Below are positions 1 through 39,632 of a stretch of 39,632 nt of DNA, in pieces. The notes under the pieces are model-generated. The model saw nothing but the letters and a program-made list of their open reading frames with translations, was not told the DNA's origin and ran no database searches. The DNA comes from Verrucomicrobiota bacterium. Its GTDB lineage: Bacteria > Verrucomicrobiota > Verrucomicrobiia > Chthoniobacterales > UBA6821. The stretch lies in the NCBI GenBank assembly GCA_021413925.1, contig JAIOPL010000008.1, forward strand, positions 1-39,632. The letters run 5' to 3'. Both the position numbers and the translations under genes were made by a program. The first letter of the stretch is position 1, and every line of letters starts with the position of its first letter.

Positions 1-401
1 AATCCAAGTCATAAAAAGCTCCGCCAGGGGCTTCCGTAACCCAAAAAACTGGCGAATCGCCATCCTCTTCCATATGGGTAAATTACATCTCTCCCCTTAT
101 CATCCTCACCTCTCTTCCCAAGCCGTTTGACGAAGAGGCAAAGATATTCGGTGCCATGTACCTCTGTAATTCATCTATAAATTCCTCTCTGCGCCTCAGC
201 GCCTCTGCGGGAGAACTTCTTCAATCTATTCTTCTGCGACTGCTTTCTAGGCTTTTACGACACCTCCGTTACGGCTGCGGGAGAATCTCTGCTTTGCAAC
301 CAGTGAATACACTGATGAACACCTTAAGCCCTTTGTGATCGTTTGCGGTTAATCCCTTTCTCACCTCGCTTTTCCCGTCGTCCTTTATCATCTTCACCCA
401 C
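1..401. other. Intergenic stretch without a convincing gene; repeat remnants
   Basis: No credible coding sequence was found. The two short open frames here have no recognisable domain, and one lies antisense to the membrane-protein gene that follows. The right half is made of pieces that look like interspersed repeats: a GC-rich CTCTGCGCCTCAGCGCC-type word at 185-213 that recurs at about 1.0, 1.15, 16.35 and 16.46 kb, a small perfect hairpin (CAGTG, loop AATA, CACTG) at 301-314, and a segment around 310-360 resembling the 'ACTGATGAACAC ... GCGGTTAATCC' words common in intergenic DNA of some bacteria. A promoter for the gene at 402 should lie here, but no convincing -35/-10 pair stands out. 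Confidence 0.6.
185..213 (+). repeat. GC-rich interspersed repeat word, single copy
   Basis: This copy shares the core CTCAGCGCCTCTGCG with the copy at 1141-1170, in the same orientation, and matches the reverse complement of the copy at 981-1008. Unlike the copies at about 1 kb and 16.4 kb it has no visible inverted partner nearby. A partner could lie outside the window or have been lost. Confidence 0.65.
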
Positions 402-962
402 ATGGAAACGCAGAACTCCTTCACGATCAGTCTCCCCCTCCTTGCCATCGTGCTCGGGGTGGCTCTTGCGGGAACCCATCTTGTCGGGATTGCGGCATCC
501 GGTTTCCTGATCAAAGAGGCGAAAGCCTTCCCCCGCTCCCGCTTCTGGGGAACTCTCCTGCTGGGGATCGCGATTCTCTGGGCATTGGGCCTCACGGCCA
601 CGACCGATCTGGGTGAATTCAGCCCCATCAGAAACTTCCTCATGCTGGGGGTTCTCGGAGGAGGTATCCTGCTCTGGAAATTCGTTCCTGATTTTCTCTC
701 CTCTCGCTCGCTCGGATTTCTACTTCTGCTGGCGGCCCATCCAGTTCTGGAGACAACCTTTCTTCACCATGGCGTTGCCAAGATCGCTCTAGCCCTGCTC
801 GCTTACGGCTGGGCACTTGCCGGACTCTTCCTGGTCGGAATGCCCTATCTCCATCGTGATCTGATCGGCTGGATCTGTGCCCGGAAATGGCGCTGGGATC
901 TTGTCTGCTGGGCCGGAGTGGCCTACGGCATCCTCCTGCTGATATCAGGGCTATTGGGCTGA
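402..962 (+). CDS. Hypothetical multi-pass inner-membrane protein, 186 aa
   Basis: The protein is strongly hydrophobic, with about six likely membrane segments near residues 11-33, 48-66, 78-92, 103-117, 125-147 and 165-185. The only long polar stretches are short loops such as the basic, proline-containing loop near residues 37-48 and the RKWRWD loop near 160-165. No catalytic or transport motif was recognised, and the family is unknown to me. It is one of few plus-strand genes in the left 27 kb and converges on the LolC/E-type gene, with an inverted repeat pair between them. The ATG at 402 was chosen because the hydrophobic region starts soon after it; no clear ribosome binding site precedes it. 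Confidence 0.7.
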   Translation: METQNSFTISLPLLAIVLGVALAGTHLVGIAASGFLIKEAKAFPRSRFWGTLLLGIAILWALGLTATTDLGEFSPIRNFLMLGVLGGGILLWKFVPDFLSSRSLGFLLLLAAHPVLETTFLHHGVAKIALALLAYGWALAGLFLVGMPYLHRDLIGWICARKWRWDLVCWAGVAYGILLLISGLLG

Positions 963-980
963 ACTCAGGAAAATAAAGGT

Positions 981-1170
981 CTCCCGCGGAGGCGCTGAGG
1001 CGCAGAGTAATGGCAACGCTTCTTTAGAAACATCTCCCTTGGAAGGAGTCATCAGTCCCCATTGTGAATCGAGCAAGTGATTATCCGATTTGAAGGGAGT
1101 GGGGATAACAATCTTCTCCGGACCTAATCCTTTATCTTTTCCTCTGCGTCTCAGCGCCTCTGCGCGAGAT
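981..1170. repeat. Inverted pair of GC-rich repeat words between convergent genes
   Basis: The copy at 981-1008 reads CGCGGAGGCGCTGAGGCGCA at its core. The copy at 1141-1170 is its near reverse complement (CTGCGTCTCAGCGCCTCTGCG). About 130 bases separate them. The pair sits between the 3' ends of the plus-strand membrane protein gene (ends 962) and the minus-strand permease gene (ends 1194). A REPIN-like arrangement, two inverted copies of one short word, fits the layout and recurs at 16.35-16.48 kb. In RNA the copies could pair and act as a bidirectional transcription barrier; that is inference. Confidence 0.7.
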
Positions 1171-1193
1171 TATCTGTCTTCCCCACCACTTCC

Positions 1194-2501
1194 TTACTCG
1201 CAGCGGAGCGCCTTGACCGGATCCATCCGGGAGGCGATCCAGGCCGGGATCAAGGCAGCCAGTGAGCAGATCACAAATGCGCTGACACAGATCAACGCGA
1301 CATCTGTCGGCACAATCTCGGCGGGAATCTCGTTGAACTGGTAGACGCTGCGCGGAAAGATCTCCACACCCAGCACGTTGGCCAACCACTGGCTGACCTC
1401 GTTGCGCCAGCGAATCAGTGTCATGCCGAGCACGAGTCCGCTGGCCACGCCTATCAAGCCGACCACCATTCCCTGGACCAGGAAGACGGAGACGATCTGC
1501 CAGGTGCGCGCTCCCAGTGCCTTGAGAACACCGATCTCCCGGGTCTTCTGCACGGTGACGGTGATAAGGGTGTTCATGATGCCGAAGGCGGCCACAAGGA
1601 TAATGAACATCAGCAGGAAAAACATGACATGGCGCTCCATGGCGATGGCGTCGAAGAGCTGCTTATTGAGATCCATCCAAGTCACGCAGGAGAGCTCCTC
1701 CGGAATGTTCCTCCTAAGCTCCTCCCGGATCTCGGCCGCTCGGTTAGCATCGACTGTCCGGATAGAAAGACCGTGGATCGATCCTCCCAACCCGTAGAGC
1801 TCCTGACCGATGTGAAGTGGAACAAGCAGGAACTCACTGTCGTAGAGGTAGCGACCGCTCTCGAAGATGCCGGTGACAGTCAGCTGGGTAGGCAGCACCA
1901 TCTGGCGAATCGTGTCGATGTCACCCCCCTTCGTATTCTTGGATCCCTTCTCCTTAAGCTTGAGTTTGTCCAGCTGCTCGATGACCTCGCCCAGATTCCC
2001 CGGGGAATAGACGGTGAGGACATCACCCACATGGACGCCAAGAGTGCGAGCGAGCTCGGATCCAATCACCGTGCTGTCGCCGCCAAGATCCAGCTTCCCG
2101 GAGATGATGAACTTGGAGAGATCGCTCACCTTGAGTTCGAGCGACGGCTCGATACCCCGGATCTTAGGGGCTAGACGCTGGTGGTTGAACTCCACGATCA
2201 CCGGCCCCTGAACAAACGGCGCGACGGCAACCACGCCCGGGGTCTTTTCAGCTCTTTCGACGAGATTCTTCCAACCATCGATCAGTCCGTTGTTCGTCAC
2301 CAGCAGATGGGCGTCGAACCCGATTACCTTGCGCTGCAGTTCCCTCTCGAATCCCGTCATCACAGACATGACCAGGATCAGCACGGTGATGCCTAGGGTC
2401 ACCCCAAGCACGGAGATCAGCGTGATCACCGCCAGGAAGGTGCGTTTCGGCTTCAGATAACGCGCCGCGAGGAAAAGCGGGGCAGGCAGACTTAACGACA
2501 T
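1194..2501 (-). CDS. lolC: LolC/LolE-type ABC transporter permease
   Basis: The 435-residue protein has the standard LolC/E layout. The N-terminus (LFLAARYLKPKR) precedes a first membrane segment near 22-47 with the family motif region VLGVTLGITVLILVMSVMTGF. A periplasmic MacB-like domain fills about 50-285, and three membrane segments follow near 293-318, 340-368 and 405-428. The ARTWQIVSVFLVQG-like region after the second segment is typical of FtsX-fold permeases. With a LolD ATPase, such proteins extract lipoproteins from the inner membrane for transfer to the outer membrane. No lolD is next to it, and a single LolC/E-like protein may form a homodimer (LolF-like). LolC, LolE and LolF cannot be told apart here. 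The MFS gene lies 104 bases upstream, separated by a tandem repeat. Confidence 0.88.
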   Translation of the reverse strand: MSLSLPAPLFLAARYLKPKRTFLAVITLISVLGVTLGITVLILVMSVMTGFERELQRKVIGFDAHLLVTNNGLIDGWKNLVERAEKTPGVVAVAPFVQGPVIVEFNHQRLAPKIRGIEPSLELKVSDLSKFIISGKLDLGGDSTVIGSELARTLGVHVGDVLTVYSPGNLGEVIEQLDKLKLKEKGSKNTKGGDIDTIRQMVLPTQLTVTGIFESGRYLYDSEFLLVPLHIGQELYGLGGSIHGLSIRTVDANRAAEIREELRRNIPEELSCVTWMDLNKQLFDAIAMERHVMFFLLMFIILVAAFGIMNTLITVTVQKTREIGVLKALGARTWQIVSVFLVQGMVVGLIGVASGLVLGMTLIRWRNEVSQWLANVLGVEIFPRSVYQFNEIPAEIVPTDVALICVSAFVICSLAALIPAWIASRMDPVKALRCE

Positions 2502-2508
2502 CAGCAGA

Positions 2509-2577
2509 GTAAAAAGTGAAAACGTGAAAAGTGAAACGTGAAACGTGAAAAGGACTGATCGGGAAGTGCCGAGGAAT
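2509..2577. repeat. GTGAAA-type tandem repeat followed by a recurring 20-base word
   Basis: Positions 2509-2551 are a run of imperfect AAAAGTGAAAACGTGAAA-like units. Directly after it, 2549-2573 reads AAGGACTGATCGGGAAGTGCC. Nearly the same word, AAGGACGATCGCGAAGTGCC, occurs at 5913-5933 downstream of lysS's inserted element. This is the only content of the gap between the MFS gene and the LolC-type gene. Confidence 0.6.
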
Positions 2578-2605
2578 GAATGTCTAGAGATGAAGCAAAG
2601 CCGCT

Positions 2606-4009
2606 CTAGTCAGCGATCGGCGCTACGACGACACATTCCTCTCCGTCATTTTCGTTACCCACCTCACCTTCTCCTTTTCGGTGCCGGTCGGGCTCAATCA
2701 AGATCTTGCTAGTGATGAGGGCCGCTACACAGATAAGGAAAATCCCTAGGAAGTAAATACTGTGCCTCCTGAGGTGGAATGGTCCCTCCACGACATCCAG
2801 TCTGCCCAGCGAATCAAGCAGCACCCCCCAGAGGAGAGGTGCTATGCCTGCGCCAAAGCTAATGATGACGGACGACATCGCAAAGTAGTGGTTCTTTCCT
2901 TGCGCCGGCACGACGGCCATCCATAGGTGACCATTAGCCATTTGGAAGCACGCCATCGCTACTCCGCCAAGGATGTTAAGGAAGAGCACAAGCCACCAAC
3001 TTGGCGAAATCACCCCCGCGGACATCGCAAACCAGAATGCAAGCACAATGGAAAAACCGAGCAGTGATAACCGAATGAAGGGAATGCTCCCAAAGCGGTC
3101 CACACGGACACCCATCCACTGAAGGATCAGCATCGGCCCGAGAAAGGTGAATGCAGAAAGCCCGTAAATCAGAGAGGGGGAGAAATGGGCCTGTACTTTC
3201 AGATATTCCACCGAAAAAACACCTAGCCCTCCTCCCACAAAGACAAAAAGGAGACTGAAAAGAATCCAATTACGAAATGGAGCCAGACGCATCATCGTGA
3301 TAAGGGGCACATTCTCCGAGGATCTGACGGACGTCTCCTCATGTTTTGTGTCTGGAATGAGGCGCAGATAGAACAGGCTGATGCCAGCGCTGATCGCAGA
3401 AACCCATAGCACCAGCGAATACTTCCACGGCTCCATATGTCCCTTCATGAGCAACGCCGAGGCAAGCATCGCGATCAGGAAACCAGCATTGATAAAGGTG
3501 TGGTCGATGGAGATGAATCGCCCTCGGATCGGGGCACTCACGAGATTCGTGACCCAGGGGAGAAAAGCGGCCGATGAGATCCCCCTCAACAGGTTGAAAA
3601 AGAAGAGGCTAACGAGCAGCAACTTCAGGCTCACATCATTGGGAAAAAAGAAAAGAAGTGGAACGAGCGCCGATATGGCAATGAAAATGGAGCGGAGGCC
3701 CCAACCCATCAAGGCGAAGGAGCGGTAGCTGTATTTACCCAGATGTCGAGCCGCAGGAAGCTGCAGCATCGTCATCAACGGTGTGAAGGAGGCGATGATG
3801 CCGAGCGTTATGGAATTGGCCCCCAGATCCTTGGCCAGCAGCACAATAGGCGCTCCCATAATGATCTGGAAACAGACCGCGTTGTAAAAACTGAACCAGT
3901 GAAAGTTGAAAACCCTGTGCGTGTACGGAACGGGAAAAAGGCTCAGGGGACCTCGGTAGCCCGCTTCACTTTCAACTCCACCTGAGTTGTCGTCGTTCTG
4001 ACTTGTCAC
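2606..4009 (-). CDS. Major facilitator superfamily transporter
   Basis: The 467-residue protein has about twelve predicted membrane segments and the two-bundle layout of the major facilitator superfamily, with polar tails at both ends. It reads like an uptake or efflux permease of unknown substrate; no motif points to a particular one. The residues after the second segment (near 95-110, ARHLGKYSYRSFALMGWGLR) correspond to the cytoplasmic loop 2-3 region, but the usual motif A is not well preserved. The start is GTG at 4009, overlapping the lysS stop in a GTGA arrangement, so translation is probably coupled to lysS. A relation to lysine or tRNA metabolism cannot be shown. Confidence 0.82.
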   Translation of the reverse strand: MTSQNDDNSGGVESEAGYRGPLSLFPVPYTHRVFNFHWFSFYNAVCFQIIMGAPIVLLAKDLGANSITLGIIASFTPLMTMLQLPAARHLGKYSYRSFALMGWGLRSIFIAISALVPLLFFFPNDVSLKLLLVSLFFFNLLRGISSAAFLPWVTNLVSAPIRGRFISIDHTFINAGFLIAMLASALLMKGHMEPWKYSLVLWVSAISAGISLFYLRLIPDTKHEETSVRSSENVPLITMMRLAPFRNWILFSLLFVFVGGGLGVFSVEYLKVQAHFSPSLIYGLSAFTFLGPMLILQWMGVRVDRFGSIPFIRLSLLGFSIVLAFWFAMSAGVISPSWWLVLFLNILGGVAMACFQMANGHLWMAVVPAQGKNHYFAMSSVIISFGAGIAPLLWGVLLDSLGRLDVVEGPFHLRRHSIYFLGIFLICVAALITSKILIEPDRHRKGEGEVGNENDGEECVVVAPIAD

Positions 4010-5529
4010 GCCTTGGAGCCCACATCCTGAGCAGCAGCTTGGGGACGTTGCTTCAGATGGGGAAACAGGATGACCTCGCGAATCGACTCCGCACCCGTGA
4101 GGAGCATCACCAGACGGTCGATGCCGATGCCGATCCCCCCGGCCGGAGGCATACCATACTCGAGGGCCTCCAGGAACTCGGTGTCGATCTTCTGCTGCTC
4201 CTCGCCTGCCTGATGCTCCAGGCGCTCGCGCTGGAGGTCGGGATCATTGAGTTCGGAATAGCCCGGCGAGATTTCCTGGCCGTTGATGATCAGTTCGTAG
4301 ACATCGACCTTCGAGGTGTCGGCGTCATTGAGACGAGCAAGGGGCACCAGTTCCTTCGGAACATGGGTGACGAAGCAGGGATCGATCGTCTTTTCCTCGA
4401 CGAGCTTCTCAAAGACATGCTGGGTCATCTCGAACTCCTCGGGACAGTGCGAGATATTCAGTTTCAGTTCGGCGCACCGCGCGATCTTCCCAGCCTTGTC
4501 TAGGGCGAACCATCCGGGAACGGCTTCCTCGATCAGATCATGGTAGGAAGCACGTTTCCAGGGTCGTGAAAGATTGATGGTCTTGGTGACATTCCCCTCC
4601 CCATCGCGGTGATGAACTTGATGATCCTTGTTACCAAGCATGACCGCCAGATGACAGACCAACTCCTCCACCATCACCGACATGAGCTGAAAGTCAGCGT
4701 ACGCCCAGTAGGCCTCGAGCATCGTGAACTCGGGATTGTGACGCCGTGAGATTCCCTCGTTGCGGAAGCTCCGATTGAGCTCGAAGACTTTCGGGAAACC
4801 CGCGACCAGAAGACGCTTCAGGTAGAGCTCCGGCGCAATGCGCAGGAAGAAATCCATGCCGAGCGCGTTATGATGGGTCTTGAAGGGCTCTGCCGCAGCT
4901 CCCCCCGGCACTGCCTGCATCATCGGGGTCTCCACCTCGAGGAAGCCCCGCTCATCCAGGAAACGGCGGATCTCGCGGACGATGGCCGAGCGCTGAAGGA
5001 ATATCGCACGCGAAGAGGGATTGGCTATCAGATCCAGATAGCGCTGGCGGTAGCGCGTCTCGGGATCCTGAACTCCATGCCATTTATCCGGAAGTGGACG
5101 GAGAGACTTGGAGAGAATCTTCAGGCTCTGGACCTTGATGCTCGACTCGCCCGTCCGGGTAGTGAAGCACTCACCTTCCACGCCTATAAAGTCACCGATA
5201 TCGAGCTGGGCAGAGACGGCCAGAGAGGTCTCGTCGACTTCCTTGGCATTCACATAGACCTGCATTCTTCCCCCCATGTCCGAGAGATCGAGAAAACGGC
5301 TCTTCCCCATGTCACGATATGCTGTGATGCGTCCCGCGAGAGAAACGGAGCGTCCTTCCTCAAATCCATCCCTCACCTCGGCGACCGTTCCGGTGGTCTC
5401 AAAGACTCCTCCGAAGGGATCAATTCCGAGATCCCGGATGGCCTGAAGTTTCTGCCGACGGACGGCAACAAGCTCGCTTAATGGTGATGCTGGTGATGAG
5501 GGAGAGGATGACGGAGTAGGTTGTTCCAC
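4006..5529 (-). CDS. lysS: Lysyl-tRNA synthetase, class II
   Basis: This enzyme charges tRNA-Lys with lysine using ATP. The N-terminal OB-fold anticodon-binding domain (about residues 30-150) is followed by the class II core. Motif 1 lies at FLEVETPMM, motif 2 at FRNEGISRRHNPEFTMLE, and motif 3 at GGIGIGIDRLVMLL near the C-terminus. From the GTG at 5529 the protein is 507 aa, normal for the family. The open frame continues upstream to a TTG at 5778, but that part lies inside an inserted element and has no family similarity, so it was left out. No clear ribosome site precedes the GTG. The ancestral start was probably a TTG just before the insertion point (see findings). The GTGA overlap with the MFS gene suggests a shared transcript. 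Confidence 0.93.
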   Translation of the reverse strand: MEQPTPSSSPSSPASPLSELVAVRRQKLQAIRDLGIDPFGGVFETTGTVAEVRDGFEEGRSVSLAGRITAYRDMGKSRFLDLSDMGGRMQVYVNAKEVDETSLAVSAQLDIGDFIGVEGECFTTRTGESSIKVQSLKILSKSLRPLPDKWHGVQDPETRYRQRYLDLIANPSSRAIFLQRSAIVREIRRFLDERGFLEVETPMMQAVPGGAAAEPFKTHHNALGMDFFLRIAPELYLKRLLVAGFPKVFELNRSFRNEGISRRHNPEFTMLEAYWAYADFQLMSVMVEELVCHLAVMLGNKDHQVHHRDGEGNVTKTINLSRPWKRASYHDLIEEAVPGWFALDKAGKIARCAELKLNISHCPEEFEMTQHVFEKLVEEKTIDPCFVTHVPKELVPLARLNDADTSKVDVYELIINGQEISPGYSELNDPDLQRERLEHQAGEEQQKIDTEFLEALEYGMPPAGGIGIGIDRLVMLLTGAESIREVILFPHLKQRPQAAAQDVGSKA

Positions 5530-5534
5530 TTTAA

Positions 5535-5809
5535 GAGATTGTCTGAAAAGTCCGCGCCTGGCGAGCAGAGAGGAGTTGGGGACGTGGGCACGAAGAGAGC
5601 GAGGAGCATATCCTCCGCGATACGCGACAAGCGAACGACAAAGCTCACGCCCCCAAGACCCTCTGCCCTTTACGGGTTGCGGTTCTTCCGGTCTGATGCG
5701 GTGTCGATGAGTCGGTCGTGTATGATCTTCATACACTCCCTCCCCATCTCCTTGCCTCAGTTCCAGAATTCCCAGCAACTCGCCTCGCGGGGACTATTTA
5801 GACAGTCTC
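5535..5809. mobile_element. MITE-like non-autonomous insertion upstream of lysS
   Basis: The two ends are inverted repeats of at least 19 bases with consensus GAGAYTGTCTRAAWAGTCC; one end starts at 5535, the other ends at 5809. Both sides carry the same 3 bases, TAA, at 5532-5534 and 5810-5812, fitting a target duplication. The 275-base body has no transposase, so it would need an enzyme from elsewhere; short duplications of this kind occur in IS5-like families, which is a guess. It contains a near-perfect hairpin at 5718-5736 (8-base stem, 3-base loop). One minus-strand frame is open from a TTG at 5778 straight into lysS, so the element could give LysRS an N-terminal extension or a new promoter. 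Confidence 0.8.
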
Positions 5810-5868
5810 TAAAGAGCAAACGGAGAGGGCCTCCCGATCAATCAAAAACGGAGGAAAGACTCACAGGG

Positions 5869-5965
5869 ATGAATGAGATGAAGGGGATTATCACCAACAC
5901 AGGAAAGTTCCTAAGGACGATCGCGAAGTGCCAACCCATCCCTTTTATCCCCTTAATCCCTGTGA
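5869..5965. repeat. Inverted repeat of a CACAGGGATNAAGGGGAT-type word
   Basis: The word CACAGGGATGAATGAGATG-AAGGGGAT at the left (about 5870-5897) recurs inverted at about 5938-5964, where the plus strand reads ATCCCCTTAATCCCTGTG. The pair encloses the 20-base word at 5913-5933 that also occurs at 2549-2573. It lies just past the pdxA stop and may form a terminator-like structure between pdxA and the lysS region, although there is no strong T-run. Confidence 0.6.
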
Positions 5966-5968
5966 ATT

Positions 5969-6853
5969 TTATTTCTTACCACCTATCACCAACTCTGCGG
6001 CTAGGCGGACGGCGGAGAGGAAGCTCTCGGGACTGGCCTTTCCAGTTCCAGCAAGCTCATAGGCCGTTCCGTGGTCAGGGCTAGTTCTGACAAAGGGCAG
6101 ACCCAGAGTGACATTCACCCCGTCATGAAAGCCGAGCAACTTCAGGGGGATCAAGCCCTGGTCATGGTACATGCAGAGCACTCCGTCAAACTCCCCATTG
6201 GCAGCACACCAGAAGACGGTATCGGGACTGAAAGGACCGGCAAAGGCACTGTCCGGATTCGCGGCAGCAAGGAGAGGTATGGCGGGTTCGATAAGACGCT
6301 GCTCCTCGTCGCCGAGATCCCCCTGCTCGCCGGCATGAGGATTGAGGCCAGCAACAGCGATGCGTGGCGCTATGATTCCCCGTTGCTTCAGGAATCCCGC
6401 GAGCAACCCTCCCACCCGGACGATCTCCGTAGTGCTGAGCAGATTGGCCACATCCTTCAAGGGCACATGAGCCGTAACCAAGGCCACGGTGAGCGGGCCT
6501 CCTGTCAGCAGCATGGCAAAGTTCGAGACCTGGGCGCGCGTGGCAAAGAACTCCGTCTGCCCAGGAAATTCGAAACCGGCCTGATGAAGATGTTTTTTAC
6601 TGACCGGTCCGGTGACCACGGCGGCAAGTTCACCCGAGAGAGCACGCCTAGCAGCCTCCTCCAAGCTCGCGATGGCGCACAGAGATCCCGTTGGGGAAGG
6701 ATGGCCGGTATCCAGGGGCGAAGGATCCCCGATAACTTCGAGACGCACTCCGGGCAGGGGCTGAGCAAGGAAAAATGCCAGAGCAGCGGCCAGCAACTCG
6801 GGACCGATACCGGCCGGATCACCCGCAACAAGTCCGATCACTGCTTCCTTCAT
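5969..6853 (-). CDS. pdxA: 4-hydroxythreonine-4-phosphate dehydrogenase
   Basis: PdxA oxidises 4-phosphohydroxy-L-threonine with NAD(P)+ in the DXP-dependent pathway of pyridoxal phosphate synthesis, in the cytoplasm. The protein opens with the family signature VAGDPAGIGPELL near residues 9-21. A metal-ligand histidine region is TAHVPLKDV, and the second histidine lies in YHDQGLIPLKLLGF. FVRTSPDHGTAYELAG carries the third metal-site histidine. At 294 aa it is shorter than the usual 320-330, mostly through short loops, and all three His motifs are kept. It is last in the mfd-surA-pdxA run, and a pdxA next to a surA-like gene is a familiar arrangement in proteobacteria. Confidence 0.93.
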   Translation of the reverse strand: MKEAVIGLVAGDPAGIGPELLAAALAFFLAQPLPGVRLEVIGDPSPLDTGHPSPTGSLCAIASLEEAARRALSGELAAVVTGPVSKKHLHQAGFEFPGQTEFFATRAQVSNFAMLLTGGPLTVALVTAHVPLKDVANLLSTTEIVRVGGLLAGFLKQRGIIAPRIAVAGLNPHAGEQGDLGDEEQRLIEPAIPLLAAANPDSAFAGPFSPDTVFWCAANGEFDGVLCMYHDQGLIPLKLLGFHDGVNVTLGLPFVRTSPDHGTAYELAGTGKASPESFLSAVRLAAELVIGGKK

Positions 6854-6922
6854 TGCTGGAATTTTATCTCGAGGAGTGGGGCCTCTTAATCAGCGTTTTT
6901 CCCTTTAGTATCTTGGAGGATC

Positions 6923-7921
6923 TTAAAGGATCTTGATGTAGGCCTTTGCGCGAAGCTCCTTGAGCCAACGCTCCTGGGTCTTCAGTTTTTCTTCCTGGAT
7001 GAGTTTCTGAACGATCTCCTGCTGAACTTCGGAAAGGGGCTTCGTGACGGCTGGCTTTACGGCCTCAACCATCAGGATGTAGTACGCATTATCGAGGGGA
7101 AGCACGGGGCTGATCTCCGAGGTCTTTAGGGAGAAGGCAACCTTCGCCAGATCCTCATTGAGCGTCTTGCGCTCGACCCATCCCCAGTCGCCGCCCGATT
7201 CATTGGTCGAATCCTCCGAATACATCTGGGCCAGACGATCAAACTCGGCGCCTCCGGTTAGCTTTTCCCTGATTTCTGCTGCCATCTGCTTCTTGCTGAT
7301 GGGGGAGGAGGAAGCGTCGCTGCTTCCCGAAGAGGCACCCTCCTTGAGCACGATCATGCGCAGCTTGACCTGTGCCGGGGTGGAATAGGAGACGCGGTGC
7401 TGCTCGTAAAATTCCCTGATCTTCACCGGGGAGACGATGACGTTCTCGCTGGTCTTGGACTGACGCATGGCCTGAACGGTGATCTTGTCTTTCTCGTTAT
7501 CGCGGAAACGCGCCATGGTGTAGCCCTGAGCCTGAAGCGTTTTGACAAAAGCCGTGCGGTCCCCTCCGAATTCCTGGCGGATAATACGATGGATGCTGTC
7601 GTCAACGATGTAGGAGGGGATGTTGAACTCCTTCTTCCTGAACTCCTGAAGGATGAGATCCCGGTCGATGAGATCTCTGACTGCATGCTCGCGCATCACC
7701 TTGATCTTAGCTTGCAGCTCCTCTCCACGATAAATCTCCGAGGCTGATTTCTCCTGGGAGGCCACCAGTTCACGGACTTGGGAAAAGGTGACGACATCCC
7801 CGTTCACAATGGCGGCGATCCCGTTGATCACTTCCTCGGCAGCGGGAAGTGTCGCAACAGCAGCCAGTAAGGCCAAAGCGGCGACAGAGAGAAAAAATGG
7901 TGAAAATCTAATAGAGATCAT
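6923..7921 (-). CDS. SurA-like periplasmic peptidyl-prolyl isomerase
   Basis: The 332-residue protein begins with a signal peptide (basic start, hydrophobic core about 8-26, cleavage near ATLPAAEE). A SurA-type N-terminal helical domain covers about 30-165 (INGIAAIVNGDVVTFSQV, then RDLIDRDLILQEF). A single parvulin domain follows at about 175-290, with the hallmarks YSEDSTNESGGDWGWV and VLPLDNAYYILMVEAV. It should act as a chaperone/prolyl isomerase for outer-membrane or periplasmic proteins. E. coli SurA has two parvulin domains, so this is a one-domain version, closer to PrsA/PpiC-like foldases. It lies 42 bases after mfd and 69 before pdxA, probably on one transcript. Confidence 0.88.
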   Translation of the reverse strand: MISIRFSPFFLSVAALALLAAVATLPAAEEVINGIAAIVNGDVVTFSQVRELVASQEKSASEIYRGEELQAKIKVMREHAVRDLIDRDLILQEFRKKEFNIPSYIVDDSIHRIIRQEFGGDRTAFVKTLQAQGYTMARFRDNEKDKITVQAMRQSKTSENVIVSPVKIREFYEQHRVSYSTPAQVKLRMIVLKEGASSGSSDASSSPISKKQMAAEIREKLTGGAEFDRLAQMYSEDSTNESGGDWGWVERKTLNEDLAKVAFSLKTSEISPVLPLDNAYYILMVEAVKPAVTKPLSEVQQEIVQKLIQEEKLKTQERWLKELRAKAYIKIL

Positions 7922-7963
7922 GATGAAGAGAGTCAGAGAAGGAACACAGGAACAAAACTGTTT

Positions 7964-10900
7964 CTATACCTTCAACGCCTCCAGAAAGCGCAAAATCTCG
8001 GAAAGCTTGGAAGCGGGCTTGGAGGCCGTCAAGCGTGGAAACCGATGACCCATGAGCAGGAAGTCACCGCGTCGAGTCAGCATCAACCGCTCTCCCCGTG
8101 TCTCCACTTTGGTAATTCCCTTGGCCGCAGCCGCCCGACGGATTCTTTCGGTAACGAAAAGATGACTGATCTCCTGGGGCAGCGGGCCGAACCTGTCGCG
8201 CCAGGCGGTGGCAATCGTCTCGAGCGCCGCGACATCCGAAGCCGCCGCAAGGGATCTGTGGGCCTCGATCCGGAGTTTCGACTCGGGAAGGTATGTGGTG
8301 GGAATGAAAGCCCCGCAACGGCTGATTTTCACCTTACTCTCTGATTTGCGAACTGACTGGGAGAGTTCCTCGGGAGTTATCGCCACAAAATCGAGCCTCA
8401 AAAGCGACTGGTTCCCCGGGTCCAGTTCGCCGGACCCCGAGGACTCACCCTTCATCCGGGCAACGGCCTGACGAAGCATCCGGCAGTACAGGTCGAAACC
8501 GACGGCGGCGATCTGACCGCTCTGGGCTGTCCCGAGCAGGTTGCCCGCGCCCCGGATCTCGAGATCGCGCATGGCAATCCGAAAACCTGCGCCGAGCTGC
8601 GAGTATTGACGGATCGCCTGCACCCGGCGGCGAGCCTCCCCAACCATCATCATGTCGCGTGGAAGCATCAGATAGGCATAGGCCTTCTGACGACCACGGC
8701 CGACACGCCCCCGGAGCTGGTAGAGATCGGCGAGTCCGAAGCGGTCGGCGCGGTCGATGATGATCGTGTTGGCGTTGGGGATATCAAGACCGCTTTCGAT
8801 GATCGTTGTGGAAACCAGAACATCGGCCTCCCCTTCCACGAAGCTCTTCATCACTCCCTCCAGCTCCCCCTCCTCCATCTGCCCGTGACCGACAAGCACA
8901 CGCGCTCCGGGACAGAGTTCACAAATCCGCGCCGCGACCTTCTCGATCGAGCCGATCCGGTTATGCAGCAGGTAGACCTGCCCACCCCGAGCGCGTTCCC
9001 GCTGGATCGCATCCCGGATCACACGCTCATCATAGGCACAGATGACAGTCTCCACCGGCTGACGGTCGGGCGGCGGCGTCTCGATCACGGACATGTCGCG
9101 CGCCCCCATCAGGGAAAGATAGAGAGTTCTGGGAATCGGTGTCGCCGAGAGAGTCAGCACATCGATCAGGCGGAAGCGCTCTTTCAGAGCCTCCTTGTGC
9201 TTCACGCCGAAGCGCTGTTCTTCGTCCACGATCACCATGCCGATGTCCTTAAAGATGACATCGGGAGAAAGCAGTCTGTGCGTTCCCACGACCAGATCGA
9301 CCGACCCGTCCGCGAGTCCCTTGACCACCTCGCGCTGCTCTGCGGCCGTGCGGTAACGGCTCAGCAGCTCGATCTTCACCGGATATTCGCTCATCCGCTC
9401 CCGAAGGGTCCTCAGATGCTGCTGGGCCAGGACCGTGGTCGGCGCCAGGAAGACGACCTGCTTTCCCCCCATCAAGGCCTTAAAAGCTGCGCGCAGAGCC
9501 ACCTCGGTCTTTCCGAAACCGACATCCCCGCAGAGGAGACGATCCATCGGTCGCCGGGATTCCATGTCCTGCTTGATCTCTGAAATGGAACGGAGCTGAT
9601 CCGCAGTTTCCTTATAAGGGAAGCTCATCTCCAGCTCCCGCTGCCATGGCGTGTCGGGCCCATAGGCGTGCCCCTGTCCTGTTTCCCTCTCGGCCTGGAG
9701 TTTCAGGAGACGCCCTGCATAGAGAAAAACCGATTTTTCCGCGGCCTTCCTCGCTTTCGACCACTTGTCGTCACCGAGCGACGAGAGATGTGGGGACTGC
9801 TTTCCCACACCGACATAGCGCGAGACCTGCCAAGCCTGGTCGATCGGGACAAAGAGACGCGAATCATTCGCAAATTCCAGTGCCAACACCTCCCCCTCCG
9901 TGCCGTCGGCGGCGGGGAGACTCTGCAAGCCGAGATAGCGCCCGATGCCATGCTCCGTATGGACGACAAGCTGACCCTCCTCAAATTCTGTAAAATCGAT
10001 CGCGGATCGGGAGGCCCGTTGCTTCTCCCGGCGAAGGTGAAGCCGTCGGAGTCGCTGGCTGGCCGATCTCCCGAAGAGCTCGGCATCGGCAAGCACCGCC
10101 AACTTACCCGCAGGAAAACAGAAACCGCGAGAGATCGCCCCGATCCGCATTTCCGGGAGATTCTTTCCCGAGGAGAAATCGGGTAATGTCGAGGCGAGTT
10201 CCCGGAAGCGCTCCGCTTCGCCTTCCGTGGCACTCAGGAGAAGGATGCGCCAACCTTCTTTCCTCCAGGAAGCCAGCTGCCGGAAAAATTCCTGCCTACG
10301 TGCCTCATCGATCACGAAATCACCGGCACCAAAGGAGGCAAAGGGAATCGGATCAAACGCTGTCAGTTCGCCTGTTACTTCGCGTTCTTCTCCTTCATCC
10401 AAAGACTCCAGCGTTGGGGCGGAAGAGATGAGCAGGCGCTTCGTCGGCGGTATGAACTGATCGGTGGAACTATCCCCTTCTTTTTTTCCCACTCCCTCTC
10501 CCACGTCCTCTGTCACTTCCCATCCGATCTCCACGACCAGATCGTCGGACTTGAGATAATCAGCCAGCCTGACACTCGGACGATCTGTGTCACCAAGCTG
10601 GATATGACATTCATCGATCTCCCCCACCGAGGTCTGCGTATCGAGATCAAACTCCCGGATCGAGACGATTCCATCCTCGTCAAACTCGAGTCGGCAAGGC
10701 ATCGACTGCTGCCACGAAAAAAGATCCAGAATCCCACCCCTCAGGGAAAATTCACCGCGCCTCGTGACTTGGGCTGACCTCTCGTAACCGGCATCCTCCA
10801 GAGGGAGAATCACGCTTCCGGGTGATCCTTTCCACCCCTTAGGAAGGGAAAGCAGGCTGCCTGTAAGATCAGTGACCGAGGGAACCAGCTCCTCCCATTG

Positions 10901-11293
10901 GGAGACATTGATGACGGGAGCCAAGACCTCGCCACCTGCCAACCGGCCAAGAAGGGATATTCTTTCCGATGCCGTTTCCGGATCGGGAAGGCCAAGGCCG
11001 GCTGCTGGCACTTCCAGGTCTGGAAAAAGGGTTGCCTGATTGATCCAGACCGAAAGCTCCGAGGCGAATTCTTCTTGGGAACGCACATCACGACAGACAA
11101 ACCAAATGCGTGATCCATCAGCCATCCTGCGTGCTGCCACAGCAGCCAGAAAAGGCCAGGCCTGTTCGGAGACATCCAGGAGCTCCATGACACCGGAGCC
11201 TGCGCGGGCAGTTACACCGGCGAGGAGTGCGTGCAGACGCGGGTGCGATCCCACGGCATCCAGTAAATCGTTATGAGCGCCGGAGTAGGCCAT
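7964..11293 (-). CDS. mfd: Transcription-repair coupling factor
   Basis: Mfd removes RNA polymerase stalled at DNA damage and recruits UvrA. Counting from the ATG at 11293 (1109 aa), a UvrB-like N-terminal region (about 1-330) is followed by the CarD-type RNA-polymerase-interacting domain (about 436-500, GQLVVHTEHGIGRYLGL). The RecG-like helicase follows, with Walker A GDVGFGKTE near 589-597, the DEEQ box IVDEEQRFGVKHKE, and motif VI region QLRGRVGRGRQKAYAYL. The TRCF C-terminal domain closes the protein. The open frame extends 21 codons further up, but that extension lies inside the preceding aminotransferase gene and has no Mfd character, so the second Met was chosen; it still overlaps that gene by 23 bases. 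Confidence 0.95.
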   Translation of the reverse strand: MAYSGAHNDLLDAVGSHPRLHALLAGVTARAGSGVMELLDVSEQAWPFLAAVAARRMADGSRIWFVCRDVRSQEEFASELSVWINQATLFPDLEVPAAGLGLPDPETASERISLLGRLAGGEVLAPVINVSQWEELVPSVTDLTGSLLSLPKGWKGSPGSVILPLEDAGYERSAQVTRRGEFSLRGGILDLFSWQQSMPCRLEFDEDGIVSIREFDLDTQTSVGEIDECHIQLGDTDRPSVRLADYLKSDDLVVEIGWEVTEDVGEGVGKKEGDSSTDQFIPPTKRLLISSAPTLESLDEGEEREVTGELTAFDPIPFASFGAGDFVIDEARRQEFFRQLASWRKEGWRILLLSATEGEAERFRELASTLPDFSSGKNLPEMRIGAISRGFCFPAGKLAVLADAELFGRSASQRLRRLHLRREKQRASRSAIDFTEFEEGQLVVHTEHGIGRYLGLQSLPAADGTEGEVLALEFANDSRLFVPIDQAWQVSRYVGVGKQSPHLSSLGDDKWSKARKAAEKSVFLYAGRLLKLQAERETGQGHAYGPDTPWQRELEMSFPYKETADQLRSISEIKQDMESRRPMDRLLCGDVGFGKTEVALRAAFKALMGGKQVVFLAPTTVLAQQHLRTLRERMSEYPVKIELLSRYRTAAEQREVVKGLADGSVDLVVGTHRLLSPDVIFKDIGMVIVDEEQRFGVKHKEALKERFRLIDVLTLSATPIPRTLYLSLMGARDMSVIETPPPDRQPVETVICAYDERVIRDAIQRERARGGQVYLLHNRIGSIEKVAARICELCPGARVLVGHGQMEEGELEGVMKSFVEGEADVLVSTTIIESGLDIPNANTIIIDRADRFGLADLYQLRGRVGRGRQKAYAYLMLPRDMMMVGEARRRVQAIRQYSQLGAGFRIAMRDLEIRGAGNLLGTAQSGQIAAVGFDLYCRMLRQAVARMKGESSGSGELDPGNQSLLRLDFVAITPEELSQSVRKSESKVKISRCGAFIPTTYLPESKLRIEAHRSLAAASDVAALETIATAWRDRFGPLPQEISHLFVTERIRRAAAAKGITKVETRGERLMLTRRGDFLLMGHRFPRLTASKPASKLSEILRFLEALKV

Positions 11294-12122
11294 GATATTC
11301 CAGATAGGAGTGAGAGAGAGTCCGGGAGAGAGTGGGATCGCGAAGAGACATCCCATTCAGCGAGGCAATAGGCATCACACCGAGGCGGGAATTCGTGACA
11401 GCCATAGCGAGTGCCTTCCTCAGATCGGCAGGACGGAAATCCCGCTCCATCACCGGGACACTCTTCTTCACCCAGCCAAGCACCGACCCGGAGCGAGCAC
11501 CGCGCGAGACGGGAGGTGTGCACAGGACGATCCCTTGCTTTGCACGCATCCAGACCAGCAGGTTGCCCATAGCGCAAGAGAGAGCACGTCCCTTGGCATC
11601 GAGAACAATCCCCTCGTCACCTCCCTTGGTTAGGGCGTCAGCAAGCGCTTTCAGATGCGCCGCGTAGTTTCCAGACTTCTCCCCCCAGGCATCGCCGAGA
11701 AAGGGCTTGGTCAAAACAGTGAGCCGGATTCCCTTCTCGAGTTGCGCATCGGTCGGAAAATGTACCGGCTCCCAGGTAAGGTAGCATCCGGCTGTACGGA
11801 TCGGAGCGGCAGGAGCCCCCTCACCTGCTGTTAGATAAATCCGTAGCATGCCGTCAGAAAGAGAGACGCTTTCAACAAAGCGCCGCAGAGCAGAAGAGAG
11901 GGTTCGTGTGAATGGGAAGCCATTTCGCTTGGAGGCATCGGCTAGAAGCTCAAGGTGCTCGCTAAGCAGAAGGGCTTTGTTGTTTCGGATCGCAATGCTT
12001 TCAAAGAGATGCTGCCCGTAACGGAACCCGCGGTCATTTAGTGGCACGCCACCCGCATGCGGGAGGATCGATTGTCCATTCCAATGCCAGGATCGGAAAT
12101 CCGGAACGGGCTTCTTCCTCAT
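11271..12122 (-). CDS. Divergent class-IV aminotransferase-like protein (PabC/IlvE fold)
   Basis: The fold matches fold-type IV PLP enzymes such as 4-amino-4-deoxychorismate lyase, branched-chain aminotransferase and D-amino acid transaminase. Clear landmarks are GGVPLNDRGFRYGQHLFESI near 24-43 and the PLP-lysine region GEKSGNYAAHLKALADA, with Lys149 the expected Schiff-base residue. Two usual cofactor contacts differ. The HxxRL motif that binds the PLP phosphate reads H56-L-E-L-L here, and the Glu that contacts the pyridine nitrogen is Ser182 in LSCAMGNLL. IlvE at 23.9-24.8 kb keeps both (Arg50, Glu182). Substrate is unknown, and a reduced or altered reaction is possible. It sits 18 bases after the regulator gene and overlaps mfd. 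Confidence 0.8.
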   Translation of the reverse strand: MRKKPVPDFRSWHWNGQSILPHAGGVPLNDRGFRYGQHLFESIAIRNNKALLLSEHLELLADASKRNGFPFTRTLSSALRRFVESVSLSDGMLRIYLTAGEGAPAAPIRTAGCYLTWEPVHFPTDAQLEKGIRLTVLTKPFLGDAWGEKSGNYAAHLKALADALTKGGDEGIVLDAKGRALSCAMGNLLVWMRAKQGIVLCTPPVSRGARSGSVLGWVKKSVPVMERDFRPADLRKALAMAVTNSRLGVMPIASLNGMSLRDPTLSRTLSHSYLEYHGLLRRS

Positions 12123-12140
12123 TACCGGATCACGTCAGGA

Positions 12141-13630
12141 TCATTGCTCGCCCAATGACGAGGCGCCCCGTATTCCCAGTCTCTCGAGACGCTTGCGGAG
12201 GGTCGCCCGGGTGATGCCGAGAAGCTTGGAAGACTTAACCTGATTGTTGTTACTCAACTCCATCGCCCTGCGGGTGAAATCCTCTTCAATCCAGGGAAGC
12301 AGTTCCCGGTCTCCATTCTCACGGGTCAGCGCCTCAAAGAGTGAGCGGGCCGCCTCCTCGACTGTCAGTTCGGTAAGGGCTGTCAGTTCGGTGAGAGCGG
12401 TTCCTTGGGTTTCTGGAGCGGCAGATAGATCGACGATTTCGGCACTATTTGTCACTTGGCCAAGGGGCAGATCCTTCGGCAAAAGCACATCACTTGTCGC
12501 CAGTACGCAGGCACGCTGCAGGGTGTTCTGCAACTCGCGGACATTACCTGGCCAGGGATAGGCCTGCATGACCTTGATTGACTCCCCGGAGAGTTGGAGA
12601 AGTGGGCGGTGCTGCTTCTGCGCGATGCGGGAGAGAAAATACTCAGCCAGCAGAGGTATGTCCTCTGAACGGGCGCGGAGGGGAGGCAAATGGATACCGA
12701 CGACATTGAGACGATAATAGAGATCCTCGCGGAATTCCTTCTTGGCGATGGCTTCCTCCAGATTCCTGTTTGTAGCGGCGACAATCCGGACGTTCGACTT
12801 GAGAGTGGCATTGCCTCCGACCCTCGAAAACTCCCCCTCCTGGAGGACGCGAAGGAGCTTGCTCTGCACAGCCAGGGGCATTTCGCCGATCTCGTCCAGG
12901 AAGAGAGTGCCGCCGTTGCCCTGCTCGAAGCGTCCTATACGCTGGGTAGCGGCGCCGGTGAAGGAACCCTTCTCATGACCGAAGAGTTCGCTTTCCAGCA
13001 GGTTCTCAGGAATGGCGGCGCAGTTAATCGCGATGAGGGGCTTCTTGTTTCTCTCGCTGTAATTGTGAATGGCGCGTGCGACGAGCTCCTTGCCACAGCC
13101 GCTCTCGCCGGTGACCAGGACGGGAGCATCACTCATGGCCACGCGACCCACCATTTTAAAGACGGACTGCATTGCCTCGGACTGGCCGACAATATCGTCG
13201 TGGTACTGCTCAACGGTGAGCGCCGGTTTGACAGGTGCAGCCGAGCGAAGCTCCGCGGCAGCCTTCAGGGCCGTGTCGACCACGACTTTCATGGTGAAGG
13301 GGAGAGACTCCTTGCGCAGGAAATCAAAGGCTCCGAGTTTCATCGACTCGATCACCGCCTGGGTCGTGCCGTAGGCACTCATGATGATCACCATGGCATT
13401 CGGGGATTCGGCCCGGATCTTGGCAAGCAGGTCCAGTCCTCCGCCTGGCCGCAGGTGCATCTCCGCGATCACCAGATCGGGCTTCTCGAGACAGAAGATC
13501 TTGAATGCATTTGCGGAATTCGTCTCCGTGATCACGCGGACTCCCGAGGCCTTCAGTTGCTGGCGCGCCCAGTCGAGGAAGTCCGTCTCGCTATCGACGA
13601 CCAGCACTGTTTGATCGATCGGTGTACTAC

Positions 13631-13634
<4 letters not shown>
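12141..13634 (-). CDS. NtrC-family sigma-54 activator with an atypical receiver domain
   Basis: The 497-residue protein has three parts. A receiver domain (about 8-125) is followed by an AAA+ sigma-54 interaction domain (about 148-385) with Walker A GESGCGKE at 176-183, the sigma-54 loop as GSFTGA at 223-228 and Walker B GGTLFLDE near 241-248. A Fis-type helix-turn-helix ends the protein (about 455-490). In the receiver, the phospho-acceptor Asp is Glu58 (PDLVIAEMHL) and one of the two acidic metal ligands is Ser15 (VVDSE); Ser86 and Lys108 are kept. It may therefore be active without phosphorylation. An 18-base tandem duplication (12361-12396) yields LTELTALTELT in the linker. The ATGA overlap with uppS suggests co-transcription; no partner kinase is nearby. 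Confidence 0.9.
12361..12396 (-). repeat. 18-base tandem duplication inside the regulator gene
   Basis: Positions 12361-12378 and 12379-12396 are two nearly identical 18-base units containing CTGTCAGTTCGGT. In the regulator protein they encode LTELTA followed by LTELTV, an in-frame six-residue duplication in the linker between the AAA+ domain and the helix-turn-helix domain. Being in frame, it only lengthens the linker. Confidence 0.8.
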
Positions 13635-15734
<2,100 letters not shown>

Positions 15735-15868
15735 TTAAAAATCGCCACACCTCTAAAGGAATGCAAGGAGAAAGCCCTTCTGTGTTCCATCGGCAAGAGA
15801 CGATCAGCACGAAGATCGGTATTATGATGAGATTGAAAGAACTCCCCCATTCCGGATAAAACGTCTCC

Positions 15869-16291
15869 ATGGCTCAAGAACCCCGTCACTGGCTCGTCAA
15901 ATCGGAACCCTCGGCCTACGCATGGGAAGATCTTGTAAAGGATGGTAAAACCGCTTGGACCGGCGTCCGGAACTTTCAAGCCCGTAATAATCTACGCGCC
16001 ATGAAGAAGGATGACCTTGTTCTCTTCTATCAGAGCGTCACCGATCCCTCGGTGATGGGGATCTCCAAAGTGATGAAGGAGGCTTACGCCGATGCCACCG
16101 CGACGGAGGGTGACTGGAGTTGCGTCGATCTGGCTGCCGTGAAGGCACTCCCCACCCCTGTGACGCTCAAGGAGATCAAGGAGGATCGCTCCCTAGCCGA
16201 GATCTCGCTCATTAAGCAGTCCCGACTCAGCGTCATGCCTGTAAAGCCTGAGGAGTATGCAAGGATCCTGGAAATGGGCGCCAAGATCTAA
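15869..16291 (+). CDS. EVE-domain protein
   Basis: The 140-residue protein is essentially one EVE domain, a PUA-like fold related to YTH domains thought to bind modified bases in RNA or DNA. Diagnostic features are HWLVKSEPSAYAWEDL at residues 7-22, the aromatic WTGVRNFQARNNLRAM region near 30-46, and DLVLFYQS near 49-56 followed by a GISKV strand. Length is normal for stand-alone EVE proteins. It is transcribed away from purA and converges on pilB, with a repeat pair in between. EVE proteins are sometimes linked to defence systems, but no restriction or defence gene is adjacent, so a housekeeping nucleic-acid role is as likely. No strong ribosome site precedes the ATG. Confidence 0.87.
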   Translation: MAQEPRHWLVKSEPSAYAWEDLVKDGKTAWTGVRNFQARNNLRAMKKDDLVLFYQSVTDPSVMGISKVMKEAYADATATEGDWSCVDLAAVKALPTPVTLKEIKEDRSLAEISLIKQSRLSVMPVKPEEYARILEMGAKI

Positions 16292-16348
16292 GAACTAGGG
16301 CATTTTTGATTTATTCTGATGCATTTGCAGTAAGACAGAAATGTATCA

Positions 16349-16477
16349 CGCGGAGGCGCAGAGAACGCGGTGGATAGAGATGAAATCATTACGTCCGATT
16401 TCAGTGAATGAGTGGGGGCTAATCATCACTATCCAATTTCATTAGAAAAAACTCTGCGTTCTCCGCGCCTCTGCGGG
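16349..16477. repeat. Inverted pair of GC-rich repeat words between convergent genes
   Basis: The copy at 16349-16370 (CGCGGAGGCGCAGAGAACGC) matches the reverse complement of 16452-16477 with few mismatches. The separation is about 80 bases. As at 981-1170, it lies between the 3' ends of two converging genes, here the EVE gene and the PilB/GspE-type gene. A partial third piece (CTCTGCGCGAG) is near 16500. Confidence 0.7.
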
Positions 16478-16526
16478 AAAATATGCAGTCTGTTTAGCGA
16501 ACTCTGCGCGAGTTTTATCGGATGCC

Positions 16527-18332
16527 CTACTCGTCGAGCACGGCCAGATCGCTTGCGGTGACCCGCAGGACCTCCTCCAGTGAGGTCAGTCCCATGGAGG
16601 CCTTGCGCCAACCATCCTTTCTGAGGGGAATCATTCCGTCTTTGACAGCCTGTTCAGCAAGTTCGTTGCCCGTGGCCCGCTTCTGAAACAGCTCCTGCAA
16701 GGCATGGGTCACAAGACAGATCTCCATGATGGCCAGCCGGCCGGCATAGCCGCTCTGCCTGCAAGACTGACATCCCACGGGTTGCCGCAGACCTACCGCC
16801 AGCTCCATCGGAAAACCGATGCCTTCCAGTTCCGCCGCAGATATCTCCGAGGGCTTGGAGCATTTCGGGCAGAGTTTCCTGACAAGGCGCTGTGCCAAGA
16901 ACGCACGGACGGAAGAGCCCACAAGGAATGGCTCTACTCCCATGTCGATAAGTCGGGTGATGCCGCCGACAGCATCGTTCGTATGGAGCGTGCTGAAGAC
17001 CAGGTGACCGGTCTGTGCCGCACGAATCGCGATCTCGACCGTCTCGCGGTCGCGCATCTCACCGATCATCACGACGTTCGGGTCACCGCGGAGAATGCTT
17101 CGCAGGGCGTTGGCAAAGGTCAGGTCGATCTCCGGCTTCACCGCGATCTGGATGACCCCGTCGATCTTGTGCTCCACAGGATCCTCGATCGTGATGATCC
17201 GGCGTTCCTTCACATTGAGAGCGCTGAGGAACGTGTAGAGCGATGTACTCTTGCCACAACCGGTGGGACCGGTCACCAGGACAATGCCGTTCGGCATCGC
17301 GATCAATGAGCGGATGATCTTCTCGACGCCCTCCTCCAGACCGAGGCGCTTGAAATCGAACTGCTCGGCACCTAGCAAACGGAGGCTGACATTCTCCCCG
17401 TGCACACAGGGGATCGTCGCGACACGCACGTCGATGGGACGGCCCTTGTGCTCGAGTGCGATACGGCCATCCTGCGGCAATCGCCGCTCGGCGATGTCCA
17501 GTGAAGCCATGATTTTCAGACGCGAGGTCACGGAATCCTGAAGAACCCGGATATTCGGCGGAACGGGGGCCTCGTGCAGGACACCGTCGATGCGGTAGCG
17601 GATACGGAGATCGTGGCCGAGCGGCTCAAAGTGAATATCGGTGGCCCCCTGCTGAAGCCCCTCGCGCAGAATCTGATTCACGAACTTCATGACCGAGGCC
17701 TCGGGATCCTCGCCGTCTAGGACATTGACCTCCTCTTTCTCGACAAAGGCCTCCTCGTCCCGTCCCTCCAGCAACTCCTCGAAGGTCTCGGCACCGACGC
17801 CATAGGCAGCCTTCACGGCTTCGGTCAGACGGCGGCGCGTCGTCATCACAAGATGGACAACACCCGGGTGATGGTGGGTGACTGCTTGCCAGGCGGCATG
17901 GTCGAAGGGATCCCAGATCAGGAGACTCAGTTCATCTGAAGAAGATGTCGTTTTTTCCTCCAGCGGATTGTTCTCATTGCCTTGTTCCCGGGGCTGCTCG
18001 GGCAGAATCTGGAAGCCGAGGGCAAGCCTTGCGGGAAACGTGGAACGGACATTCTCGGCCGGAGTCACCTGATCCTCCTCCCTCCACTCTATGCTGAGGA
18101 GAGAGGCCAACTCCTTCATGAAATCGTTTTCGGGGACGGTACCCGTGGCGATGACAGCAGCGACCTGGGACTGCTGCGAAAAAGCCGCCCGAGCAAGGGC
18201 CTCCCTCACAACATCCAGATCAGCACAGCCGGCTTTTTCAGCTGCAGAGAGCAGCAGATCGGCCAAACCCTGACTCATTGCTGGAGCAGGTTTCTGGAGC
18301 GTAGTGTTAGACACGGGGTAACTATCCCTCAT
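16527..18332 (-). CDS. PilB/GspE-type secretion ATPase
   Basis: The hexameric ATPase family powers type IV pilus assembly or type II secretion at the inner membrane. An MshEN-like N-terminal domain occupies about residues 20-110. The catalytic domain has Walker A GPTGCGKST at 355-363, an Asp box (TIEDPVEH), Walker B as MIGEMRD and the His box TGHLVFSTLHTNDA. A zinc-binding set of four cysteines follows (LCPKC, then CQSC). The family's usual GEIRD reads GEMRD here. At 601 aa the length is normal. No pilin, platform or pilC/gspF gene is nearby, so PilB and GspE cannot be told apart. Translation may instead begin at Met19 (MSQGLADLLL), where the domain starts. Confidence 0.9.
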   Translation of the reverse strand: MRDSYPVSNTTLQKPAPAMSQGLADLLLSAAEKAGCADLDVVREALARAAFSQQSQVAAVIATGTVPENDFMKELASLLSIEWREEDQVTPAENVRSTFPARLALGFQILPEQPREQGNENNPLEEKTTSSSDELSLLIWDPFDHAAWQAVTHHHPGVVHLVMTTRRRLTEAVKAAYGVGAETFEELLEGRDEEAFVEKEEVNVLDGEDPEASVMKFVNQILREGLQQGATDIHFEPLGHDLRIRYRIDGVLHEAPVPPNIRVLQDSVTSRLKIMASLDIAERRLPQDGRIALEHKGRPIDVRVATIPCVHGENVSLRLLGAEQFDFKRLGLEEGVEKIIRSLIAMPNGIVLVTGPTGCGKSTSLYTFLSALNVKERRIITIEDPVEHKIDGVIQIAVKPEIDLTFANALRSILRGDPNVVMIGEMRDRETVEIAIRAAQTGHLVFSTLHTNDAVGGITRLIDMGVEPFLVGSSVRAFLAQRLVRKLCPKCSKPSEISAAELEGIGFPMELAVGLRQPVGCQSCRQSGYAGRLAIMEICLVTHALQELFQKRATGNELAEQAVKDGMIPLRKDGWRKASMGLTSLEEVLRVTASDLAVLDE

Positions 18333-18355
18333 CGAGAAACGGCCGCAAGAGCGGA

Positions 18356-18526
18356 TTAAGCCGAACTCCGAAGATGACAGTGATGAGTTGGCATAAGATG
18401 CTGGCCGATAGGAGTTGCGAAGATTCCGAGGGCGTATCGATTGATACAGGCGAGGATCGACAAGACTTCTTTGCGGTCAGTAGATTGCGTCAAATCACTC
18501 TGCTCAACTTCGGAGTTCGGGTTTAA
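18356..18526. mobile_element. Small inverted-repeat element at the mgtE 3' end
   Basis: The left end is TTAAGCCGAACTCCGAAG at 18356-18373; the right end, read in reverse complement, is TTAAACCCGAACTCCGAAG at 18508-18526. The repeats differ by one substitution and one indel. Both outer edges carry TTAA (18356-18359 and 18523-18526), consistent with a four-base target duplication around a 163-base insert. The right TTAA supplies the stop codon of the adjacent mgtE-like gene. No coding sequence is inside. It fills the space between that gene and the PilB/GspE-type gene's start. Confidence 0.65.
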
Positions 18527-19533
18527 CCCAAAAGGATTCTGGCCGTCACCAGATAACAGGTGACCGTGAAGAGGTCGGCTGCCGCAAGGGTGATCGGGCC
18601 CGCCGCAATCTTGGGGTCCCAGTGGACACTACGGAGCAGTACAGGCACGAGCACGCCCAGTAAGCCTGATACGAGTACAGAAAGCACAACGCTCCCGCCG
18701 ATCGAAATCGCTGTCACAGTATCATGCCAGCAGAGAGAGACCATCAGCGCCACGGCAACCCCGGCAAGCAATCCAAGCAAGGCGGCCGTGACTCCCTCGC
18801 GGCGGAGTTTCACACGGAGCCATTTCCATCGAACCCGGGAATGGGGGAGCGATTGGACCGTCAAGGCCAGCGACTGGGCTGCCACCGCCTCGCCGAGTCC
18901 CAGCACCAATGCCATGAAGACAGCCAGAACCACCCGTTGCTGGAGGGTTGATGCAAAGGCCCCTGCCAGAACCGCACAGAGCACCCCGCCCGAGACGGTG
19001 GCTGCCAACCATGGGAAGCGAATGCCGAAGGCCTTCCACGGGGAGGCATGCAGCACTTCCTGCACGTGGATGCCGATTGACTGAAAGAGCTGGTCGTTAT
19101 TGGTTCCCGTGCTGAGCTCCATCACCTCATCGGTGAAAAGCCCCACATCAATGATGCCACGGAGTCTTTTGTTTCCGTCGACCACAGGAATCGCCAAGAA
19201 CTTATGAAGAATGAAGCACTCGCAGGCCTCCATCAGGGTTGCATTCTCCGGAAGAGAAAGCACCCGAGTCATCATCACCTCTGAGATCCGACTGTCGAGC
19301 GGTTCGGTCAGAAGTTTCCGGGCCGGCACAACACCGGATAGACATCCCTCGGCATCGACGACATAGAAGTAAAAGATCCGCTCTGCTAATCCGGTAGCAC
19401 GGATCGCATCAAGAGCCTGCCCCACAGTCTGATCGACCCTGAGAGGCGGCGGACCAGGACTGATGAATTCTGAAATCGGGCGACCCAGATGTTCCTTGGG
19501 AGCGTTCCCCGCAGGCGATGATTTAGGGGACAT
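18523..19533 (-). CDS. MgtE-like magnesium transporter, short form
   Basis: The 336-residue protein has a tandem CBS pair (about 20-140) joined by a helix to a five-segment membrane domain (about 168-335). The C-terminal block DPKIAAGPITLAAADLFTVT matches the MgtE pore helix and contains the Asp expected at the Mg2+ site. FPWLAATVSGGVLCAVLAG resembles the first pore segment. It lacks the superhelical N domain of full-length MgtE (about 450 aa), and the family's GNAGTQ motif reads GEAVAAQS. Cation selectivity is therefore uncertain. It follows clpC by 52 bases and may be co-transcribed with it. Its stop codon is supplied by the TTAA edge of the adjacent element. Confidence 0.8.
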   Translation of the reverse strand: MSPKSSPAGNAPKEHLGRPISEFISPGPPPLRVDQTVGQALDAIRATGLAERIFYFYVVDAEGCLSGVVPARKLLTEPLDSRISEVMMTRVLSLPENATLMEACECFILHKFLAIPVVDGNKRLRGIIDVGLFTDEVMELSTGTNNDQLFQSIGIHVQEVLHASPWKAFGIRFPWLAATVSGGVLCAVLAGAFASTLQQRVVLAVFMALVLGLGEAVAAQSLALTVQSLPHSRVRWKWLRVKLRREGVTAALLGLLAGVAVALMVSLCWHDTVTAISIGGSVVLSVLVSGLLGVLVPVLLRSVHWDPKIAAGPITLAAADLFTVTCYLVTARILLG

Positions 19534-19585
19534 TGCCCGGAAATTCGCGGAGCGCTCAGTTACTCGAATTGCTTACAGAGAAATC

Positions 19586-22114
19586 CTAGCCCTTGGCCTT
19601 CCGGGTCTTAGCTGGGGCAGGGGGCGCACCGCCGGGGACTTCGGAAACCTTGAAAGCGAGCTTCTCTCCGTCACGGGTAACCTGGATCTGGTCACCCGCC
19701 TTGAAAGTTCCACGCAGGATCTCCTCGGCCATCGGGTCCTCGAGGTAGCGCTCCACGGCACGACGCATCGGACGGGCTCCGTACGTGGGATCGTATCCCT
19801 TCTCGATCAGGAGTTCATGCGACGCCGCATCGAGGGTAAGAATGATTTCCTTCTCCTTGATCCGGTCAACCACCTTGACTACCTCCAGATCGACGATGCG
19901 CGTCAGCATCTCCTTGGAGAGCGTATGGAAGACAATGATGTCGTCGAGACGGTTCAGGAACTCGGGTTTAAAGACCTTCTTGGTCTCTTCCAGAATCTTG
20001 CCCTGCATCGTGTCGTAACCTTCATCGTGCTTCGGAGCACCGAATCCGAGCGTGGTCTGCTTCTTGATCAGCTCGGCGCCCACATTCGAGGTCAGAATGA
20101 TGATGGTATTCCGGAAGTCGATCTTGCGACCCAGACTGTCAGTGATGGTCCCCTCCTCCAGGATCTGGAGCAGCAGGTGCATGACGTCGGGGTGGGCTTT
20201 TTCCACCTCATCAAACAGGACAACGGAATAGGGACGGCGGCGGACGGCCTCGGAGAGCTGTCCTCCCTCCTCATGACCGACATAGCCCGGAGGGGATCCG
20301 ATGAGCCTTGAGGAGGTGAATTTCTCCATGTACTCGGACATGTCGATCTGGATGAGCGCATCGGAGTCGCCGAACATGAATTCCGCCAGCGAGCGGGCCA
20401 GAAAGGTTTTGCCGACACCTGTGGGGCCGAGAAAGATGAAGGAACCGATCGGGCGGCGTGGATCCTTGAGGTCGGCACGGGAGCGGCGGAGCGCCTTGCT
20501 GATCGCCGTGACTGCCTCGTCCTGACCGATGACGCGCTTCTTGAGCTCTTCCTCCATCGCAAGGAGTTTTGCCGTCTCCTTCTGCTCCATACGGTTGAGC
20601 GGCACACCGGTCCACTTGGAGAGGACATGCATGATCTCCTCTTCGCCGACGATGACCTCGCGCTCATCGCGCTCTTTCCGCCAAGTGGCCAAGGCTACCT
20701 CCAGATCCTCTTTGGCTTTTTTCTCGGTATCGCGAAGTGAAGCCGCCTTCTCGAAATCCTGGGCCTTGATGGCGGCCTCTTTTTCACCCCGAATCCGATC
20801 GATGTCGGCCTCGAGATCCTTGGTGGAGGGAGGACGGGTCATCGCGCCGATCCGCGCACGGGAACCAGCCTCGTCCATGAGATCGATCGCCTTGTCGGGC
20901 AGGAAGCGCCCGGTAAGATAGCGGTCGGAGAGTTTGGCAGCAGCCTCCAGCGCAGCGTCGGTGATGACGGCCTTGTGGTGAGCCTCGTACTTGGGACGAA
21001 GGCCCTTGAGAATGAGGACGGTGTCGGTGACGGAAGGAGCCTCGACCTTCACGGACTGGAAACGACGCTCCAGTGCCGAGTCCTTCTCAATGTACTTGCG
21101 GTACTCGTTCAGCGTGGTGGCCCCGATGCACTGGAGCTCACCGCGACTGAGAGCCGGCTTGATGATGTTGGAGGCATCCATGGCGCCTTCGGCGGAGCCA
21201 GCACCGACAATGGTGTGCATCTCGTCGATGAAGAGGATGACATTCTTGTTCTTACGGATTTCGTCCATCACCGCCTTGATTCGCTCTTCGAACTGTCCGC
21301 GGTATTTCGTGCCGGCCACCATGAGGGCAAGATCGAGCGTGATGACACGCTTGCCGACCAGAAGTTCCGGCACATTGCCGGCGACAATCTCCTGAGCGAG
21401 TCCCTCGGCGATGGCTGTCTTGCCGACACCGGCTTCGCCGATCAACACGGGGTTGTTCTTGCTGCGACGGCAGAGAATCTGAATCACACGCTCGATCTCC
21501 TCGGCACGGCCGATCACGGGATCAAGCTCCCCCTTGGAAGCCATCTCGGTGAGGTCGCGTCCAAAGGCTTTCAGGGCCGGGGTCTTCCCCTCTTTTCGGG
21601 AAGAACTTCCGGAGGCGGAGGCCATTTCCTCTTCATCACCCGAACCCTCGTGTTCCTGACCCTCCTCGGGGTTGAAGTTGGGATCGAGTTCCTTGAGCAC
21701 CTCGTTGCGTGTGCGGTCGAGATCGACTTCCAAATTCTTCAAAACCTGGGCGGCAACCCCCTCACCTTCACGGAGCAGACCGAGCAGGATATGCTCGGTT
21801 CCGACGTAGGAGTGCTGCAGGGCCTTGGCCTCTTTGCCAGCAAGGGCCAGCACCTTCTTCACGCGGGGCGTGTAGGGAATATTCCCAGCCATCTTATTTT
21901 CCTGACCGGAACCGACCTGCTTCTCAACCTCCTGGCGGACAGTCTCCAAATCCAGTCCCATCTTCTGAAGCACATTCACGGCCACTCCCTGACCCAGCTT
22001 GATGAGGCCCAGCAGCAGATGCTCGGTCCCGACATAGTTGTGGTTGAAGCGATCAGCTTCCTTGCGTGAAAGGGCAAGGACCTGCTGGGCGCGCGGCGTG
22101 AAATTGTTCATCAT
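19586..22114 (-). CDS. clpC: Clp protease ATPase subunit ClpC
   Basis: ClpC is the AAA+ unfoldase that feeds proteins to ClpP. The N domain (about 1-145) contains two Clp-N repeats, each with YVGTEHxLLGL; their Glu31 and Glu107 correspond to the phospho-arginine receptor glutamates known in Bacillus ClpC (E32, E106). An acidic linker (about 148-165) follows. D1 has Walker A GEAGVGKT at 226-233, then a UVR-type coiled-coil middle region ([17 protein letters not shown]). D2 carries [14 protein letters not shown] and the sensor and arginine-finger regions. The ClpP-docking loop appears as LGF in [11 protein letters not shown]. The ATG is set by GAGGAA four bases ahead and by the ATGA overlap with mcsB. 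Confidence 0.96.
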
Positions 22115-23250
22115 GATTCCTCGCTTGTTTCGGATGTGCTGCTTGTGCTCGTTGTGGTGGAGCCATTGGTCGGGATTTTCCCGATTTCAGGTTCCGGCAT
22201 CTGTTTTAACTTCGCTCGAATAAGGGCCGCGCGCAAGGAATCGCGTTCTTCGGCCCCCAATTTCGTGACTTGCAGCCCCTTCTGGAGATGGGCTGGCTGG
22301 GTCTCGATGAAAAGTTCGTCCACATGGAGACGGTTGTTTGATGGGAAGAGGCCAAGATCGACACCCATCTTGATGAACGAGAGTAGGTTCAAAGCTTCCT
22401 TCGAGGTTATCGAATGGGCATGGCAGAGGATGCCATAGGCCCTACCGATCTGGTCCAGGAGAGTCTCGGCACGCTGCTGGAGCAGAATCTGGCGGGCATT
22501 CTGCTCATGTTCCAGGATCTGGAAAATGACCTTGTTCAGGCGCCCGATGATCTCCTCCTCGGTCTCTCCGAGAGTCGTCTGGTTGGATACCTGGAAGAGG
22601 TTCCCCATCGCCTCGGTTCCCTCCCCATGGAGGCCGCGCACGGCAAGACCGATCTTATTGACCGAGTTGATGATCTTGTTCACCTGCTCCGACATGACGA
22701 GACCCGGCAAATGCATCATCGCGCTGGCCCTCATACCCGTACCCACATTCGTCGGGCAGGCCGTCAGGTAGCCGAGATCGTTATGGAAGGCGAAGTCCAG
22801 CGTGTCCTCCAGCTCTGAATCAGTCTGGTTGATCATGGCAAAGACCTGGTCCAACTGAAGCCCTGCCCGGATCGCCTGCATCCGGAGGTGATCCTCCTCA
22901 TTGATCATGAAGCTGAGAGTCTGTGACGTATTCATCACGACGGCGCTGCCGGCTCCCTTGGCCGCATGCTCACGGCTGATAAGGTGGCGTTCCACGAGAA
23001 CCTGCTTCTCGAGCGCGGAGAGATCATCCAACTTCTCGGAGAAGGATTCCTCCATCTCGGGAAGCTGCTCCACGGCAGTCCGTATCTCTTCGAGGACCGC
23101 CACGCGTTCCGCCTTCTTCGCCCACCCCGGGAAGGGCTTGCCTTTCAGATTACGGGCCAGTCTGACACGGCTGCTCACCACGATCTGATCATGGGGACCG
23201 GCTCCGCTGAGCCACTCGCCCGTGTTGGCAATGATCCGGGAGAGCTTCAC
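22111..23250 (-). CDS. mcsB: Protein arginine kinase McsB
   Basis: McsB phosphorylates arginines of proteins, marking them for ClpC. The ATP:guanido phosphotransferase core is intact: VVSSRVRLARNL near 24-35 with the ATP-phosphate-binding arginines, NEEDH at 117-121, the reactive-cysteine block TACPTNVGTG with Cys165 and the RGLHGEGTEAMGN loop near 205-217. The C-terminal part contains IETQPAHLQK and ERDSLRAALIRAKL, matching the phospho-arginine binding region of Bacillus McsB. At 379 aa the length is close to the family norm. It overlaps mcsA and clpC by four bases each (ATGA). Animal creatine or arginine kinases share the fold but not this C-terminal region or context. Confidence 0.93.
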   Translation of the reverse strand: MKLSRIIANTGEWLSGAGPHDQIVVSSRVRLARNLKGKPFPGWAKKAERVAVLEEIRTAVEQLPEMEESFSEKLDDLSALEKQVLVERHLISREHAAKGAGSAVVMNTSQTLSFMINEEDHLRMQAIRAGLQLDQVFAMINQTDSELEDTLDFAFHNDLGYLTACPTNVGTGMRASAMMHLPGLVMSEQVNKIINSVNKIGLAVRGLHGEGTEAMGNLFQVSNQTTLGETEEEIIGRLNKVIFQILEHEQNARQILLQQRAETLLDQIGRAYGILCHAHSITSKEALNLLSFIKMGVDLGLFPSNNRLHVDELFIETQPAHLQKGLQVTKLGAEERDSLRAALIRAKLKQMPEPEIGKIPTNGSTTTSTSSTSETSEES

Positions 23251-23858
23251 GCTTGCTTGCGGGGTTTTGGAGCGCCAAGAGCCTGGGCGGTCTCGGCAGT
23301 TCCGGGAGATTGAGCTATTGAGGCAATGCGATTCACTTCGGCAGAGGGCTCCTGAGAAGATATCGCCTCGGCATGGGATTCCTCCTCCAGCTTGCGGATC
23401 CGATCACGCAGGGTTGCCGCCTCTTCGAACTGCTCCTCCTGGACCGCCTTCTGGAGGCTTGCCTGCAACTCAGTCAGCTCCTTGTTGCGCAGACGCCCAA
23501 CGCGTAGCTTGGCTGGCACTTTTCCGGTGTGGACGCTTCCGCGATGCATGTTCTTGAGCATGCCGGATAGTCCCTCGGCAAAGGCGTCATAGCAGGCGCT
23601 GCATCCGAGACGCCCCGTTTTCTTAAAATCGGCCTGTGAGAAACCGCAGACCGGACAGCGAATGCCCGCTGGGTTCTTGTCGATTTCCTGAGCGGCCCCC
23701 AGACCCAGCAGGAGATCCGCCAAAGCGAATCCGGTCGGATCGTTGACCCCCTTCTCCTTCGAGCATACCTCGCAGAGATTCACCTTCTGCATCTTCCCCT
23801 CCACGATCTGGGTCAGGAAGACAGTGGCCTCCTTGGATTTGCAGACATCACAGAACAT
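23247..23858 (-). CDS. mcsA: McsA-like zinc-finger/UVR protein
   Basis: McsA activates McsB in Bacillus. This 203-residue protein has four CxxC pairs (Cys3/6, 28/31, 68/71 and 81/84), enough for two zinc sites, and a UVR motif near 128-162 (LQASLQKAVQEEQFEEAATLRDRIRKL), shared with UvrB/UvrC and ClpC. A 40-residue low-complexity tail follows. It is first in the mcsA-mcsB-clpC run, but no ctsR-like repressor precedes it; ilvE lies 25 bases upstream instead. Function as McsB activator is inferred from motif order and position. Confidence 0.9.
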   Translation of the reverse strand: MFCDVCKSKEATVFLTQIVEGKMQKVNLCEVCSKEKGVNDPTGFALADLLLGLGAAQEIDKNPAGIRCPVCGFSQADFKKTGRLGCSACYDAFAEGLSGMLKNMHRGSVHTGKVPAKLRVGRLRNKELTELQASLQKAVQEEQFEEAATLRDRIRKLEEESHAEAISSQEPSAEVNRIASIAQSPGTAETAQALGAPKPRKQA

Positions 23859-23883
23859 AGGTGTGGGTGAAAAATGGCTGATA

Positions 23884-24753
23884 TCAACAGATCGGCGTGC
23901 CTTCGGTCTGTGTCAACTCGTGGAATCGGGCGATCAGGCGCTGGGTGACCGGACCGGGCTTGCCATCCCCGATCGGACGCTTATCAAGCTCCACTGCGGG
24001 GATGATCTCGGCAGCGGTGCCAGTCAGGAAACACTCGTCGGCTGTGTAGATATCGTAGCGGGTCATCTGCGGCTCTGATACCTCCAGACCCAACTCATCG
24101 GCGATCTGAATAGCCACGGCACGCGTGACTCCGGCGAGCGCTCCCGAGGAGATCGGCGGCGTGGTGATCAATCCGTCTGAGACAATAAAGATATTGTCGC
24201 CGGTGCACTCGGCAACGAGCCCCTGCTCGTTCAGCATCAGCCCCTCGCCTGCTCCGGCGTGGGTGGCCTCGATCTTGGCCATGATATTGTTGAGATAGTT
24301 AAGCGACTTCACCATCGGACTGAGGGCCCCATGGGCAATGCGGCGCGTGGAGCAGGTCACAACCTTCAGTCCCTTCTCATAGCTCTCAGCGGGATAGAGC
24401 GTGATCTTGGCAGCGATGATGATGACAGTCGGCTTCGGGCAATGCTCGGGGCTGAGTCCCAGGTTCCCCTTACCTCGGGTCACCACAAGGCGGATGTATC
24501 CATCCTTCAGCTCATTACGGCGGATCGTTTCGAGCAGCGCCTCGGTCATTGCGGCACGATCCAGCGGAATCACCATCCAGATCGCGGCGGCCGACTTGTA
24601 GAGTCGGTTAATGTGCTCCTCCAGACGGAAGACCTTGCCGTTGTAGAATCGGATCCCCTCGAACACGCCGTCTCCATAGAGAAGGCCGTGGTCGAACACC
24701 GAGATCTTGGCCTCGGATTCAGGGTAGAAAGCACCGTCGATATAGATCTGCAT
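23884..24753 (-). CDS. ilvE: Branched-chain amino acid aminotransferase
   Basis: IlvE transfers amino groups between glutamate and branched-chain 2-oxo acids, the last step in valine, leucine and isoleucine synthesis. Fold-type IV landmarks are DHGLLYGDGVFEGIRFYNG near 21-39, the phosphate-binding HINRL with Arg50, the PLP lysine Lys149 in VKSLNYLNNIMAK and Glu182 in VAECTGDNIF. The late GTLAE-like region reads TGTAAEIIP. At 289 aa it is slightly short of E. coli IlvE (309). D-alanine transaminase is an alternative with the same fold, but the EGIRFYNG and SLNYLNNI blocks favour branched-chain substrates. It lies 43 bases after the acyl-CoA synthetase gene. Confidence 0.88.
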   Translation of the reverse strand: MQIYIDGAFYPESEAKISVFDHGLLYGDGVFEGIRFYNGKVFRLEEHINRLYKSAAAIWMVIPLDRAAMTEALLETIRRNELKDGYIRLVVTRGKGNLGLSPEHCPKPTVIIIAAKITLYPAESYEKGLKVVTCSTRRIAHGALSPMVKSLNYLNNIMAKIEATHAGAGEGLMLNEQGLVAECTGDNIFIVSDGLITTPPISSGALAGVTRAVAIQIADELGLEVSEPQMTRYDIYTADECFLTGTAAEIIPAVELDKRPIGDGKPGPVTQRLIARFHELTQTEGTPIC

Positions 24754-24796
24754 AACTTCTTAAATTATGGATTGGAGCAAGGTCGCTGACAAGCGA

Positions 24797-26728
24797 CTAG
24801 GCGTCAAACATGGCGCCGATTTCCTTGCCGTATTTCTCGGTGATGACATGGCGGCGGAGCTTGAAGGTCATCGTGAGCTCGTCCCCGACCTGAAACGGCT
24901 TCTCGATCAGCTCAAACGCGGCGATGCGCTCGAAGGGCTTGAATCCCGTGGCATCTCCGACAAGGCGTCTAATCTCGAGGCGGAGCATCTCACGGGCCTC
25001 GGGGTGTGCTTTGAGCGCTGCAACATCATCGGCAGCAATGCACGCTCCCGCAAATCCAGCAAATCCGGCAAGCGAAGGGACCACCAGTAGTCCGAGATGC
25101 TTCTGATCCTGACCCACGACCATGCATTGGTCGATCAGGTGGGACTCGAGCAACTTGGACTCGATGGGGAGAGGTTCCACATTCTCGCCGCCTAGCAGAA
25201 CGATGGTCTCCTTGCACCGACCGACGATCTTCAGGCAGTCGTTGAAGGACATCACCCCAAGATCGCCGGTAGCTAGCCATCCGTCCTGCAGGACGCGAGC
25301 AGTTCCCTCGGGATCCTTGTAGTATCCCTTCATGATCTGAGGGCCCTTGGCATGGATCTCGCCACGCTTTCCACGGCCGAGATCCCTGCGTGTCGGATCG
25401 GGGTAGAGAATCGCCCCCGTCACGAGATCGACGATTCGGATCTCCGTCCCAGGAAAGACGGGGCCGACCGTGCCGATCACGAGTTTTTCCCAGGTGCGAA
25501 CGGCTAGCACCGGGCAGCTCTCCGTGAGCCCATAGCCCTCAAGCACAGGGATGCCGATATCATTGAAGAAGGCATCGACATGGGGAGGCAGGGCTCCACC
25601 ACCGGAAATCGTCCCCCGGAACTCACCGCCGACCACGGCACGCAGCTTGGAGAGAACCAAGCGATCCAGCAGTAACGACGGGATGATGCAGAGCGCCCAT
25701 CCTATGGCATGACGAATCGCCAGGAGTGACGAGACCGACACATCGCGACCATGGAGATCGATCTGCCTACCGGAGAAGAAGGAATCGGCCGTGCGCACCT
25801 CGTGGGCTGTGAAGCGGGCCGATCGGAACAAGATCCTGCGGAGAAGTGATGCCTTCTGAACCTTGGACACAATCCGCTGATAGAGCCCCTCCCAGAGACG
25901 GGGAGCCGAAACCATGATTGTCGGCTTCACAGACTGCAAATCCTCTCCAAGATGTCGAAGCGTCGTGTAGTAGGTGTGGACGCCGCAGGCGATGGAGATC
26001 ACCTCGAAGACACGCTCGTAGCTGTGCCAGATGGGCAGGATCGAGAGGGCCCGGTCCTTAGGTGTCAGCACAAAAGGGAGATTCTGAATCTGCGAGGCCA
26101 TCGCGGCATGGGTGAGTTGTACCCCCTTGGGCGTGCCGGTAGTCCCGGAGGTGTAGATGAGGGTGAAGAGATCCGAGGGACTGATGCCTGCGATCCGCTC
26201 CTCAGCGCAGCGATCGCCCTGGAGACGCAGCTTCTCCCCCCGGATCTCGAGATCACGGAGTGCGTGGACATTCTTCGGAAGATGCCCCTCCCCTTCTACG
26301 GGGCTCATCAGGATGAGATGGCGAAGCTTAGGGAGTTGTCCGCGTACGGACTCCACCTTGGCAAGCACGTCAGCATTCTGAACAAAGGCCACCTCAACGT
26401 CAGCATGATCGAGGATATAGGCGATCTCGCCCTCCGTCACATCAGCGGCACGCGGCACATCGGCACCTCCGCAGAACTGAACGGCGGCATCGACCAGAAT
26501 CCACTCGAAGCAATTATCAGAGAGGATTGCGACATGATCGCGGGCCTCGATCCCGAGCTCGATCAATGCCGTCGCAAGGGCAAGCGAGCGGTCAATCCAT
26601 GACCCGAAACTGACGGAGTGAAAGGTCCCGTCGGCCCGACGAGTAGAGAAGGCGGGGCACTGGCCCCACCTGTTCCCCGCCTCCGCAAAGAGGGAGGCGA
26701 GGTTCGGCGCGGAAATCCGTCCGGTCAT
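24797..26728 (-). CDS. Long-chain fatty acid-CoA ligase (AMP-binding family)
   Basis: The 643-residue enzyme belongs to the ANL superfamily, which activates carboxylates by adenylation and transfers them to CoA or a carrier. The P-loop-like motif is IYTSGTTGTPKG near 190-201. A5 appears as GYGLTESCP, A7 as WLATGDLG, and A8 as VGRCKETIVLLGGENVEP. The insert around 300-390, which includes hydrophobic helices (SLLAIRHAIGWALCIIPSLLLDRLV), resembles the membrane-associated long-chain acyl-CoA synthetase subgroup (FAA/FadD15-like). The exact acyl chain cannot be told. It lies 21 bases after the AT-hook gene, and no beta-oxidation gene is adjacent. Confidence 0.87.
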   Translation of the reverse strand: MTGRISAPNLASLFAEAGNRWGQCPAFSTRRADGTFHSVSFGSWIDRSLALATALIELGIEARDHVAILSDNCFEWILVDAAVQFCGGADVPRAADVTEGEIAYILDHADVEVAFVQNADVLAKVESVRGQLPKLRHLILMSPVEGEGHLPKNVHALRDLEIRGEKLRLQGDRCAEERIAGISPSDLFTLIYTSGTTGTPKGVQLTHAAMASQIQNLPFVLTPKDRALSILPIWHSYERVFEVISIACGVHTYYTTLRHLGEDLQSVKPTIMVSAPRLWEGLYQRIVSKVQKASLLRRILFRSARFTAHEVRTADSFFSGRQIDLHGRDVSVSSLLAIRHAIGWALCIIPSLLLDRLVLSKLRAVVGGEFRGTISGGGALPPHVDAFFNDIGIPVLEGYGLTESCPVLAVRTWEKLVIGTVGPVFPGTEIRIVDLVTGAILYPDPTRRDLGRGKRGEIHAKGPQIMKGYYKDPEGTARVLQDGWLATGDLGVMSFNDCLKIVGRCKETIVLLGGENVEPLPIESKLLESHLIDQCMVVGQDQKHLGLLVVPSLAGFAGFAGACIAADDVAALKAHPEAREMLRLEIRRLVGDATGFKPFERIAAFELIEKPFQVGDELTMTFKLRRHVITEKYGKEIGAMFDA

Positions 26729-26749
26729 GAGGTGACCGTGACAGAATGA

Positions 26750-27331
26750 TTAATACGAGGCAGGGGCCTCAGGAGCAACCGCGTCTGTTCCGAAGGAAGA
26801 AACAGGAGCCTGCGCCGGGTGATCGACGGAAGGAGTAGAGACCACCTCGGGAACGATCCCGGTGGGGACAATCCCATCGGCGACATAGAGTCCTTCGCCT
26901 GTCTTCTGGACACCTGCCAGCTTGCCGATACGGACATAGAGGGTCTGCTTGGGGTTCTTGGCAGTCCAGATGTAATTGTCCTGCTCAAGACCGATAAGGA
27001 TCTCCGTCACCTTCATGGGACGGTTGTAGCGATGAAGGACCCTTACCACGGCAGGAGCTAGAGGACCCGAGGGGGAAGTAGGACGAGGGCGGCCGGCTAG
27101 CTTCGATGTGCTGGGCGTGCCATCGGCGGAGAACTTGCGCCCGGAGCCGGGAGGACGACCACGGCGACGGGGGGTCTGAGCGGCCTCCAGAAGCTGGTTC
27201 TTCATAATCACGGTGGCGGCCGGAAGCTCGAGGGTATCGCCAAGGAGTTCGTGGAGCTTCTGCTGAAGACGCTCGATTTTCGAGGCGATCTTCATTGCTT
27301 TCTTCAGTGTAAGTGAGTCAGGGATGGACAT
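26750..27331 (-). CDS. AT-hook and winged-helix-like DNA-binding protein
   Basis: The 193-residue protein has three parts. A helical, probably coiled-coil start (about 8-32) is followed by a basic segment with an AT-hook, RRRGRPPGSGRK at 55-66, and a shorter AGRPRP at 79-84. The third part is a compact domain at about 91-151 (PAVVRVLHRY...MKVTEIL...YVRIGKLAGV...GLYVAD) with the pattern of the winged-helix HARE-HTH group. The tail is Pro/Ala-rich. It is probably nucleoid-associated or a DNA-bridging regulator; the target is unknown. It lies 127 bases downstream of infA and 21 upstream of the acyl-CoA synthetase gene. Confidence 0.72.
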   Translation of the reverse strand: MSIPDSLTLKKAMKIASKIERLQQKLHELLGDTLELPAATVIMKNQLLEAAQTPRRRGRPPGSGRKFSADGTPSTSKLAGRPRPTSPSGPLAPAVVRVLHRYNRPMKVTEILIGLEQDNYIWTAKNPKQTLYVRIGKLAGVQKTGEGLYVADGIVPTGIVPEVVSTPSVDHPAQAPVSSFGTDAVAPEAPASY

Positions 27332-27404
27332 ATAGGTGTAGGGTATCGGGTTTAGGTGATAGGTGATGGGGCTTTAGGGATTGATTGGTTTAATTAGTTT
27401 TGGA

Positions 27405-27456
27405 TTGTAACCTTTTTAGCGATTCAACTTTTTAACTGCGATCCAGATGGATTTGC
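27405..27456. repeat. Low-complexity repeat word and weak hairpin downstream of infA
   Basis: The word TTGTAACCTTTT at 27405-27416, then AACTTTTTAA at 27426-27435, is matched by TTTGTAACCTTTTAACTTTTT at 27778-27798, in the same orientation on the other side of infA. Next to it, ATCC-AGAT-GGAT at 27440-27451 can form a weak hairpin just past the infA stop. Upstream at 27340-27375 is a similar AGGTGATAGGTGATGGG-like low-complexity stretch. Confidence 0.5.
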
Positions 27457-27458
27457 GA

Positions 27459-27677
27459 TTATGCGGTACGGAAGGTAATGCGCGCCTTGGTCAGGTCATA
27501 AGGGGACATTTCGACAGTTACCTTGTCACCGGGGACAATTCGGATGAAATGCTTGCGCATTTTCCCGGAAATATGAGCCAGTAACACGTGGCCGTTTCCG
27601 AGCTTCACACGAAACATGGTGCCAGGGAGAACCTCGACGACAACGCCTTCGGTAGTGATTGCTTCTTCTTTAGCCAT
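27459..27677 (-). CDS. infA: Translation initiation factor IF-1
   Basis: IF-1 binds the A site of the 30S subunit during initiation. The 72-residue protein has the normal length and single OB-fold. Its signature reads [20 protein letters not shown] near 7-26, then the conserved block [28 protein letters not shown] near 35-62, with ARITFR near the end. The start is ATG at 27677; no strong ribosome site is seen upstream. The gene is transcribed away from the exonuclease gene, with 148 bases between them, and is flanked on both sides by TTGTAACCTTTT-type repeat words. Confidence 0.95.
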
Positions 27678-27777
27678 AAAGGGGAAGTTTAATATCTAAA
27701 ACATCACTATCTGAAAAGAGAAATCTATTACTTTTACCGAAAGAGAGTACGTATCGCCTCTCTCCAAATCTTTTTAC

Positions 27778-27818
27778 TTTGTAACCTTTTAACTTTTTAG
27801 TCGGATGCGTTAGCATCC
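27778..27818. repeat. Second TTGTAACCTTTT-type word and hairpin before the exonuclease gene
   Basis: The word at 27778-27800 is a direct copy of that downstream of infA. It is followed by a perfect 6-base hairpin at 27803-27818 (GGATGC, loop GTTA, GCATCC), whose end is only 7 bases before the GTG at 27826. The hairpin occupies the place of a ribosome binding site, so it may influence translation of the exonuclease gene. Confidence 0.5.
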
Positions 27819-27825
27819 AAATCCC

Positions 27826-28383
27826 GTGTCCACTTCCAAGAATTCCAAGAACATCGTCTATTTCGATCTGGAAACCCAACGCACCGCCAATGATGTGGGG
27901 GGATGGGACAAGAAAGCCGATATGGGTGTCTCCATCGGGGTCACATACAGCACAGCGACGGAGAGTTACGAGATTTTCACCGAGAAGCGTGTCGGGGATC
28001 TCATTGAACTCCTGAGTCGTGCCGATCTGGTCATCGGCTATAATAATAGGCGCTTCGACTATGAGGTCCTGATGGGTTACACCATTCTGGATCTCCCCCA
28101 TCATCTTCCTACCCTGGATATGCTGGAGGTGGTGGAGAAAGCCGCCGGGCACCGTCTGCCTCTGGACTCCATCGCCACGGCGACGCTCGGAGTCGGCAAG
28201 ACCGCGGAGGGGCTGGATGCCATCCGCTGGTGGAGAGAAGGGAAAATCATGGAAGTCGCGGAGTACTGCTGCTTCGACGTGAAGGTCACTAAAATGGTTC
28301 ATGAATATGCTGTGGAGCATGGCAAGCTCCACTACATCGACAGGTTCTCCCGCAAGCAGACTCTTACCGTGGAGATTCCATGA
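27826..28383 (+). CDS. RNase H-fold 3'-5' exonuclease, DEDDy type
   Basis: The 185-residue protein shows the DEDDy exonuclease pattern. ExoI is Asp14 and Glu16 in YFDLETQ. ExoII is Asp78 in IGYNNRRFDYEVL. ExoIII is Tyr146 and Asp150 in EYCCFDVKVT, with a GLDAIRWW segment between. This resembles the YprB-like RNase H-fold nucleases of unknown substrate. DNA and RNA exonucleases cannot be separated by sequence. GTG at 27826 is the first usable start; no ATG precedes the conserved strand, and a hairpin sits just upstream. It shares an ATGA overlap with the TPR-like gene. Confidence 0.84.
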   Translation: MSTSKNSKNIVYFDLETQRTANDVGGWDKKADMGVSIGVTYSTATESYEIFTEKRVGDLIELLSRADLVIGYNNRRFDYEVLMGYTILDLPHHLPTLDMLEVVEKAAGHRLPLDSIATATLGVGKTAEGLDAIRWWREGKIMEVAEYCCFDVKVTKMVHEYAVEHGKLHYIDRFSRKQTLTVEIP

Positions 28384-29720
28384 TCCAACCGCTTGATACA
28401 GCGCGTAATAGTTGGCGGCTTCTCTGGCTGGATCTGGAAGAGCCTGTTCCCAAGCCCAAGCCAGCCCTTCTTTCCAATGCGCCCAGTGCTTCCCATGTTT
28501 CCTTGGCAGAGCTCCAGGGATCCGATCAGGAATATTATCTTCCCACGTGCCTGCTGGTGACCACATCAGCCGGCAAACCGCTCTGCCCTCCCGAAATTCT
28601 GGAGGAGCTCGACCAGGTAAGGGCCGAGCAACTCCTCGGCCGTCTCTTCGATGAACACGGCACCCCGGATCGTCTCACCATCGCGGAGAGCGACGACTGG
28701 GATACCGAGGCTTGGCAAGCCTTTGCACTGGATTGCCGGATCGAGATTGCCTTCGGGGCATTCCCAACCGCGAAGCCGGGGGATCTCCTGCAGTTCGTCC
28801 GTAGGATTACCCAGCGCCTCCGGGGTGAGGAATTCCACTCCCCGAGCGCTATCGCACGCGGCCTAGTGGTCGCCTCTCGCCGACTGCGCTCACCAGGAAA
28901 AAAGAGCGCCCACTTGAAGAAAGCTCTGGAACAGGATGCCGATTGCCTCCTGGCACGGATCGAGCTTGCCGATACTGATTACCAGGCGGCCCGTTGGACG
29001 GAATGCCGTCGCGGGTATCAGGAGCTCATTGATCGTGAGAAACGCCGCTGGAAGGGGGAATCTCCGGAGTGGTGGAACGATCTGGAAACACGCCCCTTCA
29101 TGAGAGCACTCTACGGACGGGCCATGACCGAATGGCACCAAGGACACTTTGCGGAGACCGCCAAGGATCTGGAACATCTCCTAACTCTCAATCCCTCGGA
29201 CAATCAGGGAGTCCGTTTCCTTGTGCCCTTGGTTTATCTCCTGGGAGAGAATGAAAGCAAGGCCCTCAAATCCCTGGAGGATTACGAGAAGAACTATCCC
29301 GACGATTACTGCGAACCGGCGCTTCTCTTCGGAAAAGGACTCACCCTCTGGCGCTCGGGAGACGAGACCGGGGCGGCGGAAGCCTACAAAGAAGCCATGC
29401 TCAAGAATCTCTACATCGCTCCCCTGCTTCTGGACCTGCCGACTCCCTCTTCAGAAATCTGGCATCCCAATGACCGCTCGGAACCAGGATATGCCCAGGA
29501 TTTCATGCAGTCCTATGCGACGCTCTGGGACAGGGATCCGGCGGCCCTTCGTTTCCTCCGGGAAAGCTATACAACATTCCTGCCCTCTGCGGAAAAGGTC
29601 ATTACCCACCGCCAACAGATGAGCGAGTGGCAGGACCAACGCTACGACCGAGAGTTCAAGGCCCGCTGGAAAGCAATGACCGAGCTCGATGAACAGCTCA
29701 CCGGCTCTCCGGAAAGGTGA
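28380..29720 (+). CDS. TPR-like repeat protein, unknown function
   Basis: The 446-residue protein is soluble with no signal peptide. The N-terminal half (about 1-150) is unrecognised; it contains a WDTEAWQAFALD helix and hydrophobic strands. The second half has several helix pairs with TPR-like spacing, for example ARIELADTDYQAARWTECRRGYQELI near 193-218, GRAMTEWHQGHFAETAKDLEHLLTLNP near 250-275 and GKGLTLWRSGDETGAAEAYKEAM near 320-342. The C-terminal 40 residues are strongly charged and probably coiled coil. TPR regions usually mediate protein contacts. It starts at ATG inside the exonuclease stop (ATGA) and so may work with it, which is inference. It ends before a hairpin at 29730-29771. 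Confidence 0.75.
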   Translation: MIQPLDTARNSWRLLWLDLEEPVPKPKPALLSNAPSASHVSLAELQGSDQEYYLPTCLLVTTSAGKPLCPPEILEELDQVRAEQLLGRLFDEHGTPDRLTIAESDDWDTEAWQAFALDCRIEIAFGAFPTAKPGDLLQFVRRITQRLRGEEFHSPSAIARGLVVASRRLRSPGKKSAHLKKALEQDADCLLARIELADTDYQAARWTECRRGYQELIDREKRRWKGESPEWWNDLETRPFMRALYGRAMTEWHQGHFAETAKDLEHLLTLNPSDNQGVRFLVPLVYLLGENESKALKSLEDYEKNYPDDYCEPALLFGKGLTLWRSGDETGAAEAYKEAMLKNLYIAPLLLDLPTPSSEIWHPNDRSEPGYAQDFMQSYATLWDRDPAALRFLRESYTTFLPSAEKVITHRQQMSEWQDQRYDREFKARWKAMTELDEQLTGSPER

Positions 29721-29729
29721 GTTAAGACA

Positions 29730-29771
29730 TTAGCGGCTTCTCATCAGAAGCCCATTCCCTCAATCCGCTAA
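29730..29771. terminator. Bidirectional hairpin between convergent genes
   Basis: A perfect 7-base stem, GGCTTCT at 29735-29741 and AGAAGCC at 29746-29752 around a CATC loop, lies between the TPR-like gene (ends 29720) and the lipoprotein gene (ends 29779 on the other strand). An alternative outer pair, TTAGCGG at 29730-29736 with CCGCTAA at 29765-29771, is also present. No long T-run follows on either strand, so it is a plausible but imperfect terminator. Confidence 0.55.
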
Positions 29772-29778
29772 GCCGACG

Positions 29779-30180
29779 TCAGTAACGGAAACCCGGCTTA
29801 GCGGGAGTGTTCGTGGTTGCCTGAGAGGCAACGGGCTTGGGGGCAGGAGAAGGGGTGGCCTGCGGTGCTTTCGCGGGTTGGGCAGATTGGGAAGACCCAA
29901 CCGGTTTCAAGTCATCGTTGGCCACATACCCGTTCTGACCATCATAGATGCGCACAAAGCTATAGCCGATTTCCTTGCGAAGAACATCAACCTCATCCCC
30001 CTTGGCCAGAGAAAGGTCGGGTCCATTACCCTGCAAAGGCCCATTGTGATAGAAGGGCGTGTGGTCTACAGACACCACCATCCTGGGGCTGTTCGTGGAG
30101 TTATACTCGATAGAGCTGCAAGCAGCGAGCAAGAGCATCGTCGCCAAGGAAAGAATCGAGATGGCAAAGTGGAGTCTCAC
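29779..30180 (-). CDS. Small lipoprotein with an SH3-like domain
   Basis: The 133-residue protein has a lipoprotein signal peptide: basic start, hydrophobic core 5-19 and lipobox LAAC with Cys21. A compact beta domain at about 33-95 looks like a bacterial SH3 domain (VSVDHTPFYHNGP, LAKGDEVDVLRKEIGYSFVRIYDGQNGYVANDDLKPV). The tail (96-133) is rich in Pro, Ala, Ser and Thr and is probably a flexible linker in the periplasm. Such domains bind peptidoglycan or peptides. It lies 44 bases after a GT4 gene on the same strand and may belong to that transcript, but its link to polysaccharide synthesis is not established. Confidence 0.78.
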   Translation of the reverse strand: MRLHFAISILSLATMLLLAACSSIEYNSTNSPRMVVSVDHTPFYHNGPLQGNGPDLSLAKGDEVDVLRKEIGYSFVRIYDGQNGYVANDDLKPVGSSQSAQPAKAPQATPSPAPKPVASQATTNTPAKPGFRY

Positions 30181-30224
30181 GGCCCATTTCTATGCTTGGA
30201 AATTCCGCCGTTGCCAAGTCCAGA

Positions 30225-31355
30225 TTAATCCCCTCCCAAAACTTCCCCGTAGATCCCCTCGATGCGCCGTGCAATCCCCCTGATATCGTAATTTTGTATT
30301 ACTGTTCGACGCCCTTCGGCACCAAGAGTTTCGCAGAGAGACTCCTCAGCAATCAAGCGGCATAAAGAATCCCGAAAAGATCCAAGGTCCCTAGGCGGTG
30401 AAAGCAAGGCATTCCTGCCATGGGAGCAAACCTCCGCGATCCCATCCACGGCCGAGGCCACCACGGGAACCCCGCTGGACATGGTCTCCAAAAGAGTCAT
30501 TGGAGTCCCTTCGAAATCGGAGGTCAGCAACAGGGAATCCAGCGCATGAAACAGACTGACACGATCCGAGACGTGACCGAGGAATCTCACCCGCTCAGCA
30601 ATGCCCAGCTTCTCCGCTTCCGCACGCAACTGAGACTCTAGGGGCCCTGTCCCTGCGATCAGAAAGATCACCCCCGGATGGTCTCGCACGACATCCGCCG
30701 CTACCTTCAGAAAGAGGGTGAAGTTTTTTTGACTCACAAGACGCCCCACACCACCGATCACAAAGCTCTCAGGAGGTAGGCGCAGGGCAAGCCGAGCGGA
30801 TCTCTTTTGCTCCAATGTTGCAGGTCGGAACATCTCCGTATCGACCCCGTTGGGAATCGTGGTGACCTTCGAATCCTCAAGATCCTCGCGATCCAGAAGA
30901 TAACGACGAGTACTCTCCGAAACGGCTATCACTCGATCCGACCGCCTGTTCCAGAAGGCATCTGCAGCCAGCAAAAGAGGACTTTCCTCACGGGAGGCAT
31001 CGTTGCACTGATCATGCACCACAATCGCAGGATGGCCGGCCAGAATGGCGAGTGGCTTGGCACAGAGATTCGCTCCGAAGAGATGAAAATGCAGGATGTC
31101 GTATCCTCCCTTTTTCATCAGTCTCCAGAAGTTTGGAAGGTACATCGGGGGGAACTTCCCGGGCGAGAGTGAGTGGATCGTGATGCCTGCTTTTTCAAAG
31201 ACATCCGCATACACGCCCCGTCCATGCATTGCCGCAACCTCAGGAAGATATCGCGAGTGATCATGGTGCCTGACCAGATCGAGCAGGAATGTCTGCGCTC
31301 CACCCAAGTCGAGGCTATCGATCACATGGAGGACTTTCTTGGCCTTCGACATCAC
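30225..31355 (-). CDS. Glycosyltransferase family 4
   Basis: The protein has the GT-B fold of GT4 retaining glycosyltransferases. The N-terminal half opens with VLHVIDSLDLGGAQTFLLDL, a family hallmark, and the C-terminal nucleotide-sugar domain contains GGVGRLVSQKN near 200-210, then the E-x7-E motif in EGTPMTLLE with the SSGVPVVAS block. The sugar donor and acceptor cannot be read from sequence. The start is GTG at 31355 with GGAGG seven bases ahead, in a GTGA overlap with the previous gene; ATG at 31352 is the alternative. It is third in a three-gene run of glycosyltransferases, probably for a cell-surface polysaccharide. Confidence 0.9.
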   Translation of the reverse strand: MMSKAKKVLHVIDSLDLGGAQTFLLDLVRHHDHSRYLPEVAAMHGRGVYADVFEKAGITIHSLSPGKFPPMYLPNFWRLMKKGGYDILHFHLFGANLCAKPLAILAGHPAIVVHDQCNDASREESPLLLAADAFWNRRSDRVIAVSESTRRYLLDREDLEDSKVTTIPNGVDTEMFRPATLEQKRSARLALRLPPESFVIGGVGRLVSQKNFTLFLKVAADVVRDHPGVIFLIAGTGPLESQLRAEAEKLGIAERVRFLGHVSDRVSLFHALDSLLLTSDFEGTPMTLLETMSSGVPVVASAVDGIAEVCSHGRNALLSPPRDLGSFRDSLCRLIAEESLCETLGAEGRRTVIQNYDIRGIARRIEGIYGEVLGGD

Positions 31356-32434
31356 TTGAGCCCCTCCAGAAAAGCCTGTGTGTTTTTTTCGTTATCCAAC
31401 CATTCCGCAATGATACGTTCGGCTCCCGATCCCAAGGCTTCGCAGGCTGTAGGATCGGCTAGCAGTCTGGAGATTTCAGCGACCATCCGTTCAAAATTCC
31501 CCTCTGCGCAAAACCCTGCCCCGAATCTTCCGATCATCCCATCGGGATCCATCTCCAGCGAGATAATGCCCGCCCCACCTTGCGCGGCTTGAATCATGAC
31601 ATTTGGTACCCCCTCTGCTTCGGAGGTGCTAACCAGAAGTCGAGAGCGGTCATAATAATCTTGGATCCCATGATAGGGCACACGCTCTAGGAAGGTAACG
31701 TTGTTGATTGCCTTCGCCCTCTCCGCTATGGCCTCCCAGAGCGGAATATCTTCACGTGAGCAGATCATAGTACAACGTGCTTCGGGCAAACGCTCCACCA
31801 TATCGAGAAAGAGATGCGGTCGCTTGATCTGCTGACAACGCCCGATCCAGAGCAGATCCTCCGTCTTAAGAGCTGTCCTAGGGCTTTTACGGGGCAAAAC
31901 GAGGCTGCGGTAGACGGAATGGGAGAGTCCCTGCCTAGTATACATTGCAGCCTGGTGATCCGACATGGCAAAGCGCCGGTCGGCGAGCCTGATCCCCTCC
32001 TCAAAGAGCCGTCCTCTCCATCCATGACGCTTTCCGAAGCTGCCATCCACTTCGGTATCGAGACCGCAAATAAAAATCAGTTGGTAGCCGAGTAATGAAC
32101 GAACTTTCGCCAAGATCCAGAGCAGAGCAGTCCATCCAAAGATGATCGTGTGATCGGGTTTTTCACGAGCAATGATCCTGTAAATAACCGGCAAAGCAGT
32201 CAGCGTATCGAGCCATCCTCCGGTATGAAACTTGCCGCCAAGCAGGGTTCTGACGCCATCCAGGATCTTACCTTCCTGTTGACGGGTATCACCGCCCACT
32301 ATCACCACCTCATGACCTAGCGCCCCAAGTTCCCTCGCCAGCAGCGCCACCTGCAACTCGGCCCCCCCCGAGACACGGGTTGCCGCAGGATCCAGTGCAT
32401 AGTGGGCATGGCTGGAGAGAAAAAGAAACTTCAT
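31352..32434 (-). CDS. Glycosyltransferase family 4 (second copy)
   Basis: This 360-residue protein is another GT4-like enzyme but only distantly similar to its neighbour. It starts with MKFLFLSSHAHYALDPAATRVSGGAELQVALLARELG, a typical GT4 beginning; the catalytic domain has LWIGRCQQIKRPHLFLDM near 202-220 and the second-motif region EAEGVPNVMIQAAQ, where the E-x7 pattern ends in Gln rather than Glu. The donor is unknown. It overlaps both neighbours by four bases, so the three glycosyltransferase genes are one translationally coupled set. Confidence 0.87.
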   Translation of the reverse strand: MKFLFLSSHAHYALDPAATRVSGGAELQVALLARELGALGHEVVIVGGDTRQQEGKILDGVRTLLGGKFHTGGWLDTLTALPVIYRIIAREKPDHTIIFGWTALLWILAKVRSLLGYQLIFICGLDTEVDGSFGKRHGWRGRLFEEGIRLADRRFAMSDHQAAMYTRQGLSHSVYRSLVLPRKSPRTALKTEDLLWIGRCQQIKRPHLFLDMVERLPEARCTMICSREDIPLWEAIAERAKAINNVTFLERVPYHGIQDYYDRSRLLVSTSEAEGVPNVMIQAAQGGAGIISLEMDPDGMIGRFGAGFCAEGNFERMVAEISRLLADPTACEALGSGAERIIAEWLDNEKNTQAFLEGLK

Positions 32435-33351
32435 GATCGGCGTAGGGGAAGTCGATTCCTCCTTGCAAGCACTTCGGGCAGAAGTTTGGTCCCAAGAATG
32501 GAATCAATCCCGGCCAAGGGAAAGGCTGCCAAGGAGACGGGGTTACGAAGAGGGGCTGTCACAACAGACTTCCAAAGCATCCTGCATCCTTCAGACGTAC
32601 GATGATGACGGAAGAGATTCCGAGCAGCATTCTCGTAGTGCTGCGAGATCACCCGACGCGCATGGGCGGCGCCGTAATGCAGAAACTCCTCTCGATGCTT
32701 GGAGAGAAAGTAATCCGTGGAACGAATGGTGTAATCGGGGTTGGAGGGATTGTTCTCGTGAATAACTGTCAGCATCTCCGGAAGCACATGGATCCTGAAT
32801 TCCTGGGAAATCCTCAACATCCAGTCCCAGTCCTCCAGCACCCGCAACTTCTCGTCCAGAAAACCTACCTTTTCCAAAACCTCACGCCTCATTAGCGGGG
32901 TACAGGCCCCGTGAAAGCTCTCAGCGCCGTGAAGCTCCCGACGCCAATCTGGAGGATTCTTTCCCGGAAACTCGACCCGAGAGCCATCTTTGCAAGCAAG
33001 AATGTGACCTGCTCCGCAAAGACCCACCTCAGGATGCTCCTTCAGGAATTGGATTTGTTTCTCCAGCTTGCCCGTAAGCCATTCGTCATCGGAATCGAGA
33101 AAAGCGATCAGGTCACCCTTGGCCAGCTTAAGGGCCACATTGCGGGCGGCGGAAGCACCCTGATTTACGGGAAGAGAGACCACCGTAACTCCAGGCATCA
33201 GCGCCTTCACAACAGCAACAGTTTCGTCCGAGGAGGCGTCGTCGCCAATGATAACCTCCAGGCCTTCAATTCCCTGGGCTTTCACGCTTGCTAGAGCCCG
33301 CCCAATACAATGGGCGCGGTTAAAGGTCGGAATAATGATGCTGATCAGCAT
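32431..33351 (-). CDS. Glycosyltransferase family 2
   Basis: The 306-residue inverting enzyme has the GT-A fold. Landmarks are SIIIPTFNRAHCIGRALASV near 4-23, GDDASSDETV near 36-45 and the metal-binding DSDDEW near 86-91. The later ED motif is VLEDWDWMLR near 163-172. It probably adds a sugar to a lipid-linked oligosaccharide at the cytoplasmic face; the donor is unknown. It is first in the three-gene transcript. Upstream, 93-96 bases separate it from the divergent plus-strand GT39-like gene, so promoters for both directions should lie there, though none was recognised with confidence. Confidence 0.89.
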   Translation of the reverse strand: MLISIIIPTFNRAHCIGRALASVKAQGIEGLEVIIGDDASSDETVAVVKALMPGVTVVSLPVNQGASAARNVALKLAKGDLIAFLDSDDEWLTGKLEKQIQFLKEHPEVGLCGAGHILACKDGSRVEFPGKNPPDWRRELHGAESFHGACTPLMRREVLEKVGFLDEKLRVLEDWDWMLRISQEFRIHVLPEMLTVIHENNPSNPDYTIRSTDYFLSKHREEFLHYGAAHARRVISQHYENAARNLFRHHRTSEGCRMLWKSVVTAPLRNPVSLAAFPLAGIDSILGTKLLPEVLARRNRLPLRRS

Positions 33352-33447
33352 GATGCCAAGAAGAGTGGGCGATCAGGCGAAGGCATGGCCATCTTTTTCA
33401 TAAATTCCTTGATGAAGATCTGACCGGCAACTTCCATTGAGCACTTG

Positions 33448-35076
33448 ATGACATCGTCACCATTGCTGAAGCGCGTAGGATCCCTGCCTGGAAACTGGTT
33501 CCTTGCAATCTCCCTGCTGCTTGCCCTGGGACTATCGATGATCGGAATTACCTGGGGGCGCTATGAGGATTGGAATTTCGACCAGATGGCGTTCCTCGGA
33601 CTGAGACCCAATGGGATCCCCTACCATTATCTCAAGCCACCCCTGACAACATATCTGACAGAGTTCCTCGTGATTGACCCGATACGCTTTCTTGCAGCGC
33701 ACTTCCCTTTAAACACCTCGGATCCAAATCACTCGTTGGCTATCATCATGGTTTGCGGCCATCTTCTGACAATTTTGCTCTACTGCGGGAGCATTGCCCT
33801 TGTCTTCGGAAGCATCCGCAAGGGATGCGGAGTCAAATCAGCCGCCGCTATTTCCCTGATCATGGCGACTAGCGCTGGTTTGATCCAATTCAACCATTAC
33901 GGCACTGCGGACTCCCCCCTGCTTTTCTGGATGCTGGCCTCGTTCGCCATGTCGATGCGACTTGCCAGAACAGGCAGGATGATTGATGCGGTACTGGCGG
34001 GGCTCTTGGCCGGCCTGGCTGCGGCCGACAAGTACAATGGACTGGGAGTTGCCATTGCGATTCCCGCGGCACTCTTCATGCAGTCGGGCTGGAGGTCCCT
34101 GTATCGCATGCCTTTGATTCTGGGATCTCTCTCCGTTCCGCTCGGATTTCTGATCGGTAATCCCGGGGCAATTTTGGATCACCAACGCTTCGTTCAGCAG
34201 TTCCTCTATAATCTTTACACCACCCCCGTTTATTACGGTGACACGCACCGACTGGGCTATCTCGACTTCCTTGGCTCATTCCCCGAACTCATCGGCCTCC
34301 CAGCCTCATTGCTCCTCTTGGGGTTGGCGCTTGGCTCCCTGGCGCTGCTGTGTCGGCGTTCCCTCCACCGTAGTGAACTCATTCTTATGATCGTGTGCGG
34401 CGCTGTTTTTGCCTTCTATTTCGCCACCATCGGACGCTTTCCTCGCATGGAGCCACGTTTCGTGCTTCCTGCAGTTCCGTTTGCCATGATTCTTGCGGCC
34501 CCAGCCCTCCAACGGATTGCCCTTTCGCGCTGGCCCTCAACAGCCACTCTGGGAGCACTCCTGATTTACAACATCTTCTGCTCACTATTGCTGGGCTACA
34601 GGTTTCTTGGAGATCCAAGAATGGATGCCCAGATCTATGCCATGGCCCATTTCTCACGAGGGGCCCTTGTAGAGAGTACGTACACACCCAACTGGAACCT
34701 TCTACCAGGCGTCACTGTTCGCGAAAGAAAGGTCTCCTGTGACAGTGGATTTGACAATCGATTCACAAAAATCTTCGGCAAGGAGAACAAGGTTATTAAT
34801 GAGGGCTTGAAGGATTGCGCTGCGCACGATCCCAAGGATTTCTTCACTGCGGAAGAGTTGCTATTACGCAACCCCGACTACATCACTTTCACCTCAGTGA
34901 CCTATGTGATTGCAGGCACGCCCGAAACACGCCGTTTCTACCAGGATCTAGAAGAAGGAAAGCTCGGGTATGCCAAGGTGTTTGATAAATCCTACCCCAG
35001 AATACCCTCATGGATCTACCCACACAGTTCGGATGCCCTGATGGAACGGATCGTTATCTTGAAAAAGAATAGCTGA
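33448..35076 (+). CDS. GT39-like membrane glycosyltransferase
   Basis: The 542-residue protein has about ten to twelve membrane segments and resembles the GT-C fold enzymes of the PMT/ArnT (GT39) type, which use lipid-linked sugars on the outer side of the inner membrane. The first extracytoplasmic loop (about 28-70) is conserved in pattern: RYEDWNFDQMAFLGL, then PPLTTYLTEF; the family's acidic residue is the Asp in NFDQ. GTADSPLLFWMLASFAM and GLLAGLAAADKYNGLG are typical later blocks. The substrate is unknown. ATG at 33448 was preferred to the TTG just before it. It runs opposite to all surrounding genes. Confidence 0.8.
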   Translation: MTSSPLLKRVGSLPGNWFLAISLLLALGLSMIGITWGRYEDWNFDQMAFLGLRPNGIPYHYLKPPLTTYLTEFLVIDPIRFLAAHFPLNTSDPNHSLAIIMVCGHLLTILLYCGSIALVFGSIRKGCGVKSAAAISLIMATSAGLIQFNHYGTADSPLLFWMLASFAMSMRLARTGRMIDAVLAGLLAGLAAADKYNGLGVAIAIPAALFMQSGWRSLYRMPLILGSLSVPLGFLIGNPGAILDHQRFVQQFLYNLYTTPVYYGDTHRLGYLDFLGSFPELIGLPASLLLLGLALGSLALLCRRSLHRSELILMIVCGAVFAFYFATIGRFPRMEPRFVLPAVPFAMILAAPALQRIALSRWPSTATLGALLIYNIFCSLLLGYRFLGDPRMDAQIYAMAHFSRGALVESTYTPNWNLLPGVTVRERKVSCDSGFDNRFTKIFGKENKVINEGLKDCAAHDPKDFFTAEELLLRNPDYITFTSVTYVIAGTPETRRFYQDLEEGKLGYAKVFDKSYPRIPSWIYPHSSDALMERIVILKKNS

Positions 35077-35988
35077 TCAGACTGCTCCAAAATGCAGGCA
35101 AAAATCCTCTGCACTAACAGATTGGTTGTGGGTTTGAAGCATGCACAGCGGAGTATTGCCAGCATAAGATGCCCACATCGAAAAGGTACTCGGGGGGCCC
35201 ATGATCCGGTCACAGAGTGAGAGTGCATGCAGATCTCCGACTGCTGTCCCAGGAGCATAAATGACATTGAGCCCTCTAAAATCCTCGGGGTTCTGCTCGT
35301 CGCTAGAACAGACCATGAAGACAGGCTTGCGATCCGAAAAGATTTCCGCGCACTGACTCATCCAATGTGAGTATCGATCCGTTTCATAGTAATGCACCCC
35401 CCCCTTCCAATATCGATAATCCTCCTGCCTGATATGAACCCCTATCAAAAAACCTCCAATCTCTCTGGCCCGTTTCATCGCTATTTCCACTTGGTTTCTG
35501 ACCGAGTGCACCGGGGTGAAATACCGAATGATTTGATCCCGATGTCTTTGCATTCCGGCATGGTCAGAGAACTTCCATCCCATCGGAAGAGTCAGCTTCA
35601 CAGATTCAATCAACTTTCCAAAAACTGCTCCGTTTAGATCAACATCACCTTCATCTGCTTCGTCGAATCGGCGAATATCGATGCCCCTCACACCCGGCGC
35701 AATTACTTTGGACGCTACAAGTCCAAGCAGATGAGCACCCGCATAAATGAAATCCCGGCATTGATCAGCAAACTCGGGATCCACATTCCTTTCTGATTGC
35801 GGAAACTCACACAAAGGATCGCGGGAACTCCCCTCAAAAAAAGAAGCATATTCACCTAATGAGGGATTCAGAAGACGGTATCCCTTGGAGATGGCATTTC
35901 CCATGAAATGAGCGCTCTGAAAGAGACGATTGCCGAGACGCCCCGCTTTCGATGCGATGATTACGGTGGTTTTTGCATCCACGCTCAT
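35077..35988 (-). CDS. Fucosyltransferase-like protein (GT11/NodZ type)
   Basis: The 303-residue protein has two hallmarks of alpha-1,2/alpha-1,6 fucosyltransferases: a start region with GRLGNRLFQSAHF at about 16-28 and GVHIRQEDY at about 185-193, corresponding to the GDP-fucose-binding HxRRxD motif, here HIRQED. A late CDRIMGPPSTFSMWASYAG block also fits. Identification as a GT11-like enzyme is moderate because the second Arg of the HxRR motif is Gln. The ATG at 35988 was chosen because GGAGG lies seven bases ahead and it forms an ATGA overlap with the GT87-like gene. An in-frame extension to 36141 lies inside that gene and was rejected. Confidence 0.72.
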   Translation of the reverse strand: MSVDAKTTVIIASKAGRLGNRLFQSAHFMGNAISKGYRLLNPSLGEYASFFEGSSRDPLCEFPQSERNVDPEFADQCRDFIYAGAHLLGLVASKVIAPGVRGIDIRRFDEADEGDVDLNGAVFGKLIESVKLTLPMGWKFSDHAGMQRHRDQIIRYFTPVHSVRNQVEIAMKRAREIGGFLIGVHIRQEDYRYWKGGVHYYETDRYSHWMSQCAEIFSDRKPVFMVCSSDEQNPEDFRGLNVIYAPGTAVGDLHALSLCDRIMGPPSTFSMWASYAGNTPLCMLQTHNQSVSAEDFCLHFGAV

Positions 35989-37217
35989 CTCGTCGCCTCC
36001 TTCTTCCAGAGTCTGCCGGATAGAAAAGCAGTCATGCCCATGACAACCCACATTACCGCTTGCTTCAAAAGCGCATTCCTCAGAGACCCCTCGTCCGAGA
36101 AAAAAGTCCAGTAGGAGTAAGCCAGAATACCTCCGAACCAAATCTTCGAGATCCTGGATTCAAGGGCATCCGGGGAATCAAGAAGTTCGAGAGCTGCCGG
36201 CACCATCGGTAGGAAAAAGATCCATTTGTAGTCCATCTGATTTCCCATCACAAAAAGTCCCAACATGAAAGGGGCGGACAGAAAGAATGCGTATTGCATC
36301 CTGTCGGAAAGAGTTCGTCGCGCAGGCGTTTTCGAAGTCAGGAATCCGCACAAACCCGAAATCGCCAACAATAGACAGCCCACCGCGGCAAGCCCACCGC
36401 GGATCAAGCCGTAATTCCCATCCCCTATCATCCCGAAATGCCTCAGCAGATCAGCAGATACCGCGCATCCGAACGCGCTCTGATATTGCCCCGTGAGACT
36501 AGTCCCGATCTGTCCGATACTGGATCTGAGAAAAAAAAGATAAGTCAGGAATACGGCGGCTCCGATTATCACTGCCACACGATTTCTTTTACCACCCTCT
36601 CTCCATGGTGCGGCAAGGGCAGCAATCGGGAAGAACTTGATGGAAGCCGCCAAGAGAATTGGAGCCGTCGCCCCGAAACAATTCGCTCTTAGTAGAAGGG
36701 ACGCGACGATTAGCACGAAGAGCATCATGTCGAGATTACCCCGCTCAACCACCATTACGGATGCTGGCGAAAGAAGAAGAATCCCCCAGAGAAAAGCGTG
36801 ACTTGGGCTGCAACGCCCGCATAGGAACCAAAGGGAAGCGGCATAAAGAAGTGTCAGTATAATCGCCCATGCCCCTGCATGATTTTGATCCAAGCCAAAA
36901 CTTCCCAGAGTCAGCACCAAAGGCGAGTAGTTCATCAGAAAGTCACGCACAGGCTTCTCGCCGGCAAACGTGATGTAGGTGATCTCTAACGATGGGTTTT
37001 TCCCCTCCGAGGCCGCCTCGCACCATGCAGCCACCCCGCGCATATCCATGAAGGGATGCTCAAGGGCCGGAACACCCAGGAACTGCAGCAGATGCTGGGA
37101 GGCCACGCGCCCCCCAAGCTGGCCGGCAACACATACAAGAAAAGCATAGGATGCAATCGCCAGAGCAATGATCCATCGCTGATCCATTCGATGAATAACG
37201 GATTTGTGATTTTTCAC
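35985..37217 (-). CDS. GT87-like polytopic membrane glycosyltransferase
   Basis: The 410-residue protein has about ten membrane segments. Features seen in GT87 (DUF2029) mannosyltransferases are a first extracytoplasmic loop with MDMRGVAAWCEAASEGKNPSLEITY near 57-81, and NYSPLVLTLGSFGL near 94-107; later segments contain SPASVMVVERGNLDMMLFVL, where RGN and D match the conserved GN-x-D region. It probably uses a polyprenyl-linked sugar outside the inner membrane, which is inference. It overlaps both the next glycosyltransferase genes by four bases. Start at ATG 37217 in the GT2 gene's stop; Met11 is an alternative. Confidence 0.75.
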   Translation of the reverse strand: MKNHKSVIHRMDQRWIIALAIASYAFLVCVAGQLGGRVASQHLLQFLGVPALEHPFMDMRGVAAWCEAASEGKNPSLEITYITFAGEKPVRDFLMNYSPLVLTLGSFGLDQNHAGAWAIILTLLYAASLWFLCGRCSPSHAFLWGILLLSPASVMVVERGNLDMMLFVLIVASLLLRANCFGATAPILLAASIKFFPIAALAAPWREGGKRNRVAVIIGAAVFLTYLFFLRSSIGQIGTSLTGQYQSAFGCAVSADLLRHFGMIGDGNYGLIRGGLAAVGCLLLAISGLCGFLTSKTPARRTLSDRMQYAFFLSAPFMLGLFVMGNQMDYKWIFFLPMVPAALELLDSPDALESRISKIWFGGILAYSYWTFFSDEGSLRNALLKQAVMWVVMGMTAFLSGRLWKKEATR

Positions 37218-38176
37218 AGAACACTCCCTTCCCTCAAAAGCCGTGTTCGGGATTTCCCTCTCCGGGAGATAAAACCAGGCAACGAAAGGATAATCTCACC
37301 GGCAAAACAGAAAATCCATCCGCGGTTTTCGGCGGTGCCTTCACGGTATGCCTGCACAAGATCCCTCCATTGGAAATTCTCGAGGGCATTCATCGCCGCC
37401 TGCACCGTCAGAAGGTCATGCCATTTGAGTAGTGTCTCTCTGCTGCCTGCGCTTTCTTTTGAGAGGTTTTTTTTTGCCATTTCGAGATTCTCACGGGAAA
37501 GTTTGGCGGTAAGTGCATTCCCCTCGGTCATGGTGCTGGAACCCGCATGCCAGCGGTAGCGGTAGGTCGCAACCTCAATCTCCTTCTGCCTGACTCCGGC
37601 CTCAGCGGCCCTGAGAAGGAAATCCCTGTCGGAGGCTAGCGAGTAATCCAGAGAGAAACCTCCCAGTTTTTCGAACGCACTCCTCTTAATCAGGCGTGCA
37701 TTGATCATCGGCTCGCCAAGAGCGATGTTCTCGACGGTCAGTTTCTTTAATGAAGGATCAGTGACAGACCAGACGCTTGACCAGATACCCACCGACTGCT
37801 TCATCGCCTCGCAGTCACCACAGATTATTTCCGCATCAGGATAACACACAATAGTCCTGCGATAGGCCTCCACTGTTCCTGCTGGTAGCCAGTCATCTCC
37901 CTGCAGGAAGAGAAGCCATTCCCCCTGCGCAAGCTTGGCACCCTTATTCATTCCATCATAGATACCTTTGTCCGGCTCTGACCTGACAATCAGGTGAGGA
38001 TACTTCTTGGCTACTTCGAGAGTCTTATCAGTAGAGCAGGCATCCATCATCAGATGCTCCGTGTCATCCCCCATCTGATTCCGAACGCTTTCCAGAGTTT
38101 CTCCTAGAGTTACGCCTGCATTGAATGTCGGAGTGATAATGGAAAAAAGCATCCGCTGACAAATGTTAGGAATCAT
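37214..38176 (-). CDS. Glycosyltransferase family 2 (second copy)
   Basis: The 320-residue protein belongs to the WcaA-like GT2 group. It carries SIITPTFNAGVTLGETLESV near 12-31 and MMDACSTDKTLEV near 43-55. The DxD position reads QGDDWL near 92-97. The later block ASDRDFLLRAAEAGV near 181-195 fits the acceptor side. It resembles enzymes adding sugars to surface polysaccharides; donor unknown. The ATG at 38176 makes an ATGA overlap with the upstream acyltransferase remnant and is preceded by AGGGA; Met9 (38152) is an alternative. Confidence 0.87.
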   Translation of the reverse strand: MIPNICQRMLFSIITPTFNAGVTLGETLESVRNQMGDDTEHLMMDACSTDKTLEVAKKYPHLIVRSEPDKGIYDGMNKGAKLAQGEWLLFLQGDDWLPAGTVEAYRRTIVCYPDAEIICGDCEAMKQSVGIWSSVWSVTDPSLKKLTVENIALGEPMINARLIKRSAFEKLGGFSLDYSLASDRDFLLRAAEAGVRQKEIEVATYRYRWHAGSSTMTEGNALTAKLSRENLEMAKKNLSKESAGSRETLLKWHDLLTVQAAMNALENFQWRDLVQAYREGTAENRGWIFCFAGEIILSLPGFISRRGKSRTRLLREGSVL

Positions 38177-39365
38177 TCCCTGACTGTCTCGTCAAGATAA
38201 GTGACATTATCACGGACAAAAGAGGGACGCAGATGGCACGAATCCTTGTAGATATGTTTTCCATTGATAATCCGGGGGTAGACTCCAGACGCTAAGAAAA
38301 AATCGAGAGGATCAATGACTATGGCGCCGGCTTTTTCACCGGCATCTTTTAACCTAAAGAGAAAATCACCATAAAGAGAGCAGAAAGCAGAGGCCGTCAT
38401 GGGAGGTACAGCTGATATCGTCACGCCGTCAAAACGCCTCATCATCTCTCTCTTTGGATCCTGGATGGGATCGACTGGAATATTCAGGACAAGATAGACC
38501 GCTTTGCCTTCGTCCCGCAGTTGATGAATCATTTTGCGTATCGATACCAAGGCCGCAACTTTTGCATCTTCCGCAGGAAATGCTTTCCCCTCGATTTGAT
38601 AGGAGAAGCCAGGCAGGCAACTCCACCACACCCAGTTAGAGCCGATCACAACACGATCGATCTTCTTGTCCTCCCTGATCAGTTTTTCCATTTCTGGGAT
38701 CATCTCTCGTGTTCCGGGATGCACCGGATCGAAAATTCCCTGTACGGGAGGAATACCTCCGCCCCACAGAATCAAAGCGCCCCTGGAGTCATCGACTCCC
38801 TGAGTCAAGAGATGACGGAGTCTGGGGGTGTACTGGAGAATATTGCTATCACCCACAAAAAGCGTCTGAGGGCCGTTCCCTCCTACATGGAAGAGCGCCA
38901 AATGTGGTGCCGAGGGAAGATACTTGGTGGAGGGAGGACAGAACTCCTCGGATCCCGACATCACCATGTCCTCAAGATGCAATTTAACGGAAGGAGGCTT
39001 GATCCAGCCTCCCCACACGGAAGCACCCACGGCTCCTACTAGGATGAAAGCGATCACCAAAGTCGGGAGCGTCCATCGTGCCCTATTGTGACGGAGCTTC
39101 TTTTCGATAAAGTAGTAGGTGAGCACCGTCAGGACTAGGGCCACGATCAGGGCATCAATCAGATAGACAGACTTGGGTTCCGATCCTTTGACGATGTGGA
39201 CGAAGGAGAGTGCGGGCCAGTGGATGCCACAGGCAGAAGTGCCCTCCATCCCGGATAGGGATCTCCTGTGTGGATCACTCCAAACCCAAGCCCCAGCAGG
39301 ATCACTCCGATCCAAGACAAGGCTTCCCGATACAGCGTCACATCCTCTTCATGTCCACGGTCTAA
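38173..39365 (-). pseudogene. Broken acyltransferase-3/SGNH gene (OafA-like)
   Basis: Complete proteins of this kind have an integral-membrane acyltransferase-3 domain followed by a periplasmic SGNH esterase/transferase domain, and O-acetylate polysaccharides. Here only fragments of the first part remain. The frame at 39228-39365 encodes YREALSWIGVILL...GDPYPGWRALLPV. A different frame from about 39222 continues with HWPALSFVHI, YLIDALIVALVLTVLTYYFIEKKLRH and then the SGNH domain. Compared with relatives, about 40 codons including the ISYSLYLW region are missing at the junction (39222-39232), with a frame change. Farther 5', the gene is cut by an inserted element starting at 39366. The SGNH part is intact (FVGDSNIL near 153-160; DSCHL near the end) and may still be expressed as a 380-aa membrane-anchored protein. 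Confidence 0.78.
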
Positions 39366-39632
39366 GAGCGTGTGAAGAAATTCGGAAGGGTTGCGTTGGA
39401 GGGGATTTTCCAGCTTGGCCAAGGAGGGAGGGCTGTGGCAATCCCCGCAGCGGGCTTGCCCTGCCTGATCCAACGCAGGCCAAGAGGAAACGCCCCCCAA
39501 CCCTTCGGGCGAGGACAAGGGACCCCGTCTGGCGGTGTTGCCTGCTCGGTCAAAGCCCGCAGGGGGATTCTCGCTCGCAGGCGCCTTCCCATCCAGTATC
39601 CCTTGCCCTCGCGCGACTCCTCCCAATTTCTT
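39366..39632. mobile_element. MITE-like element cut by the right edge of the window
   Basis: The left end starts GAGCGTGTGAAGAAATT at 39366-39382, preceded by TAA at 39363-39365. The last bases of the window, read in reverse complement, AAGAAATTGGGAGGAGTCGCG, match AAGAAATTCGGAAGGGTTGCG at 39374 onwards, so both inverted ends are visible except for the outermost eight or nine bases of the right one. The internal sequence has no transposase-like protein. A minus-strand frame is open through it into the acyltransferase remnant, but it has no recognisable domain. The short flanking TAA matches the target of the lysS-proximal element, although the end sequences differ. Confidence 0.68.

Follow-up and report, generated by a model that had tools for sequence, protein, structure and literature searches.

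In H-NS, MvaT and Lsr2, an N-terminal oligomerisation region is connected by a linker to a C-terminal part that binds the minor groove of DNA, as described in the available sections of PMC6936261. In Rok, a xenogeneic silencer of Bacillus, residues N154, T156 and R174 read the minor groove and the segment R108-G109-T110-A111 sits in it (available sections of PMC6212790). A further family, HARE-HTH, is marked by an extra helix inserted in the helix-turn-helix, and its roles as a reader of modified bases are put forward only as suggestions, with cytosine modification thought likelier, in the accessible text of PMC11037411. Closer to the organism studied here, a SWIB-domain protein of Waddlia binds DNA genome-wide and the domain also occurs in Verrucomicrobia, according to the accessible part of PMC6426960; the protein described below is of a different kind. 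The Verrucomicrobia literature, to the extent that its text was available to us, yielded no paper on AT-hooks or xenogeneic silencing and none naming a nucleoid-associated protein of this sort. Here we analyse a 193-residue AT-hook and winged-helix protein, a candidate for a previously undescribed type of chromosome organiser in these bacteria. It is encoded within a stretch of 39,632 nucleotides (the window; contig JAIOPL010000008.1) of a genome of 2.4 Mb in 32 contigs (G000), and its genus is a freshwater Verrucomicrobia lineage.

The open reading frame is real, as the first-pass annotation had assumed: its ATG at 27331 is shared by 17 of 17 complete genus sequences aligned, its stop lies at 26750-26752 on the minus strand, and the protein of the closest relative is 94% identical. 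In the window, 127 bases separate it from infA, and the ligase gene begins 21 bases downstream (Table 1). No RNA element was found in the window with Rfam, and a search for a promoter or terminator of its own gave one promoter-like site on the opposite strand (0.8 expected) and no terminator. The infA of the window is the canonical IF-1 gene; a second, divergent IF-1-like gene lies in the ribosomal operon (L078, 2286-2528), flanked by rpsM-like and map-like genes, both named from sequence.

Table 1. Features of the candidate gene, its protein and its neighbours in the window.
Feature	Position	Strand	Evidence
Candidate AT-hook/winged-helix gene, 193 aa	26750..27331	-	ORF call and genus alignment
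N-terminal amphipathic helix, possible coiled coil, residues 6-33	27233..27316	-	model; dN/dS 0.062 (5-33)
AT-hook RRRGRPPGSGRK, residues 55-66	27134..27169	-	alignment, constraint, motif count
GRPRPTSPSGP element, residues 80-90	27062..27094	-	alignment with Rok; dN/dS 0.087
Predicted winged helix, residues 91-152	26876..27061	-	model, Foldseek, VIA-align
Variable tail, residues 153-193, net charge -4	26753..26875	-	alignment, constraint, charge
infA (IF-1), upstream neighbour	27459..27677	-	eIF-1a E 4e-27; syntenic within genus
AMP-binding (acyl-CoA ligase-like) gene, downstream neighbour	24797..26728	-	E 2.2e-71; syntenic within genus

An AlphaFold2 model was built from 24 aligned relatives (alignment A1: 17 complete genus sequences and seven rows from outside the genus). 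It contains helices at residues 6-33 and 38-51 and a winged helix made of three helices (91-102, 108-117 and 127-137) and a two-strand wing (141-145 and 148-151); pLDDT is about 90-92 in the winged-helix block, and the linker and tail are modelled with low confidence. Structure prediction thus bears out the winged helix (91-151) proposed from the letters alone, and the result named beforehand as damaging to that proposal, a model lacking such a fold, did not appear. The coiled-coil start likewise holds as a possibility, since the first helix carries a heptad pattern read from the sequence, with 3-4 spacing (A12-I15-I19-L22-L26-L29). The AT-hook (PRRRGRPPGSGRK) has its GRP core at residues 58-60 within R55-K66 and is flanked by basic residues. 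Hooks of HMGA and plant AHL proteins resemble its RGRPPGSG-type core and basic flanks, although the present hook occurs singly in the genus and is bacterial. When a hook-like motif is defined as GRP with at least four K/R within the 6 residues before and 8 after, the window protein holds the sole example among 227 largely non-overlapping ORFs (at least 90 aa, about 260 kb of G000), and its shuffled sequence yields one in 754 of 100,000 shuffles. The 13-residue Pfam model AT_hook (PF02178) has no match in the window protein at E<=1; this short model gives L052, a protein with two RRGRPRK hooks, just 13.6 bits against a cut-off of 17.4. Within the reach of these tools, both an artefact and an accidental hook can be dismissed. 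The second basic element also noted in the first reading is present at G80-R-P-R-P84, with G80 and R83 nearly invariant in A1 and the exact RPRP not kept. Net charge by segment is +2 (1-33), -1 (34-52), +8 (53-90), +4 (91-152) and -4 (153-193).

Constraint was estimated as dN/dS per segment, with all pairs pooled, for the window gene and 14 genus orthologues (paralogues L025 and L026 and fragments L020 and L021 left out). Values were 0.062 for the helix (5-33), 0.086 for the AT-hook (53-65), 0.087 for GRPRP-SPSG and 0.083 for the winged helix, against 0.171 and 0.282 for the linkers (34-52 and 66-79) and 0.324 for the tail; as pS is near saturation at 0.56-0.66, these figures rank the segments rather than measure selection in exact or absolute terms. 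Across the 15 genus sequences, invariant residues number 18/29 in the helix, 5/19 in the first linker, 11/13 in the hook, 5/14 in the second linker, 7/11 in GRPRP-SPSG, 43/62 in the winged helix and 0/41 in the tail. Helix, hook, GRPRP-SPSG and winged helix are each under strong purifying selection in the genus, and the linkers and tail are less so. Although no other part varies as much as the tail, all 17 complete genus sequences in A1 finish with F, Y or W, and this aromatic end is a possible interaction tip. In one orthologue (L016, 4001-4717, genome G002), the tail is extended by three near-identical APVVPIATEEAPATP-like repeats.

Among solved structures the DNA-binding domain of Rok is the best PDB match, both by sequence (E 0.036) and in Foldseek (rank 1, E 6.7e-3). 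This qualifies the parallel first drawn with chromatin-related proteins, in that no eukaryotic chromatin protein is the nearest solved structure. The sequence match to Rok weakens to E 0.5 when the 24-row profile is used. Aligned by hhalign to a profile of eight Rok homologues from Bacillaceae plasmids (A3), A1 gave a probability of 30% and E 5.4e-4, with a score of 30.4 compared with at most 19.7 in 200 column-shuffled controls and 10.3 for the reversed profile. The Pfam family WH_Rok (PF23159, cut-off 27.6 bits) has no match in the window protein and weak ones in three of the 24 A1 members (best E 0.023), whereas four Rok homologues score 61.5-86 bits; membership of the Rok family was rejected on this shortfall and on the weak profile match. 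The two proteins share an arrangement: like Rok (5ZUZ/5ZUX), the window protein has a predicted N-terminal coiled coil, a linker, a basic GxxRP-S element and a C-terminal winged helix, in a similar length (193 aa, compared with 198 aa for the Rok of L092). In the alignments GRPRPTS lies over GTARPGS of Rok, the basic tail just before the winged helix, and by analogy the GRPRP tail may contact the minor groove. Rok N154, T156 and R174 align with K128, T130 and E146, so that the threonine alone is retained and the reading mode of Rok is not. Judged from sequence and model, layout and predicted fold are similar to those of Rok and the manner of DNA reading appears different. Further departures from Rok are the separate classical AT-hook, the C-terminal tail and the different phylum. 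The overall layout predicted for the window protein also corresponds to that of H-NS, MvaT and Lsr2; unlike in those proteins, the DNA-binding end is a predicted winged helix together with a canonical AT-hook.

Many other winged helices score much like Rok. The Z-alpha domain of ZBP1 ranked second to Rok in Foldseek, and for the model of the distant homologue L042 ZBP1 came first and Rok fourth; we took the likeness to Z-alpha as one of common winged-helix shape and set it aside. Neighbours in VIA-align were 2od5, linker histones, forkhead, Oskar LOTUS, Fur and RNA polymerase delta, and their Z scores of 6.7-8.0, a level that the tool itself calls common, were too even for choosing a family.

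HARE-HTH, the family to which the winged helix had been likened, is approached only at a distance. The window protein has no match at E<=1 in Pfam, HARE-HTH (PF05066, gathering score 25.9) and the H-NS, MvaT and Lsr2 families included, or in NCBIfam, and no protein in 38 related genomes passed the HARE-HTH cut-off. Direct assignment to HARE-HTH was thus rejected and a distant relation kept. Sixteen of the 24 A1 members match HARE-HTH at E<=1 (best 8.3e-4). The connection runs through 17 distant Verrucomicrobiota proteins (A2), kept from 24 matches of a phylum search and including no genus member; dropped were L040 and L041 (already in A1), L049, L053, L054 and L058 (the R-W-A-K proteins described below) and L051 (a long frame judged spurious). 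Of these 17, 16 match HARE-HTH at E<=0.01, and four of six distant homologues exceed the HARE-HTH cut-off singly (L042, L055, L050 and L052, 30.1-32.8 bits; L056 and L047 fall below). In hhalign, A1 and A2 matched each other across the winged helix (probability 99.0, E 6.6e-18), and in G000 the A2 profile finds just the candidate gene (E 2.7e-11). By these profile comparisons the winged helix is related to HARE-HTH but has diverged from it, the link running through distant relatives. The extra helix of HARE-HTH is absent from the models of both the window protein, with three helices over residues 91-137, and L042, which lies over the Pfam cut-off. Through the A2 proteins the winged helix would be homologous to that of RNA polymerase delta, ASXL and HB1; unlike in HARE-HTH proteins, it is here combined with the N-terminal helix and AT-hook. 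As separate observations, L052 (G041, an A2 member) joins its two hooks to a HARE-HTH domain over the Pfam cut-off, and one genome of another Verrucomicrobiota family (G199) encodes six HARE-HTH-like coiled-coil proteins (L043, L055, L059, L061, L062 and L063).

This relation also raises a factor of the transcription machinery like RNA polymerase delta, a HARE-HTH domain with an acidic tail, which would displace or hold nucleic acid on RNA polymerase. VIA-align lists the N-terminal domain of delta as a neighbour (2m4k, Z 7.4; 2krc, Z 6.7), distant relatives exceed the HARE-HTH cut-off, one of them has a faint match to the NCBIfam delta model (E 0.025, well short of the cut-off), the tail of the window protein is net acidic (-4) and sister-genus homologues are acid-rich past the N-terminal module. 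However, an AT-hook and a linker of +8 are unlike delta and the winged helix carries a net charge of +4, so that a delta analogue seems improbable.

Homologues were found in 22 of 38 genomes in a search of relatives, including 16 of 16 of the genus, and in 49 of 213 Chthoniobacterales genomes at E<=0.001, spread over 12 of 45 genera; a draw across the phylum matched 15 of 288 genomes, the window genome among them. The winged-helix version accounts for 42 of the 49 (genus 16, f3 1, f69 9, f5 10 and f4 6), 26 of these genomes thus belonging to four other Chthoniobacterales families, and in the remaining seven (four from the sister genus g2 and three from f6) the match is weak and lies mostly in the N-terminal half. 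Within the genus, the copy in G005 is a contig-edge fragment of 58 residues, and G001 and G010 carry a second long copy elsewhere. Proteins were read from 22 of the 26 non-genus genomes (a set of 17 plus G023, G024, G025, G034 and G035; unread were G373, G375, G377 and G378), and most have the N-terminal helix, basic linker, SPSGPLAPAV and winged helix in the same order. The conservation of the hook expected among orthologues stands within the genus and loosens beyond it, where 16 of the 24 winged-helix proteins read carry a [KR]GR[PK] core (13/17 in one set, 3/7 from A1) and eight lack it, with several basic hook-like stretches in most f69 proteins. In L032 (G023) a Lys/Ala-rich N-terminus replaces the helix, and the N-termini of the winged-helix proteins L132 and L142 (f4) fail the N-terminal profile.

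Adjacency to infA is similarly a feature of the near relatives. The order infA, candidate gene, ligase gene is found on one strand and one contig in 14 of the 16 genus genomes (L001-L003, L005-L012 and L022-L024), with 24 to 203 bases between infA and the candidate gene across the genus; in G001 and G005 (L015, L021 and L066) contig ends limit the view and the visible part agrees. The second copies (L025 and L026) are not followed by a ligase gene; the contig of L026 ends about 280 bases upstream. At the non-genus loci (18 plus L027-L033), infA and the ligase gene are absent within about 3 kb, or less at contig ends, and outside the genus the neighbourhood with infA was seen only in the sister genus. 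Every one of the 16 genus genomes has a match and, within the limits of the contigs, the main copy always sits at one locus, unlike a mobile regulator; a mobile gene is unlikely. A phage-borne silencer was rejected as well: viral contigs gave 45 pattern matches, none confirmed, and phage records gave none.

Codon usage was compared using CAI weights from 17 genes taken as ribosomal protein genes by sequence and a background of 165 ORFs (150 aa or longer, called mechanically) on 12 stretches of one genome, the candidate gene among them. The candidate gene has a CAI of 0.656, at the 91st percentile and at the 97th after GC3 correction; the leave-one-out mean of the ribosomal genes is 0.666. Two HU-family genes fall at the 99th and 65th percentiles, infA at the 55th and the ligase gene at the 68th, and with infA and the second HU-family gene this low, codon bias is a loose guide. 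In this one genome, the ribosomal-like bias is more in keeping with an abundant structural protein than with a rare regulator.

The main rival of a nucleoid protein is a narrower one, a local or mid-range transcription regulator whose dimeric winged helix acts on a limited gene set, perhaps the infA/ligase operon, with the AT-hook as an aid to affinity. Winged helices are commonly transcription factors, and the genus genomes have a single main copy conserved between infA and the ligase gene. Set against this are the location of the gene in other families away from infA and the ligase gene (seven loci L027-L033 and 18 further loci, about 3 kb), the resemblance of its codon bias to that of ribosomal proteins, and an AT-hook with a basic linker that would suggest low sequence specificity; we judge such a regulator unlikely. 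The same codon bias, together with infA gaps down to 24 bases at the genus loci L009, L010 and L017, would suit a basic RNA- or ribosome-associated protein co-expressed with IF-1, whose hook and wing bind rRNA or mRNA. But infA was seen as its neighbour just in the genus and sister genus, the gap in the window is 127 bases and hooks with a GRP core typically belong to proteins that bind the DNA minor groove, which leaves this explanation with very little probability.

Taken together, constraint, charge, layout, codon bias and vertical descent are most economically read as those of a nucleoid protein. With moderate confidence, and on sequence and modelling grounds, we propose that the candidate is probably an abundant, self-associating, minor-groove-binding nucleoid-associated protein of Chthoniobacterales with an H-NS/Rok-like layout. 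Its N-terminal helix would pair molecules through a coiled coil, as the heptads suggest, and the predicted C-terminal winged helix would provide a second DNA contact. By presenting at least two such arms, an oligomer could bend or bridge AT-rich DNA or form a coat on it, and could in this way shape the nucleoid and keep AT-rich or foreign genes silent. Between the two functions left side by side in the first-pass annotation, a lineage-specific nucleoid protein or a regulator, the predicted features favour the former. A conserved, codon-biased candidate makes the organisation and policing of AT-rich DNA in these bacteria directly testable.

The sister genus g2 keeps one end of the protein. In five of its six genomes (G016, G017, G018, G019 and G021), the ORF downstream of infA starts like the candidate protein (for example MNIPDxAxLRKAIxIKxELExLExxLxELL). 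These ORFs (L067, L068, L069, L071 and L072) have neither GRP nor winged helix and instead a long acid-rich tail, with 9-12 K/R against 17-35 D/E past residue 34. The ligase gene comes next in four of the five loci that carry the acidic ORF; what we take to be a HicB/HicA-like pair follows this ORF in the stretch read of G018 and follows infA in G020 (L067 and L070), where no acidic-tail ORF was seen after infA. As g2 retains the N-terminal module, the DNA-binding half was lost or gained between sister genera at the same locus, and the module may pair with something besides itself. Such an exchange between sister lineages offers a natural experiment on the purpose of the DNA-binding end.

A similar N-terminus precedes repeats of the type MSPEARxKIAAAQRARWAK in a group of short proteins (L049, L053, L054, L058 and L145-L155), two or three such repeats being present in nine of the ten read. 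A profile of five of them (A4), whose seeds were first found by their likeness to A1, matches 120 of the 213 order genomes at E<=0.001, including 32 winged-helix genomes and one of g2. Among the A4 matches listed for winged-helix and g2 genomes, which extend to E 6.1e-4 and stop short of those of G007 and G365, the R-W-A-K part is reached in G023 and G382 only, and the others correspond to the N-terminus of the winged-helix protein. The winged-helix version was not found in the other 87 genomes (f6 15, f7 4, f9 66, f12 1 and f4 1), some of whose matches are partial (the N-terminal part alone in, for example, G321, G459, G468 and G479, the C-terminal motif alone in some others). The two versions are nearly complementary in distribution, a pattern that follows families and does not amount to 213 independent observations. 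A1 and A4 align over 35 columns (probability 95, E 3.3e-8), a moderate N-terminal likeness. Against a control of 8.3 bits, the highest score among 1089 other reading frames of G000, seven of ten R-W-A-K proteins and four of five sister-genus proteins score higher with the N-terminal profile; L147, L151, L155, the sister-genus L069 and the winged-helix L142 and L132 do not exceed it. Judged by sequence, chance likeness between coiled coils is a possible source of this similarity. No named family was found for the R-W-A-K proteins beyond a faint resemblance to NUMOD3, which was rejected for the motif (E 0.0096 in one of three proteins, below cut-off).

The acidic tail in g2 and the R-W-A-K parts joined to this N-terminus in other families suggest one dimerisation module with exchangeable ends. 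It is conceivable, though on balance doubtful, that Chthoniobacterales have a nucleoid-protein system of their own, in which an N-terminal dimerisation module carries ends exchanged between lineages: hook and winged helix, basic linker with one to three R-W-A-K repeats, or acidic tail. The acidic-tail version, which has no DNA-binding part, might serve as an antagonist or imitate DNA. Such a system, if real, would add another independent route to xenogeneic silencing to those of H-NS, MvaT, Lsr2 and Rok, in a phylum where our searches met no described silencer. One R-W-A-K protein (L152) carries KGRPPGSAKK, which is very like the hook of the window protein.
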